DNA from: Sipunculus nudus
Lineage: Eukaryota > Annelida > Sipuncula > Golfingiida > Sipunculidae
DNA length: 64,000 nt
Assembly (NCBI GenBank): GCA_026874595.1
Contig: CM049319.1
Location: 57,608,917 to 57,672,916 of the forward strand
Reading direction: 5' to 3'
Under the pieces are notes generated by a model. That model searched no databases, was not told the DNA's origin, and worked only from the letters and a program-made list of their open reading frames with translations. This document shows, piece after piece, positions 1-64,000 of this stretch (positions are counted from its first letter, which is position 1; each line of letters begins with the position of its first letter). The translations under genes were made by a program, and so were the position numbers.

Positions 1-319
1 TTTTTTATTGGCTCAGTATTTGCTTTGTTTCTCCATCTTTCTGCCTGTTTTAAATATTTAATGTTCATGAATAAACTTTTTTTTTTATAAGCACTGTTGA
101 ATTAAATTTCATATCCTGTATGTATATTCAAGGGTGTTGTAACTCTCACCATCCCCTTCTTCATCCCGCTGAGGCTTTGCTCCTTGGCACTGTGAACAAT
201 AGTTCTATGGCTATAGCATAAAATTTAATAATTAAAGAAAATATCCACAGAGAGACAGAGGCGTTGTAACTCTGATCATAACACAACACCCCCCCCCCCC
301 CCCCAATCAAGTCATTGCA

Positions 320-1152
320 CCTGTGGAGTGGGGACGTTATGGCAACTGTATACATATCATAAAATTGATAAAAAAGGTTTACCAAATAAATTGGATCTCA
401 TCAGACAAATGTGTAAACTGTTGAACTGTCAACAGCTTATCAAAAATGTAACCAATGGAAAGGCATGGTCAGATCTCAAATATTATTTGCAACATTTTCT
501 TCAATCATATAAACCAACCATGGCCCAAATTACCTATTCCTCTCAAAGTTTATCTACATTTCATCATATTTTTTAATATTTTAACCTTCTAGGTGGTTCA
601 GTACTGTTGACCATTTGTCCATAGGTACCTATGTACATGCCAGAAATTATGTCAATATTGTGTAATATGTAGACGTGAGGGTCATCAAAATAATGTACCT
701 TGTCAAGACCGATCTTGTCAAGATATCATGTCATACAGTCACAAATTCATAAATCCCCTCATCAGCATAGTTTTTCATAACCTTGTATCTGTCAAATTGA
801 AATCTTGCAGTTTTCCATACACTATAGATCCTTCATAAAAAATAGCCTTATCATCATTATACCACTGCTTAGTATACTGTCATTGAATTCATATTTGCTC
901 TATTAAATTGTTTTTTTTTCGACCCCTCCCAAATAAATAAAAATAAACCACTATATTTTACTCCATATTAATCCATCAGTCAGATTATTTCATATATCAT
1001 TTACTCACATATTACATTATATTCCTTTATTAAAGCCCTGGACATGACCATGATATTCATAAGCTTTTTCTACTCAATATAGTATAACAATGGTGATACA
1101 TTTATAGTCCAATCATAATCAGCTGAGCGCCGTGACCCATGGGTCCCTTGTT
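320..1152 (-). mobile_element. Partial copy of the CAAGGG/CAGCTGAGC element family
   Basis: Read on the minus strand it begins at 1152 with CAAGGGACCCATGGGTCAC and GCTCAGCTGA, the 5' terminus shared by many elements here. The body from 1152 down to about 720 matches 63616-64000 almost base for base, so the window opens and closes with the same family. The part at 320-600 resembles the internal segment at 12400-12690. No coding capacity is visible. A poly-C run lies at 290-304. Confidence 0.65.
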
Positions 1153-3104
1153 TTGTCATGAAAGCCTGTGGAGTGATTGTTTCAGTAAAATGTTACTTAT
1201 AAAAAGAGTTAAGTTAAACTGCATTAGAGGAGTATTCAGAGCCATTTAATCATCCTTCTTTCTTAATGTATCTTAAATTTAGATTAATTGATATGACACA
1301 TGCAGTATGCATGGGTATGAATTAATTTAATTATGTATATATGCGTTTTATATAATAAATCAGCAAATATGGTAGAGTGGTTACACAGCCTCAGGTCCTT
1401 TATAACCAAAACATGTGTGTAGTTATTGCTAATAATACATTTATGTAATAGTTATGTAAATAAATGGTTTTTAAATGTCGTATCCAACTGCACACTAATA
1501 CAAGTTGGCATAATTTGTGTTACATATACAGAATGTACAAAATCATTTTTTGAGTACTTCACAATGGTAGCAGCTTAATCAAATCTTAATTCCATTCATT
1601 TAGATACCTATTATATACTCCATAATTTACTGAGGTCCTTATTTCTGAGTACCAAAATGTTAAAAGTTCAGTTACACAATTCTGTAAGGAACTGTACTGC
1701 ATAAACATATAGAGCAGATGAAAACACAAATGGTTCCAAATATTTGCTTCATATTTGCAAATCTGAAATTTCGCAATTTCTCCATTTTTAATGTTTCTCA
1801 AGGGTTTCAGTTTCACGATCTCACCACATAGTCACCAGAACCTATGTTAAATCTTTGGTAAAGCCATACCTATGTGTATTAAAAATGAGAATAAGTCATG
1901 AGTTTGTAATATTCTACTCGTATAATAATGGGCCATGGATATACAGCACAGGCAGATCAGTTCAAATTAAAGGGAACCTGGTACCTGCATGGATGTTATA
2001 TATTATAACATTTCTCACTGGTATAACCTATTCGCATACAAGAATTAGTTACACTAAACAAAAAGGACATACTCAATTGGCCAATCATTCCCCAGGGTTT
2101 CATTTTCGCGATAAATTTGCATTTGTGAATATCACTAAATTAAAACCCTAGCAAACAAAAAGGCAACCACAATATGCTGTTTAAATCCCCTCTGAAGCTT
2201 CTCCTTGGCTTTCTATTAAAATAATCAATATCTCAAGTGAATTGGGTGATCAGAAAAAAAAGCAATTTCTGCCAGAGAGCACAAGCACATGGTTACCATG
2301 TCATCTATCTCCAATTAAATACAATATGCAGATTTCAAATGAGGTGTGATTACCTTTAAACCAGTTCGATATATAAATATAAGTATTAAAGTCAATGTTC
2401 CCTTTAATTCAGAAAAAAATCATTTTATGGACCATATTGAATTCTATAAATATTCAAATATTTTGAAACTAATGTCCTAGTATTAGTATTATTGAGGCAG
2501 CATACTATATAATATATTTTACAAACGTTTCAAGCATTACTGCCATCAGAAGTTAACAATGGTGCAAATCTTTAATGAATAATTTATATCATAAACCTAA
2601 GAAAGTTACCCAGTGCTTCACTTAGCTGATGTTCTACGGTGATCCCTTACATATGATTATGGAGTCTACCATCTACTCTATATAATGCATGCAAGCATGC
2701 ACCTTATTGTATAAATGTGTCAATTTTCATTCTGAATATAGATAGAGCTCCCTGTGACCTCACAGCATGAGATCATGTGTGAACTCACTGTGAGTCCACA
2801 GTCCTGATGATTATAATCATCTTAGCTTAAGACATTTAATATTTTGAACCTTTCCTGAAATAGTCCTACCTTTCAGAATAACAGGGGGTGGTGGAAGCAG
2901 CGAGTATTAGCAATTGCCAATTTGTCAGCAACTGTCCAAAGTCAGAATGAAGTGTACTGTCATTATTTCAGACATAGGGTCTGTTATAGGACTTTGCTAT
3001 GTTATAGTTGCTCTATTTACTATTACTATTACCGGCGTACTTTCAATTTCTGATATTACTGCTGTTAATAATAGGCCTACCACATTTTACCTACTATTAC
3101 TCCA
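1153..3104. other. AT-rich stretch with no recognised gene
   Basis: I see no exon, RNA gene or clear repeat array here. The only open frames are short and carry no recognisable domain. If ACP1 starts upstream of the window, this is intronic; otherwise it is intergenic. Confidence 0.5.
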
Positions 3105-5252
3105 AGGCCAAAAAAAAGCAAAATGTATGGTTCTTGAAGGTACCCCCCAGAATAATCAAAAATATAATACAAAACCTCCAATATCTTGATAATTAATGCA
3201 TGGATTGTCATGAATCTTGTCTTGAATATTGACCATGACTAGTTATGTCAGTTCCAGAAAAAAGTTGTGGCGCCACCTGTATTTTTTGTTATTTTAACCA
3301 ATATTTTTCTATTTTTTTTACTATAAAATGACAACAATCATGTCAGTTTCTCAGCTGTTATTACATCTAGTGCCCCAAAACCTGGTGTTTTATTGATCAC
3401 AATTGGATGCCATATAGTTATCACCCTGTCTGTCTGTCTCTTTGTCTGTCTGTCTGTCCATTCGTCCATCCACACAAATTTGTTTTCAGATGATATCTCC
3501 AGGTTGTATTGACACATGGATTTCAAACTGACTTATGTAGACTCACTAAAGCAAGAACCTATATGATTTTGGAGTCACTAGGTCAAAGGTCAAGGTCACA
3601 GGACTCACTTATTTAAAAAGATTATGGCTGCATTTTAAGCCAAGCTTTTCATCCCTAACTTTCCATTTTACTCATTTAGCTGACTTGCCAGTACGGGGAG
3701 AGCATAAATGACTTTGGGGTCACATGGTCAAAGGTCAAGGTCACAGGAGCCATCTGTTCAGAAATTAGTTTCAAGATGATAACTCCAGTTTAGTTTGACA
3801 TATTGGTTTCAAACCTAACTTATATATGACTCACCACTGAAGTAAGAACCTTGTAAATTTTGGGGTCCAGCGGTCAAAGGTCAAGGTCACAGGACTCATT
3901 TCTTTAAAAAGAATGCATATGCATTTGAAGCCAAACTTTTCATCCCAAACCTTCCATCTTCAAGATATTGCTAACCTGCCAATAGGGAAAGATTCTGTTC
4001 AATTTTGGGGTCACGAGGTCAAAGGTCAAGGTCACAGTACCCACTTATTTAGAAAGATTGTGGATGCATTTTAAGCCAAACTTTTCATCCCCAAACCTTC
4101 CATCTTGCACATATAGCTGAACTGCCAATAGGGGAAGAACCTGATTGATTTGGGGGTCACAAGGTCAAAGGTCATGGTCACAGGGGCCCATATGTTCATA
4201 TTTTTATTCTGGATGTTAACTCCAGTTTTGATTGACATATTGGTTTCAATTTTGACTTAAATATGACCCAACAATAATGTAAGAACCCTTTTGATTCTGG
4301 GTCATAAGGCCAAAGGTCAAGGTCACAGGACCCACTTCTTTAAAAGAATGCATATGCATTTGAAGCCAAACTTTTCATCCCAAACCTTCCATCTTCAGGA
4401 TATTGCTAACCTGCCAATAGGGGAAGATTCTGTTCAGTTTTGGAGTCATGAAGTCAAAGGTCAAGGTCACAGTACCCACTTATATAGAAAGATTGTGGAT
4501 GCATTTTAAGAAACCAAACTTATCATCCCAGACCTTCCATCTTGCACATATAGCTTAGCTGCCAATAAGGGAAGAACCTAACTGATTTGGGGGTCACAAG
4601 GTCAAAGGTCATGGTCACAGGGGCCCCATCTGTTCATATATTTGTTTCTGGATGACAACTCCAGTTTGGATTGACATATTGGTTTCAATTTGTTACTAAT
4701 ATATGACCCACCAATAACCCACCAACATCTTCCAGATGTTGCTCACCTGCCAATAGTGGAACTAACTTATGGATTTTGGGGTCACAAGGTCAGAGGTCAA
4801 GGTCATGGGGGCCATCAATCCACATTAGTTTCCAGATGATAACACCAGTTTGGTTTGAAATATTGGTTTCAAACTTGACTTATATAGTTTTTGGAGGGGG
4901 GGGGGGGGCTTAACTGGGGTCATGAGATAAAAGGTTAAGGTCACAGGACCCACTACTTCAGAAAGATTGTGGATGCATTTTAAGCCAAACTTTTCATCTC
5001 AATCCTTCCATCATCAACATGTGGTGCACCTGCAAATAGGGGAAGTTTCCTTTTAATTTTGGGGTCACAAGGTCAAAAGCAAAGGTCACAGGGCCCATCT
5101 ATTCACAAATTAGTTTATGGGTGATAACTCTGGTTTATGTAGATAGGTTGGCTTCAAACTGATCACAGGACCAATATTTTGGAAAACCTCATAAACTTAT
5201 ATCCTTATAGACAAATGCAGCTGAGCATCAAGACCCATGATTCCCTAGTTTT
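3105..5252 (-). mobile_element. AGGTCA-array element, reverse copy
   Basis: The minus-strand 5' terminus near 5252 is the CTAGGG type, followed by a CAGCTGAGC relative at about 5218-5228. The body holds a box close to AGGTCAAAGGTCAAGGTCA about every 145 bp (near 3590, 3728, 3871, 4017, 4162, 4308, 4452, 4599). A (GTCT)n run lies at 3427-3460 and the palindrome-like GTGGCGCCACC at 3268. It matches the reverse complement of 23158-24696 but appears cut off at about 3105. No coding frame is visible. Confidence 0.7.
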
Positions 5253-5284
5253 TTGGAGGGGGGGGGGGGGGGGCTTAACTGGGG
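4887..5284. repeat. Direct repeat with poly-G core flanking about 330 bp
   Basis: A stretch of about 34 bp (TTTTTGGAGG, a long G run, then CTTAACTGGGGT) occurs at about 4887-4920 and again at about 5250-5284. The two copies differ mainly in G-run length. Confidence 0.65.
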
Positions 5285-5697
5285 TATCTTCTATTATCAG
5301 TATTAATTATATAGGAGGAGATGGTATATAAAATAACTTTATTCAGGGCTCCCACAAGGCTTCTGCAGTAATTTAACAGTCCCTGATTTCTTGTGACAAA
5401 AATGTATATTAATACAATGTGATTTCATTTCTAGAAGACAGAAAATGGCTTACTTAAGTTTAGTTAAGATAACAGCTTTTTTTGTAAACTGGGGTATCTT
5501 CTATTATCAGTATTAATTATATAGGAGGATATGGTATATAAAATAACTTTATTCAGGGCTCCCACCAGGCTTCTGCAGTAATTTAACAGTCCCTGAGTTC
5601 TTGTGACAAAAATGTATATTAATACAATGTGATTTCATTTCTAGAAGACAGAAAATGGCTTACTTAAGTTTAGTTAAGATAACAGCTTTTTTGTTAA
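5281..5697. repeat. 210-bp tandem duplication upstream of the first ACP1 exon seen
   Basis: Two near-identical copies start at 5281 and 5491 with GGGGTATCTTCTATTATCAG. They differ by a few substitutions and small indels, so the duplication is recent. It lies about 150 bp upstream of the exon at 5850, inside the presumed intron. No open frame or RNA motif was recognised. Confidence 0.85.
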
Positions 5698-5849
5698 GAT
5701 TTAAGTTGGACCTATTTGCAAAGACAGGCAAGTACGAGCCCACTTTTGGTTGCCCTACCATAATTTTTTGGAATTTTTAATTGCCCCATTGCAAGCAGTT
5801 TACTGTTATTATCAAACTCTGTATTTGAGGACTGTTTGTGTGTTGACAG

Positions 5850-5963
5850 TGGCATATAGACAGTGCAGCCATTGGGCCGTGGCATGTGGGAGGAGGACCT
5901 GACAGGAGATGTATGAACATCCTGAAGAGAGAAGGCATCGACTATAAGCACAAAGTCAGACAG
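5850..5963 (+). CDS. ACP1: ACP1 exon a (38 codons, phase 0/0)
   Basis: Acceptor ...TGTTGACAG and donor CAG|GTACAT. It encodes WHIDSAAIGPWHV through KHKVRQ, the segment after the P-loop exon in vertebrate ACP1. Confidence 0.92.
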
Positions 5964-7721
5964 GTACATCACATAGCCCATTTATATATTAAAAGTCAAA
6001 TATATATATATAGGACTTCATAATTCATTAAGCCAAAAAAAAATTAAAGGAATGGTTCTCAAGCACCACCCACGTCAATTTTAACCTCACACATCAAAAA
6101 CTTTTATTTTCATTTTCATTTTTCAAGAAGATAAATTAATACAGTTTTGATAAGATATCCTTTGTGATGTAGTTCTTTTACCTATTTAGCAAAATTATCC
6201 TGTTATTTTTATGCTTTTACTACCCTTTTCCATACTTTTAAAAGGATTTTCCTTTTTCTTTTTTTAAAGAAGTCTGCTAAGTGCTCCTTTGATTTTCTTT
6301 TTGCAGCTGACACCCAAGGACTTCACAACATTTGATGTTATTTTTGGAATGGATGAGGATAACATTAGGTAAGGCAAACAGAGTATGAATTAATTAATAA
6401 AGCTGAGCAAATTTTATGATTAATCGAATGATCAATGACAAAGTCATGCTGTTTAAATAATAAATAATAACTAATAAGGACTTTCATGAAATTCACCATA
6501 TAACTAATAACCAATAGATAATCTTGAGTTCAGTTATAGGCAAATTCCACACATATGTTATAAGGTCAGAGGTCACATGGCTATGCGATAACATACCAGG
6601 AATATGATGGATTTGAACAAAACTCAATAGAAATGTTAACCAATATAATATCTAACGTAAATTCCATTGCCAGCAAAATCCATGCATATTTAATGAGGTC
6701 AGGGGTCACCAGACTTTGGCGGAACCATTATGACTTAGTAAAAATCTGATGATTTTTCATAAAACTCATTATGAATATTTACCGAAAGAGTTTCTCACCT
6801 AAATTACATTCTAGGTAAAATTCATGCACATTTAATGAGGTCAGAGGTCCCCCGATACTTGCAACAGGCATATTTTGCACAATTTCAGTACAATTGTTAT
6901 TTCATCTCTTTCAGTGATCTAAAAGATATGGCACCAGATGGAGCCACAGCTGAACTAAAACTGCTGGGAGAATATGACCCTCAGAAGGAACTAACGATCA
7001 GAGATCCATACTATGTAAGTACTGTAATATCCATGTCGGTACTATTTTTGGCCCTTTTTAGGAGGGTATGTGTTCATCCTGTTTTTGTATGTTGTCCACT
7101 AAAAAAACTTGAGCAATCATGAACAGAAATCTCATGAATATTTTGGAAAGAACAAGCAACATCATCGAGGAATATTCATAAATATATGTTCACTTGCGCA
7201 CAAATGAACCTGGGAATATGGGCCTAATAAGTGATGCTAACACAGGGTGGAGGCTTGCATTCCTTAGAATGCAGAATTCTAGTTTTCAACTTTTTTTCTC
7301 TAATCGTGATAATTATGTATTTCTCAGGTCAGTGCTAAAGATTTAGGCACCTACCGATTTTATTTGTAGCTTATATCAGTTGCAATGGTTTACAGAAATT
7401 TAAACAAGACTTGTAATCAAAGAGTCACACAAGCAGGTTTTGAATTATATTCTAAAATACTTACAGTAAAACAAATTGTTTATTGATCAAACATTCTTCA
7501 TATGTATGTGTCACTGTATGGCTTTTCTGTATAAGACTGTTAGAGAATGAGACAGTTTTGGAATCCACCATCTTTGCAGGTGAGGTTTATTTATACATCT
7601 AATTGTAGATATGTAAGAATCATCATTTTCCTTGCAGGGAGATGTGGAAGATTTTGAGACCGTTTATAAACAAGTGATTCGCTGCTGCAGAGGCTTCCTG
7701 GACTCTAAAAAATCTAAGTGA
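5850..7721 (+). CDS. ACP1: Low-molecular-weight protein tyrosine phosphatase, 3' four coding exons
   Basis: The product is a small cytosolic phosphatase that hydrolyses phosphotyrosine through a cysteinyl-phosphate intermediate. Four exons join in frame: 5850-5963, 6307-6368, 6915-7014 and 7638-7721, giving 119 residues to the stop at 7719-7721. Seen: WHIDSAA near the start, FDVIFGMDEDNI, LLGEYDPQK, and the DPYY motif holding the general-acid Asp and regulatory tyrosine pair, then DFETVY and CCRGFL. Animal family members are about 155-160 residues, so about 40 N-terminal residues with the CX5R P-loop nucleophile are missing; no such exon was found in 1-5849, so it probably lies outside the window. 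The first exon resembles the tryptophan-containing one of the two alternative vertebrate ACP1 exons. Confidence 0.92.
6307..6368 (+). CDS. ACP1: ACP1 exon b (phase 0/2)
   Basis: Acceptor TTTTTGCAG and donor TTAG|GTAAGG. It encodes LTPKDFTTFDVIFGMDEDNI and shares a Ser codon with the next exon. Confidence 0.93.
6915..7014 (+). CDS. ACP1: ACP1 exon c (phase 2/0)
   Basis: Acceptor CTCTTTCAG and donor CTAT|GTAAGT. It encodes SDLKDMAPDG through TIRDPYY, including the conserved DPYY loop with the proton-donating Asp. Confidence 0.95.
7015..7637. other. ACP1: Last ACP1 intron with a dispersed repeat
   Basis: Between exons c and d. The part at about 7055-7285 looks like a diverged dispersed repeat: its end (GGCTTGCATTCCTTAGAAT near 7251) recurs at about 9694-9714. 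No gene was seen in it. Confidence 0.5.
7638..7721 (+). CDS. ACP1: ACP1 terminal coding exon
   Basis: Acceptor TTCCTTGCAG, then GDVEDFETVYKQVIRCCRGF and a Lys-rich tail ending in TGA at 7719-7721. The CCR-F motif and ending match the family C terminus. Confidence 0.95.
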   Translation, partial: GDVEDFETVYKQVIRCCRGFLDSKKSK

Positions 7722-10165
7722 ACAAGAGAGATTATGTCAAGATCTACGTGGTGATATTTGGAAAAAAAGTAGCTGTACATTTCACAGGCATCTTGTATAC
7801 ATGACGCTCTAGGATTGGTACAAGAAAATTGTTGAGCTACTTGTCGCCTTTTTAAGAATGGAAAGCCATGTCATATTTTCCAAATACAAGCTTACAATAC
7901 TGGTTGTGCTAATTTAGTTGCAGCAACATTTAAAATTAATACACCAAGGCCTCTTGACTGTGTTTATCAGAGTTAAAAACATTTATAGTGGCACACAAGT
8001 TAGGGCAATTGTTCAGTGTTCACTAAAGGATACTTGTATTTCCTGTCCAATTTATTAATAGCATTCCTGGGGTATCTGAAAGGGACCCACCATTGTCCAG
8101 ATATGGCAGGGACCACATTTTTCAACCAGGAACTTGGAGAACCTGATAAGGAGTTTTTGCTCCAATATTGCATGTGTATCAGGCTCCACTTAACTGTTTG
8201 TCTGTAGTTCTTTGTTCTGGGCCCTGTTTCCTGGATCAATCCAGAAGTTCAGATCACAGGGAAGGGAATGTCATATGTACACCAAACTTTACACATACAA
8301 GCTATCCTATATATATTTAAAGTATCTACTGTCTTTCCATATCTAGATTTTATTATTTCTCAGTATTTAAAATGCATATGCTTATTGTATTTAATATTTG
8401 GATTATTTGTAATATCTCATTGGTCCTTGAATGTTCAGTTTTAAAATTTGAGATACATAAACCAGATTAGATCAAGTACATGTACTGTAAGTTTTATGAG
8501 GTTTCATCAAGTAGTTCAGATGATATATATAATTATTTGTTTTTAGAAACACAGCTTTGTGTCATCAGGTTAGCCATGTGGCCCTCAGCAAGGGATACTT
8601 CATTCAGGTCCGCACAGCACTTATTTAATAACCTGTCCTGTATGGAGGTCCAGATGTATCAGATGACCAAACATTAGATGTGATCAAAAGCCAGCCTGTC
8701 TTCTTTGTGTTTGTAATACAGCCTTGCTGCACATGCATTTGAATAATGTCTTATGTGCATCATGCCAACCTTTACAATCAATCCAGTTTCTAGACCAGTT
8801 TATATAAAAGACTTGTAGCGCATATAATACAAATACTATACATGTACGCTAAACTGCTAAGTATTAGCAGTTCAAATGCAACGTGATGTTCTTTATTTTG
8901 CTTCTCAGGAGAACAGGTAATTTGTTGGCTTAAATCTGTGCTTCAAGAAATATATTTCATGGATATGGGGTTTGCTTTCATTGTGGGATAGGTTTTCAGG
9001 ATGTTGTAAACAAGAGGAAGTCCATTCAGATTTAATTTTCCTGTTGCAGGTGGGGTTTTAATGTAATAATACTTCACAATCACCAGATGTACCAGTATGG
9101 ATAGTTGTTGACTTATATTTAAAAATAATTAAAATATCTAACATGTACTGTTTCATAAAAAAAAGGAATATAAAGCTGAATTTTGTGATATTTTAGCAAA
9201 TGCAAATATGTGTCATACAAGGAGATGTGTCGCTGCATCCTAGTGCCGTTTCATTGATTCAGCCAGTTTGTTTGACCTTGAAACCTCAGTTGTGTGAAAG
9301 AATGCAAGGCACAATTATCCTGATACAAAGGCAAAATATTTGCAAATAATTTGATATTTTAGGTCATTATTTTGTATGAATTTGTACATATCAAGATTAT
9401 GAAATTTTATGAAAATTTCAGTGGCAAAAAAAAAGGTAACCTTCACATTATTTAATTACATGATACTTATAACCAAGATAAGCTGAAAGTGGCAACTAGA
9501 AAATATTCCTTGGCTGAATGTTCATTACAAGGGTTTTCACATGTAAAGGGTTCCAAACTCACTGGCATAATTTTCATATTGGCCTTCCAGTGTACTTGCA
9601 AATCTTAGTCCTTAATGCTCTGTATGAAACAAAGGAATTCAGATTCTGCTCAATACTAATAACCCCTCACACATTTTTAAATGCAAACACATGGTGGCTT
9701 GCATTCCTTAGAATACAGATGTCATGATACACAAGAGGGACTTACTTGCATCAGCTACAGATTGCTTATGTGATTGTCAAAGGCATATTTCAAGGTTAAG
9801 CGCATAAAGATTTAAATTTTATATACCATGTATTTATACATATTGCCATGGGCAATAGTGAATTGATATGGTGCTGAATAAATGCAGTATACTATTATTA
9901 TCTGCTTACTTTAACAGAAATAATTTGCTGTCAAACAGATAAGTTATGGGGATGCAATGTGTAACAGTGCAGCCTTTACTTAACAAGAATAGGATATTAT
10001 CATTGAGAGAAAGATGCAGGATTCTGAGATGGTTTTGGCAACTCTTAAGGCAAAAGCCTTAAATTGATGCATGTGACATACAGGTAGTGTACTTTTTTTC
10101 TTCAGGATGTGTGTGACATTGAATTATCCCTAGTACGTCAACAGTACGCTTTTAATAAACATGAT
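7722..10165 (+). other. ACP1: ACP1 3'UTR candidate region
   Basis: No other gene follows the stop codon on this strand for more than 2 kb. AATAAA signals at 9877-9882 and 10154-10159 are plausible 3' ends; which one is used cannot be told from sequence. An end copy of the repeat seen in the last intron lies at 9690-9720. Confidence 0.5.
9877..9882 (+). terminator. Candidate polyadenylation signal for ACP1
   Basis: AATAAA 2.15 kb after the stop codon, followed by AT-rich sequence. A second AATAAA lies at 10154-10159. Confidence 0.35.
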
Positions 10166-10737
10166 TTAAACTGCTGTGTGAGGTTTTCTCTGAATTCCAT
10201 GCTTTTGGGAAGCAGGTTTAGAGGCAAGAAGAAGGTAATTAAATTTTGAAGGATCTCCTATTACTGTGGGTTTGCATGAAAGCATCACCAAATACTTGCA
10301 TGAAAGGTGTGTGTTTGCATGAACTGGAGACCTGGGCCAGGAGGCTAGATCTGGATTAAAACTGCTACTGACAGGCGCGTTACAAAAAGGCTTTTACAAA
10401 AAGTATGCACCAGACTCTTGGTCTGTTACAATGTGAAACTAGATATTTCTTGGCTCTGCAGGTGCCAGAGTATCCCCAGACATAGTACGCCCCCCCCCCC
10501 CCTTTAAGAATAGGCCCCTCTTTTTAGCAGCATATACTGACACTTGGCAAGCAATTATTGTTTCTTTCATCTATCAATCCACAATCTTTTTGAAGATGTT
10601 GGTCCTGTGACCTTGACCTTTGACCTCATGACCCCAAAATCAATTGGGGTCTTGCTTTTTCAGTGGGACATATATAAGTCAATTTTGAAATCTATACATC
10701 AATAAAAACAGGAATTAATATCCAGAAACTAATTTTT

Positions 10738-13457
10738 ATGCCCCCGCCACAAAGTGGCCGGGGCATATAGTTTAACCCATGTCCGTCCTTCCGTCATTCC
10801 GAAATCAAACAGTTGTACTGACTTTTTTCGCAATGCCTGCAGATATTGGCCTGATTTTTAGCTCAGCTGACTATAAGTCATCTGAGCTATAGTCATGGTC
10901 CATTGTCCGTCTGTCCGTCCGTCCGTAGATGTGGCACGTTTTGAAACCGTTAGACTCAGGAATCCAAAATTCAGCATAATGTTAGATGTCCCCAAGATCT
11001 CTTACCTAGCCGAAAAGTGGGTCTTTGCGACTTCGTTCCTTTGAGAAATTAAGGAAAAACCTCAAATTTTTATTAAAAACCCATTTTCACTCATCAGGAC
11101 TGCCTAATATCAAAACCACTCATCTGTTTTTCCTCATATTTACCATAAATATTTTTCTATATAGTTCCTATGTACATGCCAGAAATTAAGTCTGTTAAGT
11201 ATAAATTCTTTAAGTTATGGGCCCAAACATAATAGACTTTGTAAAAAATCAGGAAAAATATTTACTCTGTTAACATGAAAAATTTTGAAACTAAAGTATA
11301 TTTTCCCAAGTATATAACTATGTTTAATTAAGATTTAATTGTTTACCAAAAATTAGATCTGAATTTTGTAAATTTTTTAAGTTATTAGCATAAAAATAAA
11401 ATCAGTACCTTAAATTTAGCCCAACTTTGACCATGGCACGTTTTTCTCCTGTATGTACCATTGATTTAATTTTCACAGCATGTAAACATAAATATTTAAT
11501 TTGTTTAAATCTGAAATTTGAAAATAAATGCTTGAAAATTAAGCTAGTTATTGATTTTGTTCTTGAGGCTCTACTGTAGTCATTTGCTTTGATAACAGAT
11601 TACAGATGCAGGGTCCCACTCCAGGTCACTGGAAGTCGGGCTATGCCAAGGTTTCTGATTTGTTACAGTCACTGGGGGAGACCCCCTGCTGTGACAGGTG
11701 TACAGTTCTAATATCACCACCCTAATCCCCCCCCCCTGCAAACCGAACCCACTAAGTGTAATGCAGTAATTGTTATTGTTTTCACTGTATTTCCTTAATT
11801 GTAACGCTGTTTCCACTCCAAAATACAAAAACTTTCCTTAAAAAAGTAATTCAAGTGTAATCCAGAAGATGCCATGTTGTGTTAATGTAGCATTTTTAAG
11901 GAAATTAATATTCTTTTAAATGATTTTAACAGATATAATTGAACCCAGTATGCTTAAATTTATAAAATATGAAGCACATTATAGATAAATAAAGACACAA
12001 TTAAAAATTGTGAAATCTAAATCAAGTGTTATTTTTAGATATTTATTGTTTTGCAGATTTAAAAGATATATTTTTGTGGTAAAAACTAAATAAACATTTG
12101 TATGCATGGTGTGGTGTTATATGACAAGATTGAGATTTATGATGATGCAATTGAGAATTATGAATCAACTTTTATATTCAGATGTATCTGTTTTATTGGA
12201 AATGTATAGAAATATAAACTTAAATTAAAAAATTGATGTGATAAAAAAATTAGGATTTACTACAAACATTTTTTTTCATTATTTTCCTGCCACAGCAGAA
12301 TTTGAGATCAGGCTTTGTTTGCCCTGTTTTATGTTGTTAATTAGTTATATTTCATCTGTAAACATTTAAAAAAAAATACATATATATTTAATAATATATA
12401 TTATACAAAAAAATAGATTCAATTGAACAAATTTGTAAACTACTGAAATGTCAACAGTTAATCAAAAAGCCAACTACTGATCATGGTAATAGTACAGATC
12501 ATTTGTTCACAAACTGCTCACATGCTTCAGTTTCAACATTAGGAAACACATGGTCAGTTCACAACATATTATTTGCAACAATTTCTTGCTCATCAATACA
12601 AACCAATCATATAAACCAACCATAGCCTTTATTACCTCTTCCTCTTACACTTGATCTCCATTTGATATTATTTTAGATTTTTACCTTCAAGCTTAACTTC
12701 AGCTGAGCACAGTGACCCATAGGTCCCTTGTTTGTGTGTTGGCAGATATAGACCAGTTACAGATTGAGTTCGCGTTTCATCCCGGTTGACCTACTTTTGA
12801 CCGTTTTACGGGTCCTAAACTTTGAAAATTTCATGAAAATTAGAAATTTCATGACAAATACACATGTACGGACTTTTTTTCGCAATGCCTGCAGATATTG
12901 GCCTGATTTTTTGTGTGTAGGCAGATAATGACTAGTTACAGATCGAGACTGTTTTGTCCCAGTTGACCTACTTTTGACCATCAGTTGACCTACTTTTGAC
13001 CATTTGACTGCTCCTGAACATGGAAAGTTTCATGAAAAATAGAAATTTTCATAACAAATGCATATGTACTGACTTTTTTCCTCAATGCCTGCAGATACCA
13101 CCCTGATTTTTTATGTGTGGGCAGATAATGACAGTTACAGATCAAGTTCGCGTTTCGTCCTGGTTGACCTACTTTTGATTGTTTTACGGCTCCTAAACAT
13201 AGAAAATTTCATGAAAGACAGAAATTTTTATGGAAAATGCACATGTATGGACTTTTTTTCACAATGCCTGCATATACTGGCATGATTTTTGGTGTGTTGC
13301 TTGATAATGACCCGTTACAGATTGAGTTTGCATTTTGCCCTTGTTGACCTACTTTTGACCATACCACACCTTGTGAACTTAAAAAATTTTTCAAAATTTT
13401 ACAAATGTTTCTTATTTGCCCCAGGCGGGGGCATTCGTGTCGTTCCGACACATCTAG
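10738..13457. mobile_element. GCCCCCGCC element, middle layer of the nest
   Basis: Starts ATGCCCCCGCC at 10738 and ends with GGCGGGGGCAT, then a 6-bp hairpin GTGTCG-TTC-CGACAC (13437-13451) and CTAG at 13454-13457. Hairpin plus CTAG before T is the usual Helitron 3' signature, but the other end lacks the expected TC. Inside, a unit of about 180 bp is repeated (CGCAATGCCTGCAGATA near 10828, 12878, and diverged at 13080 and 13258). It is itself split at about 10860/12731 by the inner element. Confidence 0.65.
10860..12731 (-). mobile_element. CAAGGG/GAGCT element, inner layer of the nest (about 1.87 kb)
   Basis: On the minus strand it starts CAAGGGACCTATGGGTCAC at 12730 and ends GTCAGCTGAGCT near 10861. 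The 3' end forms a hairpin with two 13-nt arms (one mismatch) and a 3-nt loop, preceded by a (GGAC)n microsatellite. The host phrase CTGATTTTTTGTGTG, intact at about 12902, is cut within the T run. It is near full length and closely matches 29952-31782. No protein is encoded, so it is non-autonomous. Confidence 0.75.
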
Positions 13458-14450
13458 TTTTACAGATGGCTCCTGTGGCCTTGACCTTTGACCCCAAAAT
13501 TGATATTGATCACTCACTTTTATATATAAATCAATAGAGGTCTAGATTTATTGATGGGCCATATATGTCAGGTTTGAAATCCATATATTAATCCAAGCTT
13601 GAATTATCATCTCAGGAACTAATTTTTGGACAGTTGGCTCCTGTGACCTTCACCTTTGACCTTGTGACATCACAATTGACAGGCGTCTTCCTCTATTGGC
13701 AGGAAAATTGTATGTAAAAGATGAAATGTTTGGCTGAAAATGCATCCACAATCTTTTTAAAGATGTGTCCTGTGACCTTGACCTCATGACCCCAAAATCG
13801 ATTTGGGTCTTGCTCTTCCAATGGGACATATACAAGTCAAGTTTGAAATCTATACACCAATAAAACAGGAATTATCATCCAGAAACTAATTTTTGGACAG
13901 ATGGCTCCTGTAACCTTCACCTTTGACCTTGTGACCTCAAAATTGATAGGGGTCTACCACTCTTGGCAGGTGAACTATATGTGCAAGATGTAAGATCTGA
14001 GATGAAATGTTTGGCTGAAAATGCATCCAAAATCTTTTTAAAGATGTGTCCTGTGACCTTGACCTCATGACCCCAAAATCGATTCGGGTCTTGCTTTTCC
14101 AATGGGACATATATAAGTCAAGTTTGAAATCAATACATCAATAAAAGCAGGAATTATCTTCCAGAAACTAATTTTTGGACAGATGGCTCCTGTAACCTTC
14201 ACCTTTGACCTTTGACCTCAAAATTGATATGGATCATCCACTATTGGCAAGTGAGCTACATATTCAAGATGGAAGACCTTGGATGAAAGTTTGGTTTAAA
14301 ATGCATCCACAGTATCTTTTAAGATGCAAGTCCAGTGACCTTGACCACTGACCTCATGACCCTAGAACCTATAGGGTTCTTACTTTAGTGGTGGGCCATA
14401 CATAAGTCACGTTTGAAATCCATATGGCTATCAATACTGGAGATATCATA

Positions 14451-15010
14451 AGAGGTGTGTGATTTTCACCAAATATGGACACATTAAAGGTAAAGCCCAC
14501 TCTCATGGTAAAGGTCTTGACCCAAATGTAAATAGACCTCATCCCATAACCCATCTCTCTACATGTGCATAATATGAAAGAAATCTGTCCATTAGTTTTT
14601 GACTTATAATGCTTACAGTACTGTCAAGTGGCAATTATGGGGGTATTAAAGGGCGTAAAAACAAGGGATAATAGGTGGCGCCACCAGTTTCCGGTATATC
14701 ACAAGGCTATCCAAGATCTTCGGTCACCTTGATTTTTGGACCAGTCGATGCAAGCTTTTTTTGAGATATTTAATTTTGTGTTATTTTCAGCAAAAATCGA
14801 CCTATTCAAGGTCAAGGTCACTCTCCTAGCATAGGTCATGACCCCATTTTAAATAGGCTTCGTCCCCTTACCTATATCTACACAAATGTAAAGTTTGAAA
14901 AAGATCAGTGAAACATTTTTTGAGTTATCCCGCTCACAATGTTTTTCTGTCGTGGTGGCACCGTCATGAAACCATAGTATCCTGACTTTGTCTGGGGATA
15001 CAATAAATGC
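14451..15010. repeat. Diverged tail of the same repeat families with a GGTGGCGCCACC box
   Basis: Contains the 12-bp palindrome GGTGGCGCCACC at about 14675-14686 and an AAGGTCAAGGTCACTC box near 14808. These are motifs of the AGGTCA-type elements in decayed context. No gene seen. Confidence 0.5.
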
Positions 15011-15187
15011 TCCTAGTAGAATGTTACATCGTCTTCATTAACCTTGCACTAACATGGGGTTAGATTTTCCATGTCGGGGAGTATAAGATCTTGCAACAAA
15101 ATGTATCAATGTTCATGTAAACTGGACTGCAAGTGTGCAGGCCATTTTTCTTCAAATCATGTATACCAGTCTGAACAGTATGGCTGC

Positions 15188-15294
15188 CAGAGAAACTGAA
15201 ATGATTAGCTTGACAACTTTGAAGAGGTCCTGAGAAACTAACAACTGAAATGATTAGCTTGACAACTTTGAAGAGGTCCTGAGAATCTAACAAC
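15188..15294. repeat. About 54-bp tandem duplication downstream of RPL32
   Basis: The segment from CTGAAATGATTAGCTTGACA through AGGTCCTGAGAA occurs twice in a row, near 15195 and 15245, with very few differences. Confidence 0.75.
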
Positions 15295-15484
15295 ACTGGC
15301 CAAGTACACAAATGGCCTCTGCAAATGTATTTTTATTGGGTTCCTGTATGTGCTGTGTATGCACTGCCAAAAACAATTTTCCTGGAAAAGATTACATTTC
15401 ATATTTTAAGAATTTTCTGTTGATAAGAATCCTCAAGATATTTCTTTCTTTTTTATTATAGCCAGTGCTCTTTTTTTTTGCTTT

Positions 15485-15526
15485 AAAAATTAACCTGTTT
15501 CCATCAAAGCGAAGGCGAGCATTGGG
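15485..15526 (-). pseudogene. Fragment duplicated from the RPL32 last exon
   Basis: The stretch at 15504-15526 repeats AGCGAAGGCGAGCATTGGG from the RPL32 C-terminal exon (about 15806-15825), and similarity extends weakly into the sequence around the gene's stop codon. On the minus strand it would read NARLR and then diverge to FDGNRLI. No splice acceptor precedes it, so it looks like a local partial duplication, not an alternative exon. Confidence 0.6.
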
Positions 15527-15764
15527 ACAAGATATATTATCAGGAGTAAAATTTTCATCATAATATCCCAAGATATTTCTTTCTTGCCATGTTTTTTTCT
15601 GAGAACAAGTAAAACTATTTTATCAGACGCTAAAATTCTGATGAGAAAAAATTTTCCTGCCATAATGTTTTCTTAAAGTATGAAAATTATAAGGAGTGGG
15701 ACAAACATTTTGAAACTTTTCACACAAATAAATAAACAACAAAGACACCATCTCCCTCATACTG

Positions 15765-15770
15765 TTTATT
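15765..15770 (-). terminator. RPL32: RPL32 polyadenylation signal
   Basis: AATAAA on the minus strand, 19 nt after the stop codon. A very short 3'UTR is typical of ribosomal protein genes. Confidence 0.75.
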
Positions 15771-15789
15771 CTTATCATACACAAAAAAT

Positions 15790-15948
15790 TTACTCATTTT
15801 CTTCAGAGCGAAGGCGAGCATTGGGGTTGGTAACCTTGATGGCAAGCTGTTGTGCCCGCTCTACAATGTCCTTGCGCTTCCTGCTGGAGACACTGTGGGA
15901 GATCTCAGCTGAGAAAGTACGGTTCTGCATCATCAAGACTTCCAACTC
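15790..15948 (-). CDS. RPL32: RPL32 last coding exon
   Basis: Acceptor TTGTTGCAG before GAGTTGGAAG ([10 protein letters not shown]). It ends RLRSEENE and TAA at 15792-15790. Confidence 0.98.
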
Positions 15949-18900
15949 CTGCAACAAAATAAGATGAAATTGTTTTCAGCAATACTGGGGATACAATACC
16001 AATATTTACAGCAAAATATCTCCACAGCCAAATTAAAAGTTCACTTGAATCTGAAGATCCATGAACATCAAGATCGAAAAGCACAATTTCTATAGAGTAC
16101 CGGTATATACAAAATGAAACAGCAGCATTAGTACACTTTTCACGCATCAGATTTACACTGAAGTCATTCCAATCCTCTTCACTTTAACCCCTGCTTTGTA
16201 TACCAAGATCCTCTGTGTTTCAGCTCCCAGGCAGGCATAGGGCAAATTGTATTCAGACGAAAGCAAGGAGGGATCACCAAGTACATCAAACTTCCAAAAT
16301 AATGACATGCCCCTCTCATTGGTTTAAAGCAAAATGCAATAGCTCACACTCTTATCTTGGTCCTGAGCCAGCCCTGGTGCAGACCCCCCCCCCTAAAAAA
16401 AAATTTGCTAAATACAGCAGTGGTTAAAGCAAAGGAGATCCGGAATGAATGCAGTGGATAACTACTGGTAAGGAGTGTACAGCATCAGCAGTAATGCTTA
16501 CTCTCAACTGTAGTACTAAGTCCCAACAGAGGTTAATCATTTTTCTGATTAAGCCAAGAACATGCAGCCGACTCTAGATGTCCCCAAAATAAAAATATGC
16601 AATGGGCTTCTGTCAAATACCATACTGTATAGTATTTTCTCTACTGACTTAGCCCTTTAAATTATACTTTAAAACTGCTCATCCAATGAAAGTCCTTCAA
16701 GGACAATTTTTTTATTGAAATTTTTTTAAATGTGTATGTTGCTTGTATACATGGTTTAGCATAATTCTATAGATAATTACACATCACAGAGCGTTTTACT
16801 AATTGATTGTATACTTGTCTGCCTCAGTCCTATCATTAAATATCATTGTTGATCAGCAAATAGGCTCTCAAGGATCATCATAGGCAAAGCAGGTATATGC
16901 AAATCATACAAAATGTATAAACATTTTCAGGAAGAATGAACATATTTTCACACCTGTTCACTCCAATACAAAATGTGACTGAAGTCTCATAATTCACAAA
17001 GATTACACCTTGTTATCTCCATAAATGGTGTTATGATTCCTGCAGTTCAATAAAATCTAATATTTCCAGCCAATAACAAGGATTTGAATATTTCGTTCAC
17101 CGCTTGAAATAAGAAATGCTTCAAGCAGTGCTTATAAAGCAGCTTTATAATAGACAAATGCTGATAATATACCATTGGGTATTCGGGAAGTATACTTGGA
17201 GGGACAAAACTTAATGTCTACATACAGAGACTGTGTAATCACTTGAAAAACTGGAACCATTACAACCTAAATGGCTTTTCAATATCAATTATAATATGGC
17301 AGAAGTGCTGAGTAAATGAATTATATAAACTGAGCACCAACCTTTACAACTTTCCTGCAAAGCCTCAGTTACCTTGACCATCACAATACCATCTGTTGGT
17401 CACTTTATTTTGTATAAGTATCCTGATTTACCAATCTTAATGAAATGTGACATTTAAATGTCTGAAATGGAAACAATTAACTGAGTCACTGACCTTAACG
17501 TTGTGGACGACAAACTTTTTGAATCCATCAGGGCAGACATGCTTGGTTTTCTTGTTGGAGCCATAACCAATGTTTGGCATCAGATATTGACCCTTAAACC
17601 TACGGCGGACTCTGTTGTCAATGCCCTTAGGCTTCCTCCAGTTAGGCTGCAATGAAAACAGTAAAACATTTGAAATATTATATTCAAATACAATACTGGA
17701 AGGCAACATACTAAAATATTTCTAAAATGACTTTGTTATAAAAAGATTCACACAATTTAAGTAACAAAACAATATCCACATAATGTAAAATTTAATTCGC
17801 TACTGTTCCCATAAAAGGCTGTATCATTTTACACTTCATCACAATATTCTGTTAATTATTAAACATGGCCATACCATGCAAACAAATAAACAGACTTTCA
17901 GAATTTTATTATTGCGATATACTGTTGGTCAGTTGGACAATATGAATGATAGAATGTGTCTCAGTACTTCAGTCCTATCATTAACAATCACAGAAGTCAT
18001 AAAAATAGGCTCTTTTTTTCATCATTAGCACTGGACTGACACAATGTTAAGAGGCATATGGGAATCAAAACGATTAACAGTGCATACCAAATTGACATCT
18101 GCAAAAATCTTGTGTATATATATATATATATATATTGTAGGTCAACTCATGATACTAACATGGTAAGACTTGACAATAAGCAAATCCGTTTGCAAACCTT
18201 TCTGACTTATATAATTCATGTAAAGAGATAACCAAATAACCATACTGTGTGTTGATCAATGTGTAAACATAATATTTTGCTAAATATCTGTTTCAGAACC
18301 AATGTATACAGTTTTAACCCAGTTACAATGAAGACACAGCAGATTAATGGATATTGAATGTTTGCTAAAGTGGAGTCTAGTACAAAATATTTATATTAAT
18401 TCTTAGCTATTTCTGTCTCTTAGTTTCAGTATAAATAATGGAAAAAAATTGCAATATCTGAAGTTTAGTGCTCAATTTCTTGTACAGACCAAGGACTCTC
18501 AAGAGTTTGCATGTTCGTTACAGCCCAAATGTAAACTTAATCTATTTAAATTAAAAGTAGAACACCAGGTAAAGAAGAACATGATGGTGTAAAATGTTGT
18601 AGAACCATTGCAATACATCAGCTGATGCTAGATGAGAGGTACATTTTTAGGGACTCGAATCAACTAGGTTGTTAGTAATGTTAGTGCAACAAAAATTTTC
18701 CTGTTGCTTACTGATCGACAAGAATAATTATCAAGATATATGGTTTACATCATTTTCATGAAACTGCATGGCAAACCAAACAAGATAATTCTTTATCTGT
18801 AACAAAATAAAGCAACAAACATACAGAGTCAATCAAGATCATTCACAGCAACTAAAGTGCAGCCTTTCATTCAGCTTGACAATGTAGTTCTTTTTCTTTC

Positions 18901-19215
18901 TTTCTGGTCTTTTCCTGTAATTGCATTGCCACTCCATCAATTTAAAAGTACACCTGTCTTGAAAAAGAAGTCCTCTTTCATTATAAAAATTCATGTATTT
19001 AATATATAACTGCTAGACAATGGCAGTTTATTGAAATACCCTCAATACTAAATACTATTGATAATTGACTGCCATACTTTGGGTGGTTATACGGACTCCT
19101 TGGCTTTTGATCTTTTACTCACCCTTAACTTCACATATCTGTCGGACTGGTGCCTGATGAATTTCTTTGTCCTTTTCTTGACAATTTTCTGACGGTTGAG
19201 GGGTCGGATTGCCAT
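15790..19215 (-). CDS. RPL32: 60S ribosomal protein L32 (eL32), complete
   Basis: This is a structural protein of the large cytosolic ribosomal subunit. Coding exons 19215-19123, 17646-17494 and 15948-15790 join in phase 0 to 134 codons plus stop (human protein: 135). Seen in order: [77 protein letters not shown], and the invariant ending [12 protein letters not shown]. The ATG at 19215-19213 has a good context (CACCATGG) and sits 13 nt after a splice acceptor, as expected for a gene with a non-coding TOP exon. Each of the three introns hosts a related box C/D snoRNA. No premature stop or frameshift is seen. Confidence 0.98.
16820..16886 (-). ncRNA. Box C/D snoRNA, RPL32 intron 3
   Basis: Minus strand: terminal stem TGCC with GGCA, box C ATGATGA (16881-16875), box D CTGA (16827-16824), and a D'-like CTGA after GAGCCTATTTG. 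The guide just upstream of box D, AATGATAGGA, is shared with the other two copies. From memory it can pair over 10 bp with the conserved 28S rRNA phrase TCCTATCATT, predicting 2'-O-methylation of the A five nt from box D. Released from the spliced intron. Confidence 0.8.
17494..17646 (-). CDS. RPL32: RPL32 middle coding exon (51 codons)
   Basis: Acceptor TTCATTGCAG and donor TTAAG|GTCAGT. It encodes [20 protein letters not shown] through FVVHNVK. Confidence 0.98.
17961..18032 (-). ncRNA. Box C/D snoRNA, RPL32 intron 2
   Basis: Minus strand: terminal stem CAGTGCT pairing with AGTACTG (one G-U), box C ATGATGA (18025-18019), box D CTGA (17972-17969). It shares GAGCCTATTT in the middle and AATGATAGGA before box D with the copies in introns 1 and 3. 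The outer stem differs from theirs but stays paired, which supports function. Confidence 0.82.
18113..18136. repeat. TA dinucleotide microsatellite in RPL32 intron 2
   Basis: About ten perfect TA units next to GTGTATATA. Confidence 0.85.
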
Positions 19216-19228
19216 GGTGACAGCTGTT
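19123..19228 (-). CDS. RPL32: RPL32 first coding exon with 13 nt of 5'UTR
   Basis: Acceptor TTTTATTATCAG at 19229-19230 and start codon at 19215-19213. It encodes [19 protein letters not shown] through YVKLR, with donor AGG|GTGAGT. Confidence 0.96.
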
Positions 19229-19321
19229 CTGATAATAAAACAAAAGCTTTCATTAACATCATGTTTTACCGTTAGACACAAATGTAAGATAAGATATAGG
19301 CATATGTAGCATTTGTAATGG

Positions 19322-19392
19322 TGCCTCAGTCCTATCATTTACAATCATGTAGATCATACAAAATTAGGCTCTGTTGTTATCATCATAGGCGA
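19322..19392 (-). ncRNA. Box C/D snoRNA, RPL32 intron 1
   Basis: Minus strand: stem GCC with GGC, box C ATGATGA (19386-19380), GAGCCTAATTTT, guide AATGATAGGA, box D CTGA (19329-19326). It sits about 95 nt upstream of the exon-2 acceptor, a typical position for an intronic C/D snoRNA. Paralogous to the other two. Confidence 0.82.
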
Positions 19393-20420
19393 CCATTATA
19401 ATTGATAATACTACAGGATTTCTTGCTGTCACAAAATTTCACAAACACAATTTGAATCAATTAGAGTTTGATATCCTGAATATCATTAGGTCAAAATCAT
19501 AAACTCTATGAACATGTTTATCATTGAACAGCTACAGTAAAAGAGTGTCATAATAGGTTGAAGTGGGAACTTGAGAAAGTGGAAGCTTAATACATGAGCT
19601 ATTACTGAACATGAGTATGGTTGTTGAAGGACATTTTCTGATGTTATGGTCTTTTTTTAAACTCCTTGTGAATATGAGGAACGCAGACCTATTAGTATTA
19701 CAACAGGATATGGATAGTTGGATCAGTGTTCTTGGAGTAAACAGTACTAAACACAAATTTGGTTTCCACGGTTTAAAAATTTTAACAACTATAAATGATA
19801 GCAAATCAGCTGGATACCGACAGGACGACCCATTCGGAATTTTAATACGTGTAAACTGCACAAGAACTCATACTTTCCGGACTTGAAATACTGTCAACAG
19901 TTTAAATTAAAAATAATCATATCGTCAACAATTACACGCCGATGCCTGACTCCACTATTGATGGATCACGGTTTCAACTGTGATCAAGACAAAAAGGTAA
20001 TTCACTGTCAGACAACCACGGCCGGCTTAACGAGCCAAGTGCCGGACTTCGTCGATCGTCAATGTAGCGCTTGGCTCAATTACTGAAATGGTAAAGTTAA
20101 ACCATCCCTTAATCTGATTTGGGAGGCCAGATGAACTTTATTAGGTTAGAACACACCACTGCTTGAAATATCATGACTTTAGTCGAGTTCGCAAAATGAT
20201 CATGACATGGAAACAACATCAGTTCGTTCTCAAAACGAGCATGTGAACATCACAGGATTCCCAGCACTTAAGCAGAAGCCATAGCTGAACACAAAACATA
20301 AATCGTCACTTAAACCGATACTATAACATCTTATCTTTGCATTGAGATGTATATTGACCATGTATATGCAAAGATTGCTTTGATTGGCGGGGATTTTCAG
20401 AAGTACTCGAATGAGGGTAC

Positions 20421-20452
20421 CTGTCGGCAATCAAATATGGCTGAAAAGGAAG
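20421..20452 (-). promoter_or_regulatory. RPL32: Probable RPL32 non-coding first exon with 5' TOP start
   Basis: On the minus strand CTTCCTTTTC, a pyrimidine tract starting with C as at animal ribosomal protein start sites, is followed by a 32-nt stretch ending GCCGACAG|GTACCC, a usable donor. Joined to the acceptor at 19229 it gives a 5'UTR of about 45 nt. TOP elements place translation under growth (mTOR) control in animals. The exact start base is a guess. Confidence 0.6.
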
Positions 20453-20459
20453 CGGAAAG

Positions 20460-22470
20460 GCATATTTCCAGTCAAGTCGGCCGTAGTCAAATTCGGCCGG
20501 ACCAACTCGGCCATTTCACAGTATATTTGCAGAAGGCATCAATGTGCAATAGTGCATACTTGCATCAGCATATAAAAATCACAAAAATATATATCATCTG
20601 ACTTTCAACAAGTTTTTTTCATAATGATACGGTACTAAAAAATGTATTTGAATTAATGAAGTAGCAATCTTTTATATTGCTTGACCTGTCCCCAAAACAC
20701 ATTTTACGGATCAGTTTTTCATTATTATTGTACAAATTCCTTAAACAATTATGATCTCTATCAGCATCATGGAATTCAGTGTTCTGTGAATTTATTTATA
20801 TAATTCAATTACACTGATTTATATCTGGAAGAAGTGGTTGAAAGTAGTCTCTTTGACAGACGCTAGAGGTCGCCACGGTGAGGTTGGCGCACTTGGTGGC
20901 CCGGATAACACTGTATCTGGGCCTAAGGTTTTACACATTTGATGAGGATTTTATTGAATCAACTTGGACCGGCAGCATCTTAATCCTTGAGGGGGTTTCC
21001 CATAAGTGTGTATTCCATATCCATAGTCCGTATGCGTCGTCCGTATCCGAACGCTGTCGGGAGGGATTTTTTCGCACGACGCATACTAGCCCATAAGAAT
21101 GGACTCCTCAATTGTTTTTTAGCGACTGACGCAATGAGGATTCTATAGATTTCCCCTGCAATTAAATGTGATTATAACACTCCATACACAACTGTGGGAT
21201 TTAACATATATACGTTATCAATGTTCAGTACATGTATGTGTGTTGTATATTTCACCACTGAAAAACATTACTGTTCTATTCTCAGCACTATTTTGCACCA
21301 AGGAAATGAAAATATGAACATGATAGTACACGTACAGGCCTAAAGCATTATACAAGACTGCTACCGAATGCAAGATGTCTGCCCGACTGTTAATTCCCCC
21401 CGGACAAATGAATCAGTTATTGATGTTACAGGTGCTTCATGCTTTCTAAAATGTTTATTTTTTATTACAGGCCTTTCGACATACAAAATAACGTGAACAT
21501 TGTTATGTTAAAACCATAGGAAATATTTTCTTATTTCATCAGGCCTGCGGGCCGTAGTTTGCCTCCCACCGAATTAAGCCTAATGAGAATATTGACCGGA
21601 TTTTTTTATATTGTTAAGGAAAAAAGATCATATATAATGAAAAATTGAACAAATATTCCAATAATTTTTAGACACTTGGAAAAAAGTTGATAATAATGTG
21701 CGATAGGAAAAATGATAAATGTAGTTACTTTTTGTGTTGGCGAAACCAAGCTTTTGAAAAAGAAATTATGTGAATTCTGGCTTCCTCTGTGTATATATTA
21801 ATAAGCTAAGGGTACTTCTGGTTACAAAAACTTCTTATGAGGCCTCCGTGAAAGATGTATGAACTTGTTCATCGACAATGTGTATGTAAACAAAGCAATA
21901 TTGACACACGGGAAAAACAGGTAACCTAAGGAGGTTTGTTGCATATGTGTGGAGGTAGAAAGGTCACTTGTTGCGAAACGTCATTTGCAAAGCTCTTGCC
22001 TATCTAACTTGCCGCCAGATGCCTTTGTTGAATTTGTTTTGATTATTATTATTATTAACAAATTGATATAAACAAAACAAGCAGCCTCTGTGTTGTGATT
22101 TCCGTTTTCTGGCCTATTTTTTAATGAAAGCTACAAGGGATAACCTTTAGTTTATAAAGGTTAAATAGTTGATTAGACCCCTTTAAGGCCAGATCTGAGT
22201 GCTGATCAAACAAAATTTAAATTTGGCCACACAAAATAGATTACTGACATACTCATTTTTACCGGCCTGGGCACTTTACGCGGGATCTTTCCAGCTTGCC
22301 CAGAATATAACATATTTTGCACCATTTCTCGAAATGTTGTATATGAACAACACAAAACTTAGTCCATTTTCGATACCTTATTTAAAGAATTCTTTTAGGG
22401 AATTTTTGCCACAGCACTGATTAGCATTATTACCAAGGACCTATTTTTTTGTAAAAATAAAGAGATAAAC
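20460..22470. other. RPL32 upstream region, no gene recognised
   Basis: It should contain the RPL32 promoter near 20452-20600. An 11-bp inverted repeat GTATGCGTCGT / ACGACGCATAC lies at 21030-21040 and 21076-21086. Part of 21905-21985 (TTGCAACAAGTGACC-like) resembles the reverse complement of 33145-33205, so it is probably a dispersed repeat. Confidence 0.5.
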
Positions 22471-22472
22471 AA

Positions 22473-22830
22473 GGGACCCATGGGTCACTGTGCTCAGCTG
22501 AAGTTGACCTTGAAGGTAAAAATCTTAAATAATATCAAATGGAGATAAAGTGTGAGAGGAAGAGGTAAAATAGGCCACGGTTGGTTTATATGATTGGTTC
22601 GTATTGATGAGCAAGAAATTGTTGCAAATAATATTTTGTGACCTGACCATGTTTTTCCTAATGTTAAACTGAAGCATGTGAGTAGTTTTTGAACAAATGA
22701 TAGTTCAGTAGTTTACACATTTGTTCAATTGGATCTATTTTTTTATAATATATAATAAAATATATGTATTTTTTTTATTTTATGAAATGTATACAATTGA
22801 AATATAACTAATGTCTCCAGTCCACAGATG
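22473..22830 (+). mobile_element. CAAGGG-family element, 5' part only
   Basis: Starts CAAGGGACCCATGGGTCACT after AGATAAA and continues GCTCAGCTGAAGTTGACCTT. It matches 29952-30340 and the reverse of 12300-12730, then the similarity stops near 22830 next to a G run. Truncated and non-coding. Confidence 0.7.
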
Positions 22831-23157
22831 GGACTTGGTGGTGGTTGGGGGGGGGGGGTGTTACAGTATTGTAACTCCCATTATCTCTGTATTATTATAG
22901 TGTATATACATAGGATTTTCACTTAATTCAACAATGCTTACGGGATAAAAAGTAGTTCATTCACAATTACTTAATATTTAAACAAGGCCTACAGCCCTAA
23001 TGCGAACCTGTGCATTGGGAAATATACCAGGTATAATGCTTCAATGCTTGACCATTACCCCTATGTATATGAACAATGCAGGTACTAAACATTTTGAATA
23101 AGAAACAATTACACAAACATCACTGCTGAAATTCTGGCATTGGTGCACACAACACAA

Positions 23158-24696
23158 CTAGGGACCCATGGGTCTCAACGCTCAGATGAATTGTCTATAA
23201 GGATGTTTTAAAAGAAACGTTTCACAATGACAGTCCGGTGACCTTAACCAATGACCTAATGACCAAAAATCTTAGAACTTAATATCCTTGAACTTGCAGC
23301 ATTAAGATTATTGTAACAATCTTTTAAAAAGTGACCTTGACCTCTGACCAGATAACCTCACATTCTACAGTTTTCCTCACTTTGGGCAAGTAAGCCATGT
23401 GTGAACGTCGGAAAGTTCAGGATGAAAAGTTTTACAGTGCATCCAAAATCTTTTTAAAGATGTGGCTTCTGTGACCTTCAACCTAGATCGCTGGACCCTG
23501 AAAATCAAAATGAATTTACTTATGTGGTTGTTCATTCTTAAATCAAGTTTGAAACCAGTCTGTCTATTCAAAGCAGAATTACCATCCATAAACTAATTTG
23601 TGAATGGATGGGCCCTGTGACCTTGACCTTTGACCTATGACCCAAACATTTATCAGAATCTTCCCCTAGTGGCAGGTTAGCAATATCTTGAAGATGGAAG
23701 ATTTGCGATGAAAAGTTTGGCTTCAAATGCATAAACATTCCTTTTAAAGGAAATGGGTCCTGTGACCTTGACCTTTGACCATTGGACCCCAAAATCGACA
23801 TGGATCTTACTTTAGTGATGGGCCATTTATAATTAAGTTTGAAACCAATATGTCAAACTAAACTGGAGTTATCATCTGGAAACTAATTTGAGAAAAGTTC
23901 CCCTGTGACCTTGACCTTTGACCTTGTGACCCCAAATTAATTTGCTCTCCCCATTCTGGCAAGTCAGCTAAATGCGCAAGAAGGAAAGTTTGGGATGAAA
24001 AGTTTGGCTTAAAATGCAGCCATAATCTTTTTAATTAAAAGGGCCCTTTGACCTTGACCATTGAACTCATGACCCTAAAATCATATAGGTTCTTGCTTTA
24101 GTGGTGGGCCATGTGTAAGTCAAGTTTGAAATCCATGTGCCATTCCAACCTGGAGTTATCGTCTAGAAACAAATTTGTGTGGATGGACGGATTGACAGAC
24201 AGACAGGCATACAAACAGACAGACAGACAGGGTGATTTATATAGGGCATCCACTTGTGATCAATAATCACACCAGGTTTTGGGACACTAGATGTAATCAC
24301 ATCTGATAAACTGACATGATTGTTTTTCATTTTATAGTGAATAAATAGAAAAATATTCGTTAAAATAGGAAAAAATACAGGTGGCACCACCACATTTCAG
24401 GAACTGACAAAACTAGTCATGGTCAATATACAAGGCAAGATTCATGACAAACCGTGCATTAATGATCAAGATATTGGAGGTTTTGTATCATTTGTTTACT
24501 ATTCTGGGGGTACTTTCAAGCCCCATAGCTCGAAGGAATTTCAGGTTTCCAAGGAGATTTTATTGACCTTCCTGAATTATCACTTAGATGTTTCTAGGAC
24601 CAGCTGTCACGATTTGTGCCCTGCTAAGGGACTTCCGGACGGACAACGGACAAAGCGCCATTCCTATACCTCAGTTGACTTACAGTCAGCTGAGCT
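23158..24696 (+). mobile_element. CTAGGG-type AGGTCA-array element, near full length (1.54 kb)
   Basis: The 5' end is CTAGGGACCCATGGGTCTC with GCTCAGATGA; the 3' end is GTCAGCTGAGCT followed by AAAA. Inside are CCTTGACC/TTTGACC boxes at about 145-bp spacing (near 23219, 23333, 23476, 23621, 23766, 23911, 24050), a (GACA)n run at 24193-24231, GGTGGCACCACC at 24383-24394, and a GGACGGACAACGGAC stretch near the 3' end. No coding frame. It shares both termini with the CAAGGG family. Confidence 0.75.
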
Positions 24697-27440
24697 AAAA
24701 ATTATTGTAGCTGGCACCACCAGTCTTGTATACAACGAAGCTATCAGAGATATATACATATGCCAAAGGTCAGACTGATATATCAAACCCCTCCTGAGAA
24801 ATAAGCAGGAATACACACTGTGCAAAAATTATTGAAGGTAGCACCACCAGTCTTATATACGACAAAGCTATTCGATAGGTATAAATATGCCTAATTTCAG
24901 GATGATATATCAAGTTCCTCTATAGAAATAAGCAGGCACAAAAGTTATTGTAGGTGGTGACACCTGTCTTGTGAACGAGAAAGCCATCAAAGACACATAG
25001 ACAGGTCAATATATCAGGCCAATACATCAAACTTACCTTGAGTTGACCACGCTTAGGTGAGAAAGGCAGTTGCCCCGAGTGAACTGTGACAAATTTGCTG
25101 GCTCAGGCTACTGCACTGAGTGAACTCATGACCTGCACCTGGGTAGACTGGGTGAACTTTTGACCTGTACCTGGCTGCACTGAGTGAACTCTTGACCTGT
25201 TGCCTAATTTGATACAGTTGGCAGTCTGCCAAAGCTATAAATAGATTGCCCCTGAGGGGCATGACACCCATGAGGTGATCACATGGTGTCCATGAGGGGT
25301 TCATATGTCTCCCATGAGGGGATCACATGCCTTGTGCTTGGCTGCACTGACTGAACTCTTGACCTATATCTGGCTGCACTGAATGAACTCTCGATCTATT
25401 GCCAAATCTGAAACAGTTGGCAGTTTCTTAACCTATTTAAATATACAGACACAATCTTGGCCTGTTTGAAAATCTGTTTACACATACTGGAAGATTTTTG
25501 GCTAAAATGCTTTTTTTCAAGCTGAAATATTCATAAACTTTTTATCAAAATATCTAGAAAATTAAAAGATGCAGTTCTTTCATTGTTAAAGGTCCACTAA
25601 TTATGCAAAAAATCATTCAAGTAAACTTGAACAAAGGCCACTTAAGAATAATTTTTGTGCCATGTTACAGAAGTTATAATTGAAACATTAATTTTGTAGA
25701 AGAACAGTTTTGCAGTCCTCAGTTTGAGTTAGACATAATAATGGCCGTAAGACTAACTTAAGCTTTTCTGATATGATTAAAAGAACCATGTCCTAGGATA
25801 ATTCTTTTGAAAAATTGAACGATTCAACTTGACAGTTTCATCATAAACATTTTAAGCTGAAAGAGGCTAAAATTATGAGGTTTTTGCCCATAAAAAACAG
25901 GTCAATGTAGGTGGCACTTCAAAATCTGCAACTTCAAATATGAGTCATGTGACCAACATTTGCACAATACTTGGTAATGCTAGCTTCTGTAATTTCTGAG
26001 ATAACTATGTCAGAATGCTTACATGGCCAAATGACTGTTCAAATTTGTTAAACTCCACTAAAATACACCAAATGCAAATTATTTGAACAAACATGAGAGG
26101 GCTTGCCTCATGGATCATTCTGTAAAATACTGAACAATTTGGCTGGACAGTTTACAAGAAGACTTTTAAAGGTTTTTCAGCTTTTACCCTATAAAATCTA
26201 AGTAAATGCAGATAGCAAAAAAAAAAAATAAGCTGAATCCCACAAAATTTGATATGTGACAGATTATTGCATAAAATCTTGGGATGGTAGCTCCTGCTTT
26301 TCCTGAGAAATTATGGGTTAATATACAGATGACCAATGACTCCCGTACAAAAAAAGGTCAATGGAGGTGGCGCCACCAATACCTGAATTTCATATATGAC
26401 TCATGTGACCAACACTGGCATAAAATTTGGTGATGATAGCTCCGACTGTTTCTGAGATTGTCATTTAAGTATGCTTTTTTGGACAGATGACTAGGTTCAA
26501 CTTTCTGTAATTCGGCCAAAAATCACCAAACTTGAACCATTTGAATAAACTTGAGAGAGATCGTTTAAAGATTATTTCTGTGAAATATTAAATAAATTGG
26601 CTTGACTGTTTCGGAGGAGATTTTAAAAGGTTTTTTAGCTTTTTCTCTGTAAAATCTGAGAAAATGCAGATTTTTTCAGATGGCTATTTTTTTGCATTAA
26701 ATTTCATGATGCAAGCTCCAATCGTTTTCGAAATAGCATGGGTTAACATATACCTGTGATTGTAAACATTGCCTGGCATGAGGAATATCTAAAATCATAA
26801 ATCTACATTTGTTAAAAGTTTTTAAAAAACATTCTTGTCAAAATTAACCAAAGATAACCAGAAATCTAAATGTCTGGAGGCATGATGTAATGGATGCTGA
26901 CAAACTGGTTCCAGGCTAGATGTATCTGCTTCACACAGCTAACATATATGGTAAAATGACTCAATTCAATCTTTATAATTCAGCCAAAATTCATTCTTTG
27001 GAACCATATAAGACAATTATTATCAGAATTATTCAGGGGATTATTGGTTAAACGGTTCCCGAGATATGATCTTAGATGCCAAACGTTAACGTGAATGTAG
27101 GTGGCGCCACCTGCCATAAAATCAAGAAAGCTATCTAGGATGTATACGCATGCCGAATTTAGGTGAATTAGTCAAACCACTGCAGAGATGTGAGTGATTT
27201 TAACCCAAGCAGATGAACAGATGGACACTGTGCAAACATGGTTGCAGGGGGCGCCACCTTTTTGTGTATGTTATAAAGCTATCCAAGGGCTTCATTTGTG
27301 TAAAAAAATTTTCCTGATCGGTCAAACGGTTCCCGAGATATGTGGGTTTATGTGTGGAAACAGGCGCACAAACGGACGCTGGGCAGAGAGGAAAGGTCAG
27401 AGGTCAAGGCCACTTGGTTAGGCACCAGTTCACATGTGAC
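24697..27440. repeat. Decayed repeats with recurring GGTGGCGCCACC boxes
   Basis: GGTGGCGCCACC or close variants occur near 24713, 24838, 26366, 27100 and 27248, each with similar flanks (TCAAACCACTGCAGAGAT-like phrases). At 25100-25420 a short unit around CTGCACTGAGTGAACTC is repeated, and 25250-25330 has CCCATGAGGGG repeats. No gene seen. Confidence 0.5.
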
Positions 27441-27600
27441 CCGATAATTTGTGTAAGTTTCGGAAAAATTCGTCCAGTAGTCTCAGAGGAGTTCTCCGGA
27501 AACGAACGCGGCGGCGGCGGCGGCGGCGGAACCCGGTCAAAAACATAGTATCTACAAAACTTCGTTTTGGCGGATATAATAATTTTTGTTTTGTTTTTGT
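27441..27600. repeat. GCG trinucleotide run and dispersed repeat tail
   Basis: About seven GCG/CGG units at 27508-27530, followed by TACAAAACTTCGTTTTGGCG. The latter contains the inverted repeat CAAAACGAAGTTTTG in imperfect form. It looks like a mobile element end; open frames across it are composition artefacts. Confidence 0.45.
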
Positions 27601-27912
27601 GGCCTGTTTTTTTTTCAGTTTCATTGCGTGGAGGTCAGGTAGCCCTAGCTCCAGTGCTCTCTCCCTACGCTGGACGCTGTGCCATCCGTACGCCGCAAAT
27701 GATGCAGTTATGAGAGAAGGAGCAAGTAGCACATCGCTGCATAGCCCGATTTAATCAGACTCAATATTATTAGGCCCTGCCATATATAGTAGATTGTAAT
27801 ATTGAGTCCGACCCAAACGTTGTACTTTGGTAAACCCGCGATGTTTTGGTAGGCCCTAACGGTGATCAACACTTGTTGCCACAAGTTTTCTGGCATGTTT
27901 TAAAACTAAAAG

Positions 27913-27945
27913 AAACAAGGGACCTATGGGTCACGGCGCTCAGCT
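27913..27945 (+). mobile_element. Solo 5' terminus of the CAAGGG family
   Basis: CAAGGGACCTATGGGTCACG and GCTCAGCTG, preceded by AAAGAAA. What follows does not match other copies I could compare, so it is either a different internal sequence or truncated. Confidence 0.55.
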
Positions 27946-29270
27946 GTTATATATGATAAAAAAATATGATTTAGAAATGAGGCACATGCTGGTTTTGCTG
28001 GTTTTGCTGGTAATAAGTATAAGCTGTATTATGAGTTGTTGTTGTTTAGCTTATGTATGATTTTGATAGTACCTTTGGAGACAGAGAAGAGAACTGATTA
28101 AATTTATTTTATTAACAAATGGAGTACTATTGTCACACAGATTTTGACTTGGCCATATAACTTATAAGCAGAACATATAATATAAGAGTTTAACTATTTA
28201 TTAAAAAAATAACAAATATTGTCCCAGATATAATTTTTATTAAAAATAATAAGAGAATCGTATGATTTTAAAATGAAATATACTGAAATGATTATTAAAA
28301 TAATATTAAAGAATATATTCATGAATGCATTCATGAATACATTTGGAAAGTATTTGCACTGGTATTCATATACTTTCATTTTTACTTGAATTCCCATTCT
28401 TTATGCAAGAAATTTTATAATGGAGTACATATTCATATTCGTATTTAAATAAAATTGCAAAGTATTCCCACCATGTCTGGTATTTATTCCGTTTTCACCA
28501 AACAATGGTGTTGAGAATCCAGAATGTACAAAATTCACACATTTAAATAATGATCATAAGTACCTGGTTTTATGGCTTTTATTTATATTAAAAAAAAAAT
28601 AAATGTGATATATTCATTTTGAACTAATTTCACATCAATGTACACACTAGACACAGTAGGAATCTAGATTAATATTATCAACTGCATCTTTGTCTATCAT
28701 TAATTTCCTTCATATGATCCCTAATGATTAGTAATGAATAATATTATTTACTTTTTTATTATTAAAACTGAACTGAAAAATGCCATAGGTGCCTGCATGG
28801 TGTTATTTGGAATACGTGAGATTCTATCCATCGATACAAGATTCTTATATCATCAGTAACTGCAAGTTAATTCCCTATTATTATAAACTAACAAATTCTT
28901 TTTCTATTTTTCTTTAATTTGTTATTAAAACCAATAAAAATTGATTAATTTATTGTTAATTGTTATGTTGTTGGTTAAAACCACTAGATGAGTTGGGTTG
29001 GACACCTGGATCAACTGTGGCTGGCCATAAGCTGCCTGGCTGCCCCAGTATATGCCTCGCCTCAAGCGTGCATAATTTGCTGAAAGTTCCACAAGGTCAA
29101 GATACAGGTGACTCAAGAGTGGCTGGAGAGAGCCAAAGTCTGACAGGGTCTCATAAAAACATTAATAAAAGCTACAATTTTTGGCCAATTTCTTTCAGCT
29201 TTCTAAACTAAAAAGCTGAAATCCTTATGTGTGCATGATATGAAAACTATATAAACAGAGCTCACATGAA
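27946..29270. other. AT-rich stretch, no gene
   Basis: Nothing coding was recognised. A perfect 24-bp palindrome lies at 28316-28339 (half-site TATTCATGAATG), possibly a relic of a mobile element or a chance AT-rich palindrome. Confidence 0.5.
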
Positions 29271-29274
29271 ACAA

Positions 29275-29770
29275 AAGTGAAATAGTCAAATTTGGGCAAA
29301 ATTTAAGGTACTAATTTTATATTTATACTAATAACTTATAAAATTTTAAAAATTCAGAACTAATTTTGGGTATTCAATTGAATCTTGATTAAATAATGTT
29401 ACATCCCTGACAAAAAATCTCTAGCTTCAGCAAGCCCCTTGTTAAGGGAGTAAATATATTTCTCGATTTTTTACAAAGTGCATTATGTTTGGGCCCATAA
29501 CTTAAAACAATTACACAATACTGACATCATTTCTGGCATGTGCACAGAGAATGTATAGAAAAACATGTATATTATATATGATTAAAGTCAGATCAGTGGT
29601 TTTGATATTAGGCAGTTTTGAAGTGTAACAATGGGTTTTTAATTGAAAAATGAAGTTTTTCATTAATATCTCAAAGGTATTAAGTCCTAGTGACCAAATT
29701 CTTGGCATGATAGGGGATTTTGGAGACATCTAATTGTATGCCAAATTTTACGAACTGAGAGCTTACGCTG
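29275..29770 (+). mobile_element. Old 3'-half copy of the CAAGGG family
   Basis: Diverged match to 31204-31650 (GGGCAAAATTTAAGGTACT, then CATTATGTTTGGGCCCATAA). It lacks both termini. Confidence 0.6.
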
Positions 29771-29889
29771 GGGAGCTGAGCTCTTGCAAACTGCATAACA
29801 CTAGCCTGATGTAAACAATAACGTTACATGGTGCTTGAAAACTTGAATAAAATCTACGGTTTTTGATCAACTGGTTTCAAATTTTTGGT

Positions 29890-32384
29890 GTTAACAGACA
29901 AAATGCTAACAAAAACATGCTGAGAAAATTAAATCCACAGTACTTACAGGAACAAGGGACCTATGGGTCACTGTGCTCAGCTGACGTTAACCTTGAAGGT
30001 AAAAATCTAAAATAATATCTAATGGAGATAAAGTTTAAGAGGAAGAGGTAATAAAGGCCATGGTTGGTTTATATGATTGGTTTGTATTGATGAACAAGAA
30101 ATTGTTGCAAAAAATATTTTGTGACCTGACCATGTGTTTTCTTATGTTGAAACTAAAGCATGTGAGCAGTTTGTGAACAAATGATCTGTACTATTACCAT
30201 GATCATTGGTTGGTTTTTCGATTAACTGTTGACATTTCAGTAGTTTACACATTTGTTCAATTGCATCTATTTTTTTGTATAATATATATTATTAAATATA
30301 TATGTATTTTTTTATGAAATGTATACAGTTGAAATATAGCTAATTAACAACATAAAACAGGGCAAACAAAGCCTGATCTCAAATTCTGCAGAGGCAGGAA
30401 AATAATGAACAAATGTTTGTATTAAATCCTGATTTTTTTATCACATCAATTATTTTCTAATTTAAGTTTATATTTCTATACATTTCCAATTTAACATATT
30501 TATCTGAATATAAAAGTTGATTCATAATTCTCAATTGCATTATCATAAATCTCAATCTTGTCAGATAACACCACCTCATGTTAAATCTGCAAAACAATAA
30601 ATATCTAAAAATAATACTTGATTAAGATTTCACAATTTTTAATTGTGTCTTTATTTATCCATAATGTGCTTCATATTTTATAATAATTTAAGCATACTGA
30701 TGGGTTCATTTATATTTGTTAAAATCATTTAAAAGAAAATTGATTTCTTTAAAAATGCTACATTACACAACATTGCATCTTCTGGATTACACCTTGAATT
30801 ATTTTTTCAAGGAAAGGTTTTGCATATCGGAGTGGAAACAGCATTACAATTAAGGAGATACAGTGAAAACAATAACAATTACTGCATAACACTTGGTGGG
30901 TTGGGTTTGCGGGGGGGGGATTGGGGTGGTGATATGAGAATAACTGTACACCTTTCACAGCAGGGGATCTCCCCCAGTGACTGTAACAAATCAGAAACCC
31001 TGGCATAGCTGACTTCCAGTGACCTGGAGTGGGACCCTGCATCTGTAATCAAAGCAAGTGACTACAGAAAAAAAATCAATAACTAGCTTAATTTTCAAGC
31101 TTTTATTTTCAAATTTCAGATTTAGACAAACTAAATATTTATGTTTACATGCTGTGAAAATTAAATCAATGGTGCTTACAGGAAAAAAACGTGCCATGGT
31201 CAAAGTTGGGCAAAATTTAAGGTACTGATTTTTTTTTTATGCTAATAACTTAAAAAATTTACAAAATTCAGATCTAATTTTGGGTAAACAATTGAATCTT
31301 AATTAAACATAGTTATATACTTGAGACAATAGACTCTAGTTTCAAAATTTTTCATGTTTAGTGAGTTATTATTTTTCCTGATTTTTTACAAAGTCCATTA
31401 TGTTTGGACCCATAACTTAAAGAATTTATACTTGACAGACTTAATTTCTTGCATGTCCATAGGAACTATATAGAGGAATATTTATGGTAAATATGAGGAA
31501 AAACAGATGAGTGGTTTTGATATTAGGCAGTCCTGAAGTGTGAAAATAGGATTTAAATAAAAAAATGAGGTTTTTCCTTTATTTCTCAAAGGAACGAAGT
31601 CGCAAAGACCCAGTTTTCGGCTTGGTAGGAGATCTTGGGGACATCTAACATTATGCCGAATTTTGGATTCCTAGGTCTTACGGTTTCAAAACGTGCCACA
31701 TCTACGGACGGACGGACAGACGGACGGACGACGGACAATGGACCACGACTATAGCTCAGATGAATTATAGTCAGCTGAGCTAAAAAAACGTGCCATGGTC
31801 AAAATTAGGCAAAATTTAAGGTACCAATTTTTTATTTTTGTTAATATTTTAAAAAATTTAAAAGATTTTGATCTAATTTTGGGTATACAATTTAATTTTG
31901 ATTAATTAAAGTTATATTACTTAAAAAAAAGTCCATAGCTTTAACAAGTTTTGTGTTAAGTGATCAAATATCTTTCCTGATTTTTTACAAAATGCATTAT
32001 GTTCTGGCCCATAACTTTCTTATATTATATAATACAGACATAATTTCAGGCATGTACATAGGAACTATATATAGAGGAATATTTATGGTAAATATGAGGA
32101 AAAACTGATGAGTGGTTTTGATATTAGGCAGCCCTGAAGTGTGAAAATAGGTTTTTAATGAAAAATTGTGGTTTTTCCTTAATTTCTCAAAGGAACAAAG
32201 TCGCAAAGACCCAGTTTTCGGCTTGGTAGGAGATCTTGGGGACATCTAACACTATGCCGAATTTTGGTTTCCTAGGTCTTACGGTTTCAAAACGTGCCAC
32301 ATCTACGGACGGACGGACAGACGGACGGACGACGGACAATGGACCACGACTATAGCTCAGATGACTTATAGTCAGCTGAGCTAA
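29890..32384 (+). mobile_element. Older CAAGGG-family copy interrupted by a younger copy of itself
   Basis: About 29890-29951 and 31783-32384 are the two parts of one element. The break falls at the phrase CTTACAGG followed by an A run and CGTGCC, which is intact in the younger copy near 31176. The 3' part ends GTCAGCTGAGCT at 32382 after a (GGAC)n run. Confidence 0.7.
29952..31782 (+). mobile_element. CAAGGG/GAGCT element, near full length (1.83 kb)
   Basis: Starts CAAGGGACCTATGGGTCACT with GCTCAGCTGA and ends with a hairpin of two 13-nt arms finishing GAGCT at 31781. It closely matches the reverse complement of 10860-12731 end to end. Two extra A residues at the junctions fit either element ends or a 2-bp target duplication. 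No protein encoded. Confidence 0.78.
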
Positions 32385-34150
32385 AAAGCACTCAGAGACA
32401 GCATACCTCCGCATCCTGAATCACCATATAATTTGTGTGGTACCTTTGCGTAGGAAATGTATAAATCTAAGCCGAGTGATTAGGCCAACTAGTCGAATCA
32501 AAGGTCAGTTGTCACCTCCATCCAGTTCTAGAAACCTGTGCATACGCGCCGGTCAATTTTTACCCCGTCCTTTTATGAACACTCTTGGGATCCCCGAATG
32601 ATGAAGGTCTCGCCCTCAGCAACGACAAACAGATGTCTCGCAAAAAAATGGATAAAATTATATATCGATTAAGGTAATCTCTATGTAAAAGTTTGTCATC
32701 TTGACCCTTCATAGAAATTCTAAAAATACATTCCTAACTTTTTGAGGAAATTTGCATTCGATTCGACGAATCAACTTTTCACAAAAAGCTGTTGTATTTA
32801 TAAAGGTCCTGTGACAGATATTGATGCATAACAAATTAACAATAAACTGGTGAAATATTTTGTGGTCAAAAAGCTGGCGTAGTTTTCGTCCGTGTGGACA
32901 GCTGCGGCTAAAAAACATACAAAGGACATGCCAATAAATTTAATTGATTTACCGACTCTGAGAAATAGGATATGCATGGTGAGAGCGAGCGAATATATTA
33001 TTGCCTCCGCCAGGAAGTTGCGTTCATTCCCGTTCGCGTGTGTATTTGTGTGCATGTTTGTTCATAACATAGCTCACGCAATTATTATTAATCTCATTAA
33101 ATGTTCAAAGCATTCCGGGGATGGGTTTTGATAAGTGCGCTTTGCAACAAGTGACCTATCAACGGTACCCAATCACACAGGCAACCAACTGCCTTCGGTT
33201 ACATGGTTTTAGCGTTTGTCAGCATTGCCGTGTTTAGTAACAGCTTGTAGATAAATTTATATATTCTAAATTTAGGAATGAGCGGGATATAACATCTCAC
33301 CCACATAGAGTAAGACACCGCACGTGTCACCATCTGAAGGGAAAATCACAAAGCAGTCACATGATCAATCAGGTCTGCAAAATTAATAATTGGTGAAACT
33401 GTTGCATGCACTCTTAAAATAGATCCGAGACCAAACAGTAGGAGGAAGTGGGAAGATTAGGATCGCTTGACAGAATTATTGTGGTGAAACACGCGTGTTG
33501 TACCGGACACGAACATCTTCATAATACCATTTTACGCTTTCACAGATCTTGGATACAACCGTTTCAAGAATTGTTGAAGAAGTAAATGCAAGATGATAGT
33601 GCAGCGACACTTATTATGGTCACTCCAACATTCTGCTGAAGAATTACCTGGGTGAATTGGGGACAAACCTTCATTGCATACTGACATAAGAATTATTAGT
33701 GCCCAGTGATCGAGAATCACAAGCTGTTCACATTTACTGACCACTCAGGTGGGTCAGTCACTATATAGCAAATGTCAGGCCAAATATGATTAAATCCGTC
33801 ACTGACAGAAGGGGCTATCCGTATGCACAACAGTCCTTAATTATGTGCTGGAGGCGACGACGCAAGCATTTCGGATTTGTCAAAGGCAGTTCGGCAGTTT
33901 TCGGTGTTAACCTCCACGCAAATTAAAAACATAAAAAAAATCAACCAAAATGATGTGTAAATTTATCTTAATATCGGCGAGGTCACTACGGGAACAGTTA
34001 CCTTTATATTGAGGTACTGCAGTGTCAAACGCAACGCGGTTTCAGAGAATATTGAGGACAAAAGTGGACTAACTCCCGTTCTAGTATTAGAAGATTATGT
34101 ACAACCCTGCAAGTCTTCGGGTCGAAATAACTGCAGGCAATCAGATCCAA
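32385..34150. other. Intergenic stretch, no gene recognised
   Basis: More CpG than the surroundings, but no exon with a recognisable domain. About 33000-33130 (TTCCCGTTCGCGTGTGTATT) resembles 57380-57500, indicating a dispersed repeat. Confidence 0.45.
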
Positions 34151-34154
34151 CGAA

Positions 34155-36960
34155 CAAAATGCAAACAATTCTCTCTTCACGCGCCGACTAAATCTAACAC
34201 TATGCAAACAATACACTCTTCACGCGCCGACTGAATCTAACACTATGCAAACAATACTCTTCACGCGCCGACTAAATCTAACACCATGCAAACAATACAC
34301 TCTTCACGCGCCGACTGAATCTAACACTATGCAAACAATACACTCTTCACGCGCCGACTGAATCTAACACTATACAAACAATACTCTTCACGCGCCGACT
34401 GAATCTAACATTATGCAAACAATACTCTTCACGCGCCGACTGAATCTAACACTATGCAAACAATTCACTCTTCACGCGCCGACTGAATCTAACACTATGC
34501 AAACAATACTCTTCACGCGCCGACTGAATCTAACACTATGCAAACAATACTCTTCACGCGCCGACTGAATCTAACACTATGCAAACAATACTCTCTTCAC
34601 GCGCCGACTGAATCTAACACTATGCAAACAATACACTCTTCACGCGCTGACTGAATCTAACACTATGCAAACAATACTCTTCACGCACCGACTGAATCTA
34701 ACACTATGCAAACAATTCACTCTTCACGCCCGGATAAATCTAACACTATGCAAACAATACTCTTCACGCGCCGACTGAATCGAACACTATGCAAACAATA
34801 CTCTTCACGCGCCGACTGAATCTAACATTATGCAAACAATTCACTCTTCACGCGCCGACTGAATCTGACACTATGCAAGCAATACACTCTTCAAGCGCCG
34901 ACTGAATCTAACACTATGCAAACAATACTCTTCACGCGCCGACTAAATCTAACACTATGCAAACAATACACTCTTCACGCGCCGACTGAATCTAACACTA
35001 TGCAAACAATACTCTTCACGCGCCGACTAAATCTAACACTATGCAAACAATACACTCTTCATGCGCCGACTGAATCTAACACTATGCAAACAATACTCTT
35101 CACGCGCCGACTGAATCTAACACTATGCAAACAATACTCTTCACGCGCCGACTGAATCTAACACTATGCAAACAATACTCTTCACGCGCCGACTGAATCT
35201 AACACTATGCAAACAATACTCTTCACGCACCGACTGAATCTAACACTATGCAAACAATTCACTCTTCACGCGCCAACTGAATCTAACACTATGCAAACAA
35301 TACTCTTCACGCGCCGACTGAATCTAACACTATGCAAACAATACTCTTCACGCGCCGACTGAACCTAACACTATGCAAACAATTCACTCTTCACGCGCCG
35401 ACTGAATCTAACACTATGCAAACAATACTCTTCACGCGCCGACTGAATCTAACATTATGCAAACAATACTCTTCACGCGCCGACTGAATCTAACACTATG
35501 CAAACAATACACTCTTCACGCGCCGACTGAATCTAACACTATGCAAACAATACTCTTCACGCGCCGACTGAATCTAACACTATGCAAACAATACTCTTCA
35601 CGCGCCGACTGAATCTAACACTATGCAAACAATACACTCTTCACGCGCCGACTGAATCTAACACTATGCAAACAATACTCTTCACGCGCCGACTGAATCT
35701 AACACTATGCAAACAATACACTCTTCACGCGCCGACTGAATCTAACACTATGCAAACAATACCCTCTTCGAGCGCCGACTGAATCTAACACTATGCAAAC
35801 AATACCCTCTTCGAGCGCCGACTGAATCTAACACTATGCAAACAATACTCTTCACGCGCCGACTGAATCTAACACTATGCAAACAATACACTCTTCACGC
35901 GCCAACTGAATCTAACACTATGCAAACAATACTCTTCACGCGCCGACTGAATCTAACACTATGCAAACAATACTCTTCACGCGCCGACTGAATCTAACAC
36001 TATGCAAACAATACCCTCTTCGAGCGCCGACTGAATCTAACACTATGCAAACAATACTCTTCACGCACCGACTGAATCTAACACTATGCAAACAATACTC
36101 TTCACGCGCCGACTGAATCTAACACTATGCAAACAATACTCTTCACGCGCCGACTGAATCTAACACTATGCAAACAATACACTCTTCACGCGCCGACTGA
36201 ATCTAACACTATGCAAACAATACTCTTCACGCGCCGACTGAATCTAACACTATGCAAACAATACTCTTCACGCGCCGACTGAATCTAACACTATGCAAAC
36301 AATACACTCTTCACGCGCCGACTGAATCTAACACTATGCAAACAATACCCTCTTCGAGCGCCGACTGAATCTAACACTATGCAAACAATACTCTTCACGC
36401 GCCGACTGAATCTAACACTATGCAAACAATACTCTTCACGCGCCGACTGAATCTAACACTATGCAAACAATACACTCTTCACGCGCCAACTGAATCTAAC
36501 ACTATGCAAACAATACTCTTCACGCGCCGACTGAATCTAACACTATGCAAACAATACTCTTCACGCGCCGACTGAATCTAACACTATGCAAACAATACCC
36601 TCTTCGAGCGCCGACTGAATCTAACACTATAAAAAAAAAACTCTTCACGCGCCGACTGAATCTAACACTATGCAAACAATACACTCTTCACGCGCCAACT
36701 GAATCTAACACTATGCAAACAATACTCTTCACGCGCCGACTGAATCTAACACTATGCAAACAATACTCTTCACGCGCCGACTGAATCTAACACTATGCAA
36801 ACAATACTCTTCACGCGCCGACTGAATCTAACACTATGCAAACAATACTCTTCACGCGCCGACTGAATCTAACACTATGCAAACAATACTCTTCACGCGC
36901 CGACTGAATCTAACACTATGCAAACAAAACCCTCTTCGAGCGCCGACTGAATCTAACACA
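34155..36960. repeat. 41/43-bp satellite-like tandem array, about 67 units
   Basis: The unit is TCTTCACGCGCCGACTGAAT followed by CTAACACTATGCAAACAAT and a short linker. The linker is AC (41 bp), ACAC or TCAC (43 bp), or ACCC with CTTCGAGCGCC in place of CTTCACGCGCC. Variants recur in similar order (for example the CCAACTG variant near 35904 and 36488), suggesting higher-order blocks. Units are nearly identical. Open frames across it are by-products of the unit pair length (84 bp). Confidence 0.95.
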
Positions 36961-37710
36961 ATCTACAAGAAACCGGACTGGTAAAGATTGCTTCATTAGT
37001 TATATTCTTAATACCTGCCGGGCAATACTACACGTTTTATTATAGCATCGTACCAAAAAGAGTTATTTGATTGGTTCAATTATCTGATTAAATTCAGGAA
37101 ATATACGCCGCCAAAGGGGGTCGCGGAATCAAGGTCTCTGAAGTCCACACAGACTTGGTTGTATGAAGATGGACAAGAGTTAACTAGACTTGCCTCAGAG
37201 TTATTTCACGTGAATTCTTATGGACAGTTTTACATTTCATCGAATGATTGCCAGTCTATATCCACATTAACAATATCATATTACCATTTTGCATAAAGTC
37301 ATCCATACGTGAAGTAACAAATAAAACGTGGTAATTTTTGTTTAATTTATTATATTGAGAAGTACAAGTTTTTATTGAAGCATACACATGCGTGTGGTAT
37401 ATATATCAGGGTCTATCTATGGCTTTGTCACTGTATGCAGTGGGCGAATATCAGAGTCAAGACTTACATAAATACTCAATTTATATCATACATTACTGGT
37501 TTAAATGAAAGAAGCTTGCAGATTATAACATGGGTAAATGGCTAGGTGTACATTTCAATAAATAGCTCTCTTATCATACTGTACAAAATACATTTATATA
37601 TGCATACCCGACTGCTGTTTGTCCCCTTGGCAGCCATAGTTTATTTGTATTGTAGTAGCCTGGTACACTGTGCTTGTAAAGCCCATACTCTAAGGTAGGT
37701 ATATATATAA

Positions 37711-37769
<59 letters not shown>

Positions 37770-38920
37770 TAACCACCTGTGAATTTAGACCATTTTGGTC
37801 AGTCCCACGGGTGGTTTTACCATACAAGTTTCACAGTTTATATATACGCCTAATTTTAAACGGTTCTCATTTTATCATTGTACTTTAAATATGAAACACT
37901 TCACCTAGTGAACCCTCATTTTAAAGGTCATTGGCTCTATTCTTTAGATATCGCTTTTCAAAGCCCACACATTGTAAACATATTTCAAGTTCCCCATTCA
38001 AAGTAACTCCTAGATTTTCCAGCTGGGCAGCCAGACCTGTTACAAAACGGACTTGTAATATACATCCTTGTTTATATAACAGGGCTCGGCATTCATCTTT
38101 GATACTACTTGCCCACTAGGGCTAGTAACATCTAGCTTTTACTTGCCCTTCACAACAGTTTTAACTTATTCCAAATGTTTCGAATTATTTCCAATTATGT
38201 TTCCAATTATTTTGCAAAATAAACATGTTCCCATAGTTGTTTATTTATGAGTTTTCTCTATCACCTTTTCCTGGAATTTTTTACTAGCCCAGACAAGCGG
38301 CCCTGTATAACAGAATCAAACAGCTAGTTCTAAGAGTATACCAATTTTTACATACTTAGCAATAATCATGTCGTTATTTTTTTTTCCTCCAGGAATTAAG
38401 AACTTTGGCTACTGCGACAGACTTAAGTGTACATATATACATATACTGCCAGATGTGTTACACAATTTACATGCATTAGTGAAGACACTGAAACCTTATG
38501 TTTTTGCAATATAACTTAACCTTGAAACAGGCAACTTGAATACGAAAATGACCCTGATGTCATTCAAGATACAAGGTATTTAATTTGCATCAGTACAATA
38601 TGTAGCCATAGTGGCAAATACTAGAGCCTTTAAAACATTAAAACTGCAGAAACTGTAAAGCTTAAACCCCATGTACGCATATATGCGAGGACTGGCAGAG
38701 TTTCCATTAGTACAGCATGCACATATCTGGTGGGCCTTTCACCAAATGTGATGCTGGATTTGTGTTATTTTGCCAGGAAAACCATACTTCGCTCAGTCTA
38801 TGTGAAAACCTTTACAAGGTAATGTACACTGATTGACAAATGCGTTTTTAAATTATTAAAAAATTGTACAAGTGTTCTCGTTTTATTGCATAAACCTTAG
38901 GGTTGAAAGGACTACTGAAG
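36961..38920. other. SHOC2 downstream flank, no other gene
   Basis: Contains an AT microsatellite at 37699-37765 and, at 37766-37850, a fragment related to the CAGTG-ended MITE at 49793 (GACCATTTTGGTCAGTCCCA). Minus-strand AATAAA occurs near 37373, 37641 and 38240; any could end the SHOC2 transcript. Confidence 0.45.
37699..37765. repeat. AT-rich microsatellite
   Basis: ATATATAA units grading into about 20 TA units. Confidence 0.9.
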
Positions 38921-38924
38921 TATT

Positions 38925-39475
38925 GGTAATACCAGTTACCTAGCTTGGTTTACATTACAGGAGCTTCTTTATCCTAAAGTTTAGGATTATATTCACCTGG
39001 CTGGGTTCACATTACAGGTGTGGGCTTTCTTTATCCTGATTTCTAGGATAACAATTACCTAGCTGGGTTTACATTGCAGGTCTGAGCTTCTTTATCCTAA
39101 TTTTTTAGGATTATATTTACCTAGCTGGGTTTACAACACAGGTGTGGGCTTTCTTTACCTTAATTTCTAGCATGATAGTTACCGGGCTTTCTTATCCTAA
39201 TTTCTAGGATAACAGATACCTGGCTAGGTTTACATTACAGCTCTTGGCTCTCTTTATCATTATTTCTAGGATTATAATTACCTGGCAAGTTAACATTACA
39301 GGTTTGGGTTTTTTATCCTTATTTCTAGGATATTAGTTACCTGGCTAGGTAAACATTACAGGTACAGGCTTTACCCTAATTTCCAGGATAACAGTTACCT
39401 AGCTTGGTTTATATTACAGGTCCGGGCTTTTTTCATCCATATTACTAGGATAATAGATACCTTACTAGGGTATGC
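38925..39475. repeat. 60-bp tandem array, about ten units
   Basis: Each unit has TTACCTAGCTGGGTTTACAT, TACAGG, a CTTTATCC stretch and the near-palindrome TCCTAATTTCTAGGA. Unit starts lie near 38938, 38995, 39056, 39118, 39177, 39219, 39280, 39339, 39397 and 39459. Units are diverged (older than the satellite at 34155). It lies about 2 kb beyond the SHOC2 stop and may be in its 3'UTR; on the SHOC2 strand most units contain CAGGTAA or TAGGTAA. Confidence 0.85.
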
Positions 39476-41425
39476 ACTTTAGGTATGAATTTCAAGGACC
39501 ACACTTTAAATAATAATTTTTACTTTACTTGAGAAAGAAATGAAAAAGATGACTAAATTTTAAATTTGGGTTTCAATTTTGGACAAAAAAAGCATGTCAA
39601 TGGTGCATTCATAATTTTAACTTTTGTCTAAATGACAGAAAGAGATAAAGAGAAACTTTTAAATCTCATGGACTTGTTCAATGGCTCTTTCTGGAAATTG
39701 AAATGTCCTTAAGAGTTTATATTGTTAACTACAATGTCATGGGGACAAGATATCCACAAACAATCATTGACTGTTGTGGCAGTCTCAAATTATATGTAAA
39801 CCCATTATTAAATAAAACATTTTACAAACGTAACAATAATCACAGGTAATAATTATTATTCCATCTATTTGAAAATCAAACCTGTACCAAGGTATGCATT
39901 TCCTGTCAGTACCTTAAAGATCCCATTTTGTAGATTACATTCAACAGAGGTTTTGCATGAGAAAAGTAAATAAACATTATGAATAATCACAGGAATAAAA
40001 ACAAATCTAAGTAACACCTTGAGTTATTTATGGACCAATGACAGGTTTTCCTAAATATTATATCGAATACAGGCTCTCCCCCCAAAAAACAAAATAGTCC
40101 TGCAGCATGAATAGTCTGTTTTTCATGGACTTCTATTACATTATGCATGAGGTTATAATCAAGAATATAATTATTGAATCTGACGATGATTGTTCCAAGA
40201 AATAAGGTAAACATTTATAGAAATTTTCAACAAAATGGAGTTATTTCATAACATAAAATCCTTTAATATAATGAGCCTGGCATTAATCCATCTGGCTGAG
40301 AACAGGACATCCTGTGCAATAATCTTTTCACCAGTTTTCACCAGCAAAGGACTGCAATCAGCCCAGGAGACTGGCTGTTAAGAGACAAAATATCGAGATA
40401 AATCACGTGTTCACATTTATGCAGGTACCTAAATACAGTAATGTCATGAAAGTATACCATGATAAACAAAGTCTTAATAAGCCCTGGCCCTGGTCGTTTC
40501 TCCCTCGGTGTTAATGAATGTAATTATGTTATCGTCATGATAATATGACCACTACTTTTTTGTATCAGTATCATTCCCTCAGGGAACCTCTCTGGAGAAT
40601 GTTATTAAGTTGGCCTGGGAGGCACATCCACTGGTGATACCTGGCCAGCTACTCCGTTGCCCCATTTAACCAGCATGTGCACAAACATGGAAACAAAGAT
40701 TTCAGGGATCATATCCCTTTATAGACTAAAATAACCTTCACTTTAGAAGCCTGTAGACTTTTGAGTGGGTAGCCAGCTACACAGCCTATTATGAGTGGAG
40801 AGCAGCCACATGACAGTGAGGGTTAGAATACAGTGTATTGATCTGAAATATCAGCTCCCCACTCCCCGTTTTATCCTGAAACGCATTCAGGTACGTGAGA
40901 GTGTATATCCTGCTGGTTAACTGTATTAATATACAAGTGTGACTGATACTGCGGATCACTGACCGCTCAGTTTGCCTTGCGCTTGACAAGGCTGTACACA
41001 TTTACTAATCCAACAGCTAGGCTCAGAAATATGTAAACTAGCTTTGTCTGTCACTTTATGTGTATGCTTGTGTCTGTGTGTATGTGTGTGTTAGCGCATG
41101 CGCGCGAGGCTTCAAAAACATGGGTCACTGGTAACCACATCTTAAGGTACTTCACAAGTACCCTGCATATACAACAACAACAGGCCAGTGCACCCTGCCA
41201 CCCCTACATAAAATAATTATTGGTGTGTGGCTGCATAATAAGTGAAGCAGTCCATTCAGGGATGCGGGGGTGTGAGCTGGCCCACAACAAAACTAGCTAG
41301 AAACAGGAACATGGCATCACTCTGTTTGTGATTCTAATGGACTGTTTCCATTGGCAACTGTAACCATGGCAATGGCTTATCTGTAGAAGCACTCCGGTCT
41401 GACGGTTTCTTGTCCCCTTCCAATA
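39476..41425 (-). other. SHOC2: SHOC2 3'UTR or 3' flank
   Basis: No coding sequence, tandem array or element terminus was recognised between the SHOC2 stop and the 60-bp array. Vertebrate SHOC2 has a long 3'UTR, so much of this may be transcribed; the end cannot be fixed here. Confidence 0.45.
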
Positions 41426-41458
41426 TCACATCTGGCGGAATGGGCCAAGCTTCAAATA
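41426..41458 (-). CDS. SHOC2: SHOC2 terminal coding exon 16 (residues 526-535)
   Basis: Acceptor TATTTTCAG, then [10 protein letters not shown] and TGA at 41428-41426. It aligns with the human C terminus FLKMQGPYR after IIQ. Confidence 0.92.
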   Translation of the reverse strand, partial: YLKLGPFRQM

Positions 41459-44400
41459 CTGAAAATAAAATGAAGTTCAATTAGCAAAACATAAATCATC
41501 TGGCAAAACAAGCTAAGCTCTTAATAATAGAAAAGAATATAAAAAATTATAATAATCTGTGAAGTTTTACTGATCACTCAATGACAGATGTGAGGAATAC
41601 CTGTCAATCATGTATGTGTAGGACACTGGTTTATCAGATTTATTTAAATTCTTGTATGAAGAGAATATGAAATTTTCTTTACAAAAAAATTTGGCCAAAT
41701 TATTCATTTATATACCTATACTGAAAAAGCGTCTGATACAAAATACAGAAAAAGTTCAATCATAAGACATGCATAAGTTACAAGTTGATAAAAATACAAT
41801 GGTTACATATAAAACCAAGATGATTAAGAACAGTCTAATATTAATATAACATCACACACGCAAATGATAATGATAATGAAGTTATAATACTAAGATACAA
41901 AAGAAATTATAAAGGTTTAAATTATCCTATAGATGTTCACATATGCTAGTTTAAATGCTTGTTTTAAGAAATATATCTTTTAAATATGTTTAAAAGAACG
42001 AAAAGAATCCACAGTGCAGATATTTAAAGCAGAATATTTCACAATGAGGTCCTGCCCCACCAAATCATGTCACAACTTTTCAGTTAGTGGTGTTTCTTGA
42101 TTCTCAATCAATTTTCAGTGTGACAGCAAACAGTCTGAGTTATTTTTGGCCTTTTAAAAGTCGACTACCTGTGAGCTGTGATTTACATACAAATTTATTG
42201 ACTCCCCGGGATGTGCATGATTAAGATTACAGTGAAAACTTGATGAATTGGGTCTTACAGATCAGGTTCATACAGACTTATTAATATTAGCATATTTTAC
42301 GGAAATACAGAAGGTGGATCTGTTATCATATACCATGAATATTATCACCACTACTAATCATAATATTTGGAAATGAAACCAAACATCACTGACTGACCAC
42401 TATCTCTTTTAGGTTTAACAAATATTCCCTTATAGGATGCAACTTTCTCAAATTCCTGAACTTTTCATTTTCCAGGCTATCCCCCGATCCCTAGGATGGG
42501 TACCATCAGTAATAAGCACAGCATGTTAGTGCTGTTTCTTTTGTTATTTTATGTTAAACTGTTTGCAGATTTCCTTAGCAGTAAGGCTGCATGGATCCTA
42601 GGGAAACTTGATAAATAAACACATGATGGTCCAATGGCACCAAAAAATACATTTGGTGGTACCACCTTCATTTTTATGATTTTGTGTTCCTTCTGGTTAG
42701 CTCAGCTGACTTTAAGTCATCTGAGTTATACTGATGTCCTTTCCCTCTTGTCTATCCTTAACCATCAGTACTCAGTATATGTTTACCTGTATGACTAGTG
42801 AAGGGCCTCCTTGAACGATCTCTAACGGGATCTCACTTAGTGGACAGTTCTCTATGCTCATAATCTGCAGCTTCTCGCACAATGACAAAGAGAACGGCAG
42901 ATTGTGCAGATTGGGGTTGTCATTTATGTACAGCGAGTCCAGGTTACCCAGAGTGCCTGCAGAATTCATGTGAAATGAAAAGCTTGAGATAAACATGCAC
43001 AACACCCAACTAAACTATGTCACAGTTGGAGCTAATAATGTAACAAGTATGATCAGCTTCACTTTAACTTCACACTTGATCATAATAATATCTAAAAGGT
43101 TTATAGATAAATATTTAATACATATTCATATATAATAAATTAAAACTTACTTCTACAAAGCTAGTGTTTGTGTTAAATTTATCTTACAAGATATTGGGTA
43201 TGTTACTTTTACTTAAATATCATTTTTCATGAATTATCAAATATACAAATTGTTCTGTGATTTTTATTTTAGTATTTGCTAAAATATTATAGTAATTAAT
43301 CAGAAAATAATCTGTAAAATGACTGTGTAGTTATGTGGTTAATATTCATAACACATTTCAAGACCTGAGAAAAGCTAGAAAAAAAGAATTTGTCCTTAAA
43401 TTGTCCCTACCCTCCCCCCCCCCCTCCCCAATAACTGATGACACATTCACCTTCATTACCATCCACAACTATTCACATCACCAACAATATATAAATGATA
43501 TTTACCAATTTCTTCTGGGATTGACGTGAGGTGGTTCTCTCCAGCACTCAAGTACTGCAGATTGCGCAAAGCACTGCAACACACAATATAAAGGTTTAAA
43601 TACAGAAGTTAAAAATATACTAAATCTACCAGCTTCAATGAATTAAACTGACAACATGCTGTTTTATGAGCAAATTTCTAATTTCAATTTAATTTTACAA
43701 TACTGAACACTTCGAGGGGCATAAAAATTTGTTCGGATATTTGAGGTAACAGATATGCCAGCTACATCATTTTTTTCAATGTAGTTGATATTTTCAATAT
43801 ATCTTATGGCACACTTTTGTAATTTTATAGTATCAAAATGCTTTACTTAACACCTTGCAGGTGAAGATCATAGGATACACAAATACTGCAGGTGTAGATC
43901 ATTAATATAATTTCTGAATGAATGAACAGAGTCGTATGTCACTCTCACAGCACAGCTAATTTTCAAGTTCTAACTTAATGAAAGGGACTTTGTGTTGTGA
44001 TCACAGAGCCAAATAAATGATACAGGAACAATCACAAAGATTGAAACAAGAGGAACAGCATTACTTACATAGGCAAATGCATGCACCTTAATGCCTTAGC
44101 ACCTATAGCTCTCAATTACCTATTGAGCTTAATTAGACCTGCTGATCTGGTCATTTGTTATTCTTCATAAGCGAATGAACAGTCACATGCAGTAATTTTG
44201 GCAAAATATATCTACTTTTTGGTTAAAGGAAGAAAATTTTGGTTACTCAATTTAAATGAAAGAAAAACAAATTTTCAGAAACAAGAGATACGCAAATTTG
44301 AGGTCCTACTGTAATCAAAATAGACAACATTTCTGATAAGTTATCATGGTAAGTCAGGTGACCTATACCTATGCTATATGTTATCAAGTCCACAACCACC

Positions 44401-47400
44401 GAGTCTGAGTGAAAGTCTGTGTCCATGACACATGAGTCCAAGTCCTTAAAGTCTGAGTAGAAGTCCACCTTCTTCGAGTCTGTGTCACTTAAAAGCAGAG
44501 TACAAGTCAAAGTCCAATACACAATTCCTCGATGGAAAGTTTTAAATGATTGTTAAAGATCATCAGGTGTATTTTTAATTTAGTATATATAGAGCTTTTT
44601 TCTACTGTCTCAAGATATACTTGATATGATTTCTCCATTCCTTATATCTTAGTCCGAGGATGAGGCCAGAACCTTCAAGTCAAAGTCAGAGGCAAAGAGT
44701 CCCTGGAAAAGTGGACGCGTGTCAGGACTCAGGTCCAAAAGTCCAACATCACAGATGTATGCAATCCTTACCATAATATGACCCACCTTAAAGATGGATG
44801 TGGATTAGTCGCACAAAGGACCACATGAACTTAGCTACACAAACTCAGAGGATTTCACACATTAAATTCATCCAGAAGGCTCTTTATAATGTCTTAAATG
44901 CATTTGAAACAGCCTTTTAATTGATTTAAAATTTAGGGGATTTTGCCAGCGATGCTACCTTAATGGTAAATGTAGACATAATTAACTCACCCAATAGCTC
45001 TTGGCAGACTGACTAGCTGGTTTGACTGCACCACCAGCTTTGTGAGCTCATGTAAGTAGCCTGGAACAGTCACATAAAATTTATTTTACAAGAGGATTGC
45101 ATATTTGGTTGGCTTCATATTTGCGATTTTCATTTCAGTGTTTTGTAAGGGTTTTTTTTTTTGCCAATTACCAAACAGTAACTTTTTGTGCATAACCATT
45201 GTTATATCAATCACCTATAGATATGCAAGCAATACCTTTACAATTGCAGAGGGGCTAAATAATATTTAAATACTGGGTGAATTGAAAAGAATGCTAATAA
45301 TATTGACATTTCCAGCAATACATGAGATGCCAATGAGGCTATAGAATAAATTGCTGTTCACCCATGCAGATTCTGAATCTTATTCCAAAGGTTTTTATTT
45401 TCTAGATAATTTCCCTAACATGAAAACCAGAGACTTAAAACCCCCGCAAACAAAAAGAAAGGCAACCACAGTAAGTCCATTAGGGGTATTGTGACCTCTT
45501 GACCTCACCAAATATGTGCAGATTTAGCTGAGAACTGAACTCAGGCAAGATATTTAAGTTGTATACCACTAAAGAGAGTTTCATCAAAATCCAAAAAATT
45601 TCTAGTTAGTTATCACAGCAATATCTTATGGTTAACACAATTGGTCTAAACTAAATTATTTTTAACCAGAAAGTCAGCAGAAGACAGCTAAGATAGTTTA
45701 TTTTTTTATTAAGCTTCAAGTATCATACAAAGTCTCTAATGTGCTGGTTCTAAAATATGACTAAAATGTTTAGACATTTACACGAAAATAAATATAATAT
45801 ACAGTATAGCAATTATGTATCTCTAAATCAAGGAAATGTTTAAAAATATGTCTTCAGTCTGTCTTAAAATATTCTTAGTTATCCACAAGTCTCAGATACC
45901 CTGGTAAGTTGTTCCACAATACAAGATCTGCTTATTGAAATGATCTACTGTCAACAGGTTTTTGTTTCTGTAATGGTACTTTTTAGTGTAATTGTTTTAT
46001 GAGGTAAAACAAAGTTCCTTACCTATCTCTTGAGGCAAAGATTCCAACCTGTTTTCTTCTAAATCTAGCACTCTCAATTTCTTCAGATTCCCTATAGTGC
46101 CTGGTAGTCTCTGAAACAGGGAACATTAATTGTAAACACCTTAATTTAAACTAACTGGATTTATACAAAGAGCCCCGCAAATATGCATAATATGCCCATC
46201 TTATGACATCATTAAACAAGTGACCCTTGGGCCATGACGCTCAGCCAACTGACATCTTGATAATATGTCCTTGCACAGAAAACTAATTAAGATAGGTGGC
46301 ATCATAGTTCATGCATTAGCTTAATGTCAATACCCATAAGCACAACAAATCTGATAACAATCAAACCAGCCTTTCATGAGGAATCTGACAATTTGTGTGT
46401 ATTTTGCATGAGTTCTGAGGTGCTCAAACATACCCCATAACTCTGAGAATATAAGTCAGTGTGACCCAATTGCAGGTTCTGGGGAGAACTTTTGAGGAAC
46501 TCTCAGGATGTCAAGTTAGAAGATTCTGGGCCCCATGGTTATGACTTGTGCCCTACTTTGGTATCAAATTTTTAATTATTCTGGGGAGTACTTCAGAGCC
46601 CCATAGGTCAGACAGTATGGGTGAAAGAGACCTAATTTCAGGTTTCCAAGAAGACTTTTCATGGGGCTCCCAGCATGTCAAGTATGAAGATTCTAGGTCT
46701 GGCCGTTGTGATTAGTGCCTTGTAAATAGATGACCGCATCTTTTAAGGTCTCAAAAATAGATAAATACTAGGGACCCAAGGGTCTCGACGCTCAGCTGCA
46801 TTTGTCTATAAGGATATATGTTTATGAGGTTTTCCAAAATATTGGTCCTGTGATCAGTTTGAAGCCAACCTGTCTACCCAAACTGGAGTTATCATCCATA
46901 AACTAATTTGTGAACAGATGGCCCCTGTGACCTTAACCTTTGACCTTGTGACCCCAAAATCAAAAGGAAACTTCCCCTATTGGCAGGTGCACCACATGTT
47001 GATGATTGAAGGATTTAGATGAAAAGTTTGGCTTAAAATGCATCCATAATCTTTCTAAAGTAGTGGTTTATGTGACCTTGACCTCTGATCTCATGACCCC
47101 AGAATCAACAGTTCTTACTTTAGTGGTGGGCCATATAAGTCAAGTTTGAAACCAATATTTCAAACCAAACTGGTGTAATCATCTGGAAACTAATATGTGG
47201 ATTGATGGCCCCCATGACCTTGACCTTTGACCTTGTGACCCAAAAATCCGTAAGTTACTTCCACTTTTGGCAGATGTGCAAAATCTGGAAGATGTTGGTG
47301 GGTTATTGGTGGGTCATATATCAGTCAAAATTGAAACCAATATGTCAATCCAAAATGGAGTTATCATCCAGACACAAATATGTAAACAGATGGGCCCCTG

Positions 47401-50400
47401 TGACCATGACTTTTGACCTTGTGACCCCCAAATCAATCAAGTTCTTCCCCTATTTGCAGCTCAGCAATATGTGCAAGATGGAAGGTTTGGGGTGAAAAGT
47501 TTGGCTTAAAATACATCCACAATCTTTCTAAATAAATGAGTACTGTGACCTTGACCTTTGACCTCATGACAACAAAACTAAACAGAATCTCTACCTATTG
47601 GCAGGTTAGCAATATCCTGAAGATGGAAGGTTTGGGAAGAAAAGTTTGGCTTCAAATGCATATGCATTGTTTTTAAGAAGTTGGTCCTATGACTTTGACC
47701 TTTGGCCTTGTGACCCCAAAATCAAAAGGGTTCTTACATTATTGGTGGGTCATATATTAGTCAAAACTGAAACCAATATGTTAATCCAAATTGGAGTTAT
47801 CATCCAGAAACAAAAATGTAAACAGAGGGGCCCCTGTGACTGTGACCATGACCTTGTGACCCCTAAATCAATCAGGTTCTTCCCTAATTGGCAGCTCAGC
47901 TATATGTGAAAGATGGAAGGTTTGGGATGAAAAGTTTTGCTTAAAATGCATCCACAATCTGTCTAAATTAGTGGGTACTATGACCTTGACCTTTGACCTC
48001 ATGACCCCAAAACTGAACAGAATCTTCCCCTATTGGCAAGTTAGCAAAATCATGAAGATTGAAGGTTTGGGATGAAAAGTTTGGCTTTAAATGCATATGC
48101 ATTCTTTTTAAACAAAGGAGTCCTGTGACCTTGACCTTTGACCGTTGGACCCTAAAATCGACACGGTTCTTCAGAACACTTCTTCAGCGGTGGTGAGTCA
48201 GATATAAGTTAAGTTTGAAAAAATATGTCAAACTAAACTGGGGTTATCATCTGGAAAATAATTTGTGAAGTTGAAAAATGTTCGTTAAAATAACAAAAAA
48301 TACAGGTGACGCCACCACTTTTGGGTTACTGATAAAACTAGTCGTGGTCAATATTCAGGGCAAGATTCATGACAATCCATGCATTAATTATCAAGATATT
48401 GGAGGTTTTGTATTATATTTTTTATTATTCTGGGGGGTACCTTCAAGCCCCATAGCTCGGAGGATATAGGTCACAGTGACCTAATTTCAGGTTTCCAAGG
48501 AGATTTTTTATAGACCTCCTTGGATGTTCACTTAGAAGTATCTAGGACAAGCAGTTACAATTTGTGCCCTGCTAACAGACAGCTTGACGACCGGACGGCC
48601 GGTTGGATGACGGACAAAGTGCCATTCCTTCACCTTAGTTGTCTTACAAGCAGCTGAACTAAAAATTGAAAAAATTTAAAAAATCCAGGAGGTGCCACTA
48701 GTCTGCAAAAAATGATGTAACACCCAATGATCAATATCCATGCAAAGAATCATGGTGATCAATGCATTAGTTGTTCAGATACTTGAGCTTTTGTATCAAA
48801 TTTTCTTTTATTTTTCGGGGGTACTTCGGAGCCCCATAGCTTGAAGAATATGGGTAACAGAGACCTAATAATAGGTTTTCAAGGAGACTTTTCATGGACC
48901 AATCTGGATGTAAAATTAGAAGATTCCAGGTCCAGTGGTTACCATTTGTGCCCTGTTAACAGATGACAGCATCTTTTGAGGTCTCAAAAATAGAGAAAAA
49001 AAATCGTAAAAAATAAAAAAATATATAAGTGACACCACAAGTCTGCAGAAACTGATGAAACACTCCATGAGCAATATCCATGCAAAGAATCATGGTGATC
49101 AATGCATTAGTTGTTCAGATATTTGAGCTTAAAGAATATGGATAACAGAGACCTTATTCCAGGTTTCCAAGGAGATTTTCATGGACCTCTCTGGATACAT
49201 GTAAAGTAAGAAGATTCAAGGTCCAGAGTTTACCATTTGTGCCTTGTTAAAGGACAGACAGCCGGATGGCCAGAAGGCCAGACTGACGATGGACAAAGAG
49301 TGATGGCTATATATATAATTAAATTCAGGTGAGAAACTGTATTGGTCAATATATATAATGAGTTTCATGAATATCCATCGATTTATGATAAGGCATTATA
49401 ATGCCACCAAAGTCTGGTGACCTCTGACCTCATCAAATATGCATGGATTTTGCTGGGAATTGAACTGATGCGAGATATTAAAATGGTTAATATTTTTTTT
49501 TCAAGTTTCACCAAAGTCCATCATATTCCTGATAAGTTTTCACAATGACACCAAAAAGTAGCCGTGTGACCTCTGACCTCATTAAACATGCATGGATTTT
49601 GCCTGTAATTGAAACCTGGGTGATTTAATCTATTGGTAAGTTATTATTAAGAAAATTCATCACAGCCTAGTAGGTTTTTTTATGGTGACACTATAAGGTT
49701 AATTGACAGACAGACCATGGGTACACCATAATACATCCATGACAAGATGTGCATAAAAAATGGGAAAAAATACATTAAAATCAGAGATGTTTACAGTGGA
49801 ACCTGTCTTGAAAGACCACCTATCTTATATGACCACCTGTCTGTTAAGACCGCCCTTGAGTAAACCAAAAGCATTCACACTGGTTAAAACTGACCTGTCT
49901 GATAAGACCACCTGGGAATTAAGACCAACTTTGGCCAGTCCCATGTGTGGTCCCAAAACACAGGTTTCACTGTATATAAATTTCTCCTGTTGTAGACATA
50001 ACTATTATTAATATTAAAATGAGAATGTAACACAAAACTAACATACTACAGAAATCAGACCAATCACTGTGTATAAATTTTAGACCATTAGAAATAGAAC
50101 ATGCTAAAACATTTTAAGTGGGGGTAAGAAATGATCTTTATATTTATCAAATTATTTACTTTTTGCATAAGGGTAAGAATACATAGCTAGTTAAGGTTTA
50201 TAAGCAAAAAGTTAAAAATTAATACAATTTCATGTAGACATCAAAATGTAAACAAAAGTCAATTTAAACTTATTCTGCTGATAGTACACTTGGATGTAAA
50301 GGAAAAATTAACACCTACATACATTCTCTAATATAAAATCTGCAAAATGCAACTTTCACTGAGTATCTTGCTGGGTCTGAGAACCTCGTGTATGTAATGC

Positions 50401-53400
50401 AACTTGCGTAGGTTGTTGCTGAGGTGAAGAACCTCCAGTATATAACATACCTTGAGTAGGTAGTTGCTGAGGCTGAGAACCTCCAGTGTATAACATACCC
50501 TGAGTAGAATGTTGTTGAGGCTAAGGCCAAAAAAAATAAAAGGTATGGTTCTCAGGCAATGCCTGCGTCAATTTTAACCCCCCGCGTCAAAAATTTTTTT
50601 TGGATTTTTTTTTATGTTGTGCTTTTACCTGTTTAGCAAAAAAAATTGTTATTTTCATGCTTTTCCATGATCATATGATATTTTATCAAAACATTCAAAA
50701 CATTTTTTGGCCTAAGAACCTTCAGTATATAACATACCTTGATTAGGTTGTTGTTGAGGCTAAAAACCTCCAGTATATAAAAATGTATACCTTGAGTTGG
50801 TTGTTATTGAGCCTGAAAACCTCCAGTATAAAACACCCTGAGCAGATTATTGTTGATGCTAAGAACCTACAGTATATAACATACCTTGAGTTAGATGTTG
50901 AGGCTGAACACCTCCACTATATAACATACCTTGAGTTAGATGTTGAGGCTGAACACCTCCACTATATAACATACCTTGAGTTAGATGTTGAGGCTGAACA
51001 CCTCCACTATATAACATACCTTGAGTAGGTTGTTGCTGAGAACCTCCAGTATATAACATACCCTGAGCAGGTTGTTGCTGAGAACCTCCAGTATATAACA
51101 TACCCTGAGCAGGTTGTTGCTGAGGCTGAGAACCTCCAGTATATAACATACCCTGAGCAGGTTGTTGCTGAGAACCTCCAGTATATAACATACCCTGAGC
51201 AGGTTGTTGCTGAGAACCTCCAGTATATAACATACCCTGAGCAGGTTGTTGCTGAGAACCTCCAGTATATAACATACCCTGAGCAGGTTGTTGCTGAGAA
51301 CCTCCAGTATATAACATACCCTGAGCAGGTTGTAGCTGAGGCTGAGAACCTCCAGTATATAACATACCCTGAGCAGTTTGTTGCTGAGGCTGAGGACCTC
51401 CAGTATATAACATACCCTGAGCAGGTTGTTGCTGAGGCTGAGAACCTCCAGTATATAACATACCCTGAGCAGGTTGTTGCTGAGGCTGAGGACCTCCAGT
51501 ATATAACATACCCTGAGCAGGTTGTTGCTGAGGCTGAGAAGCTCCAGTATATAACATACCCTGAGCAGGTTGTTGCTGAGGCTGAGAACCTCCAGTGTAT
51601 AACATACCCTGAGCAGGTTGTTGCTGAGGCTGAGAAGCTCCAGTATATAACATACCCTGAGCAGGTTGTTGCTGAGGCTGAGAACCTCCAGTATATAACA
51701 TACCCTGAGCAGGTTGTTGCTGAGGCTGAGAACCTCCAGTATATAACATACCCTGAGCAGGTTGTTGCTGAGGCTGAGAAGCTCCAGTATATAACATACC
51801 CTGAGCAGGTTGTTGCTGAGGCTGAGAACCTCCAGTGTATAACATACCCTGAGTAGGTTGTTGCTGAGGCTGAGAAGCTCCAGTATATAACATACCTTGA
51901 GTTAGTTGTTGAGGCTGAGAACCTCCAGTATATAACATACCTTGAGTAGATTGTTGCTGAGGCTGAGGACCTCCAGTTTCTGGAGATTCTGGATATCATC
52001 TGGTATCTTCTGGAGCTGGTTGGTGCTCAGATTCAGCTCAACCATATTCACCCACGTCCCAACATCTGGAATATAATAATTTTTATACTAAAAATAAAAG
52101 TTTTAATTCATTTGACAATACAGCTTCTCTTTTCCTTCTGAAAACTAATAGGTGTCAGGTGTAAGAAAAGAAATTATACATATAAAAATTCTTCTTCTTT
52201 TTTTTTAACTGAAAGAAAAATGGTGTATAACCATCTGTTCTTTTGATTTTACTTTTCCTCTTTAAATTATAAAACAAATATATCCAAGATCATATGTATA
52301 CTTCAAACAAGGTTAAAATTTATCACATGAAATAAACACAGATATGGATTTTCCATGAAACTGTGCAACTGCCAAAATATTAAAATATTAGGTTTAGATA
52401 GGTTGACCTTTTCCACTACGCTAGAGACATCTATTGGTGGCTATTGACACTTATAGTAAACAGGCAATGCTGACTGAAATGACCAAAACCAAGCAGTAGA
52501 CAATTACATGTAGTGCTCATGCTCTTTGGAAGGGTCTATTATACATGATATGTTAAAATATCATACCTAATGGAAGTGAAGTCAGCTGGTTGTCTCTCAT
52601 GTTGAGCTTTGTCAAGTATTTGGCTCGTGAAAAGATTCCGAACGGGATCTTGTTGATTTCATTGTGCTCCATGTTTATGGTCTATAAAGATACAGAAAGA
52701 AATCAATGATATATTTTATTTTGTGCCAACACATATCTCTACATCTGGCTTTCTGCTAGAAAAAATTTACTATGAAGGACTACGAAAGAGTGATAACATG
52801 CTGTGTCAATCAACAAAGTTAGTCATTAAACAAATTTCTATTGAGATGACCACAAGCTAATTCTTGTGGGAAGTTTAAGTGATAAACAAGGGTACTGCTA
52901 ACAGAAGCATCCCCTTGCACAGGATCATAATTAGACTGAGTGTATTATACAGTGTGAAAATCAGAAGGACAGTTCTGTGACCCTGTGACCTCATAAAAGA
53001 TATAGTTCATCACCTGATGGTTGGGGAGTTTTTTGTGAAAGATGAAAGGTTTTGCTCGAGTGGGTTGGCTTAAAATGTGTCCACAAGCTTTTTTAAGACG
53101 GGTCCTGTGGCCATGACCTTGGACCCAATGACCTAAACTCAATAGAATTCTTCATCTGTGGATTCATGAGCCATATGTGAAAGATGAAAGGTTATGGTAA
53201 AATGGCTGAACTTAAAATGAGCCAATTCTGTGGACAGATGGACTGATGGAAAGACGCATGAATGGAGGCTTACTATGTCCACTCCTGCAAATTTGTAGAG
53301 AAGGGATTATCACCATGGATTTGTTTACTAGCAAATGTTGAAATCATCATTTAAACATCTTATCTTAAACTTCTGATGAGTCCCCTCTTTTGGTTTTCAT

Positions 53401-56400
53401 GTTGTTTTGAGTCAAGGAAGGTTTGAGAAGTAGTTAGGCCAACAGTTTTATATATACTTGAAAATAACATTTATTTACCACCATCTGAAGCAATTTTGTG
53501 GGGGGGGGGGGGGGATTCTGTGTCAGTGGGGGTATCCATAAGATATCTGAAAACACCTGTCACACTAAGGTCTGGGGTGTGATCATCATAAAGTGGTTCA
53601 ATTTTGGTGTAAATCCTAAAGCAAATGACTCAAGGATGGGCATTTTATGTGTTTGATCGTTTACCAAAAATCTGAACAACAAACCAAAATTTGTTTGTAA
53701 AAAGATTCCAAGCAAATGTAGAGAGATAACCAGGGGGTAAGTAACACAATTTTTTTATGACCAATAAGCAATGATGTTCATGTATTTTACATGACACATT
53801 GATGAAGTTGATGGAAAACATCACAAAAAAGATGTTGTCATGGTCTAATATAGATTATCTCCATTTATTCATTTTTGTCATTATCTGATAAGTTCCAGTA
53901 TTTAGCATTCATAGTGAATCCTGGGAAATTGGTTTTGAAATGAATCATTTGAAAAGTCTGTCTCCTGAGCTCTTCCAATAACTGAAGCTCTACTGTATTA
54001 TAGAACACTGATTAAATCTGCCAGTAAACAATGTTACCTGTACAGATAAGAACTGTGACGGTCCTCCCAGCGGATATGACGTGAATCTATTCCGGGAGAG
54101 AGTTATACTCTGTAATTTTGTCAGACTGGATAGCAAACCCTCCTGAAAATAAAAACACCCATATCACTGCGCTATCTATACCACACAATGCAAGACAAGG
54201 TATACTTTCATATACTATAAGAGAATTAACAATTACAATGTGTTACCTGCTTACCTCAAAGATTAAAAATAAAAAATACAATTCAGTGATCAAAATGATA
54301 ACTTCCTAATTTTTCTCGCCATTAATTGCATTAAGCCAACAGACTGCACAAGTCACAACTGATAATTTATATCAAACAAACAACAGAAAAAGAATGTCTC
54401 CTTTTCAATTTGCATCTCTTAAAGATAAGGAAAGTGTTACAGTTATGCGTGTAAGTTCATTCAAAATGAAAAGGTTCAGAACTGTTAAGTTGTGAAATTA
54501 TCTTGGTCCTACTCATTACAACAGCAGGAATGTTGTTTAACTCACAGGTAATTGTGTGATATTGTTTCCTTCTATGTTGAACTCGTCCATATTAACACAG
54601 TTACTGAGTGACTTAGGGTTACAGGTCAGCTGATTATATCTGAAAAGAAAAACAAATATTGATTAAAAGGGGTGCAAGCTCCTTAAATTGCATGCACTTT
54701 TACCTCAATTTGGTTGGAAGAAAAAGACTTAATTGATCATTTCACTGTTCATGACAAAAGTTATCAAGACATTACATTGGTTAATATTTCTCCTTAGTTT
54801 CATCAAAATTTATCATTTATCAAAATTTATCATTTACCTGGTAAGTTATACTGGAACAACACTAAGTAGCCTCTTGATCTCTGACCTCGTAAAATATGCA
54901 TGGATTTTGACAAAAATCAAACTTGTCTAGATCATCTATTATAAGGGCGAGTTTCATGAAAATCCATCAAAGCCCTAGTGAGTTATGCCTGCGACACAAA
55001 ATGCTGACGGACAGACAAACCTGACTGGCAGTCGATTAAAAATGTATATTTTCAGCAAAAATTGTATCCCCCAATTTCGTCTGGGGATATAATAATTCTT
55101 ACCTAAGCCCCAGCCTAGTGAGTGAGGTCAGGTTACCAATGGAGTCTGGGATGTCAATCAGTTCATTATGAGCTAAGTCCAAGGAGCTCAATTGTACACA
55201 TTGGCCAATTTCTGTGGGAAACAAGGAAGAAACATTTCATGTGGTGTCCAAGTTCTCTATAAGTAAAAGAATGATATGATAGTATCTAAAGCTGTAACTA
55301 TACAGATACAATCCATGATACAACACAAATTAAACAGAGAAGCCATAATATGCCCTAGCCTTGGAATACCCCTCTAAAATAGGCCCCCTTCTTCTGAAGC
55401 ATATATTGACCCTTTACCAAGAAAAGGCCACTAAGGTCAAGGTCACAAGTTTTCAAACATGTCCTGAATCTTGCTGGAAGCCAACTGTGTGTCAAATTTG
55501 AAGAAAAAAGATGCGGTACTTCAAAAATTTATGGGGTTAACAAAAATCCTGAGACACCAGTTCTGACCGACTGACTGAAAGTGAAGTCGGCGCTCCAGCC
55601 AGTCACAGGTCTCCCGAAAATCTGGCCAGCACTGCATCCATCAGCAAACAACAAAGTTTGACAGGTTGAGTCAGTTTTAATTGATCTGTGATTATTTAAT
55701 ACGCAAATAGAAGAAACATATCGAGTTGAAGATAGATGATTTTTGTATGCCATTTTTTATCTTTACATGATTTTGTAGAAGAATTCTTTCTTCAATAACA
55801 TGTGGTCTTAAGACACCAGCTCTTGACTGTTTGATTCTTGGCCCTGTGCGAGAAAGGTGTTAGACCAAACAAGAGCGGGTGTCACATGCTTAAAATTGGG
55901 ACTGGATATACAAAGTGATATCATGGTCTGATATCATTGGTCTGATTACAATTCTTTGCTCCATGCCCACCCTGGTGGTCATGTCCAGAGAACCTTGCCG
56001 TACAAAGCAGCTGTAAAAAAAAAAATGGGGACATGGGACAACTTCAATGTATAGCTGCTGCCTGAGAAGTGTATTGATTATTGATCCACAAATATACCGA
56101 GTAGATCCTTTTCAAGATCTACTGACATCAAGTTTCCACATGAGTCAGGACATGAAGTCCCTCCTTGTCAGATTAGACATGAGAGGAACCCTCGAGAAAT
56201 TTCCTGAAAAAAGTTGTGATCCTGCTGGTTTCAGCTATTATATATGCAAGAATACAAGTGAATGAGGTAAAATTTCCTGGAAATTCCTGAAAGGGAAATG
56301 CCTAAAATTTCTCATGCTTGAAGATGTATTTTACATACTAAGCCTAATACCTGTTTACTATGCATATATGCTTTACACAACATTCACATTAACCATTCAA

Positions 56401-59400
56401 CTGTTTGGACACTTATCTATTAATGGTAGGAATCAGTTGTAAAATCATATTCTATGATTGAAAGATGAAACAAGACTGATGATGAATTATTTTTCAATTA
56501 TATTATGTACCTTCTATATTATCATGAAAGCTGCTGTGTAGAATTATACCCAAATTATGGACACAGAAAATTCAGTCTGACTTGTACATCCTGCCAAAAG
56601 GTAAAGATAATGGCAAGGTTGTTGACACTTATTCATCCACAAGGTTAAGTTTTCATGTTTCTCCCTGTTTTTTTATATGTCTGACAGGAAAAGAATATTT
56701 TACATAAAAAGAATATGACTTTTTGGATATGCATACATAATCGTGTTAACTGATTACACAAAATGCAATCAATTTGATCAATTATGAAATATATACAGAA
56801 CAATTACCAATATAATCATTTAACTGTGAAACCACTAGTATCTGTACTTACCTACAGGTAAATGTTCTAGGTGATTATGTGACACATCAAATGTGACCAA
56901 GTTGACTAGTTTCCCGATCCCTGTTGGGAGCTCTCTGATTTTGTTTTCTCGTAAACTAAGCATTGTCAAGTGCTGAAAAACCACATATATTTATTATCCT
57001 CTGAATTCCACTGATGACAATCACTACTGATTAAATGAAAATAACCAGTAAAGACAATCAAGAAAATCTTACTGCTTTTTTACAACTGACCTCAAAATCT
57101 ACTACGGTTCATTAAAAAATCCAATTATGAGAACCAAACTAATTCATTCTGTTTATAACTAATCATTAAAGGAGCAATATGAATATCAAGCCTTATCCTG
57201 GTCACAGTTCTATAAAGAGCTACATCAAGATGTAGAAAGTGACAAAGTCATGTGTTGTAGTCAACCACAGTGCCATCTGGAGGCTGAATGTAAAATTACT
57301 AATAACTGACAACACAGTTGTGGAACGTGTTACCATAAGTGCAAATCAGCTCAGCATATGCAACACTTGTTGCCTATACCAGGAGGACATGCTTTCATCC
57401 CCGTTCGCGTGTTTGTGTGTGTTTGTTCACAACATAACTCATGCAATCATAAACGCAATCATGTGAAAGTTTCAAGGCATTTCAGGGATGGGCCAATGAA
57501 GAAATTGTTAGCTTTTTGGTTGGATTTGGTACATGATCCGGATTCAGGAACATCATTGAGGAATTTATAGTCATTAATGCATGAATGTTCGTGGAAATAT
57601 GGGTCAAATAACTGAAAGCAAACACGGTTTTGGAGCATCTCTCAATAGGGACCCACATGTACTAGAATTATTATAAGTTGGATCCAGCTTTCTGCATGTT
57701 TTCACATATTTTACACATTACATGTAACGAAGTTACATTCAAAGGAATCTGTACATAACTCTAGGTACAGCTTTTCTTAAGAAACTGTCTAAAGTCATAT
57801 CACAGAAAATGTGGATAATTTGAAATGATTTCCAATGCAAATTTATGATTCAGTACCACACTTTACTATCACAGTGTACTTTTTTTTCATTCATTCATAT
57901 CAATTTCCAAATATGGAATTTGTTAATATTGTCTCTATCTCCACTCAATTTGTGAACACCCTGTTTATTCAGCCTCATGTATTTTATGGTTGTCTCACAG
58001 CAGTTTCAAATTATACTCACCGCTAAATTACTAATTTCCTCTCCTACCACTTTGATTCTATTGAACCTAAGGAAAAGTGTTGTCAGTGATGTCAGTTGGT
58101 AAACTACATCTGGAATCTGAAAGAATCAATATGAAAAGTAATAAACAAATAATAATAATAACATATAATAAATGCTCCATTCGTTTCCATTTGAGACTGA
58201 TCATGTTTTTTTCTTTACTTGTTAAGCCATAAAGCAAAAATAAATTAGATAACTAGAATCATCCAAATGTCAGCTGGCTTTTTATCTTTGACCTTTAACT
58301 TTTTAAGAGACAATTAAGGTAATATATCAATAAGCTTGGAAAAAATTGTCTCTATGGTAACAGAATGTTCAGGGGATAGGGAAATTAAAAACAGAGATAT
58401 TAAAAGAAGTGACAGAATGGATGTTCTTATGAAAATTATAAAATTATGCTTGCAAATCAAGCAATGATTATGGATTTGTTTTCTGAATAAGTCAAACACA
58501 TGATATCTTAAATAGGCAAATTCAACACATGTCCATGCTTGAAGCATGGATGATACCAGACCAGGGATCAATTTAAATTCAATTCAATTCCATTCAAGCA
58601 ACATTTATGAAACAAATTACAATTTAATGTGCTGAGCAAAAAAATATTAATTCCAATGCAGTTCAGTTAATTTATTAACAATTTAACTCAATATACAATG
58701 ATAAGGTTCACTGAAGAATGTGAAATGCAAAATACAGCAAAGAGTTTAATGAGCATTATATCTGTTCACCATGCTTATTGTAGCACCCTTTATACACATT
58801 TGATTTTAGTTTTTGTTAAATTTTGTTGTTCAAATATTGAAAATGTACTGACCAAAGCAAATAAACCAAGTAACCATTTCATAATTGATCAGCAATTGCT
58901 TTCATCTTACATAATGCAACATGATTTAGCAAGTATCTGCCAACAACAATTTCAGTATTGTACAACCCTTTTAACTAGGCTTTGTGACCAGTCTGACTAC
59001 ATTCTTGTCCACTTACCTCACTCAGTTTGTTGTGCCGTAAGTCCAGCACTAAAATGTGCTTGAGATTTGCCAATGTGTCTGGCAGACTTGTGAGTGAGTT
59101 TTCACTTAGAGCCAGAGTTTTCAAACCTGTCAAGAATCCAATCTCTGGTGGTAGCGATACCAGCTTGTTGCCGTACAGATAAAACTCTACCAGCTGACTC
59201 AACTGTGAATAAAATATTACTATTAGGCCAAAAAAGAAAAGGTTTGATTCTATAGAGTTCATTAATAAACAAATCATTTTACCTCAAAAGCTGGACAAGG
59301 ACAGGATATTCATAATTGACAGAGATTATGAGACATCTGTTACATTTATAATATCAATCTCTGATTTACAGGTAATGTAAAATATATTTTATTATTCATT

Positions 59401-61159
59401 ATAACCACCTTTTCTTTCCACTTTGGATGTTTAATGCTGTGAAAACATCTATTAATATATATGGGATGCCAAGGACAGTGTATAGTATAAATGACTGTTA
59501 ATCTGTGTTGATGTAGTGTTGTATACACGTTTCATTTTCGTGATAAATTCCCTTTTGCAAATATCACAAATTTAAAACCCCCATAAACATTATGCAACTT
59601 ACAGTATGTATTCATGTATAACCCTACTTTGGAAAGGTGTAACAGAAAAAAGAATTCTATACTTACATCCTTAATACCTGGTGGCAGCTGGGTGATCTAC
59701 AATGTAAGACAATAAGTTTTTATTCAAACTTCAGACATGGTACATCTACTGCGAAGTTCCAAATATGCTTTGATGATCCCAGGTGTTTACAAAACTTATA
59801 GTATCATTCAGTGTGCATTTTCTATTTGATGCATCTTAAATATTTCACTTAGTGTGATATGTTTCTGCAATTTCAAACTGCAATGGAACCCAATCCTGCG
59901 ACCACCCAAAAATGTGACCAAACACCAATTTGTCCACTTATCTTGGTCCTGAATATATGATCCAGGTAGTTAATTTCACAAATACAACCGTCCCAACATT
60001 GTGGGAGCCACTATAATATCATAGAGTATTTCATATTTCAAAGGTGTATTTGCCATCCAGTATGTTTGTCATTAGGGACTCTTAATTTCAACTTTAAAAT
60101 ATTATAGAATAAAAAGATAACATTATAATAACAACAGTTATTGCTTTAACTATTGTCAAACCACTCTGATGTAATTCTCCTACACGTCAATTCTGAAGGA
60201 ATAAAGTTGTGTTATCTGACCTACCTGTGACTTGCTGAGGTCCAACCGTTTTGCATTCTCCTCTTTGCACTTGCTAAATTCTTTCATGATATCCTGAGGA
60301 ATAAAACAGTAAACTGGTTTATTTAAGTATTAATAATGCTCTACATCATCAGCATGTCATTAACATTGCAAACTATATTATAGAACTATATTATACTAGT
60401 GAACATTCAATGCAAGTTTCATCATCAAATTTCTGTAAGTTACCTAGTTGGCACCACAAAGAAAGTTTCATAAAATATACAGTAAAATCTCACTTAAAGA
60501 CCGCTTTGGTACAGTGAAGACTTTAAAATAACACACACTTTTAAAGTTACAATTACTTTTTCCCTTTATATCATATATTTAAACCTAAGAATAGGGGGCA
60601 CCTTGTTTTTCCATTTTGCAGGCACTTATTTTAGTCCAAAAAGATGACCTGAACCTTGATAATGGGACAACTAAGTACAAAGTTAAAACTGCCTGGTCAG
60701 GCATAAAGTTGGCCAGAACTGGCCAGCAGATTAAGCAGTTACACAGCACAGATAAGTATGATCTTGGATGGTCAGACTTTTTGTGTTAAGGTTTCAAACC
60801 ACATAGGGGGGGGGGGTCTGCCATTAATTATATTTAATTATATTAATTATATTTTCCATCAAGACATATCTTGGTGGAAAATATATATTTGGCCCTTCAT
60901 GAAAATCAGTTACCTGGAAAGTTATCATGGTAACACCAATAGACATACATATAAATGGACAGACAGACACACATCGCCCACACCATCTCTAGGAGATGTG
61001 CTAAATAAAGAACATTTTACATCCTCTCACCACTTGTGGTGTGTTTTTCATTTTGTCCTTGCCCGTTCCTGGTGTCTTGGGTGGTTTGTTAGGATCTGGT
61101 CTCAGCGAGACTCTTTTTGTGTATCGGGGTTCCTCCCCTCTGATAGACCCTGAACTCAT
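41426..61159 (-). CDS. SHOC2: SHOC2/Sur-8 leucine-rich-repeat RAS-RAF scaffold, complete
   Basis: SHOC2 joins MRAS-GTP and PP1 catalytic subunit in a holophosphatase that removes the inhibitory phosphate of RAF kinases, raising ERK signalling. Sixteen coding exons (61159-61031, 60293-60225, 59696-59667, 59202-59017, 58116-58021, 56972-56852, 55211-55103, 54639-54546, 54142-54038, 52681-52567, 52065-51941, 46110-46023, 45060-44991, 43573-43506, 42956-42787, 41458-41426) sum to 1608 nt, 535 residues, with all phases closing. A basic 43-residue N-terminal exon (human Ser2 conserved: MSSG) precedes about 20 leucine-rich repeats from residue 58, including [21 protein letters not shown] and [12 protein letters not shown]. 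Human SHOC2 is 582 residues; the difference is mostly a shorter N-terminal tail. KRVSL at 15-19 may be a weak RVxF-like PP1 site. An upstream non-coding exon is likely, because an acceptor lies 9 nt before ATG. Confidence 0.97.
42787..42956 (-). CDS. SHOC2: SHOC2 coding exon 15 (residues 469-525)
   Basis: Acceptor ATTCTGCAG, donor TACAG|GTAAAC, phase 1/0. It encodes [27 protein letters not shown] and GGPSLVIQ, almost identical to human. Confidence 0.98.
43506..43573 (-). CDS. SHOC2: SHOC2 coding exon 14 (residues 446-468)
   Basis: Acceptor GTGTTGCAG, donor AATTG|GTAAAT, phase 2/1. It encodes [20 protein letters not shown] and EEI. Confidence 0.96.
44991..45060 (-). CDS. SHOC2: SHOC2 coding exon 13 (residues 423-445)
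   Basis: Acceptor TGTTCCAG, donor ATTGG|GTGAGT, phase 1/2. It encodes [20 protein letters not shown] and RAI. Confidence 0.95.
46023..46110 (-). CDS. SHOC2: SHOC2 coding exon 12 (residues 394-422)
   Basis: Acceptor TGTTTCAG, donor GATAG|GTAAGG, phase 0/1. It encodes [20 protein letters not shown] and RLESLPQEI. Confidence 0.97.
46214..49312 (+). mobile_element. CAAGTGACCC-type element split by a nested insertion
   Basis: Starts CAAGTGACCCTTGGGCCATG at 46216, runs to 46767 and resumes at 48663. The host phrase GGTCTCAAAAATAGAG plus an A run, intact near 48980 and 63510, is cut by the insertion at 46768-48662. After the break come GGTGCCACTAGTCTGC and GACACCACAAGTCTGC boxes with about 330-bp repeated text (TTTGTGCCCTGTTAACAG). 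The 3' end is unclear. It lies in SHOC2 intron 11. Confidence 0.6.
46768..48662 (+). mobile_element. CTAGGG-type AGGTCA-array element in SHOC2 intron 11 (1.9 kb)
   Basis: The 5' end is CTAGGGACCCAAGGGTCTCG with GCTCAGCTGC; the 3' end is CAGCTGAACT plus A run at 48660. CCTTGACCTTTGACC-type boxes recur near 46930, 47073, 47218, 47404, 47548, 47693, 47841, 47981 and 48128, mostly 140-148 bp apart. ACGCCACCAC lies near 48309. Non-coding. It shares both ends with 23158-24696. Confidence 0.75.
49793..49977. mobile_element. 185-bp MITE with TA target duplication
   Basis: Terminal inverted repeats CAGTGGAACCTGT and ACAGGTTTCACTG (one mismatch), flanked by TA on each side, as for Tc1/mariner-type insertion. 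The body has GACCACC and TAAGACC phrases. A related fragment lies at 37766-37850, with possible relics near 59880 and 60480. No transposase. Confidence 0.75.
50360..51990 (-). repeat. Exon-junction minisatellite: tandem copies of the SHOC2 exon 11 donor
   Basis: The minus-strand unit is GTATGTTATATA plus CTGGAGGTTCTCAGCCTCAG and CAACAACCTGCTCAGG (48 bp; 42- and 45-bp variants). The 36-nt part equals the end of exon 11 ([12 protein letters not shown]) and the 12-nt part is the first intron sequence. About 24 contiguous units lie at 50859-51940 and about six decayed ones at 50360-50520 and 50716-50858. Every unit offers AAG or AGG before GTATGT. Length variants come from slippage within CTCAGC and CAA repeats. 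Two minus frames stay open for over 300 codons simply because all unit lengths are multiples of three. Confidence 0.95.
50525..50712. mobile_element. 188-bp MITE inserted into the minisatellite
   Basis: Terminal inverted repeats GGCCAAAAAA and TTTTTTGGCC, flanked by TAA on both sides, which suits PIF/Harbinger-type elements. The minisatellite text GAGGCT-AAGAACC resumes on either side. A diverged relative starts near 6033 (TAAGCCAAAAAAAAATTAAA, then CGTCAATTTTAACC) in an ACP1 intron; possible ends occur at 3104 and 59224. Confidence 0.8.
51941..52065 (-). CDS. SHOC2: SHOC2 coding exon 11 (residues 352-393), followed by a donor minisatellite
   Basis: Acceptor ATATTCCAG, phase 1/0. It encodes [20 protein letters not shown] and ends [12 protein letters not shown] at donor CAAG|GTATGT (51940). 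The last 36 nt plus 12 intronic nt are the founder of the array at 50360-51990. Reading on past the donor in the SHOC2 frame reaches TAA at 51904-51902 after 12 codons, so only this donor joins correctly to exon 12 (RLPGTIGNL). Confidence 0.95.
52567..52681 (-). CDS. SHOC2: SHOC2 coding exon 10 (residues 314-351)
   Basis: Acceptor TCTTTATAG, donor ATTAG|GTATGA, phase 0/1. It encodes [20 protein letters not shown] and [13 protein letters not shown]. Confidence 0.97.
52970..53230. mobile_element. Fragment of an AGGTCA-type element in SHOC2 intron 10
   Basis: Contains CTGTGACCTCATAAAAGATA, a GATGAAAGGTTTTGC stretch and a CATGACCTTGGACCC box near 53113. Both ends are missing. A poly-G run lies at about 53501-53514. 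Confidence 0.5.
54038..54142 (-). CDS. SHOC2: SHOC2 coding exon 9 (residues 279-313)
   Basis: Acceptor ATTTTCAG, donor TACAG|GTAACA. It encodes [20 protein letters not shown] and YPLGGPSQF, matching human YPVGGPSQF. Confidence 0.96.
54546..54639 (-). CDS. SHOC2: SHOC2 coding exon 8 (residues 247-278)
   Basis: Acceptor CTTTTCAG, donor TACCT|GTGAGT, phase 2/0. It encodes [15 protein letters not shown] through NNITQLP. More diverged from human than its neighbours. Confidence 0.94.
55103..55211 (-). CDS. SHOC2: SHOC2 coding exon 7 (residues 211-246)
   Basis: Acceptor TTCCCACAG, donor CTTAG|GTAAGA, phase 1/2. It encodes [18 protein letters not shown] through LTRLGL. Confidence 0.96.
55250..56851. 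other. SHOC2 intron 6, no separate gene
   Basis: Contains short repeat-like text (AAGGTCAAGGTCACAAG at 55433) and no exon of SHOC2 beyond those listed. Open frames here have no recognisable domain. Confidence 0.5.
56852..56972 (-). CDS. SHOC2: SHOC2 coding exon 6 (residues 171-210)
   Basis: Acceptor TTTTTCAG, donor TGTAG|GTAAGT, phase 0/1. It encodes [12 protein letters not shown] through HNHLEHLPV. Confidence 0.96.
57350..57560. repeat. Dispersed repeat in SHOC2 intron 5
   Basis: CCCCGTTCGCGTGTTTGTGT, ACATAACTCATGCAATCAT and GGGATGGG occur in the same order near 33025-33125. It looks like a decayed interspersed repeat; both copies are non-coding. Confidence 0.5.
58021..58116 (-). CDS. SHOC2: SHOC2 coding exon 5 (residues 139-170)
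   Basis: Acceptor TTCTTTCAG, donor TAGCG|GTGAGT. It encodes [20 protein letters not shown] and the next repeat start. Confidence 0.96.
58140..59016. other. SHOC2 intron 4, nothing recognised
   Basis: AT-rich intron sequence without arrays, element termini or RNA motifs that I could identify. Confidence 0.5.
59017..59202 (-). CDS. SHOC2: SHOC2 coding exon 4 (residues 77-138)
   Basis: Acceptor TATTCACAG, donor GTGAG|GTAAGT. It encodes [14 protein letters not shown] through [10 protein letters not shown], nearly three repeats and the most conserved stretch. Confidence 0.98.
59667..59696 (-). CDS. SHOC2: SHOC2 coding exon 3, 30-nt microexon (residues 67-76)
   Basis: Acceptor ACATTGTAG, donor GGAT|GTAAGT. 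It encodes [10 protein letters not shown], needed to complete the first leucine-rich repeat between RLDLSKSQ and [10 protein letters not shown]. Confidence 0.93.
60225..60293 (-). CDS. SHOC2: SHOC2 coding exon 2 (residues 44-66)
   Basis: Acceptor TTCCTCAG, donor CACAG|GTAGGT. It encodes [20 protein letters not shown], aligning with the human IKELNKCREEN segment just before the first repeat. Confidence 0.95.
61031..61159 (-). CDS. SHOC2: SHOC2 coding exon 1 (residues 1-43)
   Basis: ATG at 61159-61157 in AAGAAGATGA context. It encodes [10 protein letters not shown] through KNTPQV; donor GTG|GTGAGA. A T-rich tract and AACAG acceptor end 9 nt upstream, so the 5'UTR continues in an exon I did not find. 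Confidence 0.9.
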
Positions 61160-61168
61160 CTTCTTCTG

Positions 61169-63360
61169 CTGTTAATTAAAAAATATAAACAAAATGTATT
61201 AAAACATGTGAATAAAAGAGAGGTCCACATCTTTCTGGGTGACACTTTCTGCTGATATGAGAATAAATATTACCAAATAGTAAGAATCTTATTCCCTTAT
61301 TACCGGTACTATTTCATTATTACAGCGAAGGTCAATTCTGTGTGTGTTTTGGCATGATATCTACACTGCAAAAAATAATTTTCTTGAATAGATAATATTT
61401 CTTATCCAAAGAAATTTTTTTCTGCTGTTAAGTGACACAAATGTATTACCACACCAGGAGTCCAGGATATATCAAATGGAAACTTTAAAGATAAATAAAA
61501 TATAATAAGCGAAACAAGTTAGTACCATTAAAATTTAAAAACTTTGCACTTATTGTTGTCATGAGTTGATAACATACCAATGGGCCAGTGATTATTCAAC
61601 AGAATTTTATTTTTGTGTAAGCAATTGAACTAGCTGTACTACAGTTTCTTATGATTAGCTAACAGAAGATCCATGAAAATTCATGTACTACCAGAGGCAG
61701 TTGATAAGTTCTTATAGGCAGATTCCAGAGAGACCAAAACATACTTCGGTTAACTATTAAAGTATGTTCCAGAAGTTTTAATTAAGATGGGTATATAATA
61801 GACTCCCTCACAGTTGTCTCAGTCAGCCAACGCGTTAGAAAGTCAGTGTCAACTAGTGACAAGTCATGTTGTGTTGATTAGGTCTACACCAAGCGGGGTG
61901 TGTTTTAAATACCAGGTTAGGACAATATTGGTCCTGCAGATAGCATATAATTAGCCAAGTAGAGCACAGAAGAGAAGACTTTAATTGAAGAATTAGTACA
62001 TCATTGGCTGTGGCCAATTACTGGACATTATCTGAATAAACCTATTTGGTTACCTCAGTGTTGATAATTCTGGGTTTTGGGGTGAAAGTTTCTGGGAAAT
62101 ATATGTCTACTGCATGTGTGGTGTGATAATTAGAAGTCTTAATAACCCAGGGATGAGCATTTAATGGGGCCTGGCAGCACTGTGTAACACTAGGATTTAT
62201 AACATGAGACCATTCAGCCAACTGTGCAGCGTGTATCACAGGGGACAATGACCTGTACACGCCATGTGAAGTTTCCTTGAACATAATGACACTTTACACG
62301 TAGCTATAGAACTCATGTTTAATCAGAATATGATTGTCACAGGTTCAGTAAACTTTAACAATTCTTCATCAGTACAATTTAGATAAAATAGTCCAAGCCT
62401 ACATGAATCTATACCCGTCTCAGGTTCCTAATAAAACTTCCTTGTCTTATACTGTTTTGCAGTTCCCAAACATGACTCACAAGTGAGCTCTGGAACAGTC
62501 ACCTAATACCAATGAATGACCTGGCCCTGAGCAGGGACAAAGAAATTCTTTTTTTTGTCTCACAATGGTACAAAATCATTTGAATTGAAAACATGGATCC
62601 AGATTATCATTAAAATTTAAATGACTATTTTCCTGACATTCTTAAAATTCATTAAACTGTATTCATACCTATAAGAGTATGTTGTTACTTGAAATTAAAA
62701 ATAACCATGGGTAAATAATCAAACCTCCACAGCTGGCAGAGGTATAGAGAAATAAAAAAGAAGGTAAAATTCTAACCTGAAAAATGTATATGGCAAAAAA
62801 ATGCAACAAACAAACAATCAAATCATGTGCCACCAGCCATTTAATTACCTATATACTCAGATACTGATACTGAAAATAATCTTTGACGCAATCATGCAGA
62901 GGATGATAGTTTCAGCTCAAGATCAGACAACTGAAACTGGCATATAATCAAGATTTTAATATTTTTTGCATCCTTACTAATTCCATTTGTATGGTCTCCA
63001 TCATGGATCCAACTCAAAAACAGGCAATCTCACCAGATAAAAATGTTTTTTCATGGCAGAATGAAATTGACAAACAAATCAAACCAAACGGAAAAGGATA
63101 AGGAAGAATGCGTATCTTTGTGGAAGTTAACATTTTTTTAAAACTTAATTCATGGATCACTTCCAAAAGAATAATAAATCCTTCATTGATTGTTTCATAC
63201 TAGATAATGATAGTGCCAAATCCATTCAGCAGATGTCACCATCAGTGCCTATGACCTCCCCCCCCCCCCCCCCCCTTTCACAAAAAAACCCTAATCTTTC
63301 TTCCTCATTGCAAATCTCTTAAGCTTCTTTTGCAGAAATCAACATATTTTCAGCTAATCA
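61169..63360. other. SHOC2 upstream region; non-coding first exon and promoter not located
   Basis: No exon could be called. The acceptor just before the ATG implies an upstream 5'UTR exon, which may lie here or beyond the window. A poly-C run lies at 63258-63276. Confidence 0.4.
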
Positions 63361-63364
63361 TATA

Positions 63365-63615
63365 AAACAAGTGACCCATGGGTCATGACGTTTAGCTGAC
63401 TGGGAAGAGATTCGCAAAAGGAAATTTTTTCATCTGAATGGTAGTATATACCCATTCAACTGAAGCATCAAACAGATCAACCAACAGGGCAAAATTGTGT
63501 CTGTATTTTTAAAGGTCTCAAAAATAGAGAAAAAAATTCGTAAAAAATCCAAAAATACAGGTGGCGCCACCAGTCTGCAGGAACTGATGGAACATCTCAT
63601 GATCAATATGTATGC
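63365..63615 (+). mobile_element. CAAGTGACCC-type element cut by the next insertion
   Basis: Starts CAAGTGACCCATGGGTCATG, holds GGTCTCAAAAATAGAG and GGTGGCGCCACC (63561-63572) with CAGTCTGCAGGAACTGATG. It stops at ATGCAAA, where the related copy at about 49081 continues with GAATCATGG. Confidence 0.6.
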
Positions 63616-64000
63616 AAACAAGGGACCCATGGGTCACGGCGCTCAGCTGATCGTGATTGGACTATAAATGTTTCTCCACTGTGATACTATATCGAGTCGA
63701 TAAAGCTTATGAATATCATGTACATGTTGGGCTATTATAAAGGAATGTAATGTAATATGTGAGTAAATGATAAATGAAATTACCTGACTGATGGATTAAT
63801 AGAGTCAAATAAAGTGGTTTATTTTTTATTTATTTAGGAGGGGTTGAAAATTGTGATATATTTTAGCAAATATGAATGCAATGACAGCAGTAATAAGCAG
63901 AAGCAGAATGATGATAAGACTATTTGTTGAAGGATCTAAAGTGTATGGTAGTCTGTAAGCGTTCAATCTGACAGATATGATGTTATGATTAACTATGCTG
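63616..64000 (+). mobile_element. CAAGGG-family element running off the window
   Basis: Starts CAAGGGACCCATGGGTCACG with GCTCAGCTGATCGTGATTGG and matches the reverse complement of about 720-1152. Inserted in the A run of the element at 63365-63615. Confidence 0.7.

Follow-up and report, generated by a model that had tools for sequence, protein, structure and literature searches.

A probable mirage minisatellite at an exon/intron junction of SHOC2 in Sipunculus nudus, and further junction-founded arrays in the same genome

Introduction

In amphioxus, tandem repeats termed mirages have been described in Adh3, in the globin genes BflGb6 and BflGb9 and in troponin C, with an imperfect case in PGBD5, and their units span 10-160 bp (passages of PMC3087553 and PMC3902484). 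They reportedly do not interfere with splicing, and the authors' model envisages intron gain via duplicated AG|GT junctions (passages of PMC3087553). In human CBS, a 31-bp VNTR occupies the exon 13/intron 13 boundary, and lower CBS activity reportedly accompanies a larger number of repeats (PMC5188458, in excerpt). The MIR137 VNTR was considered as a system of the same kind and rejected: its repeat length tracks splicing, yet the splice sites reportedly fall within pre-miR-137 and not within the repeat (PMC6692358, in excerpt). The available passages on Lucina haemoglobin genes (PMC4732748) and earthworm metallothionein repeats (PMC12783039) contain no comparable structure.

Here we analyse an array in SHOC2 of Sipunculus nudus, located in a window of 64,000 nt (GCA_026874595.1, contig CM049319.1, 57,608,917 to 57,672,916, forward strand) whose own numbering is used below. 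An earlier note on this DNA knew of no described case; precedents are nevertheless provided by the amphioxus mirages (PMC3087553, PMC3902484) and by the human CBS repeat (PMC2630376, PMC5188458), as far as the passages at hand describe them. The note's idea that copy number matters has an analogue in the CBS activity data (PMC5188458, in excerpt).

Results

The founding junction

The host gene is SHOC2, as the exon peptide aligns to residues 399-438 of the human protein (phmmer against PDB; nine SHOC2 sequences, 5.7e-34 to 7.9e-33).

51941..52065, minus strand: SHOC2 exon, 125 nt, matching human SHOC2 399-438 in frame (41-residue peptide), with the acceptor ttccag before 52065; its 3' end is the first repeat copy
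46023..46110, minus strand: next SHOC2 exon, starting at 46110 after TTTCAG, phase 0
51929..51976, minus strand: founder unit U0 by unit alignment, made up of 36 nt of exon end and 12 nt of intron start; the authentic donor, AAG|GTATGT, is at 51940

Because the next exon begins at 46110, the intron holding the array runs from 51940 to 46111 in phase 0 (5.8 kb). Among the 63 genome matches listed for the two-exon peptide (the best candidates), nothing above 50% identity was found outside these two exons. Judged by its sequence, the real SHOC2 junction is the founder of the array; the 36+12 nt origin proposed earlier is borne out by the founder-unit alignment and the in-frame LRR peptide. The tandem units hold the exon end together with the intron start, the authentic exon boundary forming one end copy and the remaining copies being intronic. 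When translated, the exonic half of the array core still gives a 12-residue peptide resembling that of the exon (human SHOC2 counterpart LEVLILSNNLLK).

Anatomy of the array

The array is present far beyond chance: TRF reports a main segment at 50715-51977 (period 48, 27.2 copies, score 1662) and a second one at 50368-50522 (3.2 copies). Unit by unit it reads as follows.

50738..51940, minus strand: 26 contiguous donor-bounded units, of which units 24-26 are decayed
51062..51847, minus strand: homogenised core, units 3-19, with donors AGG|GTATGT whose U1 pairing is slightly below that of the real donor
50526..50711, minus strand: dispersed repeat inserted in unit 27 and splitting the array, about 186 bp by eye, ends approximate
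about 50354..50498, minus strand: distal copies 28-30 beyond the insertion, from sequence reading and unit alignment

The unbroken array of the earlier note therefore stands, and its count of about 24 unbroken and about six decayed copies becomes 26 uninterrupted units plus about four more, making about 30 in one assembly, with unit 27 broken by the insertion and about three copies split off beyond it. Its 48-bp unit applies to the founder; units 1-24 measure 42, 45 or 48 nt, followed by unit 25 with 46 nt and unit 26 with 53 nt. GTATGT, claimed for every unit, occurs at 27 of 30 unit starts when the real donor is counted (the exceptions are 50836, 50790 and 50403), and the splice signal is thus kept in many, not all, copies. 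The repeat unit occurs at this locus: of the 28 places in the genome that match a 22-base unit pattern (up to 2 mismatches), 27 lie here and the other one has 2 mismatches. The inserted repeat has at least 39 further genome copies that are 74-87% identical, and its BLAST alignment against seven copies spans about 50700-50519.

Near-identical tandem units are error-prone and only a single assembly is at hand, and so the array, or its length, might be a product of misassembly. We regard this as very unlikely. Neither collapse nor stutter would produce private variants in order, units of three length classes and a dispersed repeat inserted among them, and the same structure arises independently in other genes; moreover, the 153 contigs for 1.43 Gb make an assembly from long reads likely, for which 1.6 kb is short.

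The unit ends bear on a second alternative, in which the copies would be an intermediate on the way to a new exon or intron, in line with the model put forward by the amphioxus authors (passages of PMC3087553). Exon-like CAAG|GT ends are indeed carried by units 1, 20-23, 25, 26 and 28, but units 2-19 and 24 have CAGG|GT instead of AG|GT and acceptor use within the array is not known, and we give this scenario very little credence.

Reading frame

51902..51904, minus strand: TAA in the SHOC2 frame within unit 1, which any donor downstream of the real one would include

The stop that had been noted at 51904-51902 in the first copy is confirmed, and the use of any downstream array donor would lead to it after 36 nt. 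It bears on the suggestion that the array is translated, whether to give SHOC2 a different end or in a different reading frame. In favour are the absence of stops from the core in each of the three sense frames, open stretches of 306, 339 and 378 aa that traverse the array, and the lengths of units 1-24, all multiples of three; against this, the SHOC2 frame closes in unit 1, four unit sequences compared show K>R, V>L, N>K and N>Y changes in that frame, and no upstream exon joining the other frames was noticed on reading by eye. A coding array was rejected on the TAA and the in-frame residue changes, and its probability is taken to be minimal.

The divisibility by three of all lengths in units 1-24 could hint at coding constraint; it follows from the internal 3- and 6-nt repeats of the unit.

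Turnover among units

Units 3-19 deviate from the core consensus by 0-4.2%, whereas the edge units 1, 21-26, 28 and 29 differ from it by 6-28% (unit 1 by 8.9%), which is the pattern of interior concerted evolution with edge units excluded. Units 2-13 are most alike when two or five units apart (lag 2, shuffle p 0.014; lag 5, p 0.033; uncorrected for the seven lags tested), and a five-unit block appears duplicated. Letters in the donor columns are about as variable as those elsewhere: 11 of 234 differ, compared with 59 of 964 in the other columns (p 0.53).

The earlier note had described the exon-proximal units as the freshest, with expansion driven from the exon side. A freshness gradient was rejected on the lack of a significant correlation between position and distance to the exon (Spearman 0.24, p 0.27 for units 1-23; -0.16, p 0.49 for units 1-20) and on the isolated distal unit 28, which at 6.2% is as close to the exon as the closest of units 3-19. 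Unit divergence and the position tests likewise lend no support to growth from the exon side.

Strength of the donors

The same note had suggested that the array may be a bank of decoy donors that titrates U1, slows splicing or ties SHOC2 dosage to copy number. In a fuller form of this idea, U1 binding along the array would slow or divert splicing and SHOC2 dosage would fall with copy number via transcripts that stop in unit 1. Several observations are in keeping with this view: every downstream donor yields the TAA after 36 nt, the CBS repeat (PMC5188458, in excerpt) offers a human analogue, and the real donor, with a U1 pairing of -6.8 kcal/mol, is the weakest of the seven SHOC2 donors scored (the six others reach -9.6 to -12.1 kcal/mol), being equalled by 7 of the 29 other unit starts. 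However, none of these 29 is stronger and 22 are weaker (19 at -6.2 kcal/mol and three through decay), so that the array donors, taken together, are neither as strong as the real one nor, given their donor columns, preferentially conserved. Among 228 GT sites scored in the intron outside the array, the strongest already reaches -8.5 kcal/mol. The real donor does not stand out in predicted pairing, where it ranks 7/27 or 5/27 in accessibility, and occlusion of the array donors by RNA structure is, by the same ranks, not supported. In addition, unrelated genes carry the same structure, and U1 is so abundant that 27 sites in each transcript could hardly titrate it globally. A decoy bank with U1 titration and copy-number-dependent dosage is therefore judged unlikely, and the best reading is that the array is spliced out from the first donor as a passive intronic minisatellite.

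Other junction-founded arrays in the genome

SHOC2 is not alone, and the new result here is that the same genome holds further junction-founded arrays. The 5' flanks of 29 donor-motif arrays were read, the search covering donor-side arrays. Exons with strong protein matches precede four of the 29 (FBXL17, AKT, ABCC and ABCG2), with the exon tail as the first copy; the AKT peptide gave no match at a cut-off of 1e-15 and was found at a looser one. Two more flanks gave weaker matches.

L057: FBXL17 exon at first donor, 1.4e-29
L052: ABCG2 exon at first donor, 3.7e-24, with just 6 exonic nt in the unit
L056: AKT exon at first donor, 6.5e-13
L049: ABCC2/MRP1 exon at first donor, 8.7e-10
L046: PH domain, weaker match, 0.0015
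L042: alpha-catenin-like, weaker match, 0.0081

The periods of these six arrays are 30-59, four of them not multiples of three, and use of a downstream donor would lead to an early stop in four of the five genes read. Other flanks appeared exon-like by eye and gave no match at E 0.1: L041, L050 and L061 in Pfam, L051 in Pfam or NCBIfam, L054 in Pfam or PDB, and L063 in Pfam, NCBIfam and PDB (best 0.8, PDB). They are treated as unproven.

The mirage architecture recurs in other genes about as often as donor motifs in general lie at recognisable exons. Pfam (E 0.01) recognised an upstream peptide at 4 of the 29 arrays and, among 40 dispersed donor motifs (places taken without a filter for arrays of their own), at no more than 5 (p 1.0); in the motif-matched comparison, a small sample, the counts were 1 of 13 and 5 of 40 (p 1.0). 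Peptides shorter than 20 aa were excluded (4 of 40 from arrays, 3 of 45 from single motifs). From this small comparison there is no sign of junctions being favoured or avoided. A first single-motif set (L066-L085; 20 places on the forward strand of the first Mb of C1) was kept out as it represents one chromosome end; it had 8 open stretches, and its one Pfam match is a low-complexity minisatellite reading. With this set added, the figures become 4 of 29 arrays against 5 or 6 of 60 motifs (p 0.47 or 0.72).

Place counts over the whole genome point in the opposite direction: three AGGTRAGT in a row were found at 2396 places against 1472 for the reversed motif, although single donor motifs are rarer than their reversed control (79,667 against 99,240). 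A few long arrays dominate these places, and no enrichment of donors among array founders is claimed from them. Among the matches listed for C1 to 7.57 Mb there were two donor arrays and four control arrays. The sequence AAGGTATGT occurs at 4462 against 95 places, which probably reflects one or a few large satellites on a single strand and was left out of the evidence. About 190 arrays with the two searched donor motifs are extrapolated genome-wide.

Discussion

The SHOC2 array is most probably a mirage minisatellite, passive and spliced out: a minisatellite of the ordinary sort, founded by a duplication that chanced to span an exon/intron junction. This reading rests on the founder relation, the turnover of units, the lack of special constraint on the donor columns, the absence of any stronger array donor and the presence of the same architecture in other genes of this genome. 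The authentic exon end and donor would have been retained as the first copy through selection on the protein, while later copies, being intronic and free of coding constraint, would be removed with the 5.8-kb intron; unequal exchange, slippage or conversion may account for their turnover, as the homogenised core, diverged edges and duplicated-looking five-unit block suggest. Exon definition and earliest transcription would favour the first donor, and leakage to the array donors is presumably low and cleared by nonsense-mediated decay. As other genes of the same genome carry mirages, repeat growth appears to be tolerated and no special switch need be invoked.

Each array pits a real donor against many copies of itself, a contest for which minigenes must otherwise be constructed; if the gene functions, it is the first donor that must prevail. 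It is conceivable, though we propose it only tentatively, that junction-founded minisatellites form a genome-wide class here, some at real exon ends of conserved genes, in which the first donor must win and residual leakage ties SHOC2 and AKT dosage to repeat number. If so, they would constitute a natural experiment in 5' splice-site choice among near-identical donors, with many loci for measuring that choice and the effects of repeat length on dosage. That the structure recurs across several conserved genes within a single genome would carry mirages well beyond amphioxus, and suggests an origin wherever minisatellites form and not by a junction-specific process.

Among related systems, the TERT intron 6 38-bp VNTR is likewise intronic and its repeat number affects TERT splicing, but it lies over 1 kb away from the nearest junction, acts by RNA:RNA pairing and has no splice-site founder (PMC3948165, in excerpt). 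Internal tandem repeats of human duplicated genes include minisatellites at exon-intron boundaries, as in SHOC2, with 27 intron modifications; unlike the SHOC2 array, they are short (mean 30-bp units, 4 copies) and shift exon limits in recent paralogs (PMC2812944, in excerpt). The human CBS VNTR, c.1444_1467+7(16_21), resembles the SHOC2 array more closely, as by its notation 24 nt of exon end and 7 nt of intron place a donor in each of 16-21 copies (PMC2630376, in excerpt), although its units are always 31 bp and its polymorphism has been measured in human populations. The amphioxus mirages share with the SHOC2 array the minisatellite-like tandem copies across an exon-intron boundary, the retained authentic boundary, AG/GT signals kept by many copies though not by every one, and a homogenised interior from which edge units are excluded (passages of PMC3087553 and PMC3902484); two BflGb6 haplotypes have 6 and 3 copies against about 30 in SHOC2. 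The SHOC2 array, the mirages of amphioxus and the 31-bp VNTR of human CBS are of the same kind.

Host gene and anatomy of the array

The window was placed at G000:C14:57608917-57672916 in the assembly analysed (G000; 1.43 Gb, 153 contigs, one of them C14). The translated exon that borders the array matches human SHOC2 residues 399-438, and nine SHOC2 entries stand among the PDB matches listed for its peptide (E 5.7e-34 to 7.9e-33). The next exon starts in the same phase, so the intron between them is of phase 0 and spans 5830 bp. Among the 63 matches listed for the two-exon peptide against the genome (best 150 of 432 candidates scored), none beyond these two exons exceeds 50% identity, and thus no SHOC2 paralogue was seen.

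Features of the SHOC2 locus
52065-51941, minus strand: SHOC2 exon, 125 nt, 3' end ...CTACTCAAG / GTATGTTATATA
51940-46111: intron
51940-50738: 26 contiguous units, beginning at the SHOC2 donor
50711-50526: dispersed-repeat insertion of about 186 bp in unit 27, recognised from genome copies
From 46110, minus strand: next SHOC2 exon, 30-residue peptide, preceded by TTTCAG

The earlier note, which described the SHOC2 exon/intron junction as repeated in tandem, was correct in the main, and the repeat is real. Beyond the contiguous units, numbered from the exon into the intron, a 27th is split by the insertion and about three further units reach about 50354; GTATGT opens 27 of the 30 units, the real donor counted. 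Units 1-24 measure 48, 45 or 42 nt. The 42-nt units have a single CTCAGC-like block instead of two, and the 45-nt units lack three bases close to the CAACAA run; within-unit slippage can account for these lengths divisible by three. The donor context is CAAG/GT, as in the exon, in units 1 and 20-23, and CAGG/GT in units 2-19. As far as searched the unit is locus-specific, with 27 of 28 genome matches to a 22-base unit pattern (up to 2 mismatches) lying here. A large 41-bp minisatellite of about 67 copies occupies 34159-36959 of the same window.

Decayed distal copies, previously listed apart, are present but not separate: since the insertion splits unit 27, they form the far end of one interrupted array. 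The inserted repeat has at least 39 further genome copies at 74-87% identity (best 40 of 3198 candidates scored), which align from about 50700 to 50519 only, so that the insertion ends given here are approximate. Its inverted-like termini, GCCAAAAAA...TTTTTTGGC, flanked by two CTTAG, look like those of a small DNA transposon.

Founder and turnover

Across its exonic half, which encodes 12 residues, the core consensus shows three synonymous codon changes and a single K>R relative to the SHOC2 exon. Because the exon peptide is conserved (its human counterpart is LEVLILSNNLLK), the exon is the source of the array. Divergence from the core consensus is 0-4.2% in units 3-19, compared with 8.9% in unit 1 and 6-28% in units 21-26, 28 and 29; divergence from the exon follows no trend with unit position. 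The order of variants in units 2-6 is nearly identical to that in units 7-11, by eye a 240-bp block duplication, and a lag test on units 2-13 gave the smallest differences at lags 2 and 5 (shuffling p 0.014 and 0.033, seven lags tried). This is the usual minisatellite pattern of a homogenised interior with excluded edges, and it replaces the proposal that expansion is driven from the exon.

Donor strength and a possible regulatory role

The real donor at 51940, presumably the one used, pairs to U1 with -6.8 kcal/mol, computed with ViennaRNA as an energy and not as a trained splice-site score. Six other SHOC2 donors, picked by exon frame, gave -11.8 (59016), -11.3 (58020), -12.1 (56851), -9.6 (55102), -10.2 (46022) and -10.4 kcal/mol (44990); the array-founding donor thus pairs most weakly of the seven scored, and its +4 position is T. 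Among the 29 other unit starts, 19 are at -6.2 kcal/mol, seven equal the real donor, three have decayed to weaker pairing, and none exceeds the real donor in strength. Minority letters are as frequent in donor columns (11/234) as in other columns (59/964; p 0.53), which gives no sign of selection either to preserve the array donors or to remove them. Use of any donor past the first includes, after 36 nt, the TAA at 51904-51902, as the earlier note had read it, and a misspliced product would probably decay.

The array is most likely passive and would probably have no dosage effect. The suggestion that it regulates SHOC2, as a bank of decoy donors, may hold, given the analogue in human CBS, but no feature of the sequence speaks for such a role.

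Similar arrays elsewhere in the genome

The genome has 2396 places with three AGGTRAGT at 22-52 spacing, and 4462 with three AGGTATGT (the first AAGG). Among the places listed, about 100 per motif were grouped by us into 13 and 16 arrays, and all 29 5' flanks were fetched; 25 of these loci contain open stretches of at least 18 aa ending at the first donor (40 in total).

Array loci with homology upstream of the donor
L057: FBXL17, E 1.4e-29; unit 53 nt, 47 exonic
L052: ABCG2, E 3.7e-24; unit 59 nt, only 6 exonic, a borderline case
L056: AKT, E 6.5e-13; unit 38 nt, 24 exonic; real donor one unit 5' of the first searched motif
L049: ABCC2/MRP1, E 8.7e-10; unit 42 nt, 29 exonic
L046: PH domain, weaker match, E 0.0015; 21 of 30 nt exonic
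L042: alpha-catenin-like, weaker match, E 0.0081; 36 of 58 nt exonic

The SHOC2 array is one of several of its kind in Sipunculus nudus, the remaining 23 of the 29 being unproven or away from exons. Scaling up by the length covered puts the genome-wide totals at about 155 and about 38 arrays, a rough figure that counts non-exon arrays in and derives from motif listings that may put one strand first, with the last contig of each possibly half covered. Reading on from the real donor, the first in-frame stop is reached after 45 nt in AKT, 5 nt in FBXL17 and 73 nt in ABCG2; none occurs within the 277 nt read in ABCC, where downstream donor use would add repeated peptide from the 42-nt unit.

At six further loci (L041, L050, L051, L054, L061, L063) the first copy is preceded by an open stretch that looks like an exon but has no detectable homology; these are candidate junction arrays. 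Triple motifs of the AAGGTATGT type lie at 4265 reverse-strand and 197 forward places in G000, a skew that suggests one or a few very large satellites with a donor-like motif. At L067 (G000:C1:63541-63961), one of a first set of single-motif places near the end of C1, a single AGGTRAGT lies inside a repeat that can be read openly over a long, basic stretch of RRHKPNQV-like repeats.

To gauge whether junctions are favoured as founders, an arbitrary extension of the donor motif, AGGTRAGTNNACTGA, served as yardstick at the first 40 of its 65 places, and upstream peptides were scored by Pfam at E 0.01 rather than gathering scores. Recognised peptides were found at no more than 5 of 40 dispersed motifs (MCM, V-set, BRF1, Carboxyl_trans and NADH_oxidored, one member each; 42 of 45 peptides scanned) and at 4 of 29 arrays (Pkinase, ABC_tran, ABC_membrane, LRR_6; 36 of 40 scanned; Fisher p 1.0), or 1/13 versus 5/40 when motif-matched. 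In this small test of 29 arrays and 40 places, exon junctions did not stand out as founding arrays above or below their share. Raw place counts favour the donor motif, but they are dominated by few long arrays and were not relied on.

Comparison with known systems

No report of mirages, minisatellites whose copies span an exon-intron boundary, was found for molluscs in searches of an open-access library; the passages on an abalone TSSK1-like gene describe a 27-bp intronic minisatellite, its relation to the junction not being stated there (PMC6905558). Such arrays are not new, despite an initial impression to the contrary, as amphioxus mirages and a human CBS VNTR were already described (PMC3087553; PMC2630376). 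By its notation, c.1444_1467+7(16_21), the CBS unit takes 24 nt from the exon and 7 nt from the intron (PMC2630376), and lower CBS activity was reported with more repeats (PMC5188458). Boundary minisatellites have reportedly also altered human duplicated genes (PMC2812944). In the amphioxus accounts consulted, mirages occur in Adh3, globin genes and troponin C, and imperfectly in PGBD5; their copies often carry AG/GT signals, splicing is reportedly undisturbed, and the Adh3 mirage is reported to vary even somatically (PMC3087553; PMC3902484). The SHOC2 array is a mirage minisatellite, and it shares with those of amphioxus, as described in these sources, the concerted interior and the excluded edges (PMC3087553; PMC3902484).
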